Assembly (NCBI GenBank): GCA_037043015.1
Contig: CM073324.1
Coordinates: 13,413,013 to 13,477,012 of the forward strand
Reading direction: 5' to 3'
Length of the DNA: 64,000 nucleotides
From: Bryum argenteum
Taxonomy: Eukaryota; Streptophyta; Bryopsida; Bryales; Bryaceae
The translations under genes and the position numbers were made by a program. This document shows positions 1-64,000 of the stretch, piece after piece. The notes beneath the pieces are model-generated. The model saw nothing but the letters and a program-made list of their open reading frames with translations, was not told where the DNA came from and ran no database searches. Position 1 is the stretch's first letter, and every line of letters begins with the position of its first letter.

Positions 1-215
1 CGCAATGGAGGATTGGTAGACAACGATATCATCCTGCACTTTCTAATGCTCCGGGGACTCTTGGTGAACCACTTTGGCGGTGACGGATCTGGTGGTGAAG
101 CACCTACGTCGCCTCCATGGCGTCGCTTAGCTTGCACCATGGTTGCTGACCTGCTGCAGGTTGCCGATAATCTCGTGCATGCAAGCGAAAATCAACAATT
201 TGAAGGTCAAGGTCG
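1..215 (+). CDS. Possible partial exon of an unrecognised gene, cut by the left window edge
   Basis: Frame 1 is open from the first base to a good donor (CG then GTAAGTG) at about 216, with no ATG needed because the piece would be internal. The predicted peptide contains a Gly/Ser patch (residues GGDGSGGE) followed by a helical-looking stretch. I do not recognise the family. No convincing next exon was found, so this may be the end of a gene whose body lies outside the window, or a chance open frame. Confidence 0.25.
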
Positions 216-1520
216 GTAAGTGAGGCTAGCAGCATCGATGACTCATCCTTATAACTTTTCATCTCTCTGTTAACGGCTGGTGAATCGCTTTCCAGGAGGA
301 TTCTCCTTGTTGACCGCCAGCCTAAGCCTGGCTTCAGTTCTAGTTCTACTTAGCTTCTGTTCAGTGAAAAGGTTTTTACAACTATAACTTCCTCGTCCTA
401 TATATAGCAAAGTTCCCTATTCTAATCTTGCATCTAACTTATTTTATGCATGTGAAGAGGACAGTATGATGATCCAAGTTCTTGCAGCTCAATTTATACT
501 TGGGGAAGTCGAGTGGGTAGTTAACTAAAGCGGATCAGTAGCATGCTGTAATCAAGTGGGTTGGGATGAATCTTATACCTGGGCTCCTCTAATTGCAGGT
601 GTGATCCTATACCTTTGTTTTTTCTCTACTTTTTCGCAGCTTTTTAAAATAGTATATTGCGGGCTATGGGGGCTACTCGCTCTCTAATTGGCTCATATGA
701 CATGGAAATTGAGAAGAATGTATTCTATTATAGTGCAAGTTTCAACTAGGTCGGTACGGCCGGACACTAAATTCAATCCATGTTCCCCTTGAAATTTCCA
801 AATATGGAGGGAGGCTAATAAAAGGGTGCCCGGTATTTTTTTGCGTATAAGTCCTCAACAAGAGGCCCCTACGGTAAAATGGGGGTGCAGACCCCAAATT
901 TCAAAAAAATAATTCAAAAAGATGACCTTGAGGGGTCAAAATCGGAAAAACAAAAAACTGGGGCCCCACCTCAGTGGAACCCGGATTGGATTTAGTGAGC
1001 GCCGGTCGGTACCCAGGTCATGCTCGACGCCGCCCGCAGCCCTACGGCGCCGGCGCCAATGAGCTAGGCTTGGTGGTGCCCCATCCGCGACGGCCGCTAC
1101 ACCGGCGAGCGCCTCGGACTCGCTCATTCACCTAAACCGGCTGGGCCGCGGGCACATATCACTTCAATATCGTGAAACATTGGTAACAACAGTCGTGTAA
1201 ATCACTGAACACAGAAGCGATAGCACTCATCATCTAATGAATGATTAAATCATCTGTATCAACACTGGTTGGGACCTATCACAAGAGAAGAAATCAACAC
1301 GTATCATTTATTCATCTGGGGACACAGTATCTTGAAAGCAAATTCAAACCTTTGAATGAGAGTATGTCTAAGAGATTGCAGGTAGTAAAACTTTTTAGTT
1401 TGCTTTTCTAGTTTCGCAGTGGAGAATTGTTATGGAGTCCGAGATAGACAATCGTTCGATGAATATACTAAAGCCATCGTTGTTCAGCTTCATGAGAAGA
1501 ATTCGGATTAAAGATGGACT
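216..1520. other. Gene-free stretch with a diverged dispersed repeat
   Basis: No supported gene. Bases about 790-905 resemble 48748-48865: both carry a GGAGG-start, a run of T, then a GGGGT.GCAGACC.CAAATTT block. A GC-rich stretch follows at about 960-1150 and codes for nothing recognisable. The right part is the presumed 3' untranslated and terminator region of the copper ATPase gene. Confidence 0.4.
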
Positions 1521-4500
1521 CTACTGGTTCACAGTGCTTCTTCCGAGAAGTTCAAGCACTTGGGGTCGCTTGTAGCGTTTGAGCCACAGGGAGGAGCACA
1601 CCACGGACACGGAGGAGGCAGCCATGGCAGCACCAGCTAGCCAGGGGGGCAAGCGGAAGCCGGTGCTCGGGAAGAAGACGCCAGCAGCGATGGGAATGCC
1701 CAGCACGTTGAAGCCCAGCGCCCACACGTAATTCAAACGGATCCTCCAGAACGTCTTCCGTGACAAGTCGATGCCCGTCACCACGTCCTCCAAGTTGCTC
1801 TTCATCAGCACTATGTCCGCTGCTTCGATGGCGATGTCCGTCCCTGCCCCGATCGCCATGCCCACGTCCGCTGCCACCAACGCCGGCGAGTCGTTGATCC
1901 CATCCCCCACCATCGCCACCGATCTCCCTGCCGCCTGCCACACCAGAACCCATATCAAGCATAGAAATACCACTTAAGAATCTTCGAAGTGTACACATCG
2001 TTGCATTTGTGGATATTTTATCATCGACGGAAGAAATGAGATTAGGCATAGTGCAAAGTATTGATTTCCAGAGATTTTCAGGGGCAAGAAAAGGTGCTGT
2101 CAAGAACAACTTGCATCGCATTTTAGCATCAACACCTTCTCCTGGTGAAAGTGGAAGTTCCACGAATTTCACCAGGAGAAATTGTACACGACACACTGAC
2201 ATTGTCATTAGCTCCAGATTACCGTGGAAATTGCACATTTCCTCTCGGTTTATGGTTTACTGCACGGACCTGGATTTCTTTCACGATGAGGGCCTTGTCT
2301 TCTGGCAAGGACTCGGCGTACACGTAGGGGCGTTCGATGCCAAGCTCGCGAGCAATGGCCATGGCGGTACCCCAGTTGTCTCCAGTGACCATCATGCTGT
2401 GCACGCCCATGCTGTTAAGAATACCGATCACCTTGGCTGCTTCGGGTTTCACTGGGTCCGCAATGGACACCACTCCCACGAGCTCGTTGTCGATGGCCAC
2501 CAGCACCCCCGTTCTAGCCAGCGTCTCCATCTCCTGAAGGTGCTGCTGAGCCTCGTCAGAAATAAGCACTTTCGACTCCATGAGCCTCATGTTTCCTACC
2601 AGCGTTACCTTGCCGTCCACCAGCGCTCGCACCCCTTGTCCTGGAATCGCATCAAAGTTAAGAACCTCTAGTTGCGAGGGGGTGTTCTCTCCATTGATTT
2701 TCCTCGAGTACTCCACCACCGCTTTTGCTAGTGGGTGCTCACTGTTTACCTTCACACCGAAACAACCGTATCATCAGCATCGAACGAGGTACCACGAACC
2801 AACTCCACGAATCTTGTGAAAATAGAAGAGAGATTACTTCAGCTGCTGCAATGGTGTCATAGAAGACATGAAGACGAAGACTCGTGAAAAGCTTGGTGCC
2901 AACTACGATAGGCTTGCCGATAGTCAACGTCCCTGTTTTATCGAAAATCACCGTCTTCACCTACAAAGCAACAAACAAGTTCAAAGACCTCCAAATCAGC
3001 AATTTCTCAACATGTATGGTCTCGAAAATCTGTTAAGAATTCAAGCTTGAGGAATTGCGAGGTGCCATCCTTTTCAGTGCATCCAGACAAACCTTGTGAG
3101 CGGCTTCAAGTGCTTGACCTCCTTTGATGAGGATACCCTGAGTGGCACCTTTCCCTGTGGCCACCATGATGGCAGTGGGTGTGGCAAGGCCAAGTGCACA
3201 AGGACAGGCAATGACAAGTACTGAAATGCCGAATTGAAGAGCAAGCTCAAACTCATCCATCGAAGAAGGAATCCATGATTTTGGATACGAGTGTAGCTTG
3301 GCCCCGAGGTACCAAGCGAGCCATGTGACCAGCGATGCAATCACCACCTGCAAATTACAAAAGAGACGATTTCATTCATGAAAGTAATCTTGGTTACCTC
3401 AACGCTAATCTTGCAGGAGCTCTTGGATGATTGATTACCGTTGGCACAAAGTAAGTCGAGATGCGATCAGCGTATTTTTGAACTGGAGCTTTGCCCATTT
3501 GAGCAGCTTCGACCAGGCGCACAATCTGTGCTAACGCCGTCTCCGCCCCCACATGCGTAGCTTGGATGTGAAGCACACCGTGGTTATTCATGGTGCCACC
3601 GATCACTTTGTCTCCGAGTATTTTCGACACGGGCCGAGCCTCCCCGGTTATCATGCTCTCGTTTACAAATGATTGTCCCCAAACTACCAGACCATCGGTG
3701 GGTATTTTGGAACCTGGCACCACCTGCTCAAATCCCGGCATTAAATCTGCACAATACTGAACAGGAATGCTGTGAAAATGAACAATGCTTAGTGACAGCA
3801 TGCAAGACTGACCTTGATGATGTCGCGTCGTTGAATGAGCTCAGAGGCAATTTCGCGCTCGTTGATCACATATCCATGCTCGTCGAGGGTGAGGAGGATG
3901 GCGGTATCCGGAGCAAGATTCATGAGCTTGACTATAGCTTCCGAGGTTTTCCCTTTGGCTAAAACTTCCAAGTACTTCCCAAGTATGATGAAGGAGATGA
4001 GCATGGCGCTGGTTTCGAAGAAGTCTGTTCCGTGGAATGCAGGAGAGGTAGCTGCTCGCAGAACGGTGTACACAGAGTAGAAGTAAGCTGCATTAGTTCC
4101 CAAAGTAACCAACACGTCCATGTTGGCTGAACCGCGACGAAGAGCTTTGTAGGCTCCAACGTAGAATCGTCGCCCGATCACAAACTGCACTGGAGTAGCC
4201 AGAATCCAACGCAAAACAGCCCCAGTCGACAAGCTGTTGATAAAGCCCGCCTCCAGATTCTCCTTAACGCCCGGAATGTACATCAGCACCATGGAGAGCA
4301 GGAATACAGGCACTGTGAACACCAAGCTCCACAGAAAGCTCTTCCTCAGGTGCTGAATCTCCAAGCTCCTGTCGTGACTTCCTTGACCCGGAGGTTTGTC
4401 CAACTTCGCAATGAAAGCTCCTGTGTGTTCTATGGTTTCAATGAAGGCTCGGGGTCCTGCTTTGTCTGGGTCGTACGAGATCGTCGCCATGGCAACTTGG

Positions 4501-6007
4501 AGATCGAACCCCACGGATGCCACTCCATCAAGAGCCAACAGCATCTCTTTCACGAGCTGGAAGTCATCGGGAGTGACGACGTTCTCAAGCTGCAGACGAA
4601 CTCTGTTGATCTCCTCGCCTGCGCTCAGCAGCTCGGATTCGTAACCGAGGTCGTCGATTATGGCTGCTAGTTGGGCATAAGAAATCACGGCTGGGTCATG
4701 TCGCACCTCGCATTCTTCCGTGGCAAGGGCGACCACCGCCTTTTGCACTCCTTGAGCTTTGTTCAGTGCAGCTTCTATTGAGCTCGAGCACGAGGTGCAC
4801 GTCATGCCTTTGATTCGGAAGCGGCTTTTAGTCATACTTGCTTGACTCGCATCGTCTGTAATCACTTCTGCCCCGAAGCCTGCATCCTCTATTGCCTCTT
4901 GAATCCCTGCTTCCTGCATTCGACATTCTATCAAAAACTCGATCCACTTCAGTGTGTTTTGACAATTTTCATCATGATTTTGAGTGACGTGAGAGGTAGA
5001 TTGCAACGAACACAGCCTAATGTCCTTACAGGACAAATACTTCTATTCGTCAACAAATTATCTTATGAAAACAGCTTGTGACACATGTGATGAGGAAAAC
5101 TTTTGAAGGAAAAGATTGAACAAATTGGAAATGTTTCTCACTTTCTTGTGACCAATTTAATTGCTCCTTTCAACCGTCACGTGTCTCTTTGTCTTCACGT
5201 AGAATTTGGATTTATGAACTTTGAATCCTTTATCCGTTACACGAGGGAATTTGAGCAGCACTACTATCATACTAGTAACTTAACAAATTGTTCTACAATC
5301 TGTACAATACAGTTTGCATGAATTCCTTAGACTAAGATACGAATTGATGCATTGAAGTGTGGAAGGAGTGTAGAAAGACGGACCTGGACAAAAGCAGGTC
5401 GAAACACGACTTGCGCTCTGTTCTGCAGCACGGAAATTGTGGCTTCCTCAATCCCAGGCAATCGTTTGACAGCTTTTTCAATCGAGCCTGCACATGCTGC
5501 GCATTCCATCCCTGTGACCTGCACTTTCCACGAACCCACTGTGTGTCAATCACCAAGTAAGCACTTGCTACACACAGCTTCTTCATGTGCAGTGAAGTGG
5601 ATTCGACGAATTGGGTATATACGACTAGCATAACTTGTCGTTGAATCTGGCTGGACAATCGCAGGTAGTCTCCTGTAAGCTTCGAGACTTCGGGAATATT
5701 CAACAAAAAAATTCATGACCGCAATTCATGGAACAACGTAAGCAAGTCGCTCTCAATTTACAGTCAATCGAAGTGGAGGATTGTTCTTGCACGATGTAGA
5801 AGGACTCTCAGATTGTGAGCAGGCAACCTTGAAACTGGCTTTCCGAATTTCGGAGACGTCGATCTCGGAGTGCGACGGCGAGGGTGGGTAGCGCGGCATC
5901 GACGGGTACCGCGACGAAGATGACAAGTTGTGCTCCAAAACATTCTTCGTCGTCGTCTTGAATCCTGGTTTCTTCGGCTGAATCACTACTTTCAGTAATG
6001 ACTTCAT
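1521..6007 (-). CDS. HMA5: HMA5-like copper-transporting P1B-type ATPase
   Basis: Pumps Cu(I) across a membrane using ATP; plant HMA5 proteins export copper from the cytosol. Exons (minus strand): 6007-5828, 5518-5384, 4913-3813, 3723-3439, 3347-3093, 2960-2838, 2749-2270, 1934-1521. All are phase 0 and give 990 aa, against about 995 for Arabidopsis HMA5. The N-terminus shares RYPSMPR with rice HMA5. There are two metal-binding domains with GMxCxxC (Cys 66/69 and 144/147). Other motifs are TGE at 498-500, CPC at 615-617 in the ion-path helix, DKTGT with the phosphorylated Asp 659, SEHP at 696-699, TGDN at 815-818 and GDGIND at 863-868. The last helices keep MAASS (957-961), but the YN motif reads FN (928-929). 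Start chosen because it is the first ATG in the frame that keeps the conserved N-terminal motif. Exon 1/2 was the hardest junction; the choice made joins SFK to VTGMEC. Confidence 0.93.
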
Positions 6008-7940
6008 TGTTATACAATTCCTCTCACTCGATCAAAAGCTCTACAAATGTAGACTCCTCAACCTTTCCAACAGCACTTGACCCCCAAATAATCACGGCAC
6101 TTGACCCCCAAATGGTCACGAGATGTTTGCCAATCCTGATAATTCGGGTCAGCTTCCCATGCTTAAACACGTCCCCCATGCATGCGAACTCGCATTAGCT
6201 TGTAACTCAAAATTCTCCAAGTAACGTATACTGTATGTTTCCAATTTGGAGTACAATCCTTTCGCACTGCCGGCCTGCGTAGAGCACTGTGGCATTCTGT
6301 TTTCCATTTGTCGTATGCCATTGCCCTTTGCAGTTGTAGATTCCTGAAATAGATTATGTCCCAGAATGGAACAACTCTCCCGGTAGGGGCCAGTCGATAT
6401 TCCTGGACTTCGTCAGTTCATCGCCAATCGCCATAGCTTCCGGATCTTGATTTATGTCGGCATCGAAAGAATATGAAAGCATTCACTTCGTTCGAGAAGG
6501 GGATTCTCTCATCCCCTTTCTATACTCGACGGGGACACACATAGCCGCAATAACTACTGCGTGCTTTGTAGATTCTTGTTTTACCTTGCTAGGGTTTCCG
6601 GTGTGAAAGTGCAGAATTGATGCGATTAAGGTACAATATCGAGGTCGACGATCAACTGAACATCGTAACTTCCGAAGAAGAGAACGGCGAGTAAACTCAA
6701 TCTTCAAACGCCAAATAACTAGGTGCTTCAAAGAACTACTGCAAGCCTTTATCGAAACTGGCGTGAGCAGAGTGTCCGTTCGAGCAATCCTTGATGCTTG
6801 TGTCCGCATGTCAGACTGAACACCAGTTGTCTATAACATACTTTCTCAAATGCTCACGCGCTTCTGACAGATCGAAAAACTCCCAGCTCGCTCCTGTGGA
6901 CCCCAAATGTCGACTATCTTGAAAATTATTGGGGTTAAAAGCATCATCGACACGATCACCTGACCGCGACTGGATAACAACTTGAAAGCGAGGACGGTGA
7001 TACGGCAGATGCAAGGGTTGGGAAGTCTGAAACAGAAGTTGATGGAGCTACGATTCTTGATCACCTCACAAAAAAAGCTCCGTAAAGTGGGCTGCTAAAA
7101 AAAATTCAACGCACGCTGCTAAAGTGAACGAGAGGTAGATACCGTTCCTCAGAATGGCGATTGCATTGAGCCAGATGGCGACGGACAAAGCAAGAGTCAG
7201 CCAGACTAGCTAGTGAATAGCTAACTTTAGTCCTCAATAGATGGAAAATACACGATCATCTTTTTCCATCTCTCAGAAACTGAAGCATATCACATCAATC
7301 CGTTGTGCTGGTATTCTCAAGGAGAACACCGACTCCGGCCGGGTTCTGTCAGACATTTCACAGCCTGCTGCCATATTTTTCTGACGCCTTAGTAGTGTAA
7401 GTTAGTTAATGTTGACGAGATGGTGATTGGTCGTGGATCTTTAAGAATTGGGGCTGCGAGTGGAAGTAGTGATACTGTGTCGCAGTTGGTGGGATGGCAA
7501 TGGGTTACGAATCGTTTAATAGGTTTGTGAGGGCTTTGGCGTTCATTTGCGGAAGGTTGATTGCGCTCGCATGCTAATATCGGATGATTCCGCTGCAGGA
7601 TCCCCGTGCCTTTAGGGTAAATGCGCTTGCCATCCACTTTAGGTTCGTTCTTGAGGAGAACACCAACTAATACAGGGTCGTATTGAACAAATGCACAAAA
7701 TTTTACAGGCTCCGTTTCGACAGGGCTTGCGATTCTTGCGAGTTTTGAAAAGTAGGGTTCCTTCCTCAGAAGCATCCTGTTGGCACTTTTCGGATTAACA
7801 TTGTGACTGGAAATCACCTTCAATCTTTTGAGAAAAGCGGTACAGGTTATGACATTATTCGAGAACAGGGGTCGATTCTGTAACGGCGGAATGGAGACTG
7901 GTGAGAGGTGGGAGTAAGAATCGGGTATGCACTATGAGGG
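6008..7940. promoter_or_regulatory. Divergent intergenic region between HMA5 and the glycine-rich gene
   Basis: The two genes point away from each other, so both promoters and 5' UTRs should lie here. Several short open frames on the minus strand (for example 6811-7014 and 7389-7823) show no recognisable domain and are treated as chance. A 24-bp tandem duplication lies just upstream of HMA5. No reliable TATA box or metal-response cluster could be assigned by eye. Confidence 0.5.
6073..6120. repeat. 24-bp tandem duplication upstream of HMA5
   Basis: Two adjacent 24-bp units (6073-6096 and 6097-6120), each starting GCACTTGACCCCCAAAT and ending TCACG, differ at two positions. They lie 66-113 bp before the HMA5 start codon, in the 5' UTR or proximal promoter. 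Confidence 0.9.
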
Positions 7941-10900
7941 ATGGCGGTCCATGGTCTCAACTGGATTGGAGTTTTGATCTTACTTCTGTTGCAATCCGTC
8001 GCCTCCGACACCAGCAGTGTTTTAGAATGGGAAGGTCAGGCTACTCCCCCGGCGCAGTCCCTGTCCTGTGAAGGGGACCTCGCCGGAACAGGCTCTCTGG
8101 ACACGGTGTGCACGCTGTCGAAAACCATTTCGTTTGAGCAAGACGACACGGCTCTGATCGGTAGTGGCACCCTCGAGATTGAAGCCAACGTGTTGATCAC
8201 TTGCGTCACACCTGGCTGCAGCGTGACCATTCTCTTGGGCGGGGACCTCAATCTCGGCGCCAATTCCACGCTCCGAAGCAGCTCGCTCTGGATCGAGGCT
8301 GCCAACGTGAACGTCGGCGACAATGCGAGCCTGAATTCTAGTGCGTCACATTCTTCTTCTTGTTCCATTCCAGTTTTTCGATACATTATTCTTTTGAGTT
8401 GCAGACTTCAAGTCTGAAAGACGTGAAAAACTATCCCACTCATTGGAGAGGAATTTTTCTTCGGTATCAAGGTTTGTTTGGACATGTACGAGCCTGAATT
8501 TCAGGCTTCTTCTCTCGATAGCTGTGAACTTCAGAAGCTTTCAGAAGCTTTGGCACTCCTTGAACTAGACTTTGTTGATGAAACCAGAGTTTCAGAATCT
8601 TTGGCACTTTCTCTTGTTTTGTTTCATTGCCTTGGCTTCGTTATTGAATTACACAAAGATTGAAATCTTTCAAATTAGCCAAAAAATAAACATTGTTTTC
8701 GGCATGGTAGGTGCGTTTGGAGGAAAGCCGCCGTCGGGGGCGAGTGGGACGCCGTCAGGGACGGAAGGAGCAGGAGCAGGCCACGGCGGCCGTGGAGCGT
8801 CGTGTTTGAGGGATGAAAGCAAAGACCAGCGAGATGTTTGGGGTGGCGACATGTATGGCTGGTCCACGCTGATGAAGCCGTGGGATTTCGGCAGCTCCGG
8901 GGGGACTACCGTCAAGTATGCTGATCTCGGAGGCAAAGGCGGAGGCCGCATGAATGTCACCGTGGTGGGCATTCTGGTCATCAATGGCTCTATCGAAGCG
9001 GATGGAGGCTCCGTTGGAAACGACGGAGGTGGTGGATCCGGCGGAAGCCTTTTCATTCAAGCATCTCGAATGTGAGCCACTCCTCATCTCCTCCTTTGCA
9101 TCTTTTGTCCTTCAAACTCCTTGCAAGCATCAATTCTTTGCACGAGCATAAAGACCTGGTGCTACAAAGACTTTGGACCAGCAACTTGTTACCTCATTCG
9201 GTGTTTCAACTGCAACATCTTTTACTGCGTTTTGTGCAAGTTTTAACAGCATGAGGCCTAGTACATGTTGGATGCAGCAAAGGGAACGGACAAATTAGTG
9301 CAATTGGGGGTTCAGGTCGAGGAGGTGCTTCAGGGGGTCGGATTGCCATCAGCTCGATGAGGATCGATGGTGTAACTGTTCGCTATCATGGTTAGAATAC
9401 ATCACAATCTTGTTTTACTGTTCGAATTCGAGTTTTTGCTGCTTAAATATCTTTCTTGCTTGTCAGGTGGCGATAGTTTCGGCTGCCCCAACAACAATGG
9501 AGCATCAGGCACACGTTACGATATCTTCTCGTCTTCCTTGCGTGTCTCGAATGGCAACAGAGCAACTGCTACCGACACGGTGCTCTATGAGTTCCCCAAT
9601 CATCCTCTTTGGTCGGAAGTGATTGTAGAGAACAACGCCAGTGTCTTGGTTCCCCTGCTTTGGAGCCGAGTGCAGGTACAGCTGGCTTTTAATGCTTCGT
9701 CGTTTACAGGATGGAGGTTAATTATTCTTCTTTACATGCAGTTGATGGGCTTGAGAGCCTGCTGCTCAATCTTATGGTAGTGATTAGAGGTGCTTCGAGA
9801 GTTACCATAACGCTGTTTAAATCGAAGTTTGTGACATGGCCATGGTTGATGTTTGATGCAGGTTCGTTCGATGATAACCTTGCAGTCGGGAGGTCTGCTA
9901 AGCTTTGGTTTGGCTATGTATTCAACCTCAGTGTTTGAGTTGGTGGCGGAGGAGGTGCTTATGAGTGACTCCACTATCAAGGTGTATGGAGCTCTCAAAT
10001 TGACTGTGAAGATGCTGCTCATGTGGAATTCGACCATCAAAGTTGATGGAAATCCGGATGATTTCATGTTGGCTACCTCTACTATTGAGACAAGCAACTT
10101 GGTTATTTTACGGGTGAGAACACTTTTGACATTTCATCATTTTGAGAAAGTGAAAGCATTATGATGGTTCATAACTTCTTACACCAGTCGTGACTAAACT
10201 AACTGATGACGATATGTGAATGTTAGTAACACTTGGAATGTAGTCAATACTTTGGAATTGGTTACTATCTGTCAATGGCTATGTTCTTTGCTCGGAATCT
10301 AAGTATGAAACTTAAGATATAGAGATTGAGACACAAGTCAATACAATTGTTTTTTTCTGAACGGAATTGTTGCGGTGTTCACTGCAGCAAGGATCGGTGA
10401 TCGAATCAAGTGCGAACTTGGGAATACATGGGCAGGGTTTGCTGAAGCTTTCTGGTCCTGGTGACTCTTTAAGAGCCCAACGGCTGTTTCTTTCTTTGTT
10501 CTACACTGTACATGTGAGTGATAAGTCAATCTAAAACTCTAGTTGGGGTGTCTTTGATTTTCTGTTTTTTCGTGCGGTGTCTTTGTGAACTAAGTTTGTC
10601 TGATCTTGGTTGCTCAGGTTGCCCAAGGAGCACTGATCCAGGCGCCGCTTGAAGTGGACTCTCCAATCAAAGAGGGGTAAGTTTTGAATAGAAATTCAAT
10701 GAACAATGGAGCATTTTGTTCCATCTGTTTCGTTCCACTGCGAATGATTTGGTAATGGTCTGAAACTGCTAGTGCAGGATAAAAAGGGTTTACTGTGAAA
10801 ACAATATCTGTCCGGAAGAGGTTCTCACGCCTTCAGAGGACTGTACACTCAACGTTTCGTCCCCATTCACCATGCAGGTACCACCACAACATAATTCAAA

Positions 10901-13900
10901 TTTCTATATTAAGCTTGTTATGATTCTCAGAGAGTAGATTGACGCATGGGTTTTCTACAAAGTACTATTGTGGCTGGCGCCCTTTTGCATCAGCTACTAG
11001 AATTAAAGCATGTGGAAATTAGCTTGCGGTGAGGCTTAAGTTGTTCCAATGGAGACTTGTGAAAGGTAGTATGCCATCGAAAGTACGTATTGAGGAAAAG
11101 AGAATTAGTGGCTCTGAAATTGCACTGGGTGAATTGAGTAATGATGGGGCATTGTTCAGATCTGTCGTGTCGAAGATGTGCACATCAATGGTACCGTACT
11201 GGGAAGCGCTGTCCATGTGCAGCGAGTGAAGACAATCTCAATTAGGGGCCTTCTTTCGGCGTCATCACTAGGTGTGTCTCTTTAAGAATAGCGTTCACGT
11301 TTTCATTTCTTTGCGCTACAAATAACTCATTCATCAACACCGATTACATATTTTGTCTTTATTTCATACATGCTGAGCCTCTCATGTTCGACCTGTTGTG
11401 AAGATTTGCTCATGTAGTGGATGATTTCATGTCAGGTTGTGAGGGAGGTTATGGCAAAGGAGCATTCGAGCCCGTCGGCGTTGGAGGTGGAGCGGGGCAT
11501 GGTGGAAGAGGTGGGAAGGGCTACTACAAAGGTAGCTACTCAGCAGGGGGTATAGTCTACGGCAACACCACGCTTCCCTGCGAGTTCGGCAGTGGTAGTG
11601 GTAGTGGCAATGCAACCTTTGGCGACGACACTGCCGGTGGCGGCATCATAGGTCCGATTCTTCTTTCCTCATTATCCTGTCCCTTGGCCTTCATCTCGCC
11701 CCTTTTGTCTTGCTTACCTGGACATCGGCATCGTGAACCAATCACACATCTAAGTAGCATGTCTCTAAACAATGCTTCAAAAATACTTACTCAAGAAAGC
11801 ACATGATGTGTGTCCAGGTTTAGGCCTTAGTTACCTTCTCAATATTACAGGGCCACTAAGCAGTTCGGGCTCATGCCATTAACTGGGTTTGTATACATGC
11901 TGAGAAGTGTGCTTTGTGGGGCTTTGCCAGTGATGGGCTCGAGAGAGCATCCGATCACCAAAGTGGAGATATTCGGGGTGCTCTCAGCGGATGGCGGGAG
12001 CTTCAATGCATCACGGCGCGTAGTTGGTGGAGGGCCAGAGATAGGTGACCCAGGTGGAGGCTCGGGTGGCAGTCTGCTTTTATTTTTGCAGCAGTTGATT
12101 ATGGGGAACGAGTCCATACTCTCCAGTGCTGGAGGCCATGGCGGTCCCGTGGGTGGTGGAGGGGGTGGTGGTGGGCGACTTCACTTTCACTGGTCCAATA
12201 TCCCCACTGGAGTTGACTTCGTTCCCGTCGCTTATGTGACTGGTCTTTATCATACCAGGTGCCCCACCTGCTTTGCTTGAAGTTTTATGATTGACATGCT
12301 CGCTTCGAGTTACTAAGAGACTCGAATATGTTCCGCTTTTAGAGTACGTGTATGTTGACGTCAATCTGAATGTTTGAACAGAGGAGGGCTTGGTGGCGAT
12401 GCTAAATCTGAGGACGGAGAGAATGGTACTATAAGTGGAGTTGCTTGTCCACCTGGCCTCCATGGCATCTTCTGTAAGGTATGCAGCCTACCTGACTTTC
12501 TGGTCACCAATTTGAAACATTTGAATGGCTCCTCGCTTGGAAGAAGCAGAGGTCCTTGGCTTTTGGAGGTGTCAAAAGTCCTCAAATATTAGAGTACATG
12601 GGCTATGCTTTCATTGTCAATCTCATGAGTGGGTATCATCATGATAGGAATGCCCAATCGGAACCTACAAGAACGAGACTGGCTTCGACTCTGAATTGTG
12701 CAAGCCATGTCCACCCGAGAAACTACCAAGCCGTGCTTATTACACATACTTTCGTGGTAACTTTTAAACGCTACCTTGGGTTGTGTATCCTTTCATGCAT
12801 TTAATATGGATGTGTGTATCAAATGTACGAGAGAACATATCGTAATGTAGATAGATTGATGTTTTTCCTTATTTTTTTAGCTGTTGAATGATCCGCCTTG
12901 TGCTTTACAGGAGGCGTCACAGAACCAGCTTGCCCTTATCAGTGTATTTCAGACAAGTATCATATGCCAAATTGTTACACGATGGTGGAGGACCTGATTT
13001 ACACGCTTGGTGGCCCTTGGTTGTTCACACTGTTGCTCTCGGTCGTTATGGTGGTCTTGGCTATGGTGTTAAGCGTTGCACGGATGAAGTTGGTAGGCAA
13101 CGATGACTTCTCTGGACCTGCGCCGACACCACATGGGGCTCTCATCGATCATTCGTTCCCATTCCTGGAATCCCTTAACGAGGTGTGGCCACTCTTCAAA
13201 CTTTTGCTGCCGCCTTTCTATCTCATATGCAACTTAAGTTGAGCTGAAAAAATTCTGTGAAATTCTGTGATACAGGTGCTCGAGACTAATAGAGTGGAGG
13301 AGTCTCAGAGCCACATACATCGCATGTATTTCATGGGCAACAATACCTTCGGCGAGCCATGGCATCTTCCTCACTCTCCTCCCGAGCAAATCATGGATCT
13401 TGTGTAAGCACCGATCGCCCTCGGCTTCTATTTGACATGTTGTGGTTGCCTTCGGAAAGAGGACTATCTTACACATGGGTTGTCTTTTGATGTGCAGCTA
13501 CGAAGATGCGTTCAACAGATTTGCGGAGGAGATTAACTGCCTAGCAGCTTATCAGTGGTGGGAAGGGTCAGTGCACAGCATTTTGTCGGTGCTAGCATAC
13601 CCTTGTGCTTGGTCGTGGCAGCAATGGCGTGCACGGAAGAAAATCCATCGACTGCGGGAGTACGTACGTTCAGAATATGACCATGCATGCTTGAGATCTT
13701 GCCGGTCGCGAGCACTCTACGAAGGTCTCAAGGTAAGTCACTTTGAAAATAGCCCAAAGAACACATCAAGCAGCTTATTCAAATTGAAGCAATAAGGTAT
13801 GATTTGGAAGCGTGATGTGACCTTAAAGTTTGGCGTTGTGCAGGTGGCCGCAACACCTGACTTGATGTTGGCATACATTGATGTTTTTCTGGGTGGAGAT

Positions 13901-15930
13901 GAGAAACGACCTGATCTTCCTCCCAAACTGATGCAAAGATTGCCGATGACTATCATTTTCGGAGGCGAGGGCAGCTACATGGCTCCGTATAGCCTTCACA
14001 GCGACAATCTCTTAACCAGCCTAATTGGACAGGTGAACCACCACCTTGCAAAGTATGCAAATGCTTCCACAAGTAGGGAAACACCACAGATAGAAGTAAT
14101 ATAATTTCAGTGACATCCACTACGATGTTGTGGCTCTATTGATGTCGAATTTGATTTTTGTCAAGGCCGCAGCGATTGACCACTTGACCTACTTGATCCC
14201 CACTTATTTCAACCTTTAACCTACTTGATCCCCACTTCAATAGTAGGTTGAGCAGCATTTTCTGCAGTTGCTTGAGCAACACTGAGTTTGCTGAATGTCT
14301 TACTATTTGTGAGTGCAGGCTGTTCCTTCAACAATGTGGTACAGAATGGTAGCTGGTTTAAATGCACAGTTACGGACTGTACGCAGAGGATCCCTTCGCA
14401 GCAGCTTGCTGCCTGTGTTGAACTGGCTGAACACCGTCGCCAACCCGCGGCTATCCACTTTGGGTGTTCGAGTGGACTTGGCCTGGTATCAAGCTACAGC
14501 TTCAGGCTACTACCAGCTTGGCCTTGTTATGAATCCTGCCGACGAGGTTCCTCAGCCAATGCCGTTTGCAGATGAGGCGAGCCCTAGTGCTTCTCCAAGA
14601 AGGTAAGGCCTATAATTGTCGTAAAAGTGGAGTTGTCGATATTAGAAGCATTGCTGTGGAAGTTGGTACCTGTAGGTTTCCACAGTACCATTCATTACAG
14701 TGTGTAACTTCAGGAATTTACTGAGTTTCGGTTTGTCCTTACAGTATAAATTACATACCTGGCGACGAGGATGGGAGGTTCAATGCAGCACCGCAGCAAT
14801 GGCAATACAGCCAGGGCTACTCGCAGTATGGAGTGTCGAGGCGACGAATTGGTGGTGCAGTTATAGATACCAGTAACCTACGATCTCTAGAGGAGAGACG
14901 TGATTTTTGCCTTCCAATATCTCTTCTCCTCAGGAATGCGAGACCCGTTGGTCATCATGTAAGCTAGTTTGCATTCATCGAGCTATTGGTCTCGGCAACA
15001 ATCTTGTATCGTTATCTAATTCCGTGCCTGGTCTGGATGGTTTGTTGTATTGCAGGCTTCTGTGGGGCTCGTGATTTCTCTGCTGTTGTTGGTAGATTTG
15101 AGCTTGACACTGCTCATGCTGCTCCAATTCTACTCCATCTCTTTGGCAGCAATGCTTGGTATTCTTTTGGTGCTTCCTTTTTCATCAGTGATTCCTAGTG
15201 CGGCTGGCTTGAACGCCCTTTTCAGCCATGGCCCGCGAAGAACTGCTGCGCTTGCACGAATATATGCTCTCTGGAACATCACCTCTTTTGTCAACCTTGT
15301 AAGCTATCTCTTACATTGCCTATGTATGTACTCGGTATCAATTTGAAAAAGTTTATTCCTTTCTATCATCACATGCACCGATGTAGACTAATCCTTGTTA
15401 GTACTCTTATGTTGCAGGCTACAGCATTTATATATGGTTACGTCCATTACGTGATGAAGTTTGGTGCTTCCACTTCTGATCTTCAAAGCCCCACCTCGTA
15501 AGATCCGAACTACCTGTGTTTATTCGTTTTTAGCATCTTCGAATCACTAAAAGTGCCGCTTCCTAAAATTAGTTGATAATTTTTTTCAGAAAAAGGCTTC
15601 AGAACTTACCATCAGAAAGCAGAAATGATAGAAACTCATGAAAATATGAATTATTAGCGCACAACCGTCAAATCTGAAGCATTGAATAAATACATTCTTC
15701 AGTTGAAGGATTAGTTGATTTCAGTATTGATCAGAAAGTGGTGTGTAAATAATCAACCAATTTTCTATTGGTAAACCTGCAGGGAAGAAGAAAGCTGGTG
15801 GCTATTTCCAACGTTGCTGGTTCTGGTGAAGACAGTGCAAGCAAGAATGATTGATCTTCATATTGCCAATCTCGAAATTCAGGATCGCACTTTATATTCA
15901 GAAGATGCCACCAGATTTTGGGAGTCTTAG
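7941..15930 (+). CDS. Large glycine-rich multi-pass membrane protein (At5g11700/At4g32920 type)
   Basis: Function unknown; the family is conserved in land plants. Exons: 7941-8340, 8711-9071, 9278-9390, 9467-9675, 9862-10113, 10388-10513, 10618-10676, 10778-10877, 11160-11271, 11436-11651, 11931-12258, 12382-12478, 12648-12756, 12911-13182, 13276-13403, 13498-13732, 13844-14032, 14319-14602, 14745-14958, 15056-15298, 15418-15497, 15783-15930. Phases fit throughout and give 1424 aa. There is a signal peptide (about 1-22), then a long outside-facing region with Gly-rich blocks near 135-260 and 590-780. A Cys-rich EGF-like patch near 785-855 (GIFCKECPIG, CKPCPP) precedes one membrane helix near 863-885, a conserved inside region (YQWWEGSV, SEYDHxCLRSCRSRALYEGLK), and three C-terminal helices near 1270-1360. 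Residue-level matches to the remembered Arabidopsis proteins run from end to end, which fixed the splice choices. Confidence 0.9.
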
Positions 15931-16580
15931 AGCTCTAAACTTGCAGCGCTTTCTGATTGTTTTGAGTTGAGCATTTTGATTGGAGATCTGGCACTTCGGA
16001 ACAGTCTCGGTAGACGTAGGAGGTATGTGATATCAAGGTACACCAGGTGCTCTTCTAGACAGAGCTGCACACATTCTATTTGTCAGTCCATGACAGCTTT
16101 TTGTTGACTTTAACTCGTGTAGTATTTCCTGTACAATACAGATGTTACTAGCATATACTGATTCTTTGAGAATGTCATTCCATACGGCCGGTTATGATCT
16201 CTTGGATGCGTTTTGATTTAATGTTTCATTATATCATTGAACTGAAAGAACACCAGACGGGAAGGGATCAGAGTGAAGAAGCTTTACATGGTTGCACGAA
16301 CAATGTTATCAAAAGATATGCAGATTGAAATTAAAAAAGAGGGAACAAGAAGCGACCAGCTGGCTACCGGGCAAGTCATATCCTTTATGAATCAATTAAT
16401 TTTTGAAACGTTGGGGCCAAACCTTCATAATGGATGTACATCTGTTGCCTAAGTATTCTGTACCACAAGATTGTATCAGAGGATGGTACTACGCTTCAAC
16501 AATTCAATTCAAGAAGAGCGATAGTATCAAAGACATCGTACTATGCTCCAGTATTTCAGCGCCATAAGGGCTTTTGCTTT
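15931..16580. terminator. Convergent 3' region between the glycine-rich gene and ARP4
   Basis: The two stop codons face each other across 650 bp, so both polyadenylation regions should lie here, possibly overlapping. No coding signal or repeat was seen. Confidence 0.5.
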
Positions 16581-19500
16581 CTAAGGACATTTTCTCTGCA
16601 CATATGTAGGCCCGTGCTCTTCGTACCTGTTAGCCACAAGACGGAAAATATCAAGAAATTAATGAACCTGTGAACTCATAATTGCTGTCGCTGAGGTCGA
16701 GTTCAAGTAGCAAGAACCAGATGAGTCGTGTAAAAAGCGTGATGGTGCTTACTCTGCTTTGGAAAACCACATCTGTTGGAAAGAGCCCAATGAAGCCAGA
16801 ATACTTCCACCAATCCATACACTGCACAACCCAGTCATAACCCAGCCATCAAGGTTAATGATAAAGACACGCAGAGAGTAATGCCGAAATCCTTCTTATA
16901 TCGAAAATCGGATAGAATGAAAAATTAGATAAAACTGAACTAGCTGAAGGAGGCCCACCTGAAACGTCGCTCCAACGCGTTGCCGCTGGCTAACACTTTC
17001 ACGCGTGCAGCTTGTGGTGCTTCCTGCACTCGACGTACAAACCTCACATCATCAGGACTCGATCTCCTTATAATAACACCGTCAAATAACACTCCAAACT
17101 GATACTTACTTCCATGAGATCCTTCTCTAATCGCTCCTTCATCTGCTGCAAGGCAGCCGTTCCACCGGCAAGCTGGGACACATAGTAAAAAGACTGTTAA
17201 TTACCCATATAAGTGAAAAAGAGTCAACTAAACCTTGAGCAGCACAATAGACAACTGAATGATGTACAACAGGTTCTTTTGAGAGGGAGCGCACCATGAC
17301 ACTGTTGAATAGCTCTCTCCGTATATCAACATCACATTTGTTGATGCTCTCAATTACCTGCCCATACCAGAACACATCCCTCCCGTTAAGAAGTTAGAAT
17401 CAACTTGGATAATTCACTGAGATACCAGTTACTGTTGAAAATCAAGTTGTTAAAAAGTCGAATGACTGCATCTGTGATATTCGAGGAGTCGAGCACTCAT
17501 TAGTACACTAATTAAAGGAATAAATTCTGTCGCTCAGTACTGTGGTGCGATCAATGTACAACAACATACTGAATGGAATACATAAAACAGCGCGATCTCA
17601 CCATTTGAGGGAGTCCGTTAAAAGGTATACCAGCTTCAGAGCCATACTTTTCCATCCCAGGGATTGTCTGCCCCAACATTCACGACGTGAATTTAGCCAA
17701 TGTCTCGAGCATTAAGAACATCCATTATAGGGACGAGCAACTGAAATGCACTTTTCGAGAACACATTGGAATACCTGAATAAGGGATGGATTGAACATGA
17801 TATCTGAGATCTTGAAACGATCAGCCCCGACTTCTATTGTTCTGTAAAATTCAAAGTTCTCTCATCTCGGATTCCAACAGAAGAATAATAAATGTAAGAA
17901 GTAAATTCGAGTTAAACATGACCCTATGAGAATTTTTGAAGAGTATGCTTACTGGCCGTCTGGGAGCTCATAAGGAGTTGTTGGTATATTGGCATATGAA
18001 GTATCTGCGCAGACCGATAGCCCTTCATTAAGATAGCTGAACCTCTCACAACGCCTTGAAATTGTCAAAGAGACTCAAAGGAGCAAGGTAGCAATCTTGA
18101 GCGGGAAGAGCCCATTTAAGGAAAGCTCACCATCGTAAGCTGAATCTGGTACACGGCACACTGATTCCTTAGCATCAGCTACGATAGCTCTCTGCGAATA
18201 CGTGTAATAACTTTCCGTTGTATTTGGCAAATCAACAGGAATCAGCTGCCATATTAACGTAAACGGGTAAGCTTGACCAATACAGTAGGCAACAGAATCT
18301 GGAAAAAATTGGATGAGAATTTAGAAGGTTGCAGTTATCCATTCCAACCTAAACCATCACCCGAACCTGCTGAAATCTAATCACAAACCTCATACTCCCC
18401 CTGGCGAATCTCTTTGCGCGTGAAGGAAAACCGCGGTCTGATCTGCATGCGAAGAAAAAGTGTCGAAGATAACACAGGTTACGGTTACTCATTTGTGATA
18501 ACACATGCAATGGGGCGTGACTTCGCCAACAAAAGATATGCATGCATTTCCAGCAAGACTGCATATGTAGAGATAGAAACTCACTTTGATGCCTTTGGCT
18601 TCCAGCGTTCGTTGAAGACAGTCTGTAAGTACCTCTCCTCCAATTGCCGATCGTACTATAGCCTATCCACCCACGAATATCAAAAAATCAAGTTCGATCC
18701 CTTGTGTCAATTTCACGAACAAGAGAACACACGGACTTTGTAGAGGGATGACATCCATGATGAAATCAGACCCTACCTATCGCAACCTGAGCGCTCCACA
18801 ATAACACAAAGACACGCAGTACCTTCTGAAGAACATAACCATCATGCACTGCAGCAACAGTAGTGGAGCCTCCTCCACTGTAACCACCACGTATTCAACA
18901 GATGAACGTGTTCCATACGTATGTTCCATAGCAATGATTCAGAAGGGTGCAGCAGTTCCGAAATTATACACGAGCCGTAACAAGGGAAGGGAGCAAATCA
19001 ACTCTAAGAAAATCGCAACAGGCATAAGAGTACGTACCAGTCTACAACAAGGGATGTTGCTCGCCCCGATGCGAAGGATGTCAAGACCTACATCATCACA
19101 TCCCCGATTTGAGCATATGGGCAAACATATGTGCCCGATAATCCAGAGTTTTAAATAAATTGTAGATCGAGCCTGGATGATACGACACTAATATTCAGGA
19201 GGATTCTATATACTGGACACTGATAAACTGTACGAGCGATGTACACTACCAGAAAACGATGAATTCAAAATGCATACCGCGTTCTTGGCCAAAAATAGAG
19301 CAGGTACGTCGTACTTTTCGAACATAAGCTCAACCATTCTGTGAATACACATCAGAGAATTTACAGATGAAACTCAAGATTCATGCTTGATCGATCTTGT
19401 GACAGGAGAAAAATAAATAAATCATCAGCTAACAAGCGGATGAGCTTGAGCAGGTCTTAGATTGATACTGATCTCATCTAAGCTGAACATTTATCTCTCA

Positions 19501-21636
19501 AATAGAAGTTACATAAGTGATCAGCTCAAAGTATTACGGCAACTCACTTCTCCCGATGTTGCTGAGTATTAAAGGACGGTTCGGCAAGAAGCATTGGGTG
19601 CTCTTTGGGGTCTATCATCAGACGATCTCTGTTTAGCACACGAAGAAGTTTCAGAGTCAAGCACAGACATACATCAATGGAGCATATTTGTACACAAAGT
19701 CAAGAGACACACAAATGATCTATAACGTAGAAAAACAGATGGTAAGGAGACTAAGGTCAAGGAGAATATTATTTTTAAAACAGGTCTGCCCTGTTCAAGG
19801 AATAACAAGAACGTGCTGTTGAAATTGCAAGAAACACCTTAGAGCATGATCCCAAAGACTCTCTACGACTTCCCAGTCTGCAACAAGGCCATCCTTCATA
19901 GCTGGTACGACCTGCATTAGAATAATAAGAATTCTTGACCAGGATAAGGTTCAGCGATTCTATTTACCAGGACAATTCTGTACAGCTTCACACAACAAAC
20001 CATTCAAAAACACCTGAAGCAATGAATGGCTATGGTAAGCCATAAACAACACCAGCAAAGCTTGAGAGGAATTCACAACCTAACCACCTCAGTGCACGAA
20101 GATCTTCAGTATCAGCCCCTACAATTAGACCATATTTCACAGAACATAAAAACCCACAGAAGTTTGAGAAACTATCAGCAGAGCTGTAAAATACTACCTC
20201 CATGTGATCTCTGCGATAACCAAGACCTTGCACACCCGCGTACAGTTTCTTTGCTTTGGCCTTTTCGGCTTCGCCAGGCTTCTTGGCCTCCATCTCTGTG
20301 TCCCCTCCTCCATCGACCACTGCTGCTGGGGTCTCTACCGATCCCACTACCTAAACGGAGAACACAGGAGAATGAAAACTTGAAGCCCATGCCACAAATT
20401 GGCAAACCCTTTCCAACATAGTGCCTTCAGAATGTTCCAAAGTCAATAGAAATCTTGCACCAACACAAAGGGCGTCGTTCAATCATCAAATTCAAAGAAT
20501 GATCCCAGGAAAAACTCCAAAATCGTGAAGAAAGCAAGATAAATTTACCGATGGAAACACGGCCTTGGGTTGATCTTCACCTGCATACCCCGCCTTGACG
20601 GAGTGTGAACCAAGGTCCAACACTATCGCCGATACCTCATCTGACCAACCAATATTCACGAATTATGTCAACGAGCTGCAATCGGATAGCGTAGAAATAG
20701 CGAAAACTGATACCCCCTACTGACCAACAACTAGGTGTAACCTGAAACGAACAAGGAGTGTGCTCTTTGTAGAAAATTGACAGAAGTGAAGTGCATGTGT
20801 CATGTTCAAATCGTGAGTTTTCGGCTTGCAGTATTTTTAAGCTAGATGTCATATTTGTAACCGCGAGACCAAGTTGCTCAGCAATTCATAAGACCGTAAC
20901 GTGGATCTGCAAGCTCTTGAAGCGATCACTAATTGCTAGCTAAAATGGCGTTCTGTGAATCCAACAATGTTATTCAAGTTGCAACAAAGCATCACACTTT
21001 TTATAACTTCTTCAACAATCGCTCAGTAATTTCGGCTAACGTCGCTTATAGCAACTCCATAAGACCGTCCTTCACGTATATGCATGACATTACTTTCATC
21101 TAGTCTGCACTTAAGAGATGAACATGAAACCTGCAGTCTAATTTCATTGAGCTGAAACTGGGAATTACTTTCAGCGTCAAGATTAAAATGTGATGAGGAC
21201 AATGCAGCCGATTAGGTCAAAGACCTGAATGGCTACCAGCAAAAAGTTCAGTGCCAGTCCAATACGGAGTAGATGAATTCGATCATAAGCGGCAGACTGA
21301 TCGATCATCTGGTCCAGTGACCGGAACATCTCAAGAGAAAAAAGGAAGAAAGGGATTGCCATCTTCATATTAATTTCGCTATGCAAAAATTTCACAGACA
21401 AAAATTGGTTTTTCGTTTTCTAAAAATTCAGCTCCACGATCAGTGGTTACATAGTTGTTACCAATTAAGCTCCAGTCCACAATGACAAACATCAAAGACA
21501 CCAATGCCAGTGCGAGTGATGATTATACAAGAAAAGAAGCATAGGTGATCATCTGTTCGCTTTCGACTTTAGAAGAGGCAACAGAATTACGAGGAAAATA
21601 GTCTGGAAAGAAAAGAAACTTACCACCCCCGTACAT
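16581..21636 (-). CDS. ARP4: Actin-related protein 4 (nuclear ARP of chromatin-remodelling complexes)
   Basis: ARP4 is a shared subunit of the SWR1, INO80, NuA4 and SWI/SNF-type complexes. Exons (minus): 21636-21624, 20640-20549, 20350-20198, 19911-19838, 19628-19548, 19338-19278, 19087-19038, 18877-18823, 18662-18585, 18442-18389, 18245-18131, 18004-17953, 17841-17775, 17667-17602, 17357-17295, 17172-17110, 17023-16959, 16821-16753, 16626-16581. The total is 438 aa, against about 441 in Arabidopsis. The first coding exon is 13 nt (MYGG plus one base). Nucleotide-fold signatures are [15 protein letters not shown] (from residue 13), DCGGGSTT (from 174) and LAGGT (359-363). A charged ARP4-type insert (Glu/Lys/Ala rich) lies at about 40-68. 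The C-terminus ends VQRKCP as in other plant ARP4s. The transcript converges on the glycine-rich gene. Confidence 0.93.
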
Positions 21637-22697
21637 TGCGACCAGTCAAGTTGCGCGAAACCTGAGTCCAGCTCCAAGTCAGTCCTTTCAGTCGGTACAA
21701 AGCTCGAATTTTTATGGAAAAAAATTGAATCGGAATCTACAGGAGGAATGAACTTAATCACTTGAGTAACGATCAATACTGATGAAGGTATATGCAATTC
21801 TGATCGTAGCAGCTGCTCGTGCGACGAGCATCGGAGGTGCGAGAAACCCTTGTTCGCTCGAAGCTGAAGGTGGATGAATAAGTGAATGTAATTTTTCATT
21901 CGTCGTTGCTCTTCTGTTGCCGAGGACCATGTGAGATTCAGATTCTCTGCATTAAAAAAACTTGTAGTCTGGAAAAGAAGATCTTTGCCTTCCCACAAGA
22001 ATGCAGTTGATTTTTGAGAAATTTTTAAACAACGAGTTGAAAAGAGCCCATTTTGACTTTGAGCAAGTTTGCATTTATACAATTCTTGAATTATAAAGTT
22101 CACTATTTTATAAGTTCCAAAAATATACTCACATTTTTCTAACAAGAATTCATCTTGTACTCTAGCAGATACTCATTCTTAATGTCTAAAAGTGCGATAT
22201 GGGCATGGTGAAATCTACCCCTACTGCAATATATTCTCTTTTATACTCAACATCTACCCAAAAACACTAGAAAAGTGGTAACTTCAAAACTCCACCAACC
22301 TTCAACTTAAAAGAAAATTCAATTGGTGTCTCTAAAAGTGCACACTTACAATGTAGCAGGCAATTTGAATTCCTTAGCATGGTTTCTGATACCTATTAAT
22401 AATAAGATAGGAGTAAAAAAATTGGGTATCAATCATCAAATTCCTCTATGCACAAAGTAAAATGCATCTCTCTAACCATGCTAAGACCTTGCTAAAGTGT
22501 ATTAACTTTAAATGTTATAAAAGGAGAAATAGTGAACACCTGATGATTGAAATTGGACATGGTACTTCTAATAGTAGTTACTTCAAAGAGCTTATGGTTA
22601 AAATTTCTAAGAATCTAAATAAAATAATACCCATATCCAATTGTTGCAAAGTAAACATGGTATTCGGGAAAACCACCCATAGCCAAATGCCGTTTTT
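21637..22697. other. Upstream region of ARP4, then start of the repeat island
   Basis: The first few hundred bases should hold the ARP4 5' UTR and promoter. A 198-codon open frame (22145-21549, minus) crosses the ARP4 start exon in another frame; it has no recognisable domain and is not called. The rest is AT-rich with no gene seen. Confidence 0.4.
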
Positions 22698-22853
22698 GCT
22701 TGTAACACAGTATTGAGGAAAACCGCTCATAGCCTTTGAAAACCGCACTTGCTCCCTCCCTCATGACTTTAGGTGATTTAGAGATCCCAAAAAACAAATT
22801 GGAAAAAATTGCACATTTTACCAATGCAACCCGAAATAAATGTCAAAATTCCA
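22698..22853. repeat. Direct repeat, left block of a composite element (copy 1)
   Basis: About 155 bp closely matching 49606-49761, including AAAACCGCTCA, a GCACATTTTACCAATGCAACCC block and TGTCAAAATTCC at the right edge. In the 49.6 kb copy this block is joined directly to sequence that here lies 4.25 kb away (from about 27110). A weaker tandem copy of its left part lies just before it (from about 22650). Confidence 0.85.
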
Positions 22854-23282
22854 AAACACAGAATTAGGAATTTTTGCACTTGGGGGTAGAATCATGCACT
22901 TGCAAATGGATGGTTCAAAAAATCGCATTTAAAGAAATTAGGTGGACCATTTCATCCTTGAATGTGGTATCCTATTTTAATATCAAAATTCTAAAAAAAT
23001 ATTCTTCTTGGTAATGAATGAATCTCATAATTGGATGCAATATATCTTGGCAAGTTTTGTGTGTACCATTCATTTCCCAAATTTTAGACTCCTTCAAGTG
23101 GTATAAATGGCCGAGATATCAAAAACTTTATTGCACTTTTGTAACAAAAAAAACATGCAATGTAAAAGAAATTTAATACTTTTAAGAACTCCTCTAGTTA
23201 GCAACATGATTACTACTAATATAAACTTACACTGCTAAAAGTACACCTTCTTTTCCCTAAATATTTATTTCTACCTAATCTC
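22854..23282. other. AT-rich spacer inside composite element copy 1
   Basis: No gene or clear repeat seen. It belongs to the stretch of about 4.25 kb that is absent from the copy at 49.6-50.8 kb. Confidence 0.35.
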
Positions 23283-23760
23283 TATACTAACAATGGTCTA
23301 TATAATTTTGAAGGCGTTCGTTATGTATATATTCAAATTGCATTGCAATGTATTCTAGAAAGTGTGGTTTTGCAAAAATTGGAATTTTGATGTTTCGCTC
23401 CGTTGAAACACCATGTATTGGGATACAAAGTTGTTGCGGTTTTTTGGTTCTTGTATGTTGTGTTTCATCCACCCATGAATAAATTGATCCTTCCTTCTCC
23501 ACCCATCCATGTCTTTCACTTGATGGCTCCCACTTTGACTCCATGCAATTCGAATACCGTTGTTTAACAAGAACCGATGATGTTTCTCGCGATCCGCACC
23601 ATTGCGGCCAATACCGCACTACTTTCATTTTTGTTGCCCACCTTCCATTACCAAATTCCGGAACTTTTCCAATATAAAACGGTACACCTGCTTGAACCTC
23701 CGTGAGATCGATGGTTAGCACTATGAAGTGTTGTACCTTCACATCATCAAAAATGAGTAA
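23283..23760 (-). pseudogene. Diverged C-terminal domain of a DUF7869-type transposon protein
   Basis: The 151-codon frame (23742-23287) reads VQHF, then PFYIGKV, MKVVRYWP, RYSNC and KWEPS in order. The same order of anchors (VGHFF, PFFLGQV, MKVMWYRP, FEKCLKQ, RWIPS) is seen in the C-terminal piece at 27480-27780 and 50451-50740. I infer a second, older lineage of the same protein family. It has no catalytic core next to it, so it is a fragment. The domain may be of BAH or chromo type, but this is a guess from its shape. Confidence 0.55.
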
Positions 23761-24523
23761 ACGGAGCTTTCCGTACTATGGTGTAATTGGTACATGCGAC
23801 TCTAGTATTGTCTAAGATCTTTGATTCTAAGCATATATTATTATTGGTAAAAATATGTGCATACCCCTTATACCTCAAACCTTGTAATCATGTATGGAGA
23901 TTTATGAACAACACTACTAGAAATATTGGCAATATTTTCAATTTCAAATATTTGAAATTGTAATCATCAACTCTAGCAATGTATTTTAAATATTTGAAAT
24001 TGTAAACAATGTTTCCCATCAATACAATAACTTTACTTGTTTTTGTAAGAACATTAGTACTAAAGCAAGACCTAGGACATTTCTTTACTTGCATGGCGTT
24101 AGACAAAAAAACGTTGGGAATTTCCTTATAATATTTAGTAATTTAAAAATGTGTATTTTGGTGTGATAATACAAATGAGAGTAGATTATAATATGAGATT
24201 GTCCCCATGATTTTTATTCACTAAAAAATTTCATATTTTATGGAAATCCTATTTTATTTCTAAATAAAATTGTCAAGGGTGCTATTAATATTGTGCCAAC
24301 AACGCTCCCAAAAAATTTCAAGTTAATATTATCAAATTTGAGTAAGTTAGAGTCATACAGACTTGGGAATCTCACAACACATGAGTAAACTAAAACCTGA
24401 AATAAGCGGTCGCTTTGAGTATTTTAAAAATACTACATGCATGTTATTTATCCTTATTATATTACATGAAGATACAACTTCCTAACTCAAAGATTAGAGC
24501 AATCCATAAAAAGTAAAAGAAAA

Positions 24524-24530
24524 CTGAAAA

Positions 24531-24562
<32 letters not shown>

Positions 24563-24565
24563 AAA
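24524..24565. repeat. Poly-A low-complexity tract
   Basis: A run of A interrupted by two G. It reads as poly-T on the minus strand. It could be the tail of an old retroposon, but no body was identified. Confidence 0.8.
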
Positions 24566-24714
24566 CGAACAAAAGGAAGGAAACAAGATCGAGTACTAAA
24601 CAAAAATGAAAAAACTTCCAAAAAGTAATAAGCAATAAAAGTTTCAAATAAATTCTTAAAAGTTTTGTTAGTTTAAGATTTGAAAAAATAATAAATAATA
24701 TAAAAATAAAATAC

Positions 24715-24862
24715 AAGAATAAAAATAATAAAAATAAAATATAAGAATTAAAATAATAAAAATAAAATATAAGAATTAAAATAATAAAAATAAAATATAA
24801 GAATTAAAATAATAAAAATAAAATATAAGAATTAAAATAATAAAAATAAAATATAAGAATAA
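24715..24862. repeat. 28-bp AT-only tandem array
   Basis: About five near-perfect copies of a 28-bp unit built on ATAAGAATTAAAATAATA, with unit starts at 24741, 24769, 24797, 24825 and 24853. The array then decays into A-rich sequence up to 24910. Confidence 0.9.
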
Positions 24863-24910
24863 AAAAAATTAAAAAAATAAAAAATAAAAATAAAAAAATA
24901 AAAAAATAAA

Positions 24911-25165
24911 ACTCCCATGCCACCGAACAGCTCCCTTGGCCTTGGCGGCAAGGGCGCTGACTCTGACCTCTGCAGCGCGGGGGGGCGGCGGTTAGCGGCA
25001 ATGGCCGCCGCTTGGCCTCGGGCGGGCCCGCCTCTTTCTTTCTTCTTGCTGGGCGGTTGATATCCTTCGCAGGGTGGGGTCGCCGCTCGCCTCTCCACAA
25101 TCACCAGCCTCGCCGCAACGGCCATACGACATATGGAGAGTGTATAAGTACCCCTCCCCACATTT
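24911..25165. other. GC-rich block inside AT-rich repeats
   Basis: About 250 bp of very GC-rich sequence (for example GCGGGGGGGCGGCGG) sharply bounded by AT-only DNA on the left. The minus-strand frames are Pro/Arg/Ala rich and show no known domain. It looks like an inserted or captured fragment rather than local sequence drift. Confidence 0.6.
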
Positions 25166-25334
25166 CATTTTGATTCGTTGCAAGTTAATACTTACCTTGA
25201 AGCTGGGTATTTTTTGGAATAACAAGAAATGATGACCTTTTCAACCTTTTATAATAAATAAAATGGAGTTTCATCCATAAGAATCTCAATTTTACATGAT
25301 TTTAAGAGTTCTTGTAAACTTTCTTTTGCAATAC

Positions 25335-26040
25335 TAGGGTTTCATTGCAAATTAATGTTTTTGTAGTTTTAAGGTTTTGTATACTTAATTATTTTTTTGT
25401 TGTTTCATGGTTTTTTGTGTTTATATAGATTTTCATGGCATACTAGGGTTTCATTGCAAATTAATGTTTTTGTAGCTTTAGGTTTTTGTATACTTAATTA
25501 TTTTTTTGTTGTTTCATGGTTTTTTGTGTTTATATAGATTTTCGTGGCAAATTAGGGTTTCATTGCAAATTTTATTTTGTAGCTTTAGGGTTTTGTATAC
25601 CTAATTTTTTTTTTTGTTGTTTCATGGTTTTTTGTGTTTATATAGATTTTCATGGCATATTAGGGTTTCATTGCAAGTTTACGTTGTAGTTTTAAGGATT
25701 TCTATGGTTTGAAATATTTTGTTGTTTCATACTTTCATGTAGTTTTACAGGTTTAGTAGTTTGTTTTGGGGATTTAGGATTTCATTGCAATCCTTTTATG
25801 TTGTTATAGGATTTTGTGTCGTATGAAGTTTGTGGACCTTTTACAATTTTTATAGTTTTCTTTATTAACGAGTTTAGAATTCATTGCAGTAACATTTTCA
25901 AGTTGTGGGTTTTTAGTTTGTTTGAGGAATTTTGTCGTTATAGTATTAACTGTTGTATTTTGAGCTTTAAATTTTGTTTCAAATTTTAATTTTTATTCAA
26001 TTGAAGCGTTATATAACCCATGAGTTTCATTGCAAAACCA
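25335..26040. repeat. 109-bp tandem repeat, decaying rightwards
   Basis: Unit starts with TAGGGTTTCATTGCAA and occurs at 25335, 25444, 25553 and 25661 (periods 109, 109, 108). The first two are nearly identical and the fourth is diverged. Further degenerate starts (ATTTCATTGCAA, AATTCATTGCAG, GTTTCATTGCAA) follow at about 25778, 25872 and 26021, so the array probably once ran on to about 26.04 kb. Confidence 0.85.
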
Positions 26041-27109
26041 TTTTTTGAATTTATTTATGATGGTTTGTACCCATAAGATTATTAATAATTTGTGATTTTT
26101 TGTGGGTGTAGATTTTTCTTGGGTTTTTGTATGTTTGATATTTCATCTCTCAAAAACTACTCATTCTTCTTTTGGTCAACTCCAAAGTCATATGTGTTTG
26201 TAAAATTATCATTTATTATAATATTGTTGAATTCTTCCTTACAAAAATTTATTCTTCGAGTAAGTAAGTTACTAAAGTAAAGTACTAAAGTAAAAATACA
26301 AAATTTTATTTTTTCATTATATTTGGTTTTTAAATGATAAATATTTACAAATATATCACATTGATTAATATAAAATTATCACCTGATAACTTATTACTTG
26401 AGAACCTCAGTTTTTATACCTAAATTAATTATTGTTTGTTTGTTGGATATACATGCCGCGTAGGTGAAGAGGGCAACTATATATTTGTGGAGCCATCGTC
26501 TGTTTTGAACAAAAATCCAGGGTTGGACCAAGTGCCATCTAGAGTGATAGATGCTATGTTGGCCAAAGCGACAATGGATTATGCGGGCTTTTTGATTGCA
26601 TGGGAGATGCGGCCTCGCGAGGGGTGAGGAGCAACCGCAATTGGAAAGTGTCGAGTTAATAGCAGATAGTCCTCCTAAGTTGCAATGATGGATTTTTATA
26701 CAATACGTATTCTAAAGGGTGCAATGTATGTTCAGACGGTGTCAGATGTTTATTTATTTTCCGACAAGAAAATATGTAATGTTTTATGTGGAGTAAAGTA
26801 AACAGAGCTATCTTTCATCATAAATGTATTTGAGTTTTAAGTTGCAATAAATGCATGTTTTCAAATAGACTATTCATTACCAAAATGTTGATAAAGTATT
26901 ATGAGAAATTTAATAATTCTTCTATGGAAGTTTTGCATGTTGCAATGACTTTCATTAAGTGTCCATTGTCATAAAGAAAATAGGGTATCCACATTGATAG
27001 TGATGTGGTATACCAATTTGAAAAAATTAGAGATTTTGGTCGAAACGGATTGCAAATGTACATTGCACTTCTTGGGTGCAAAATTAACGAATTTGGTGTT
27101 CTAACATTT
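26041..27109. other. AT-rich stretch with one odd higher-GC segment
   Basis: Bases about 26450-26640 (+) give a short frame (GEEGNYIFVEPSSV and on) with a composition more like coding DNA than its surroundings. The family is not recognised. Otherwise nothing seen. Confidence 0.3.
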
Positions 27110-27835
27110 GGTACATCTCATGGTTTCATACGTGTTTAGATTAAGAAGATAGGATAAAAATTATGCATTATACATTATATATATATATATACACAATGAA
27201 ATTTCAATATCTAATAAGACTAAGGAAAAAATCAACCAATATATATGCTATATATATTCTTATGCTAAAACTTCTATACTAATTTGCAACTACTCGAAGT
27301 CATTTTCTTTTGTTGCATCTGTTTTGTTCTCCACTTGCTCATTGTTAGTTGTATGAGATTGATTTGCCATGTGCTCCAAGAGATGAAAGTCATTGCTTTT
27401 GGAATAGATATCTCTTTCTCCGCAATAGTTTTTTTAACCATACAAGTCTCAAATTTTGAAGATGGTGCCTATGAGGTAATTGTTGTATCTAAGTCCATCC
27501 AATTCGACGGCTCATAAGAAGGAATCCATCTTTGTTTTAGGCATTTTTCATGTGTGTAGGTCCACATGTCTGGGTCATCTCGCAAAATTGTTGGTTTCGG
27601 CCAATACCACATTACCTTCATGCTTCCCGATTTTGTGGAAACATTTCTCTTGTCCTAAAAAAAAAGGTTTGTCCAACCTCATATCATCAATGCTGCTATT
27701 CATAGCAAAAAAATGTCCAACTTTAACATCGTTAAATAGATCAAATTCTCGATAAGGCTCCGATGTGGATTCCTCCAAAGATGTAACATGTGTTGTATAA
27801 ACAGGTCCTTGCTTCCTTGTAGGTTTTTAGCTTTC
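27110..27835 (-). repeat. Direct repeat, right block of the composite element (copy 1)
   Basis: Matches 49764-50833 in the same orientation at roughly 90% or more by eye, including the AT microsatellite near 27175 and the transposase C-terminal coding part. Copy 2 differs by a 259-bp element inserted at a TTAA, a short duplication of the GTTTGTCCAACCTCATATC segment near 50105, and a small insertion near 50635. Confidence 0.85.
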
Positions 27836-30800
27836 TCATTTGAGGTTTGTGACGTCTCGGCCCAAAATATCCCCTCTTGTACCACTCGAAGATGATTCAA
27901 GATTGTTGATGCATCTAGAGTGTCTTTGTCTGCCTGAAGTCCTTCCAATCCATCCATATTCCCATCCCACTCAACATGGTTTTGCGACTCTATACTTTTG
28001 GGCCAAAAGTTTGATTGTTCTTACACTTCTGAGTTGCTCTTCTTAGGAAATTCGCCGAGATATTGTAACGACTACTTTCAATTGTTAATGGCTTGTAGAT
28101 TACGCTCAACCTGCATAAACTTCAAGACGCATCGTTATTTTCATTTGATAAATTCCTCCAAAGCTCTCATCTCTTGTTTAGTTGCCTCTTCCACTTCGGC
28201 AAACTCTAGTTTTGAACCTTCTTCCGACACTTCATTTAGGCATTGATAGCTGTTTGCAGGCTCCCAAGATGAATCTCGAGCATAGTCTTTGGTCGGAACA
28301 AATGGTTTATTGTTGTTCAAATAAAATCTAAAGCGATGGGATTCTAAAAATCCCCGTAAATGCGTCTGGACCTGTAAACATGTATGGAATGATGAATTTC
28401 TTCGAATCCGAGATGTACTCTAAATGACGAGAAGTTCTAAATGATTTTGTAAGAGATGTGCCTCCCTCGACCAAGACTAACAGTTGTTGCATTGAATCGA
28501 TGTCTTAGGACTTAAGTACTTCGGATATAAAAGTGAATATTTGATCTATATCCTCATGTGTGTGCCTAACAAGAAGAAAAGCTAAATGTATCTCTGCAAA
28601 ATAGTCTAAACCCACAAGTGCGCTACACATACCAAACATGTATTTGTTCTTGTTTTCTTTGTCACAACTGTCCGCTCGGATGCGTTGGAAGAAGAATGCC
28701 ACTACGTCGAGCTTTCACATCCGCAATAGCATACATTATGGATGTAATCATCTGATTGCTATCATGGTTATGATGGGAGTCAATGGAAAGAACGGAATAC
28801 AACCCTTCTTCGTGTACGAGTATTCCACACAAATAAGTCTTCACATACCATCCTTCCATTCCCTTCACTGATTGCTGTAACTTTGGTACGATTGTAGTCT
28901 TTTGGTCCATCTCATCATTGATGAAACAAAGAGATTGGTTTGAAAACAATTTCGCATTATCTTTAGCCTCTCAGTAATCTTTTTTCTCTTCAATCTGTAA
29001 TGCCTGATGTAGTAACAAATTTTCCTCAATCAAACACTTTTGTGTTGGATTTGTGGTACTTGAGTCCAAGCACGTTCGATATTTCCAATAAATCTGACAT
29101 TTAGAAAATCTAGAGTTTGGTGGTATCCGTACGTAAGTATACTCTTTGCGCCACATATGATAAAATGAACAAACCCCAAGTAAATTTTCAAGTGTCGATT
29201 TCTCCACGTTTGTTGACACTGCTTGAAAAACATCATTTCGTGTAGTATTTACGAGCAGTAGCACCAGTGGCACCATTTCATTATGACTCCTTCTCTGACA
29301 TTGTCTATGAGGTTGAGTGCATCATGCTTCTTTTAAATCTTTCAAACATTGTCTTCATTGATTGTATCCCTGATCATGTACGCGATACATTGACAGTATT
29401 TCCGTGAACTGCCGATATTCTGCCATTGCATTGCATATCATGTACTTTTGAAGCAATCCTTCTACTTCTGATGTCCGATTTCAATTCTCAATCCGCCTTC
29501 TTGGATATTCAAGGGTGATTGCATAACAACCATTGCATATGTCTTGCCCACAAAGTTTAGTCTCAAACTTATTTGTTTCAGCGTTGTAAACATTTGTAAA
29601 ACTCTCGAGAATTCAAGATGCCCTCTGTAGTACGCATATTTTTGGACTTTGAGCATGTTTTTGACTTTTCTTGTGATAAAAACTTGTTTTACCATTCATT
29701 TTCCTTTCTAAGTGTTAGTTGGAGTTGAAATGAGATAAGAAGGGAAAGTAAGTGAAAAGATAGACTATCTCTGTGTCCGTATGCGCTTCATGGCCTTCTC
29801 TTGGTGTCATATCACTTTTTGATTCATTGCCAGCAACTTCTCCTGATCCAAAATTAAGTACAACCCCATCATATTGTCGAACCCACTCGCAGAGCCTCAA
29901 TTCTTCTCACTATGTTAAAACTCTCATTGTTAAAATTTGAGTTTCTTTGAAACCATCCTCAACTATTGTTGGGATATTTGAAGAGGGTCCCACTAACGCT
30001 AGTGTCTAATCATTGAGCAAATAACAATTGATCAACCTTGTTAATTTCTCCGGTGTTCTTCTCTCTTAAATGGTGCAAACTTTGACTCACAATCATAAAA
30101 ATCTCGGTTTAGAGGCATTTTCGTCCGACATATATTGTCGATGGAGTTGGAATCTTTAGCACATACCATGACAATAATCACATCTCCTACCACCTCGATA
30201 GATACAACTTCTTGCCCACCAAATCATAAGTTGTTCCTCCTTGTAGTTGTCTCCGGTGTAAATACCCATGTCACATAACGAGTGATTCGATGAGATTCTT
30301 GCAAATCATCCATCAGAAATTGCATGTTTACACTCTCAGAACAAAGAAACACCACATTCCATTGGGGACAACGACTCATGATCCACTTTTCTAGTAATTG
30401 AATTGCTTCTTTATCATCTTTTTCAATCCATGGTTTGTCCTCTCGTGCTGTACTTCCCCATCGACAGTCCACCACTTATAATGTTGGTTCTACAAGCTAA
30501 CCAAATCCACTTGTAAATAGACCACCTCGATGCATAATATGGATCTCAGATTGTTCCTCTGATCCTTGAATCTACTTCTTCACCTTTGTCTCTCACAACG
30601 ACCCCTTCAAACTGTACGTGTCATTCCCGATAAATTTAACCTTTCCCACAAAACCCTTATCGCCATTAACAATATCGCGATGATGAACTCTTATGGCTCT
30701 TGATATCTCTTCGGCGTACTTCTTCAGTGCAGAAACAAAAACGCATAGTGACGAAGCCCAATGGTTAATAAAACTTCTGATGTCCAAGTGCAACTAAAGT
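27110..30800 (-). mobile_element. Broken DUF7869-type DNA transposon (putative transposase remnants)
   Basis: Minus-strand frames give the parts of one protein in order. From 30.8 to 30.2 kb there are unrecognised N-terminal pieces. Near 29.5 kb is a segment that translates, after a frame change, like 48109-48417. At 29276-28971 comes a piece with SRFSKCQIY, and at 28949-28662 one with DEMDQKTTIVPK, GILVHEEG, SIDSHHNHDSN and QMITSIMY. At 28702-28505 are RADSCDKENKNKYMFG and FLLVRHTHEDIDQIF. At 27957-27480 is the C-terminal domain. The HTHEDID and D.....NKN.Y motifs are typical of the family annotated as DUF7869, common in mosses and many animals and thought to be transposon-derived. Several stops and frame changes interrupt it. 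Ends and target-site repeats were not found. Confidence 0.6.
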
Positions 30801-32335
30801 ATCACGCTCCCCAAACCTCAAACATTGATCTCCAAAAATTTCTTTCTGATTTTGTACCTTTCAGCATGACCTTCCCCCTCTAACCACCGTGTAGAAGGGT
30901 TTTTATCTAGGATGAATGTATCTCGAATAAAGTCCTCGAAGGGGATCCTTGGAGGGAAGGTTTTAATGCGTCTAACGGTTTTATGCCACTAATGTCATAT
31001 ATTATATAATAGTAATGTTTGAATTCTAAACTCAATCCAACATACTCCATATTCAATTATCACTTTCTACAACCACGCTATCTTAAAGTAAACCCATTGG
31101 TCAATTGGACATCGTCTGATTAAGTTATGGGTTTGTCAAATTGACAATGTTCATAAGTACATCTATTATTGCTAGTGGTCAAGTAGATGGAGTATTATAG
31201 TCAAGTTGACATTGGATAATGCAAAGTCTTAATTCAAATTGACGACTCTCTCATTCTTCCAATTCAATGAATTTTCGAGATAAAAGACTTATCAAGGTTT
31301 GCTTTAGTCCTTCCCTATTTGTTCCTTAATTCAGTTTCATCAGTATCTTCATTATTACAGATTCCATCTCCAGAATACTTTTTAAAATAACATTTCTTGT
31401 TAATAAGGGTCAAATGAATACAAGACAATACTTTTTGGATGATCAAGCCTCACAATATCAGTCTCAAAGAAAATTAAGAACTCTCTCAAGAACATCTCTA
31501 TTGTTCATACTTATTTTATCACTTAGAGCTTGCTGAACTGTAAGTATTTCTTCTTTACCGTGAGCTCACCTTATCTTCTCTTTTTAAAAGATTTATTATA
31601 ATGGTAATGCTTTAAGCATTATTTTCTCTTATAATTAGACTCTTTTCTAATCTTTAAGAATGATAGTTTATTGGTGAAGGAATTAAGATCTCTTTCACTA
31701 AGTGCACTTTTAATAATAAATTATGGTACTCTTCACACTAGAAATGCTCTTTTATTTCTGAGTGTCCTCTCTAGTTCAATCGACTTCTTATTATATTCAC
31801 AATTTCACTTCATACCATGTCTCAATGTCTAATTGTATCAACTTACACATATGAATGTTATGTTACATTCAATTCTCGGATTTTATATAATTGTTTTGAA
31901 TGCAAGTCAATTAGAAAAGTATATATGCACATTTGAGCAATTCATCACAATGACATTTATTATGATAATTCTATGAACAACTATGACTACTTTAAACAAA
32001 TGAATATAGATGTCACCAATTGAAGCCTCTTGCTTCAATTAATCCTTCTTTGGCGTCCGCATCTAGCACTCGCCTTATTATTACTCATGGAGTAATACTA
32101 TTACTTTATAAAATCAAATAATAGAACCACAAACAATCTTGAAGCATAAAACATGATTTGCATTGATTAAATTGTTTGAAGTGGTAAACACAAGGTCAAA
32201 CGTAAACAAGAAGAACTTGTCATCCATTACCTTTTATCTCTCTTAAAACAAAAAGGTGTCTATGAAGACTTTAAGATCTACCTTTCTATTCTTTAAAGTA
32301 TTTTGTCCTATTATTTCATGTCTTATCTATTTTTC
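30801..32335. other. AT-rich stretch, no gene seen
   Basis: No frame of interest, no recognised repeat. It lies between two transposon-related blocks and may be an old, unrecognisable element. Confidence 0.35.
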
Positions 32336-32776
32336 TTATTCCATTTTAACCTTTTTACATTGTATTGGACATTTTAGTCTAAGTAAGGCTCTTATCTCAT
32401 TACATCTTGGTCGGGCAGGTCCGAACGACGGATGATGTGGGTCTAACGCAAAACACTTTGCCAATGTTGTTGTCAATGAATCATCAGGTGGTCGTCTTAG
32501 AGCTGTCATGTTCCTTACAACTTGCGACGATGAATCAACACCCATGTTCCTTTCCTTCTCTTTTCGCTTATACTTGATATGCCTCGATGCAGCAACATAA
32601 CGTTCCTCGTCAGTTGCCATTATGTTTGTTGCAAGTGCCACAACTGATTTGCGGCTATCGGCTACATCTGAAGGTAAATTTGACCACCACTTTGCAACTT
32701 TCCTCATCTCGTTAATCATAGGCTGCATTTGAAGCACCAAATCTCCTATCGACGATAATAGATTCTTTCTTTTCAC
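32336..32776 (-). CDS. Unrecognised 146-codon open frame beside a repeat
   Basis: An intact frame with codon-like composition in AT-rich surroundings. It is rich in Arg/Lys with two predicted helical parts (INEMRKVAKWWSNL, YVAASRHIKYKRKEKE). No family recognised. Its 5' end abuts a 690 bp repeat whose other copy abuts an HSP70 fragment at 41.68 kb, so it may be cargo carried with that repeat rather than a host gene. Confidence 0.3.
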   Translation of the reverse strand: MKRKNLLSSIGDLVLQMQPMINEMRKVAKWWSNLPSDVADSRKSVVALATNIMATDEERYVAASRHIKYKRKEKERNMGVDSSSQVVRNMTALRRPPDDSLTTTLAKCFALDPHHPSFGPARPRCNEIRALLRLKCPIQCKKVKME

Positions 32777-32777
32777 C

Positions 32778-33470
32778 TTATATTTGAATATTATCCATCT
32801 TTTTTGGTATGCATGAAAAAATGTTCAAGCTTCCCTGTCATGATTATGACTTTTTCAATGTTTCTGGTACTTTAACCAATGCTTGTGATCATATCATCGT
32901 TGCTAAGATAGTCTTCAGTTATCCAAAGCTCCACGTCGGTAGAACTTTTATATTTTATCCAATAGGTGTAGTCATAAAATATTGTTGTGACAGATGATCT
33001 CCCCCCATCCATGATTATACCCTAAGTGTAATCAAATAAAAAGGTGAATGTTTAAACTAAACATAAATCATATTAATTTACTATAAATTGTGAAAAATTA
33101 AAATTTGTAAAAATACTTATATACATCATAGCCAAATAAAGTAAATCATTTAAGAAATTGAAAAGTGAAACAATCTAAAACCAACCCAAACTCCAGTAAA
33201 TATGCTAACAAAAATATATTATATTGACATTATTACGATTGATTTAATAGATTGATAAAAATTTATTTATTATTTAAGATTCTATTTCCCTATTAAAATT
33301 TATAAGACAATAATTGAAGAAATTTTGTAAAACCTTGAGTTTTTCATAACAATACAATACAACCTAGATAATAAACTAGTCTTAGCAGTTTGTAATGAGA
33401 TTTTTCCATGACCACGATTAATCTATTCAAAAAAAGTTTTGAAAATAAAATTTGTCTATCATACCATAAA
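32778..33470. repeat. 690-bp dispersed repeat, copy 1
   Basis: Matches 41677-42385 in direct orientation, from CTTATATTT through TATACATCATAGCCAAATAAAG to the GACCACGATTAA area. On the minus strand the part near 33000-32800 translates as a protein-like segment (TTIFYDY.YWIKY, then VELW), conserved in copy 2 as TTIFYDYGFWMKY then VELR. Each copy is interrupted by stops. Confidence 0.85.
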
Positions 33471-35040
33471 TATGATATTATATTAAAAGAAAAATGTTGG
33501 TTTATTACTCACTTAAATACAATTTGACAATTGAAGCATTTTTATTCTCTTCAACATGGAATTTCATCACAAATCATGTAAATTTTGACAAACCAAGCTT
33601 GTCTAAATGAATTAATTAATTTTAAAATAACATCATTACAAATCATTCAAAATGAACAAATTATAAGTGCTCTGGCCTCCTAAACCTTGTCATGATCGAA
33701 AAGAATCTTATACTCTTCTACAAACTATAATATAGTCTCAAACAAGAATAAAAATAAATTAGGTGCAAAATAAAAGTAGAAAAAGTAAAGTTTTGTAAAT
33801 GAATTTCTATTACTTTAGTCCCAGTAAAAGGTTTTTTTATTGAAACAAATTACAAAGATAAATACAAAACTACATATAACGTGATTTATCACTGTCACTA
33901 AGAGTCTACTATGAGTTCTTTTACTGTAAGCTCCAATGAATAGCATGTCATTACACCCGCCTTCCTTGACCCGGAGAATGCGTTCGTACCTGAGATGAAA
34001 TTGTCTGCACGGATTATAGTTGAAAAGACCTACATGCCTTTGATGCCTTCCAAGCAATGCTCGCATTTTTGGATAAACTTTATCCCACTACTACGAACTA
34101 TTAACTACAATCAAGACAAGACCAAAGAATCTTCCAAAAGCTGATGGTGCCCCTAACCTACATCTTTATCACTCGCCTTGCATTCATCGTCTCCATTCTC
34201 GATCATGGCTCTTCTTTCCCTGAGCTTACAATGGTGCTCAAAAGCTATTGTACTCTAGGTGGTTTTAAGGTAGCTTCGCCCACAAATTTTTAAGAATGAT
34301 TACTTGCGACACATACATCGGCAATTCTCTGAACGGTCATATTAATACTTGATGAGGAAAATCAACCCTACACTATGTTCTAGGAGCCAGCTCCGAAGAT
34401 TTGTAGTGGGTAGGAGGCGTGCGACCGTATGTACGAATATAATGGATGAAGAAATTTTGTCATCCATGACAAGCCTACCCATCGACCTCTACATTCATCA
34501 AGAGAGAAGAGAAAAATACCACCAAATGTAACCTACGTTAACCCCAAGATCGGCACAAATACTTGTAAAATCCATTCTTATCTAGAGCTCTGAGACACAC
34601 CGGTCATCAATTTTTTATTTCAAAATTTATGAAATACATAATTTTAGGATGTGTTGAAAGCAATAAACCTTGAAAAAAATAATCCATTCGACACCTATGT
34701 TCTGAACAATCCATGTTGGGATAGTGTTGTCAAAATCTTCATTCACTCCACTCTGGAAAGACAAAAGTGACACAATTTACTGTACCGAATTTGCATGATC
34801 ATTCCCCATAATTGGTTGCTTAGATACTAAAGGGAGATGACGGCATGGGGTAGTTTTGCACACCAAATTGCGAGAAAAGTGAGTGCAACGTCGGAACACA
34901 TCAATACACAACACTAAGCAATTAAACCTTTGAGAAGCATAATGAGAATTGTAGAATAGCAACAACTACTAACCACTATTAACTTTTTCATCAGCTGTTG
35001 TCGCTCAGTATCATATTCTAACCACTAAACCGCGGAACGG
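33471..35040. other. AT-rich stretch, no supported gene
   Basis: Short frames at 33815-34066 (-) and 34349-34531 (+) have more coding-like composition than the surroundings but match nothing I recognise. No splice-consistent chain could be built. Confidence 0.3.
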
Positions 35041-35645
35041 ATTCTAAAGATATATCCAGATCTCGAGATTGCAGAAGCTCTGGTGATCAGTGAGTTGTAT
35101 CTGAGTAGCTCCAGACACAGACATGTCCCCTATCTTGGGGTCTTCTTGGATATGGCAATTGTCCCTTTCAGGTGCTAGTAGATTTTGTATTGATTCCATG
35201 TAGAGCTGCAACGAGACCTTCAGGCCGCGCAAACCTCCACCAGAAACATTTCCTTCAGCAGAAGCTCAGACTGACTCATTGCAACACTGGTGATATCGAC
35301 CTACAAAAATCCACCCCCAAACCCTAATTAGACCAATCCTTAAAACCCAGATAATTGGGTGTGGCTATTCGTATCAAGTCAAGGAAAATGACGAGCACAG
35401 ACTCTAAGTATTCGAAACTCCTAGAATGCAAACTACTTGGCAAAGGTGACAAAGAAATCACTTACAATTATGTACAGGAAGCAACAAGATGATCTTACAA
35501 TCACGCCCAAAATCGCACATTGTCCCTTGAATGAACTCCGAGAATAACAACGCTTCCACTTTTCGAAGGCCGAGACTATGAATGGTGAACATTGAGATTG
35601 GACACAAAAAAGATCAATTTTCACTAGGGAAGATGAGAAATACCT
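35041..35645 (-). other. Unrecognised segment downstream of the phosphatase fragment
   Basis: A possible short exon (about 35299-35240, minus) follows an acceptor-like TTGTAG, and a frame at 35232-35044 follows it. Neither resembles the next exon of a purple acid phosphatase, so the phosphatase piece upstream seems to stop at its first exon. Confidence 0.25.
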
Positions 35646-35649
35646 TCAA

Positions 35650-35826
35650 ACCCAGGAGCCCAGGGGAGGCGCACTTGTTGACGGAATTGTTGAGCAGCAC
35701 TCTTGTGTTCCGTTTATCCACCTTCGAAAGCGGCTGATGCTCATCAATCCGCAACACCGCTTCTCCTCCGTATCCGAAAACCACAAGGGGAATCATAGCA
35801 ACAAAAAAAGTCCTCGCACCGGCCAT
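35650..35826 (-). pseudogene. First-exon fragment of a purple acid phosphatase (PAP1/PAP27 group)
   Basis: The frame starts with ATG at 35826, has a clear signal peptide (ARTFFVAMIPLVVFGYG), then HQPLSK and CASPGLLGLK, ending at a donor (AAG then GTATTT). Plant PAP27/PAP1-type enzymes start in the same way: signal peptide, HQPLS.I, about 25 residues, A.P.LLGLKG. The expected continuation (DTEWV and the metal-binding catalytic domain) was not found in the next 800 bp of the minus strand. The piece looks like an isolated, truncated copy, perhaps captured by a mobile element. Confidence 0.5.
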
Positions 35827-36059
35827 CTTCAAACATGAACCGTAAAATTACGTTGGCTAATCAATAAATACACTGGGTTGAGTCCGTGACAATTGAATTG
35901 AGCAGAGCAATCAATCAGGAGTGCCTTGGAAGTCACCGAATCCTTCTACGTGCAATTGCTGACGTCAGAAGCAGAAGCGGTTGAAGCAACGTCCATCAAG
36001 CCGCCGTCATCAGATCCGAACCGCCAGACAAATCCTGTCAGTCCAGTAGTGTTGTTGCT

Positions 36060-36660
36060 ACCCTAAAACCAAAAATCTTCTTCAGTGCTCCTTCTATCTC
36101 TGCTGAATCCTCCTCTCGTACACAGAGAGGCAAAAACAAGAAGAAAGAAGCTCTCCAGCCGCAGACCTCCCCCCGAACATAGAGAGGCGGGAAAAGGGAG
36201 AATAGAGGTCTCCGTCCGCAGACCTGTGGGGACGATTAGCGCTGCCCAATAATTCTTCAACTCAGCAACACCCGAATGCTTCAATACGACCTCTAATATG
36301 TTGTTATCTCCAAGGCCCGATATGACCTTCTGCACGGTGGCATGCATGTCGCAATCCATTCTCGCATTGTCGTTCTTACCAACTAGGACAAACTTGAGAA
36401 TTCTTGTGCTTTGCTCTATGTAGCCAAGGGCCTGCGCATCTAACTGTGAAATGCACACAAAGATGTAATATAACTTTTGTTCTTGTAATGTTAGTATGCT
36501 TCCAACATAAAAAAATATGATAAACCTCCTTCTTAAGTAAACACTCATTAATATTTGCAAAAAAATGAATTTGTGATTTACCTCTAGCGCTTTTCAAACT
36601 TCTTTCATCTGCGCATTCCATGGTTGCACCACCTCCATCTTGCACCCATGTAGAGAAATC
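36060..36660 (-). other. Unrecognised coding-like frames
   Basis: Overlapping frames at 36645-36376 and 36560-36063 have a plausible protein-like core (ARMDCDMHATVQKVISGL, then ILEVVLKHSG) and could be two exons. I recognise no family. They may be remnants of the same mosaic as the nearby phosphatase fragment. Confidence 0.25.
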
Positions 36661-36848
36661 GTAAAGGAAACCTTCATCTCTATCGCAAAGGTGGGCCTCA
36701 TTAGGAGCACCATGATTGTCTACACTTCATACAAGTATCACTTCCAAAGCATCGCCGCCCTTTCAGGGACTCAAAAGCAACTAATGCGGAGATGCGCATG
36801 GAACAAAGACCGCCTTCTACACGAGGGAAAGACCCACCTTCCTGCTTC

Positions 36849-36971
36849 GCGCCCTATTTAAGGATGTTTCTCCTCTAACTTCATCCTTACATTGATGATA
36901 ACTAGCACCTATTTTTAAGCATGTTTCTCCTCTAACTTCATCCTAACATGGATGATAACTAACATCTTAAG
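36849..36971. repeat. Tandem duplication of about 60 bp
   Basis: Two adjacent copies sharing ATGTTTCTCCTCTAACTTCA and GATGATAACTA, with a few differences. Confidence 0.85.
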
Positions 36972-37447
36972 ATAATGTAATCACGGTATCTCAAAAGATT
37001 TGCCGAACTTTTTAGGGTGTGAGTTTGTGCGGCTAAAAAAGAGATTTAAATGAATAAGAGTTAGTCATTTTTTTACAGACTTGGTGATGCATTTTCCATG
37101 AACTCCAAAAAAATGGGTGAAAGGTTGTTGTATTTTGAACCATTTTCCCCATATACGCTCATTTGCCAATTTCTTTCCTAAACTCCATTTGACCCCTTAC
37201 AGTCAAATCACCACTTGTATTTTCAATTTTATTTGACCCCTAAACGTCTAATTGTCGCTTCTATTTTCAAATTCACTTGACCTCTAAGAGACGTTGTCGT
37301 GATGATATCAGTTACATGTTGTAAAAAACTAAATATAAGTTGATAACCTCATAATTTTCCATGTACCTGGTACGTGGTAAATATATGAGTGTATTATTAG
37401 ATTAAAAATATGTTTTGTAGTAAGAACCACAGTATAGGCCTAGAGGA

Positions 37448-37690
37448 ATGGATAATAAATTCTTCGTGACAGGCATGTATCTTGGAGGCACTGCATCTTA
37501 TCACAGTCTGGAGGTAGGAGCGCCGGCTGGTGGCGTTATTTCCTGCCGTTTACTCTCGCCAGCAGAGCCAAGTCACGAGCTGGTTGTGTCGCTCAACGGG
37601 TCCAGCGGAGTTCGAACCCGGACCGACAGAACGTAGCATCGACTTTCAAGCCAACCAACCAAGTCCGCGACTTGGCGACTGTGTATCGAG
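37448..37690 (-). repeat. tRNA-derived SINE candidate with Pol III boxes
   Basis: On the minus strand, GCGGACTTGGTTGGTTGGCT (A-box-like, near 37670) is followed about 35 bp later by GGTCCGGGTTCGAACTCCGC (B box, near 37610). The order and spacing are those of a tRNA or a tRNA-derived SINE. The intervening part does not fold into a convincing tRNA, so a SINE head is more likely. The 3' end is not defined; no poly-A or target duplication was identified. Confidence 0.45.
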
Positions 37691-39717
37691 CAGCGGCGGA
37701 TTTATTCAACCATCGGGACTCAGAACTACGAGCCTGAGAACGTGGTGGGGTGAGATTATCCTAGTGGAAACTCATTTAATTGAATTATGATTGGAGTTGA
37801 TGTTGAGTTTTTATATAATGTTAATATATAGAATAATTCGGTGGAAATCCAACCATTTGGTTGGTACCGAATAGGTAGAATAGAGTATTTTGTATTTCAG
37901 TACTTAAGAAGATAATAAGAGATAAAGGGCAGCATGGAGGTGACCATCCATGCCCAATGGCATGAGAGATGCCACATGGGCATGGTATGGGCCTTGGTGG
38001 CCCCCCCTTTCTCTCTCTCCTTTCTCCTTGGGAGCTGCTGGCTTTGGAGGAGTAGTGTGTTTTGAGTTTTTGGAGTAAATTTCTAAATTCTGAGAGTGTT
38101 GTAGAGTGTTAAGAGAGCTTTCCGAAATGGTATCAAGAAATTTCATACGTTTTGTGAGGGAGGAGCAACACTCTTTTTAGTGCAAAGAGGTCTGTTGCCT
38201 TGTGATTTTGTTAACCGTGACTTTGAGAAGTCACTATGTTCTGTAAAAAGAGTTTCTAAGTATGAAAATTTGAGTGTTTGTGTATCTTGAGTTCTTCTTT
38301 ATAAAAAGCTATTGAGTGTTCAATTTGGAGTTAGTATGAAGCCGTGGTGTTCATTTGAAGAAGAGGGGGTATCTTACTCTCTCAACATAGAGGCGGTACC
38401 AATAATCGTATTTTAAACTGGCCCTGTAATTTATTTTTTTACATCTTTTGATATTGAGGTTTTGAGATTCTGTAGCTTAACAAGTTAGCTTTCTATAGAG
38501 CTATCACTCATCAAATTAGGAGCTTCTGAGAGTTGTAGACACTCTTTTTAGTGAAGGAAGGTCTGCTGCCTTTAAATTTTGAAGGCCTAACTTCTACTGA
38601 CGATAGCGTTTTGTGTTTTATTCCTTCATATTTGTACTTTAACATGATTATAGAGTGTTGTATTAGCTTTCCAATGACATATCACTTGTATGATTTTAAT
38701 ACCGTATGAAACCGTGGTGTTTGATCAAAGTAGGCAGTTTATAACCATTAACGTTTGTTATAGTTAACAAATTATCTATTAAGTGTGTGCATGATAGAAG
38801 GATATATAGAGAGAGGGTATCATAGAAGTCAGGGTATTAAAAGTTATAGGTAATTAAACTTAATTACCTTAATCATATTTGTTAACACTAATCATAATTA
38901 ATTAACATTAACTCAGTTTTATTAATCTAATCACAGTTAGAGACTAATCAAGGTTAGAAGTTTTGATTAATCCTATTTAGTCAACTAATCTTTTGTCTAA
39001 TCACTTATGATTAATTAAGTTAATCTAATCTCAATTAAGGTTTACTTAACACATTAATACTAATCTTTTAACATATCCTTAATATTGTTTGTGTTATTTA
39101 CAATGACTTTCTTATATAGTTTGATAATTTCTCCTGCTTCTCCTACTTCTCATCTGACTTAGATGCAGCCAGAAACCCAGAGTTTTCCTAGGGCTAATTC
39201 TCTCTACCCAACAATGCTTTACATGGGGAGAAAATCCAAAGCATGCATAAGACCAAAGGAGGGAGAAAATCTCTCTCATGAGATTGGTTCATTCTTTTTA
39301 ACTTCAAGAAATGAAATTGTTACATGGGAGGTGTTTTTCTCTATCATTTAAAAATTTAAACCAATGTTCATTTAAAAATTTTCTGAATCAAGAGTCATAC
39401 ATAGTTTATAACAATTTAAGACTTAGATACATTCTCTTATTTATAGGGTTTGAAATTTCTTGTTTTTACAAATAATCTAAGAAAAATATAGGAAAGGCAT
39501 TGTACCCACCCACCCCCCTTCCTTCACGACCCCAAAACCTTTTTCATCTTTGTATAGTAAGTAATATTAATTTTGAGTACCTTTGCTTATTGCAAACATA
39601 AACCAATGTTATAGCATTCTATCAATGACCCTAAGATTTTAGGGGATGATAGAAAGAGGAGTTGCAAGTCTGCAAAGATATTACCATATGCACTAAGGAT
39701 GAACTAAAAACTACTCT
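37691..39717. other. AT-rich, non-coding repeat-like stretch
   Basis: Contains two loosely similar blocks (near 38110-38200 and 38500-38590) sharing ACACTCTTTTTAGTG / GACACTCTTTTTAGTGAAG and GTCTG.TGCCTT, and twice a CCGTGGTGTT segment (38342, 38711). No open frame of interest. It could be the untranslated part of an old retroelement, but nothing proves it. Confidence 0.3.
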
Positions 39718-41250
39718 TTACTTCACTTCAATCATAGTAACGTGCTTTACCATGGTTCCTCCAAAATCCAACAACGCATTCCGGTCACATTGCATCAGCT
39801 GCTCCAACTGCTCCTTCTCCCTGCGGTGCTCTTCTGTCAACTGTGCAAAGTATTTAGACTCTGGTTCCAAGCCAATTGCATACTCGAACCCCTTTATGGT
39901 CTTTCTTAACCGTCTCACCTACAAACACTCCATTGCAATTTTGTCATCTCAATGGCCAAGTTTAGCAAAGTCGAACATTATATCACATGCATGAATCAAC
40001 AAAAACTCCAAGAGTACCAGTTTATCAACATAATCTGACGAAACGTCAAACTCACCGTCTGATATGGCCACTTGGAGACCCCAAGCTCTTTGTAGAATTT
40101 CGTGAACGCCTCACGGTTCAATGATAGTTTCTTTGCGACTACATCTCCTGGTAAGTGGAAGTACTGTGCGAAATCTGTCAACCGCTGAGGCTTTGGCACT
40201 GAACCTTCAACCTGACTCACATCGAAATAATCACGGATCAATATTGCATCCTCACAACAGACCACATAGAATGCTATTCCAGAAAAGCATCATAAGAAAT
40301 CAAACGAACATACAATATTTGGAAGTGCATCATTGGCATTGTCGGCTCCAGGATGGCCCTCGGGCAGCTTGTCATTGACAATGTCATCGGCTTTAGGTAG
40401 CGGTTCGGCACCCATCGCTTCCAACTTCCTCATCATTGCATCCAAGGTTTCATCAGAGAGAAACGGTGATACACCACTCTGCACGACGTTACCTTCATTC
40501 TACATATCCATGAAATTGGGACCGTAGAATTATATCTCCGTAACATGGCATTCTGTACCAGTGCCATTCTAATAAGAGAATGTGTACGAACTAGTCAGCA
40601 GGTTGCTACGATACTTACCCTCTCGACATAAAGTTGGGCATGCAAATTACATGAAATTAATCACATCCATTATGTGAGGCGTGCATGCTCAATTCTGATA
40701 GGAAGTACACCATAACTGTTCTCCATGCATCTTTTCTATTATCCACAGCTCCATTCAAACAGTTGCTAATCACCGCATTTTTATGATGACATCTACTGAG
40801 ATTATTTCAGATAGATAATGCAAAGAGTGAATGCAAAGCGGACATACTTGATGAGGCTGAGTTACTTCTGTGCTGATTGGCAACACGGTCTGAATATGAC
40901 TCTCGTGCCTCATGTCGATCATTGCATCGTCTGTGGCTACTACTTCATTCGCAGCAGGCTGATCGCTCGGGTGAACGTCACGGCTTGAACAGTCCACCGG
41001 TTGATTGTATGAATCAACGATAAAAGGCTCCCTCCCCTTGTCTGGAGCTTTGGTAACAGAAGGCTCACTGTTGCTGTCGCTTGGGACATGATCGACCAAA
41101 CCAGGAGGCTGACACCGTTTGCTTTGAGGTTGGGGACAAACAGGTTTGCCATCAGCGCTTGAAAGGTCGTCGACGCTAAAAGGAGACCAGGGAGTGGCTG
41201 GTGCCGGTGCGGAGGAGTCGGGGTGAGCCGTGTTTGAGCTTTATGTGGGC
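39718..41250 (-). CDS. RWP-RK-like protein gene, start not found
   Basis: RWP-RK proteins are plant transcription factors. Likely exons (minus): about 41250-40851, 40499-40314 (or 40307), 40273-40056, 39918-39718. Exon 3 reads DFAQYFHLPGDVVAKKL, then FTKFYKELGVSKWPYQTV, and exon 4 continues RRLRKTIKGFEYAIG. This follows the RWP-RK fold (Y/HFSLPI..AAK.L......K..CRE.GI.RWP.RK), but the core RWPxRK reads KWPYQT. A coiled-coil-like tail (YFAQLTEEHRREKEQLEQLM) follows, as in many RWP-RK proteins. The N-terminal part is acidic and Ser/Pro rich. No in-frame ATG was seen after the stop upstream of exon 1, and the exon 2/3 phase only fits with a weaker donor. It may be a diverged gene with a missing first exon or a pseudogene. 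Confidence 0.45.
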
Positions 41251-41469
41251 GGCGTTGTGTCCCGTCCGTAATTAGGCAGATCTATTATGGAGGTTGCAGA
41301 GACTTTAGACGATGAGATTAGGGTTCGCTGTCCATCCGGATGGATGTATAACCTGGCTAGATTCTGCAACGTCGCTCAGCTGCCCGTCGCTTCGCCGCCC
41401 GGCCCAACGAGGCTCCAATACCAGCTTGTTGGCCAACTTTTAGCGAACTTTCATTATCTTCTCCGAATC

Positions 41470-41676
41470 CCCCATGCCGTTGTCCTCTGCCTTCACGGAT
41501 TCCGTTCGCGTCGATCTCAAATGTCACCTTGATCTGAGGCATGTCCCGGGGTGCCGCGGGAATGTCCGTCAGATTGAAGTTTCCCAGCTCGTGGCAATCC
41601 TTTGTCAAAATCCGCTCTCCCTCCAACACCTGGATCGATATTGTCGTCTGCTGGTCCTGGTAAGTCGTGAACAACT
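41470..41676 (-). pseudogene. HSP70/BiP fragment (substrate-binding domain)
   Basis: Minus-strand frame reads [20 protein letters not shown], then [31 protein letters not shown]. This matches the start of the substrate-binding domain of ER-type HSP70 (BiP). After DANGI the match goes on in another frame ([14 protein letters not shown]), so there is a frameshift, then a stop. The rest of the chaperone is missing on both sides. Its 5' end coincides with the edge of the 690-bp repeat, which suggests capture or insertion. Confidence 0.75.
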
Positions 41677-42385
41677 TATATTTTAATATTTTTCAATCCC
41701 TTTTGGTATTAATGAAAAAATGTTCAAACTTCTCCGCCACGATTATGACTTTCTCAATGTTTCCGGTATTTTGACCAATGCATGTTGCTCAGATACCATT
41801 GTTGCCTAGAAAGTCCTTAGTTATCCCGAAGCTCCACCTCCGTAGGAACGTTGTATTTCATCCAAAAGCCGTAGTCATAAAATATCGTTGTAACAAATGA
41901 ACCCCCCGCGTCCATGATTGTACTTTGAGTGTAATCAAATAAAAAAGTGGAGTCTTGAACTGAACTAAATCATATTAATTTAGTATAAATTGTACAAAAT
42001 TAAAATTTGAAAAAATACTTATATACATCATAGCCAAATAAAGTATCTAAGAAATTAAAAAGATAAACAATCTAAAACAAACCCAAACTCCACAAAACAT
42101 GCTACCTGAAATATATTATATTGAAATTATTATGATTAATTTAATAGATTGATAATATTTTGTTTATTATTTAAGACTCTACATGATTTAATAGATTGAT
42201 GATATTTTATTTATCTTTTAAGACTCTAAATCCCTATCAAAACTTTATAAAACAACAATTGAAGAACTTTTGTAAAACCTTCAGTTTTCCATAACATTAC
42301 AATATTTAAATAAAAAACTAGTTTTAGCGGTTTGTAATGAGATTTTTTCATGACCACAATTAACATATTCAAATAATATTGCGAA
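41677..42385. repeat. 690-bp dispersed repeat, copy 2
   Basis: Direct copy of 32778-33470, with an extra duplicated piece near 42185-42225 (TTTAATAGATTGATGATATT repeats 42129-42150). Confidence 0.85.
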
Positions 42386-42429
42386 AGTGGTATTTTTCCT
42401 ACCCCTTCAATTACCTTATCTACTAACCT

Positions 42430-43085
42430 CTAACTAGACCCCAAACCAGTCCCACAAACTGGTCCCCCAAACCGGAACCCAAACTCGTCGTGAACTAAAC
42501 CAAAAATTGTCCTAAATGCAACAATGATCCTACCTAAGACTCCAAGCTGGTTCAGGCCTGAACCTCAAACTCGTCATAGCCTGAACTCCAAACTGGTTCT
42601 GACCTGGACCTCAAAATAGTCCTGGCCTAAACCTCAAATTGGTCCTGGTCTAGACCCCGAACTGGTCATGGCCTAGTCCCAAAACTGGTCCTGGCCTAGT
42701 CCTCAAACTCGTTCTGGTCTAGACTTGGAACTGGACTAGACTCAAAGCTCGTTCTCCCTTGGATCACAAACTGGTCCCCACTTGGACTCCAAACTGGTCC
42801 TGGTCTGATCCCCAAATTGGTCCTGGCCTGGACCCCAAACTGGTCCTCGTCTAGACTTGAAACTCGACTAAACTTAAAGTTGGTCCTGCCTTGGATCACA
42901 AACTCGTCATGGCCTAGCCCTAAAACTGTCTTAGATTCAAAACTGGTCTTGCCCTAGATTCTAGACTTATCTTGAACTGGACCAAAAACTGGCCTAGACC
43001 TTGACTGATCTTGTCATGGATTTCAAATTGGTCCTGATCTGACCTTGAAACTGGCCCTGAACCAACTTTAAAACTGGCTTGGACA
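42430..43085. repeat. 23-bp minisatellite, diverged
   Basis: About 27 imperfect units of the pattern TGGCCTAGACCCCAAACTGGTCC (23 bp). The clearest run is 42600-42720, where consecutive units are exactly 23 bp. The period is not a multiple of three and no frame survives throughout, so it is not a coding repeat. Confidence 0.9.
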
Positions 43086-45011
43086 GTACTCGTAAAAGCC
43101 ATACAGTATATGAGCGATTCAACCCGTAGGAAGAAAAGTCATAGAGTTGGGCCGGTTGAGAGTAGAGACACCCTAGCCTAACCCTTCCAAGCAATGGACC
43201 ACCAAACTCTACCAAAGTCAAATCCTAACAAGCATTTACAAACACCATGCATCCACCATCACGCGATCATCAATACACGAAATACAATAAACATCACAAA
43301 AAACCAATGGGGGAAGAAGAAGTACAATTGGAGTCCAACCTCAGCTGAACCCTTGGCCACTAAAATAGCCGTATCTCCCTCGTTCTTGCTCCTCTTGAAG
43401 CAAGCTAGGAGTTTACACAGAGCTAGCTTGATGATGTGCTTGAATCCGGAAGCGCGTTTTGTAGTTCTTGATACAACTTGAGTTATGTGGCCGCAAAGTC
43501 AGGCCCTCCATGTGCCCTCCACAATAGACATGCTTTCACTTAATCGATCACCATTCCTCCGTCCATGATCCAAGAAGAGAAAGCCTAGGCTTTTTAAAAA
43601 GTTGGCTTCAAGACGCCCCTCTCCTCCAAAGGACTTGCTCAAATTTGTCTCCTACTGATAGAAATGCCGCCTCTTCTCGTCGTCCGCCTCAAGCCGGTGA
43701 AGTCCTCTTGGGAGATCCGCCATAGCTCCCCCGTCGCCGCTCCTATGACCGCACGCTTGGGCTCGTTGGAAAGTTGGCTTCAAGACGCTCCTTTTTTTGA
43801 AAGGGCTTGCCCTAACTCGTCTCCAGCCAAACGCTACACCTTCTCAAAGTTGCCAGATCCAGATCTTAGTCGGGAAATCCACTCTCCTATCTTCTACCCT
43901 AACCTACCCACACTCACACCCACATTCAACAACTCCACACCTCCTACTTGCATAATTTCTTCTCATATTAGGTCACACATTTCAAATTTCCATAGCTACA
44001 ACCCTATAAGCATCTCTACTCACACACACACACATCCAAAAACAAGAGAGACAAAAAACCAGCAAACCCTAGTCAAGTTGTGAGAGACGAAGTGGAAAGA
44101 AAATGAGAGAGAGAAAAAGAAATAGGACACTAAAGAAAAGATGAGGGGAGAGGCGGAAACATGAAAGAGGAATTGTCCTCTTTCACATTCCTTCTTACCT
44201 TGTTGCTTTCTCAATTACATATCTACCTCTAACTCTAATACTACCTAACATCTAATATTCTTCAATTCCAATAATTTAGTTATCCTTCCTAACATACAAT
44301 CATGTAATTGTCACTAAGTTACTATTCTCAATATTTTTCATGATCATTCTAATAACTTTCTAACCTAATTCTATCAATTCCAATTTAATGCATTTAGTCT
44401 ATAAGAACCACACAAACTACTATAATCAAATGTATTTTGCATCTAGATATTCAATAACTGATATGTGAGCCATTCGGATGGCTCACATAGTACCACAATG
44501 GTATTACAATTCCAACAATACTACTAATCAACCCCACCTTCTAACCCTATTCCTCTAATACTCCAGAGTGGAAAACTTAGCATTACGTTCCAACACATTT
44601 ACACACAAATCTAGACATACTTCATTGAAAATTCATGATAGTACAGATAACTTCTGCCCGTAACAGTCCACTCTCTGGTCCCTCCAGATATATGTCTAAA
44701 GCAGTAGTTATCTCCTCTATCCAACACACACACACACTCTCACAAACACACTCACACACACACCTCCTAGCTCCAACTCCAACTTTCAGGTAGAGAGCCC
44801 TCGCTCCCCAAACCCTAGCCGCCACACTGGTCTCCAAACCCTAACTGATTTCATCTATCTACAGGATTTCATCCATCCATCAGATTTCATCCAAAACCTG
44901 ACTTAGTGTAACCCAGAAAGTCCAGACTACTGGTCCAGTAACTAAATAAGTTTATAGTATTCAAAATCTAAAAAGCTTCAAAACCTATTAGTTAGGTAGA
45001 TAAGATTCTTC
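43086..45011. other. Non-coding stretch with simple repeats
   Basis: CA microsatellites lie at about 44019-44034 and 44723-44762. No gene is supported; a 139-codon frame at 43664-44083 (+) is Pro/Ser rich and matches nothing. A perfect 12-bp inverted repeat is annotated separately. Confidence 0.5.
44462..44489. repeat. Perfect 12-bp hairpin
   Basis: Arms TATGTGAGCCAT and ATGGCTCACATA flank the loop TCGG. No U-run follows, so it is not a bacterial-type terminator. It may be a recombination footprint or the end-to-end junction of an inverted repeat. Confidence 0.85.
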
Positions 45012-46191
45012 TTAACCCCTAAAATTCCTTGTGTTTTTGGGAGCTAGAAATCTCAAAACTGCGATTTTCTACCTCTATGCACTCCCGAGAGTATGTGCCA
45101 ATTTATTTTACTATTTTTAGACTTCCAACCGTAGGATCTTGTACCTAAGTCTATTTATAGGCACTGATCCAAAAATTGACCGTTGGATGTTTTTCATTTG
45201 CGAGATCATAATGTTCAAAGTTAGTGCAAAAGTTTTTTTCGGCCTTGCCCGAGATGCATTGTCTCCATGGTGCCTAGGAGGACTTGATGATTGTTACTCC
45301 AAACATTTTGGTCATATTTTTTTCCATGTAGATAGGTAGGTTGGTTATGCTCATGCAAAAAATTGGACCCTCATTCGGCTCTATGAACCTTCATGCACAA
45401 TTTTTTCTACACATTGGTGTGAATTCCATGCAAAATGTCAAAGTTAGAGGAAACTATACATAGCAACAAACTAAAATGGATTCAAAGGAAAGCGAACGGT
45501 GAGAATGTGTCTCCCTATATTTTTGAATTTTAGGAGAAAAAAAAAAATGAAATTTAGTATCATCTCAAATTGTGAGAATTTTCACAAGTGCGAATAAGTA
45601 AAATTCGATCAAAAACCCAAGGGGCAGTCCTTAGATGTTGGGGGTGTTTCTTGGAGTAAGGGGCCCAACATGCAATTAGTGACCCTGCAATTAGCCCTTA
45701 CAAGAAGTAATAACGATTGGCCATAAATATGGCTAAAAAAAACTCTTTTTTGGATCAATGTCAGAGGGGGGTGCTACTGCAATTAGAAGCAACGGAATAA
45801 AGGTTTAATGATGATGGCGAGTGGTGCGGAGGTGGCATTCCAAGCATTCCAAGCCCCATTATTGTAATCTAGGGTTATGCAAAAACCCATCCCAAAGGAC
45901 CTGCCCTTTGCCAATCCTTTCCCCTGACCCTCATGGCCGCCCGTTGTACGACCTCACTCCTCATTGGTGCAGAAGGCAGCCCGATCTGCCCCAGTTGGGG
46001 TCCAAAACTAGAACATGCTCTCAAAAATTCTAGAATTGAAATCTAGCTTCAAATTTTTTACCACACAAACTATGTAGTATAGAGAACCTTCTGTGAAAAT
46101 TGTGGCCTCAAATAATAATTTTAAGTCACTCAACGAAAGTGCCCAAAACAGCAAAAAGCCATTTCAGCTTTCTTGGGTCTTTAGGGGTTAA
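45012..46191. mobile_element. Non-autonomous TTAA/CCCC element, full-length (1172 bp)
   Basis: Starts TTAA-CCCCTAAAATTCC at 45012 and ends TTTAGGGG-TTAA at 46191. The ends are inverted (CCCCTAAA/TTTAGGGG) and flanked by TTAA on both sides. It has no transposase frame. Inner parts (CCAACCGTAGGATCTTGTACC, GATGATTGTTACTCCAAACA) recur in the copy at 59.8-60.8 kb. TTAA duplication plus CCC termini is the piggyBac pattern; no other plant superfamily I know uses exactly TTAA with such ends. Confidence 0.65.
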
Positions 46192-47280
46192 TAGTACTTT
46201 AGTCTTGGAAAATCTAAAATTTTGGCCACGCATACAGTGCTTTAGTTCAATGTTTATTAATGTGCAATTATTCATACTTAATGTCAATTTTGAGTTTTTT
46301 GTTCAATGAATTATCATTTATACCTCCTTGTATCTACTCTGCCCATGGAACGTTTAGAGGTTAAATGCTGCAAGCGCCATTTGTGAACATAATTGAAAAT
46401 GTTATACCGGATGTTTTGAAGGTTCTCCTTCGTAAGTGTATTCTTCATTGATAAATATTAAGGATAAATGACAAAGCTAGCATAAAATATTTTAAAGAGA
46501 TAATGGGCTATTTTCAAGTCATCTAAGACCATATTTGATGATTTTTTCCTAAAACTAGAAATCAAAAAATTAAGATTTAAAATGACATGAGTTTTGAAAA
46601 TTGTAATTATATTGTATGCTTATAAGTTTTATAAAATATGTGCTCTACTATAAAGGTTGTACATATATCTTAAGGTGCTTTGTTTATTCACTGCATTTTT
46701 TATTTGTAGCATTTTGTATTTTTAGGGAGTAATATCAAAGTTCATGACGTGAAGTATTTAGGCGTAGCGCATGTGTTGTAAAAAGCATTTGTTTAGACAA
46801 CACAAAACTATACAAGCTTAAAACCACATATATAATTGGTGATTCCGACTATACAAGTAATTATCTTTTGACAAAAATCTATTCCAAGTACACTTGAACT
46901 TAACAAATTTTCATGTTGATTTTTTCTTCTAATTAGATTTTCATATTAGTCTATATGGAATATTTTGAAACTTAATACGTATAAAAGGTTTCTACCATCT
47001 ATTTTTAAAATGAAAAAGAAAAGATTCAAAATCTCTTTAGTATAATCCATTTACGTACTTTAAGTTACAATTGAATTGTCGGTTTAATTACTAATCTCAA
47101 AAGTCAAGAAATCTCCCAAGTTAACCTTAATTAACTTAGTATCAACTTAAGGGTAACTTCAAAGATTAACAAATGGAAAAACGTGTGGTTAATGTGTCTT
47201 TGAATGGGTTGGCCTAGTATTTTTGAGTTGTTCACAAACAAACCCGACTAGGTTACAAATCTATTTGTACACATTAGGGA
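46192..47280. other. AT-rich stretch, nothing recognised
   Basis: No gene, no clear repeat. Confidence 0.4.
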
Positions 47281-48555
47281 TTGCCAAAATATGTGAATGT
47301 ATTGAGCAATGTATTTGATAAATTTTCATTCATGGTGTCAAAGTGTAGGTTGGATATGGATCATGGAAAATATATGAGCAATATGGAGAATGTTCCTGCG
47401 TCCATCAATCACGTTACACCAACCCGAGAGCATAGTCACGGAAGTCACGGACAATTATCATTGGGGAGACGATTTTAGCATCTGCAGCGGGCCATAATCG
47501 ACGCAATAGTTCCCCTTTGAATTCGGCAAGGAGAATTTATAAGAGTAAGGAACATGTTGGTGTGCATCTAAAAGATAGAAATGAAACAGTCATAGGATGA
47601 GGAATTCTAGAGACAAAAATTCAAGTAGGCGACAGTGTTGGAGGTCTTATTTTGTTTCCCCATCAATGCGTTGTCCGGATTTTAGAAGTTCATGCAACAA
47701 GACTTGCATATATAAATAAAGATAGCGAATCCATGGTAGATTGCACTGGACAGATTATTCGATGGTCGAAGGATTTAATCAAAGCGATTGAAGATAATAA
47801 TGGTTATAGTCCAAGTTTAAATGATGTCTCCCGCCCTTTTGATTTTTCTGAAGAGGGGGCCTCTGAATCAAGAATAAATGTAGATCAGAATTCCAAATTT
47901 CAAAAGTGAGAACTACAACAGAGGATGCAACGATTCACCATATGAACAAAGTCCGTCAAAGATACACCACATACGCAGTGTATCTGGAGTTGATAGATTG
48001 CCACAAAGCTCTCAGAAGCAAAAGTATGTGATGGTTCAACGTTAAACGCATGAAAGAAGACCAAGAAAAATTGGGATAACACGGTCTGATAAATTAACAC
48101 TCAGAAATGTGCAGATTGACTTGCGATTAAGAAATTGCTCAAAAGGATGCTTGGAGGAGTTGGAAGCAAGTGTTGTGTTGTTGAAGCGATTCAAAGCATG
48201 GGGATCAGAGAAGTATGAGGAGAGGGCATATTGGATTCTCGAGAGCCTGACAAATGTTTACAACGCTGAAACGGATAAGTTTGAGACCAAACTTTGTGGG
48301 CAAGACATATGCAATGGTTGCTATGCAATCGTGCTTGGATATTCAAGAAGTCGGATTGAAAAATTGAAATCGGACATCAAAAGTAGGGGGGTTGCTTCAG
48401 AAGTACATGATATCTAATGCAATGGCAGAATATTGGCAGTTCACGAAAATACTGTCAATGTATCGCGTACATCATCAGGGTTACATTCAATGAAGACAAT
48501 GTTTGAGAGATTTGTAAAAGAAGCAGAACGTAGGGTAGTATTAAAAATATAAAGA
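47281..48555 (+). mobile_element. N-terminal half of a DUF7869-type transposon protein, opposite orientation
   Basis: Frames at 47281-47478, 47652-47909 and 48109-48417 give pieces of one protein: CSKGCLEELEASVV, ERAYWILESL, KLCGQDICNGCYAIVLGYS, then MKTMFERFVKEAER. From about 48215 to 48535 the DNA matches the reverse complement of 29640-29320 at high identity (for example GTCAATGTATCGCGTACAT in both). The G..IC...Y...LG pattern is the segment that precedes the catalytic part in this family. The fragment stops before the HTHEDID core. Frame breaks are present. Confidence 0.6.
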
Positions 48556-48747
48556 ACCAATACAGAGCTCACTGAAACAAGTTTTCAATAGAGGGAGATT
48601 TGCTTACACTTGCAAATCCTGAGCTGAATAAATTTAATTCATTGAGATAGAGAATGACGACTACTTCATCCAGACTTTGTTATGGAATAAAAACACGGTA
48701 TTCGGCAATTTTGCTCACGTATAACCGAGTAAGCGTTCGTAGCAGCT

Positions 48748-48865
48748 ACAAAGGAGGATGGAAGAGGGGTAATGAGCCCCCTAATTTTTTGATGTATAGA
48801 CATTAAATGCCAAGGAGTACGCTTCCAATGGTAACTTGGGGTCGCAGACCTCAAATTTGAATTCA
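48748..48865. repeat. Diverged dispersed repeat, matches the left part of the window
   Basis: Resembles about 790-905: GGAGG, T-run, then TTGGGGTCGCAGACCTCAAA against TGGGGGTGCAGACCCCAAA. Identity is moderate and judged by eye. Confidence 0.45.
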
Positions 48866-49605
48866 AAATTATCAAAAACGGCATGGAGAGGTCTCCACAG
48901 ATTCTAGGGTGCCTCCTTGGAAGCTGCCACAAACCATTGCCCCGTGTAACCCATTTTGTAATTTGACACATACCTTCAAGAATGGGTGGACTTCAAGATC
49001 GAAGGGACAGGACAACAATTTGAAGAGATTTGGAGTACTTGGGGTACTCCAAAGAGGAAAAATGGAATGACATGTTTAAGACAATGAAGTGGGAACATGT
49101 GATGGCCAACTCATATTGCGTTGTCTAAGGTATTTAAAATTATACAACTATATTTAACATAAGATCTTCATATGTACTATACCTAAAACCTAGTATATAT
49201 AGTATGTCTTGGTTTATAATTCCATTTATATTAAGATAGACTTAACTCCTTCAAAGTTTTAATCTAGTGAATAATGGAAAGCCACATATGGTAAATAAAG
49301 AAAGTTGGCACAACCTTAAGAAGAAAAAATCAGATTTAACGATCTTCAACATATAAAGTTCCAAAGTTACTATTGAGTTGATACTAAGTTAGTTGGAGTA
49401 AACTTCAAAGACATGATTTTCTCTTGAAGTAAATAATAAAATAAAACCCAAAACATCAAAATTGATGATAAAAAATATATCTTAATTCTGTAATTATTGT
49501 TCTTCAAAACACGTGATACACTACAATAAGAATTTGAAATAACTTTTCTCATAGTCCATGAGAATAAAAGAACATTATATTTATATCAATAGAGTTTAAT
49601 TGTGC
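48866..49605. other. AT-rich stretch, nothing recognised
   Basis: No gene or repeat assigned. Confidence 0.4.
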
Positions 49606-50833
49606 TTATTGTACACAATATTGAAGAAAACCGCTCACGGCCTTTGAAAACCGCATTTGCTCCTACCCTCATGAGTTTAGGTGATTTAGAGATCCCAAGA
49701 AACAAATTGACAAAAATTGCACATTTTACCAATGCAACCCAAAATAAATGTCAAAATTCCAACCTTTTGGTACATCTCATAGTTTCATACATGTTTTGAT
49801 TAACCCCTAACTCTCCTTGTTGCAAAATGGTCTGAGTCACAAAATTTGACCTTCCTTTGGATTAAGCTCAAAAAATCTCAATCTAAGCATTATTTAAAAT
49901 ATTCAACCGTAAGATCTCGAAGTTCACTTGACATTCTTCTCACATACCAAATTTGAACCGTTCATTCTTCCTCATTTGTGAGATTATAATGGTCAAAGTT
50001 GGCTGAGTTTTTCTCCTGCGGGAACCTCCTAACCCGTTTCGGGTTTTAAGGAGAGTTAAGGGTTAAGAAGATAGGATAAAATATTATGCATTATATATAA
50101 AAAAAAGGTTTGTCCAACCTCATATCGTCAATGCTGTATTCCATTATGCATTATATATATATATACGCTTGGAATACACAATGGAATTTCAATATCTAAT
50201 AAAACTAAGGAAAAAATCAACCAGTATATATGCTATATTCTTATGCTAAAACTTCTATACTAATTTGCAACTACTCTAAGTCATTTTCTTTTGTTGCATC
50301 TGCACTGTTCTCCACTTGCTCGTCGTTAGTTGTATGAGATTGATTTGCCATGTGCTCCAAGAGATGAAAATTCATTGCTTTTGGAATAGATATCTCTTTC
50401 TCCGCAATAGTTTTTTCAACCATACAAGTCTCGAATTTTGAAGATGGTGCCTATGAGGTAATTGTTGTATCTAAGTCTACCCAATTCGACAACTCATAAG
50501 AAGGAATCCATCTTTGTTTTAGGCATTTTTCAAATCTGTGAGTCCACATGCTTGGGTCATCTCGCAGAATTGTTGGTTTCGGCCTATACCACATTACCTT
50601 CATGCTTCCCGATTTTGTGGAAACATTTCTTATAGCCTTCACTTGTCCTAAAAAAAAAGGTTTGTCCAACCTCATATCGTCAATGCTGCTATTCATAGCA
50701 AAAAAATGTCCAACTTTAACATCGTTAAATGGATCAAATTCTCAATAAGGCTCCGATGTGGATTCCTCCAAAGATGTAACATGTGTTGTATAAACATGTC
50801 CTTGCTTCCTTGTGGGTTTTTAGCTTCTCAAAA
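49606..50833 (-). mobile_element. Composite element copy 2 (internally shorter form)
   Basis: The left block (49606-49761) matches 22698-22853; the rest (49764-50833, minus the inserted element) matches 27110-27835. The intervening 4.25 kb of copy 1 is absent. The right part encodes the C-terminal domain of the DUF7869-type protein on the minus strand (50696-50451: MRLDKPFFLGQVKAIRN, MKVMWYRPKP, RWIPSYELSNWVDLD). Similarity ends abruptly at about 50833. Confidence 0.75.
49800..50066. mobile_element. 259-bp TTAA/CCC MITE inside composite element copy 2
   Basis: Element 49804-50062, TTAA at both sides. Ends CCCCTAACTCTCCTT and AAGGAGAGTTAAGGG are inverted with one mismatch over 15 bp. The related sequence near 27136 reads GATTAAGAAG, the exact empty site with one TTAA. 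Inner motif CAACCGTAAGATCT links it to the larger element at 45 kb. No coding capacity. Confidence 0.85.
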
Positions 50834-51367
50834 GGGATCTTATAGAAGTCATGGCTCTTCGAAATTTCTGCCTTTCACCCAAATAGGCAACTTTCAAACA
50901 CAAAGTCATATTGGGGCTTGTAAAGATTTATGCCAAGGTTAACATTTATAGAGGGTGGACCGTAGTGAACAGTTCGGATGGCGTTCTATTTAAATATCTC
51001 TGAATAGTAATTTCCCGTTCCAACTGTAATGGACTGTAAGTAGGTCCTGACCACGTCACCTTTCATTCCCGCCAAACGGCACCAATGGCCCAGTGGTCCG
51101 TTCCCCGCGGTCTAGTCTCCCGCCATTTCTGAATTCAAGCTTGCTCCGTTGGGACCCTGAATGCAAGCGGGACTCTCGGCACTAGGTGTTGATCGAGTAC
51201 ACCTGGTACGACGCCATCCAGCGAACGATCATGAGATTTTGTACGAGATCGAGATTGTACTCGCTCGCAGCTTAGAATTCGCTTTCCCTCATCCGGATTT
51301 TGTTGTTTGCCGAATCGCTATTGACTGGGAATGCTCTCGATAGGGCTGCAATAATCTACAGGTGGCC
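50834..51367 (+). promoter_or_regulatory. RECQL5 promoter with two E2F-like sites
   Basis: TTCCCGCCAAA at 51066-51076 is a full match to the plant E2F consensus. A second core, TCTCCCGCCATTT, lies at about 51116-51128. Both are within 310 bp of the ATG, with a GC-rich stretch (CCCCGCGG) between. E2F sites are typical of S-phase replication and repair genes, which fits a RecQ helicase. The left border is the end of composite element copy 2. Confidence 0.6.
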
Positions 51368-54300
51368 ATGGAAGTACAGGTCTGTGGAAAATTGAGCGCC
51401 GAGAAGGAGAATTCGAAGACGCAGCTGCAGTCCTCGGGGAAGCGGGTACTCGACGACCCTCGTCAGCAAGAATGCAAGAAGGTCAGAGTAACGCAGGGGG
51501 ACGCCGCTACCTTGCGACGCGTCAGTGGTGCGAGAAATCTTATTCCTAGGTCGTGGAGTGAGTGTAATCTCGGTCCAGGGCAAGTGTTTGGCGGATTGAG
51601 GGACGAAGTCCGACCAGCGCCGAAGATCGTCCGGGAGAGTGGGAGCCAAGCGATCCAAGCGCCGCGAGCTGAAATTAGCGGGAAAGTGGGGAATCACAAG
51701 CTGCCAGAGCTTCTATCGCCTCTGACTCCTCTAGGGTTCACAATTAAAGTGCAACGACATGGTCGATCTAGCGACGGGGTTCCAAAGGACGATGGGAGTT
51801 TTTCAAATGCAGGTTCTTTCTCCGGTGGCGCCGGGCGATTTAGTTTATTGGGGAAGCGCAACAGAGTAGAATCGCCCCTCAAATCTCCTCACGTAGTCGA
51901 CGAGGTACACTGCCCCAGTAGCCCTCCGGCTCCTATACAGAAGGCAATCGCTGCCGAGAGGACAATATCTGTAGAGGAGAGGGCGCAAGCTCGCGACGTA
52001 CCTGAAGATAGACCTCGCAGAGCCACTCCATCAGCCGCGGAAGAGGCGAACGAAGCTGCACCCGCGCGACGGTCTTCGAGAAACAAGCCAGCAATTAGTA
52101 GTCAATCTCCTACCCACGCGCTGCATGACGTCGAGCCAAAGATTAAGAGACCCGCGCGAGCCAAAGCTACTCGCAAATCCATTCCAGCTTGCGACGATGC
52201 AGAAGAGACTTCGGACTTTCCACACAAAGAAGATGCACCGGACGTCGAAGTCCCAGAGCCTAGGAAGAAGCGAATTACGGGATCGAAGGCCCCTCTCAAA
52301 TCCACACTATCTTGCGACGATGCAGAGGATGCTCCCCAGCAAGCAGAGTTACCATCTAAAGGCGAAGGGGAGAATCCTCAGCCGCGGAAACGAGCAAAGG
52401 CGTCGACAGTGGAAGAGAGCTCATGGTCACACCCCAAGGCGCTGCAGAAGAAGAAGAGAGCGCCAGTAGGTACCGCAGCGGGCAGTTCAAGGAGACCAAC
52501 GCAGCAGCTCAAAGCCGGCGAGCGGGACAACTTCGTGAGATTGAACATTAACGGCAAAGGCGGGCGTCGCAAGTTCATCAACGGGTCCCGAACAAAGCGA
52601 CCGGGTGCGTATGGGCGTCGCAAGTCCTTCAGAAAAGCACACAAGCAGGAGGATGGCGAGAATTGTAAGGACATGGCGGAAGGTGACACCAATGTGGACA
52701 CCCTCGTTGGGCCCAGCAGCAAGCGCAAATCGGCGAAGCGCAACTTGGATGCTGATGCAGCTCCCTCCGGGCGGTCGCTGTGGGTTGATGAAGGTTGGTA
52801 TGATAAGAGCGTTCTCGCATCTCCCGTGGCTCCTTGCCCTGTCGAGAAAACGGCGGAGGAGCTTGCGAGCTTGAAGGAGGCTGTCGCCACTGCTCTTGAC
52901 GACCCTTGTGAAGCAAATTTGTTAACAATCCTTGAGCCTGTTTTTGGATACAAGGCGTTCCGGGCTGGACAATTGGCTGCTGTCCAGCGTGTGCTGGCGA
53001 TGGAGTCCACTCTGCTTGTGCTTCCCACTGGCGCTGGGAAGTCTCTCACTTATCAGGTTCGTGCTCTCCATCTCCTGTTCAAGCTTCAGGCAACACATTG
53101 AGTATAGCTCCTCGTATGCAACTACACATGTTTCTAAGTCGGTGCTGCATAATCAACATACATTTGTCATAAATCTAACTCTGATATGTATTGATTGTGC
53201 TGCCCTTTGATGCCATGTTTTGAAATGCAGCTCCCCGCGTATATTCTTCCCGGACTCACGTTGGTGATCAGTCCTTTGGTAGCGTTGATGGCAGACCAGC
53301 TGCAGCACCTTCCTCCATTGCTTCCTGGAGGTCTCATCAATAGCTCTCAGGTTTGGAACTTGTCATTGTATGAGGATTTCCTGCTCTTGCTTGATGCTGA
53401 ATTGCATTACAATCTTGCTGGGGACACCAACGGGATGTTCATCTGTGTGCAGACAACTGCTGAGAGCACTGAAGTAATGAGTCGACTTCTTTCTGGTCAA
53501 ATTAAGGTTTGTTCCAGGGCTCTTGTTTCAAGTTTGTAATATCACTTAGTATATTTGTATATCTGATGCTGACAAGAAGCTCGTGGGATGGATGAAGTCC
53601 ATTACAAGCACTGAAGCTTTGAATTAACGATATTGCTGTGAAGGTGCTGTTTATATCACCGGAGCGTTTGTTCAGTGAGAGTTTTCTGACGGCTCTGGAC
53701 GCCCTCCCCGAAATTTCGTTGGCAGTGGTGGATGAGGCTCACTGCCTTTCAGAATGGTAAAAGCTTGCATTCATTTCACAAGTTATCCTGCAGTATTTCT
53801 TACTCTTGCAAAACTGACTGGGCTTCTGTTCATCAGGTCACACAACTTCCGGCCCTCGTATTACAGGCTTGGCAGCATATTGAAGCAACGTTTGCGCGTC
53901 CCGTGCGTCCTAGCGTTAACTGCAACTGCAACCAAAGAGACCGAGTGTTCCATCACTAAAGCCCTCTCTATCCCTTCATCTGGAATCATACAAGCATCTC
54001 ATGTTCGCCAAAATCTTCATCTATCTGTATCACGGCCTTCACACAGGCAAGTCAAGCACCAGCATTTTCGGAAGTATCTCGTGTCTTGTATAAGTGCGCA
54101 TTGATGAGATGATCTGTTCCTCTTCACAGGCGGAAGGATCTACTCGCTCTACTTCAGTCTAGCCCATTTTCAGAGGTCAAAAGCATCATCATCTACTGTA
54201 CATACCAGGTAATAAGAGCATTCTCGATGTGCGAGTTGAATGTCTTGTATGTTCCGTGCTCTGGCCGTCCTCTTGATGATTTCTCTGTTAGTGCAGGCTG

Positions 54301-57266
54301 AAGCTGATGACATAAGCAGGTTCCTGGAGGAGAAGAAAATCGCTGCTAAGGTTTGCCTGCCTTCCTAGTATTTGATTATATTGATCCTATGGCTACATGT
54401 AAAAGCAACTTGTACAGCTCGAATTTACAGTTACACCCGTTTATTTCTGGCTGCAGAGTTATCATAGTGGTAGACCATCTTCTGAACGAGCCCGTGTGTA
54501 CCAGCTCTTCTGCAGTAACAAACTGCGAGTGGTAAGTACACCTGGCTCCTCCCGGACATCAGAATCTTCTAATCAAATTCTTGGTATTCGAGCCTCTCAG
54601 GAGAGTTCGTCTATTTTGACCGATTTTAGTAGCATTGAGTCTACTTGTCTGTTACTCTCTTAGAGGTTCTCCGTTTACATGTGCAGGTGGTTGCCACGGT
54701 TGCCTTCGGGATGGGTTTGGACAAGAGTGACATTGGTTCGGTAAGTTCTGAGTCATTGAATGCCCTCGTTCAACTCTTGTCACCTGCATTAGTGTTGCAC
54801 GGTTGAAAGTCTATGTCCATTATCTCGTCTATGATGGACGAGCTTATATCATAAGAGAAGACTGCAACTGACTCTGAATCTGCTCATTGCGCAGGTAATT
54901 CACTACAACATGCCTAGAAGTCTGGAGCATTATGTTCAGGTAGGCTGCTTAATTTGATCACGCGCTTTCACAGCAAAATTGAGCCCTTCTCTTAGTGGCT
55001 GACGATCCGTAATGTCGTCGCAGGAAACTGGGCGTGCAGGTCGTGACGGCAAACCTGCCTTTTGTCACTTGTTTCTGGATGACACGGACTACTTGAAACT
55101 CCGTAGTCTTGCTCACAGGTACGAAACCCTGCTTATCCGCCTGTTAGAATAAAATCATTCACGGTCGTTAAGATGCTCTGGTGTGGGGAGTACTCTTGTT
55201 TTGTCGAGTATTTGGACCATTTAACAATTCTGTGTTCTCTGCAGTGATGGTGCGGATACCTTTGCGGTGAACAAGTTCCTGTGTAAAGTGTTTCAGAGTC
55301 CACCTGATGCATCAAAGTCAATGACCTCAATCAACGTCGAACAAACAGCGAATGAGTTGGATCTTAAAGAAGAGGTAAGGACATCGCTAGGCTATATTAA
55401 TCACAGTACGCGACGTTCATGTTTCTTGAAGCACTAATTGAATGAAACTAACCTGCAGGTCATGGCTACAATTCTGTCGTTCATGGAAGTGGGAGACGTG
55501 CAGTACGTGCATGTCCATTCCAAGCTAAAAGCAACATGCAACTTATCCTTTTACCAAGTGAGTTAATCTGTGAGTCTTTGTTTCATTTACATCCAAGCGA
55601 AGTGAAAAGTATACTCTTAAGTTGCAGCGATGCTGACCTGAAGGTTCTCGTGTTTCGCAGACTTCTGCTCCTCTTCTAGCAAAACATAGTGCTCTGGTGG
55701 CGACAATCATCCAAAGGTATACCTCTCTCTTCATCCATTTTTTGCGGTTAGTTGGTGCGAATTGATGATCATGCCGTTACCCTGTGAGCTTTATACCACA
55801 AACCATTGCATTTTCGCATTCCATGATTCTCTGCACCAGGGTCGTTGTAGTTTGGATTAATAACGACGTCACTGATGATGAAACTCTTTCTCTATGCTCA
55901 ACCAGATGTCAGCCCAAGCATGGACACTACACGTTCCAGGTTCCTGCCATTGCAAATGAGGCCGGCCTCTCATTGTTACAGGTTCAGCAAGAGCTTCAAA
56001 GATTACAGGTATAGTAAGTCAGAAGTCATGGTACTTTCACCATATTGATACTAGTGCAAATACTTGCCTATTGTTAGGTGCACCCACGGAGTTCTGATAA
56101 AAGTGGCCACGTTCTGTTATAGAGTTCTGGTCCGTGGAATATGATTGATCGTACAAGAACTTCAAGTGGTTCAAACTAATGACTTAGAGGCTGTTGTGTC
56201 CGACGTTCTTGCGAATAAACAGAGTGCTGGAGAGATATCATACGAGCTGCAAGATCTAGCGTTTTGTTTCTCAGTTCTGGAAGTGCCAGAAGATATATGC
56301 GCACTGACATCTTCAATTTCTGCAAGATTGTCCGAAGTGGAGAAATGCAAGGTGGGTGTGATGGTTCTATATCAGAAAACATGCTTGATCGTCCACTTTT
56401 GATGCAGATTTGCTTTGTCAAATTGGTGAGTCATGTCCGCCTCGATGAGTAGTAACAAAATTCACATGTGCTCATCTCATCTCTTGTGGATATACCTCGG
56501 CAGGTGGCAAAGCTTGATGCGATGTATACTGCAGCATCAGCTGCTGCATCCCATATTGGCGAAGAAACGAGGATAAACTCTGACTGTTCAGGTCAACAAT
56601 TATCGCTGCAAACTAGTATCAGCACATACTTCAACGGATGTGAAGAAATTCTGGGCGTCCAATCTGTACCTAGCATTGTCTTGTCCTCAAGGTAGAGTCC
56701 CCTATTTCAGATTCTCAGCACGATTTGCTTCTATGCACGATTATTCATAGGATTATGAAACTTTCAAAGCACTAATGGTGAAGTTTGTTGTGGTCTATGC
56801 AGCTCTTTCTTGAAGGCAGATATCAAGGTAACCGTGCTACCTGCTGTTTGGAGATATGTGGCTTTATTATCTGACATTGTGAAGAGGATACTGAAAACGT
56901 GAAGTTGCTTCTGAGCAGGTCTTTCTGAAGTCCCACGAGAATACGACTTTCACTGGCAGAGCGGTTGCTCGAATATTCCATGGCCTGTGGAGCCCTTCTT
57001 ACCCTTATGCAGCATGGTGCAAGAATCACTTTTGGTACGTTCGAAGACCGCATTAAATAAGAATGTAGCTATCCAGGTCTTCTGATCCTTTGAAGCATAG
57101 CATGTTTTATCAAAATAGTTCTTTATAAATCCTCGACGGTTGTGTTGATGAGCATCTGTTTGGGATCTTGAGCAGGGGTCGATACTCGTCGACTGATTTT
57201 CATGCCGTGCGAGAAGCGGCAACAAGTCTGATACTTGAACAGCGGGCCAAGAAGAGAGCTGACTGA
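51368..57266 (+). CDS. RECQL5: Plant RECQL5-type RecQ DNA helicase with long basic N-terminus
   Basis: 3'-5' DNA helicase of genome maintenance, nuclear. Exons: 51368-53056, 53231-53350, 53453-53506, 53644-53756, 53837-54046, 54130-54208, 54297-54350, 54457-54531, 54687-54740, 54895-54939, 55024-55118, 55245-55374, 55459-55557, 55661-55716, 55906-56008, 56223-56351, 56504-56691, 56803-56827, 56919-57034, 57176-57266. The total is 1174 aa, about 260 more than Arabidopsis RECQL5. Motif I LPTGAGKS is at 552-559, DEAHCLSEW at 651-659, LTATATKET in the next exon, and GRAGRDG at 834-840. The C-terminal part matches the plant RECQL5 end (ADIKVFLKS, FTGRAVARIFHG, WCKNHFWGRY). Residues 1-500 are low-complexity, Arg/Lys/Ser rich, with NLS-like KKKRA and RKKR and an internal repeat. 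The intron at 54047 uses a GC donor. The ATG at 51368 has context GGCCATGG. Confidence 0.93.
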
Positions 57267-58560
57267 CTCATGAGTGCCAAGTATACTCATCACATTGGAG
57301 TCGATCTTGTCACACTTCCCCCACCACTAATAGTACCTGGAACTGGAATTAGTGTAAAAACCTCATTCACTTAGTGTTGATGGAGTCAGTACATCGTAGC
57401 TATTGTTTGCAAATATCATTGCACAGGCATTACTTGTTCATATGAGCAGCGGAAACATGAGGCCTATGAATCCACAGTAGCGTTGGAAGCAGTCTTAGTG
57501 AAGGAACTCATAAAGCAGAGAAAATTTCAATCGTCAAGGAAATTTCTATCCTTAAATTATTCATGTATTGTACATCTGTCGACAGATTTTTCCAGTGTTG
57601 GGCACCTAAAATGGTGGCTTTGCTGTTAGGCCTATCTCCTCCTATTAAAATCGTTTTTACATATTCTTGTGGGCAAGTGTAGGTAGGAGGATTTCAATGC
57701 AACAAAGACTGTGATTTGGACATCGTGTGCAAAAGGTTGGGCACCTAAAGTTGAAATCAAGTTCATTTTGAGTTTCAGTTTGTGACAATTGTCTCTATTT
57801 CAGAAAGAAAATTCATTACATGACCAGATACTGGATTAGGTGTGTCACCATTTAGGTGTCTACCTCACTTTAATTCTTCTCTCTATACTGCATATTTTGA
57901 TCAATGTCTCCACTAGAGATCATCTGCTGATTCTAAACATGGTGCTCTGTACTGTCTTTAGCATGAGTCTTTTTCTGCTCTATTTTGAACATCACCAGAA
58001 TTCGTACAGTTTTCGAAATCAATGGCGATATTGCTGCCGATTGGTACTGGGTATTCTCTAAGATGACCTAGGGCTTATCAGCTTAAGATGCAGATCGATG
58101 AATGATTGATTTACTCGAATAGAATAGATTGTGATTTCAGTTTCTCTCTTGAAATCGGTGTCAAAAGATTGCAAGATTCATAACAAATTTGGAGATGAAG
58201 TTAGATGACAGGAATGGCTGGAAAGAAGGTATCGTTCTCAATAGCAGCTATTGCTTTTGACACATGAACTACTTGACCTGCAAGAGATCAGATGGTACGA
58301 AGTTCCAAAACTCATACTGTATGATACAGTTGTTACCTTCCTGTTCTGTGGCTTACACTTTACGCACCGTCTTTCCCAATCTGAGCTTCCAAAATTTGTG
58401 GCATAGATCTATGCCACTATACAGTCCCCTCAAGATGATTTACAAATTTTTCTCTCCAGCCACTTTATCACTTTTTTGTTGAAAGTTTGAGAAGGTCCTA
58501 TGTGCTCAAAAATAATCCAAATTGGGATCTGTAAAGTGCATTGCATTCATATTGAAGTGT
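57267..58560. other. 3' region of RECQL5 and spacer
   Basis: No gene seen. A short segment TTGGGCACCTAAA occurs twice (about 57598 and 57735). Frames near 57840-58480 are Leu/Phe/Ser rich and match nothing. Confidence 0.4.
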
Positions 58561-58574
58561 ACAACAAAGCATGT

Positions 58575-59400
58575 ATGATATTCAGCATATATCACTATAA
58601 AACATATGAATAATTATAAATCTTCTATACACTACCCACCATTTAGTGCTTCCACCCCTTACTTCAATTACTGCTTGCATTCTAGCGGGCACAGTGGAAA
58701 TGAGTTGTAGTAGTTGTTCTTGAGATACTTGATTCCATACATGTTGAATGGTTTGTATCATTTCTTCCTTCTTCTTTAGCTTGCCATACTTTTCCAAAGA
58801 ATCTTTCATCATACTCCAAAGGTTCTCAATGGGATTGAGATCTGGTAAATTTGGAGGCCAAATCATCTTCTTGATTCCATGGGCTTCTCACCAATCGCTA
58901 GAATATTTGCTACGGTGTACCGGGGCACCATCCTCCATCATTGTAAGTTGCTCAGGCTTATCATGCATAAAATAGAAGTCAATTAATGTGCCCTAATAAA
59001 CATGCTCCACAAATCTAGCTGCTGATCGTTTGATTGGAGGGACTACAATTAATGGGCTTTTGTGAAAGCATGTGAATGACCCCTAGATCATTATGGATGT
59101 TTTTCGAGACTCAAAGGATGGTGCAAGGCAACCGATGTCATTACTCTCATGTATTCTTCGCCAATCTTGAATTTGTCTGCTATTCTTGCCCAACTGGAGG
59201 AAGACTCATCTGTCCATATGATATTCTTCCAATCCTCAACAATCCAATGTGCATGGACTTTGGCAAAGTCAAGCATTTTTGTCATGTGATGAAAAAGAAG
59301 GAATCGTTTCTTATGAAGCTCTACAATCAACTGCATAATATATTTCTCGTCTATCACCAAAAGTTTAAATCAAATCACTAAATTCACTCACGATATTGCT
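58575..59400 (-). mobile_element. Broken Tc1-type (DD34E) DNA transposon
   Basis: Minus-strand pieces in order: FAKVHAHWIVEDWKNIIWTDES (59279-59214, first Asp), a damaged middle, MMEDGAPVHRSKYSSDW (about 58940-58889, second Asp), then after an in-frame TGA, WPPNLPDLNPIENLWSMMK (58861-58805, with the Glu). The spacing from the second Asp to the Glu is 34 residues, the Tc1 pattern. The C-terminal part is intact to about 58585. Frameshifts lie between the first and second Asp. Terminal inverted repeats and TA duplications were not found by eye, so the ends are approximate. The DNA-binding N-terminus is missing or unrecognised. Confidence 0.8.
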
Positions 59401-59826
59401 CACGAAATTTTGCAACTCTGACTTTGGGATACCTGTAACCCTTTAGCAATATTTTTAGTATCCTTACCCCTTTCTCAACCTCCCTAAAGTAGCTTTTTCT
59501 ATTAGCTTTCTATTAGCAATAGAGAGGGATTTCAATGGATTCATTTTACTCAATTTGCATACATGACGTAAAACGAATCAGGAGACATTGTAAATGTGAA
59601 GGCAAAGAACATGCTCACTTAAAAAATCACACTCAGAATAGGCTACTTGTACATGTCAGAGTTGTAGCATTGATTGCTCAATCCAAGTGTGAGCCTAAGT
59701 GAGTTTTGGAGCATATTTACTTTGATATGAATCTTTTCACACATTATCTTCCGTTGTTAGACTTGTAAGTTATAACTTGATAGCCACATCATTTACATGC
59801 ATGTATACCTAGGCCTTCAATTCATT
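59401..59826. other. Spacer, nothing recognised
   Basis: May include the lost 5' end of the Tc1-type element. No coding signal. Confidence 0.35.
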
Positions 59827-60762
59827 GCTAAAAATCTAAGTGTTTCCTCGACCTCGAGAACCAAAAAGTGCCTTTTTTAACCTTCGTTGAGAAATGGGGA
59901 AATGGAGAAACATTTTTTTTTTGGTTTTATACTTTGAACTGTAAGATCTTGTACCTAACTTGTGTACAAATGACTGGTCAAAATTTCAACCGTCGGATGT
60001 TTGTCATTTATAAGATGATAACAACCAAAGTTTGTTCAACATTTTTTTTTGCCCCTGCGTGAGAGGCATTGTCTAAATGGTGCCAAAGGCAACTTGATGA
60101 TTGTTACTCCAAACATTTTTCCGTCATTTTTTTTCATGTAGGTAATCAAGTTGGGTACGCTCATGCAAAAGTTTGGAGACCGATTCCACTTTTTGACCTT
60201 AATCCATTATTTTATGAAAAAAGGTCTAAAAACAACAATATAGTAAAACAAGCATCACATATGATATATTTAGTTTCAGAAAAATTTAGACTGTGAGTAG
60301 GTGCATTTGTGAGAATGTCAATTTTGAAAAAAAAAAAATTGGAAAAATTCCAAAATTTCAAATTTTGGAAATATTTGAAAGAAAAAATTGTAAAATTAGT
60401 AGAAATTGTGAAAATTGTTTTTCAAAGTTTTGGAGGCCGCCCTTGTAAAATTAGTAAACTTTTTGACTTTGGACACTTAGGAATTGGAATATTAATTTGG
60501 TTATGAACATATTTCCAAAAAAGAATATTTAAAAAAAATTTATTTTAAACTACCCGTTTTGGACTTGAAACCTAAATTTTTTAGATGTAGGTTATAAAAT
60601 TAAAATTTGGATTTGCAAATTTTACCACATACACATTACAGATTTACAGTATGGAGAACTCCCATTAAACGTCTTAGGCAAAAATATCTATTTAACTCCT
60701 TAAAATGAGCTGCCCGAAATTTCAAATTACCGGATTGGTTTTCATGGATTTTTAGGGGTTAA
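59827..60762. mobile_element. Diverged TTAA/CCCC element, right end intact
   Basis: Right end TTTTTAGGGG-TTAA (TTAA at 60759-60762) matches the element at 45 kb. Inner matches are ACTGTAAGATCTTGTACCTAAC, GATGATTGTTACTCCAAACA, GCTCATGCAAAA and the ACCACATACACATTAC area before the right end. The left end is worn (GCTAAAAATCTAAGTGTTT against CCCCTAAAATTCCTTGTGTTT), so no clean left TTAA is visible. Confidence 0.55.
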
Positions 60763-61915
60763 CGGCACTTCTCATTTAACACTATTAATCATAAATTCCA
60801 AAATATGTTTTAGTTAAAAATTTGTCTCAGAGAGCTTAAAGAGACACATCCAGTAAGAAAATAATGTACTTTTAGTGATCTAGTCAGAACTATCAAAGTT
60901 ATTTGAGACTTAAATTATTAAAATTATAATGAAACATTTTCAGATCAAGTAAATAAAAAGCATGCAATTGTTCAAAACCTTTGGGTTTTTGGCATCTTAA
61001 TAGCTACTTTGTAATTATTCAGAGTACTAAATTAACTTCAGAAACTAAGATTTTGACGTTGCATCGAATAATCAGTCTTGCGGAACCATGAATCCTAGGC
61101 TTATGAACTTTCTTACTTATTTAAGAATCTTCTAGCTTGATTTTTAAAAAATTGAATTAAATAAGGTCGTACTTAAAGAAATTTTCTTTTTGTATCTTAC
61201 AAAGTTTCAGCAAAAATCTTACAGATTCTTTTTAAAGAATATATATATATATTTTTTTTGCAAGATTACATAACTCTGTGTAAGTATAAATATTTCCTGA
61301 CAAATACAAATTTGCTATACACATTACGACATGGCTATCGCACATGGAAGATGTCTGGCGCAGGCGGCAGCGCCTGGCAGGCTAATTTCGGCTAGGCGCA
61401 GATTGGCCAGCCACATCGCCGCGTCTGGCCGCCACAAGATGTGGACAGCCATTAGGGCTGACTTGCCTCTCCATCTTTTTTTATTTTTTTATTTTCTATT
61501 TTTTAACTTGTTCACAATAATCATTATGCACGTTCTTAGTATTTCTCAATTTGACTTCTTATTTACATTTTGATACTAAATACAAAGTATAAATATTTAG
61601 AAGTTTGATTAATGAATGAGTTCATTAGAATTAATCTTCCTTACTGTAGTAGGGATTTTGCCCTAGTCTAAACTACTTTCAGTATAGTGTGGTTTAACGG
61701 TAGAAAAGCAAAATAGTCTGTCGTATTGTGACTAAGGTCACATGTATTCGCGGTATAAGTGTAACTATGTATAAACGTACCTGAGGGCTTGTCTTGCGGC
61801 GATTCACTCTTATACCCAGGGATCACTCAATTTGGGTTACTGTCATTACCAATGCTCTATATCTAGACTCAATGCAGTCCCAGTCCTGTCTAGTATCCTA
61901 GGGGAAGTCAATAGT
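60763..61915. other. AT-rich stretch with a GC-rich insert
   Basis: Bases 61331-61460 are strongly GC-rich (GGCGCAGGCGGCAGCGCC, GCCGCGTCTGGCC) in AT-rich DNA, similar in style to the block at 24.9 kb but without clear sequence identity. No gene seen. Confidence 0.4.
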
Positions 61916-62320
61916 TCTGGTCAATAGTTCAGGTTATGTCAATAGATCCAAATGCAGACTATCACCTAGTCAAAATGCCGATATAATATTTTGAAATAAT
62001 ACACATAAATATTTAGTCAATAGGTCCAGTCCCAGTGTATTATATACGATACTATTTACACAATGCCTAGCGAACAGTTTGTCAATAGATCCAGGTGCAA
62101 GGAATGATTTAGAATCTGCCTACCTCTGTGCAACTCTCCAAGTCTCTCAAGTCAATAGGTCTTGTACACATGCAATATGTATGCAATTATGCCCTGCACA
62201 AACACACTCAGCTCAATCTCATGTTCAAACACTCAATAATAGTTTAAAACTCCAAGAATACTCAAAAAGATGTCAAACCCAAACCCAGGGACTTACCCTA
62301 AAATTTATGTCAATAGGTCT
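61916..62320. repeat. Cluster of GTCAATAG motifs
   Basis: GTCAATAG followed by one base and TC or TCC occurs about seven times (near 61908, 61920, 61938, 62019, 62080, 62151, 62309), always on the plus strand and at irregular spacing. It could be the remains of a tandem repeat or a binding-site cluster. Confidence 0.6.
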
Positions 62321-64000
62321 CACTCAATTTCAAATTTCGGTCTTATTATTCAAATTCTTTAAATAATCCTATTACTTACTCCAAAACCAAAGGCAAACTC
62401 AAAACTCAAACACTTAGTTTTCAAACGAATTTCGAACAAACTTGTCTAATTGGGGTATTTTGGAAATTGTCCTTTCAATTTTAGAGTTGAATTTGGAAAA
62501 TCCAACCGTAGGATCTTGTTCAGAGCTGTCCAATTAGTTTGTATATCAAAATTTGTAGTTTTCGACCGTATGGATTGAAACTTAAATTCAATCAAAGGAT
62601 GCAGAAAAATATGTGAGAAATTCTGCGAGGGACCTATTGCTGTGCACTGCGGTCCTAAAGCCGTGGACAAAGGGACCCCATTGCCGTCCGAAGCAGGCCC
62701 TATGGCCGTGCGATTTTCACAGCTCACCGAGGAACCTCAAATCCCTAAAACGGCCTCACCTCCAGTGATCGAAATTCTTCCAAATTGTCCCAATTCTCAC
62801 AATTTCTTCTTAATTCCTATCAATCATGCATACAATTCACGATCCATATGCAGATGCAGTGAATGCAAACAGATGCAAGCTTACAGCTTACGAATTTGAA
62901 CGAAGTTTGTACAAGCTTCTAAAATCTGATCAAAATCGGCTCAATTTCTCCAACCCGCAAACAATCTTGATATCTGTATTCTTTCGCTTCTTCACCACAC
63001 CCGGTCGTCAAGCGTCCAAGCCTTTACAGAATCTCTGCTCGATCACTGTACTCCTGCTCTTCGAAGCTCCTGTCATCCTTCGAAGTTGGTATCCTAGCCT
63101 TCCTGGAATTTCTTGACCAGCAACCAGTTCGATCTTCACCGCCTCTCACAATTTTGTCACAAGATGCTTGCTCCGATGGGCAACGAAATTCGCATTCTTT
63201 GAATGTGTAATCACTTTCTTCCACACCTGCCTCATGCACTTGGAGCTAGAGATGACAGCAGTTCTGTTCCTGCAATGACTCGTACTTGCTCCTTTTTCAC
63301 GCTTCGGCAGAGCCTTGTCTCGCACAATCTCAACCTGCAACTCTGCATCAACCAATCACCGCTTTCACCGTAGCTTCTCTGATTCCTCAACAGTACGCAA
63401 TCAACATCTCTTGATCAACTTTCTTCACTGCCGACTCCAGTATTCACCACCGCAACTTCGATTCACCGCACTGATCTCAGGATTCTCAGCAGCTCTTACA
63501 CTTTAAATCTTCCAATAAATTTCGTCTGCATTCCGCAACTAATCTCTTTTCGTCTTCACTGAAACAAGATCACACACTAGACTCACCACGTTCGTAGAAT
63601 TGCTGTGCCTCGATGATCTCCTCCTGTTGATTCGCTTCGAGCCTTTGATACTATCAACCTGTCGATCGATACTGCACCTCCGTCCCTGTTCACCAAACTG
63701 GACTGCAGACTCGTCGCATACTGCTTCACCAACATCTGTATCAAACGCTCAAACCCTCACACTAGTACTCCTTTCTCGATGAGCAGATCACTCAAACAAC
63801 CAGCCACAACGCTCTCAATTTTCACTCTCCAATCCGCTGAAATCCCAATTTGTACTACAGACAAATTGCAACAACGCAAGGACAATCACGATAACATAAA
63901 ATCATACAATAATCACAATATAAAATTCACACAAGTGGCATACATTTCACAAGAATGCCCATTTTTTATAAAATTTGGAACAGTTTTATACAGACTCGCG
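62321..64000. other. Right end of window, no supported gene
   Basis: CCAACCGTAGGATCTTGT at about 62503-62520 repeats the motif of the TTAA elements, so a worn copy may lie near 62.4-62.6 kb. From 62.6 to 63.8 kb the sequence is C/T rich with many short frames but no recognisable domain; it might be part of a transcript or element that continues beyond the window. Confidence 0.3.

Follow-up and report, generated by a model that had tools for sequence, protein, structure and literature searches.

A TTAA-duplicating piggyBac-superfamily MITE in Bryum argenteum and its transposase-bearing relatives

We analysed a 64,000-nucleotide stretch of the Bryum argenteum genome (C4:13413013-13477012; hereafter 'the window') against the genome as a whole (258.8 Mb, 25 contigs). 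At 49804-50062 the window carries a 259-bp insert, tentatively placed on the minus strand because its left part is homologous to transposase-bearing elements at their 3' ends. The insert lies between a TTAA at 49800-49803 and a second TTAA at 50063-50066, and it is bounded by 15-bp terminal inverted repeats (TIRs): CCCCTAACTCTCCTT at 49804-49818 on the plus strand and CCCTTAACTCTCCTT at 50048-50062 on the minus strand, which agree at 14 of 15 positions. The initial annotation had described just such an insert, with inverted ends starting in CCC and TTAA on both sides, and its coordinates and ends are confirmed. Matches to TTAACCCYTAACTCTCCTT with up to 3 mismatches occur at three places in the window, as compared to a mean of 0.01 in 100 shuffles; two of these are the ends of the insert, and the third, a match with 3 mismatches, is at the left end of a 1,172-bp element considered below. 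Folding of the insert as single-stranded DNA gave a z of -1.49, and, because 14 of 200 shuffles folded equally well, we conclude that it has no strong hairpin apart from its TIRs. An Rfam scan of the window returned 0 matches. Elsewhere in the window are a 417-aa open frame at 3789-5042 (minus strand), two stretches of which match the heavy-metal-associated (HMA) domain, and a 585-aa open frame at 51344-53101 (plus strand), which matches no Pfam family at E 0.001 and has a weak, sub-cut-off match to DEAD helicases. Outside the window, contig C12 (114.6 kb) carries an intact rbcL followed by a frame, recognised by eye, that we take to be accD, a gene order that points to a land plant. The rbcL looks bryophyte-like, and the genome seems to comprise about eleven large contigs. 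An oomycete source, considered in view of the long open frames of the transposases, was set aside on account of these genes.

The window also contains an unoccupied version of the insertion site. When the insert and one TTAA are removed before alignment, the flanking sequence, 49766-49803 plus 50067 onwards, aligns to a paralogous repeat at 27107-27838 (plus strand) that has a single TTAA, at 27141-27144, where the insert sits between two. The alignment spans the junction (94% over 67 bp at 27107-27172) and extends through the right flank (91.8% over 694 bp at 27166-27838), and the upstream flank continues at 22700-22854 (plus strand; 91.6% over 155 bp). The pre-insertion copy proposed in the initial annotation is therefore present as a single-TTAA paralog that aligns across the junction, but its position requires correction: GATTAAGAAG is at 27139-27148, not at 27136. 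The paralog is split by a 4,252-bp stretch (22855-27106) that ends 34 bases to the left of its TTAA; with its two pieces lying 4,252 bp apart, the empty copy is no allele but a paralogous repeat that has diverged. It represents the unoccupied state, which is compatible with a site that never received an insertion and with one that was cleanly excised. The splitting stretch has a GC content of 0.28 at 24-26 kb, and a Pfam search with a 96-aa frame of the host repeat returned 0 families.

The results of genome-wide counts define the length of the duplication. The exact end CCCYTAACTCTCCTT occurs at 977 places (489 + 488), as compared to 0 + 2 for a reversed control; it is preceded by TAA at 895 of these places (444 + 451) and by TTAA at 876 (436 + 440), with a reversed-control count of 0 in both cases. 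Because the fourth base is T in 876 of the 895 TAA-preceded ends (97.9%), we conclude that the target duplication is four bases, TTAA. The remaining 101 exact ends lack TTAA, with 82 lacking even TAA, and we take them, on the strength of the fetched loci, to be decayed or truncated copies. Analysis of 21 distinct full-length copies, a non-random set drawn from 38 loci (the 8 best MITE matches, which include the window's own copy, and the first 30 listed ends, on C1 and C2) after removal of 5 partial BLAST rows, gives the same picture: TTAA is present on both sides in 19 and changed on one side in 2, and the four positions outside the TTAA on each side have mixed bases. Genome copies are thus mostly flanked by TTAA, rather than by TTA or TAA alone, in agreement with the initial annotation. 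The 21 copies have a mean pairwise divergence of 6.1% (range 0.4-11.5%). Length is uniform: among the 100 listed ends, 25 of 29 pairings span 259-261 bp, and a 3,306-bp pairing was rejected as an artefact of the simple pairing rule, which had passed over one inner plus end that pairs with this same minus end. A search of the genome with the MITE itself reported 41 places, with the best 40 of 1,970 first-look candidates scored. The family is short, non-coding, high in copy number and uniform in length and carries the ends of an autonomous family, which are the features of a MITE.

The ends of the insert led to a transposase-bearing partner. A 7,450-bp element at C3:18244405-18251854 has CCCCTAACTCTCCTT, the left TIR of the insert, exactly at both ends, with TTAA outside each, and contains a 718-aa frame that matches PF13843 (DDE_Tnp_1_7, the piggyBac transposase family) with E 3.8e-73; the relative with a DDE_Tnp_1_7 transposase that the initial annotation envisaged thus exists. 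The only solved structures that match the 718-aa frame at E <= 0.01 are 6x67 (1.8e-29), which we take to be the T. ni piggyBac transposase, and piggyBat 9c0f (4e-29). The catalytic aspartates of the transposase align with the three of 6x67, whose catalytic roles we assume. The C3 copy may be inactive as it stands, because its transposase lies in two overlapping frames, an N-terminal 230-aa frame overlapping the 718-aa frame in another phase. Better copies of the 7,450-bp type were reached by searching with the 5' region of an end at C1:4543575, which has a decayed clade B transposase behind it ('clade B' being our own label for one transposase clade) and no partner end with fewer than 4 mismatches within 1.5 kb; the 3' end of this C1 copy was not found in the stretch fetched. 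A third copy of this type, L059 on C4, has the same 5' end and contains, beyond the transposase, a 105-bp unit repeated about 12 times with 94% matches (L059:6675-7923). Similarity between the insert and the 7,450-bp element itself is confined to 15-17 nt at one end and 32 nt at the other. The terminal 32 nt of the insert (50031-50062, minus strand) are 90.6% identical to the 5' end of the 7,450-bp element and 84-91% identical to 5' ends across its family, and they include, just inside the TIR, a short CCCGA/CGGG inverted repeat. The TIRs of the insert also bound an 884-bp foldback on C2 (L041:1501-2384; C2:1440390-1441273) that has 325-bp arms 97.5% alike and is about 90% alike to a 579-bp element on C1 (L025).

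Among transposase-bearing elements, the longest internal match of the insert is to a 5.7-kb family, a sister family within clade B. Positions 95-198 of the insert (49898-50001, minus strand) match the 3' subterminal region of this family at 74.5% over 106 columns (E 5e-13) in BLASTN comparisons with L056 and L054, and when seven 3' ends are aligned, almost all of them retain the block CAACCGTA..GATCT..ACCRTT..CATT.G.GAGAT. The 5.7-kb family has other TIRs, CCCCTAAAGRCCCA, than the insert. The insert accordingly keeps clade B-type TIRs together with part of a 3' subterminal region and a short stretch of 5' end, and on these alignments it is a patchwork of two families' ends and not a clean deletion of one known element; its true parent was not found, the longer match being to the sister family at 74.5%. 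The 1,172-bp element of the window (45016-46187, minus strand, with TTAA at 45012-45015 and 46188-46191) had been treated in the initial annotation as a copy of the 259-bp element, which does not hold, since it is a relative with different ends. Its left 391 nt are 71% identical to the 3' end of L056 and its right 59 nt 83% identical to the 5' end of L056, and its left 318 nt are 80% identical, over 320 columns, to the 3' end of the 7,450-bp element. Such end-only similarity is what internal deletion with retention of both ends should produce, and the 1,172-bp relative has the look of a clade B piggyBac that lost its interior in this way.

According to established piggyBac biology, a clade B transposase would bind the ends of the insert (TIR plus subterminal DNA), would excise it precisely, leaving no trace, and would join it to another TTAA. 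The two lines of sequence similarity point to different sources of this enzyme: the identical TIRs suggest the 7,450-bp family, and the internal match suggests the 5.7-kb family. We infer that the likeliest supplier is the 7,450-bp family, the family with identical TIRs. That some other clade B family, and not the 7,450-bp one, was mainly responsible for mobilising the insert, whether by cross-mobilisation or by a parent since lost or unsampled, is a possibility that we take seriously without favouring it: the longest internal match is to the 5.7-kb family, this family has recent full-length copies, and identity between the insert and its 7,450-bp partner is low outside the TIRs, but the 5.7-kb TIRs are unlike those of the insert, whereas the TIRs of the 7,450-bp copy are identical.

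Under either source of enzyme, the insert is almost certainly a MITE of the piggyBac superfamily that resembles both ends of a clade B element with the coding middle missing. The initial annotation had assigned it to piggyBac on the combination of TTAA and CCC; the class is supported, but TTAA alone is insufficient, since Kolobok elements also duplicate TTAA (PMC9587614, in the accessible part of its text). The assignment follows from the end sequence, the partner element and the shared internal sequence. The piggyBac superfamily is described, in excerpts of PMC2872659, as having 12-19 bp TIRs with a CC[C/T]T terminal motif; the right end of the insert, CCCT, agrees with CC[C/T]T, and the left end, CCCC, is one letter off. 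Clade B transposase-bearing elements share CCCCT ends, which is also the commonest end of the MITE family and is one letter off CC[C/T]T, and clade A ends are CCCTT. A Kolobok-type element is exceedingly improbable and was rejected: the TTAA duplication fits, but Kolobok termini are 5'-RR and YY-3' (the same excerpt of PMC9587614) as compared to CCC...GGG here, and the partner whose TIRs are identical carries a PF13843 frame, the only solved-structure relatives of which (E <= 0.01) are 6x67 and piggyBat. A PIF/Harbinger (Tourist, TTA/TAA) or Tc1/mariner (Stowaway, TA) MITE sitting in TTAA by chance is scarcely credible, even though both kinds are named among angiosperm MITEs (PMC10004981, in part) and a single locus cannot tell TA, TAA and TTAA apart, because the genome-wide count contradicts such duplications, with T at the fourth position in 876 of 895 cases where base composition leads us to expect roughly a third if the base were free; in addition, the bases outside TTAA are mixed and the partner encodes PF13843.

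The partner transposase belongs to a diverse population. A PF13843 profile search yielded 116 scored matches, the best 116 of 775 first-look candidates, all above the curated cut-off, with 93 of the 116 having no stop within the matched stretch; PF13843 was found in none of 14 control genomes, a result that is little informative, as the controls in companion searches were prokaryotic. Comparison of the longest frames of eleven distinct PF13843 loci indicates at least five lineages: lineage A (L009, L010, L013 and L018), lineage B (L012, L014 and L054), and also L011, L016 and L017. Transposase identity is 90-98% within lineage A and 68-74% within lineage B, and between lineages it is about 31-42% in most pairs and 28-29% for L015, the longest frame of which matched L017 only. 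No match to the MITE TIR with fewer than 3 mismatches lies beside the first ten PF13843 loci. Two of these loci, L009 and L010, when fetched wider as L051 and L052, proved to be complete clade A elements, a different family, of 4.94 and 5.19 kb with TTAA-CCCTTAAACGCCC ends. The PF13843 match begins far into the protein, at residue 311 of 809 in L014 and residue 389 of 824 in L056. L014 has a Cys-rich C-terminal segment, in frame, that is found also in L054 and L056-L059 and partly in L055; used as a query, this segment gave no match in L051 and L052, both of clade A.

Comparison of two 5.7-kb clade B elements points to recent movement. L056 (C4; 5,693 bp) and L057 (C9; 5,697 bp) have different flanks and TTAA on each side, and over 5.7 kb a single substitution and 8 gap bases separate them. 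Because elements on different contigs differ so little, we conclude that piggyBac has moved recently in the Bryum argenteum genome. The longest frame in both is 831 aa between stops, and, because the Cys-rich end sits in the adjacent frame, L056 and L057 may need splicing or the help of other copies. The end TTAACCCCTAAAGRCCCA occurs at 557 places genome-wide, and 100 listed places form 38 pairs, 25 of 260-265 bp, which constitute a second MITE, and 13 of 5,692-5,708 bp. The clade A end TTAACCCTTAAACGCCC occurs at 3,298 places, such that the three TTAA-plus-end patterns together (876 + 557 + 3,298) account for 4,731 sites.

Some copies are immediate neighbours. Two full-length elements on C2 (region C2:1907221-1918618) are adjacent with one TTAA in common (1912919-1912922), and elements at C7:11991839-11992086 and 11992083-11992349 overlap by exactly 4 bases, apparently one common TTAA. 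These arrangements may reflect insertion beside an existing copy or formation in tandem. The distribution among contigs is uneven. Contig C1, at 44.09 Mb the longest met, is strongly depleted of piggyBac sequence, with end counts, read from ordered listings, of 17 of the 977 exact MITE ends (166 expected if even) and 60 of the 3,298 clade A ends (562 expected), and with 5 of the best-scored 116 PF13843 matches (binomial P 3e-5). C1 also has only 5 of the 150 WD40 matches scored, all of them in one place, and so may be gene-poor; that it is a sex or heterochromatic chromosome is a guess.

The piggyBac superfamily is best known from animals. The Bryum elements resemble its characterised members (6x67 and piggyBat 9c0f) in having a PF13843 transposase with aligned catalytic aspartates, a C-terminal Cys-rich segment (in clade B proteins), TTAA duplication and short TIRs that start with CCC. 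They differ in their land-plant host, in the size of the complete elements measured here (4.9-7.45 kb), in their long N-terminal extensions and in having CCCCT rather than CC[C/T]T as the commonest end of the MITE family. The closest published analogue that we found is the CMITEs of the coral Acropora, as portrayed in excerpts of PMC2872659: these are TTAA-duplicating MITEs that have piggyBac ends, occur in tandem arrays and have a partner, AmiPB1, whose TIRs are identical and which is weakly similar next to the TIRs, and they include an allele pair with and without the element, which is matched here by a paralogous empty site. The coral host is an animal, and the Bryum system differs further in that about 100 nt of the MITE, and 391 nt of the 1,172-bp relative, resemble transposase-bearing elements.

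The claim in the initial annotation that piggyBac is poorly documented in land plants fits the open-access literature but needs qualification, inasmuch as reviews and tables, in the portions accessible to us, already list piggyBac for plants. Thus, piggyBac is named among plant superfamilies in a review (PMC10794571, in part) and among angiosperm MITE superfamilies (PMC10004981, in part), is entered in a table of superfamilies present in all groups studied (PMC4438587, in part), has 1,230 copies and 122,417 bp in the C-fern repeat table (PMC6890710, in part) and is represented by one copy of 75 bp in feather grass (PMC8319324, in part). The repeats so labelled in PMC6890710, PMC10004981 and PMC8319324 share the piggyBac name and a land-plant host with the elements described here; unlike the latter, they appear in the excerpted text as labels or counts only, with no full element, partner or empty site. 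Among the papers listed in searches of the open-access literature, a body from which subscription papers are mostly absent, no title or opening of an abstract describes an endogenous moss or liverwort piggyBac, and we do not claim its absence from print; in the accessible part of one moss genome paper (PMC10619864) only 'expression piggybacking' is mentioned. We conclude that piggyBac is not new to plants as such, and that the unusual feature is that a land plant harbours a piggyBac population of several lineages with recent activity.

Taken together, divergent lineages, spreading 5.7-kb elements, MITEs riding on them and thousands of ends incline us, by a modest preference, to regard Bryum argenteum as a land plant in which endogenous piggyBac has very recently been transposing and which could hold a usable native plant piggyBac. 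As a laboratory tool, piggyBac is valued for its scarless removal. The animal-derived system has been used in rice and, as of 2017, was yet untested in the moss Physcomitrella (PMC5505980, in the part of the text available). For annotation, the findings mean that bryophyte MITEs should not be assigned to Tourist or Stowaway by angiosperm habit. For the biology of the superfamily, a native, recently active plant lineage would allow the behaviour, silencing and inheritance of piggyBac in a plant to be asked about, as well as the entry of plant piggyBac by horizontal transfer, and these questions are directly testable in Bryum argenteum, where almost identical copies occur together with miniature elements that match them and with an empty site.
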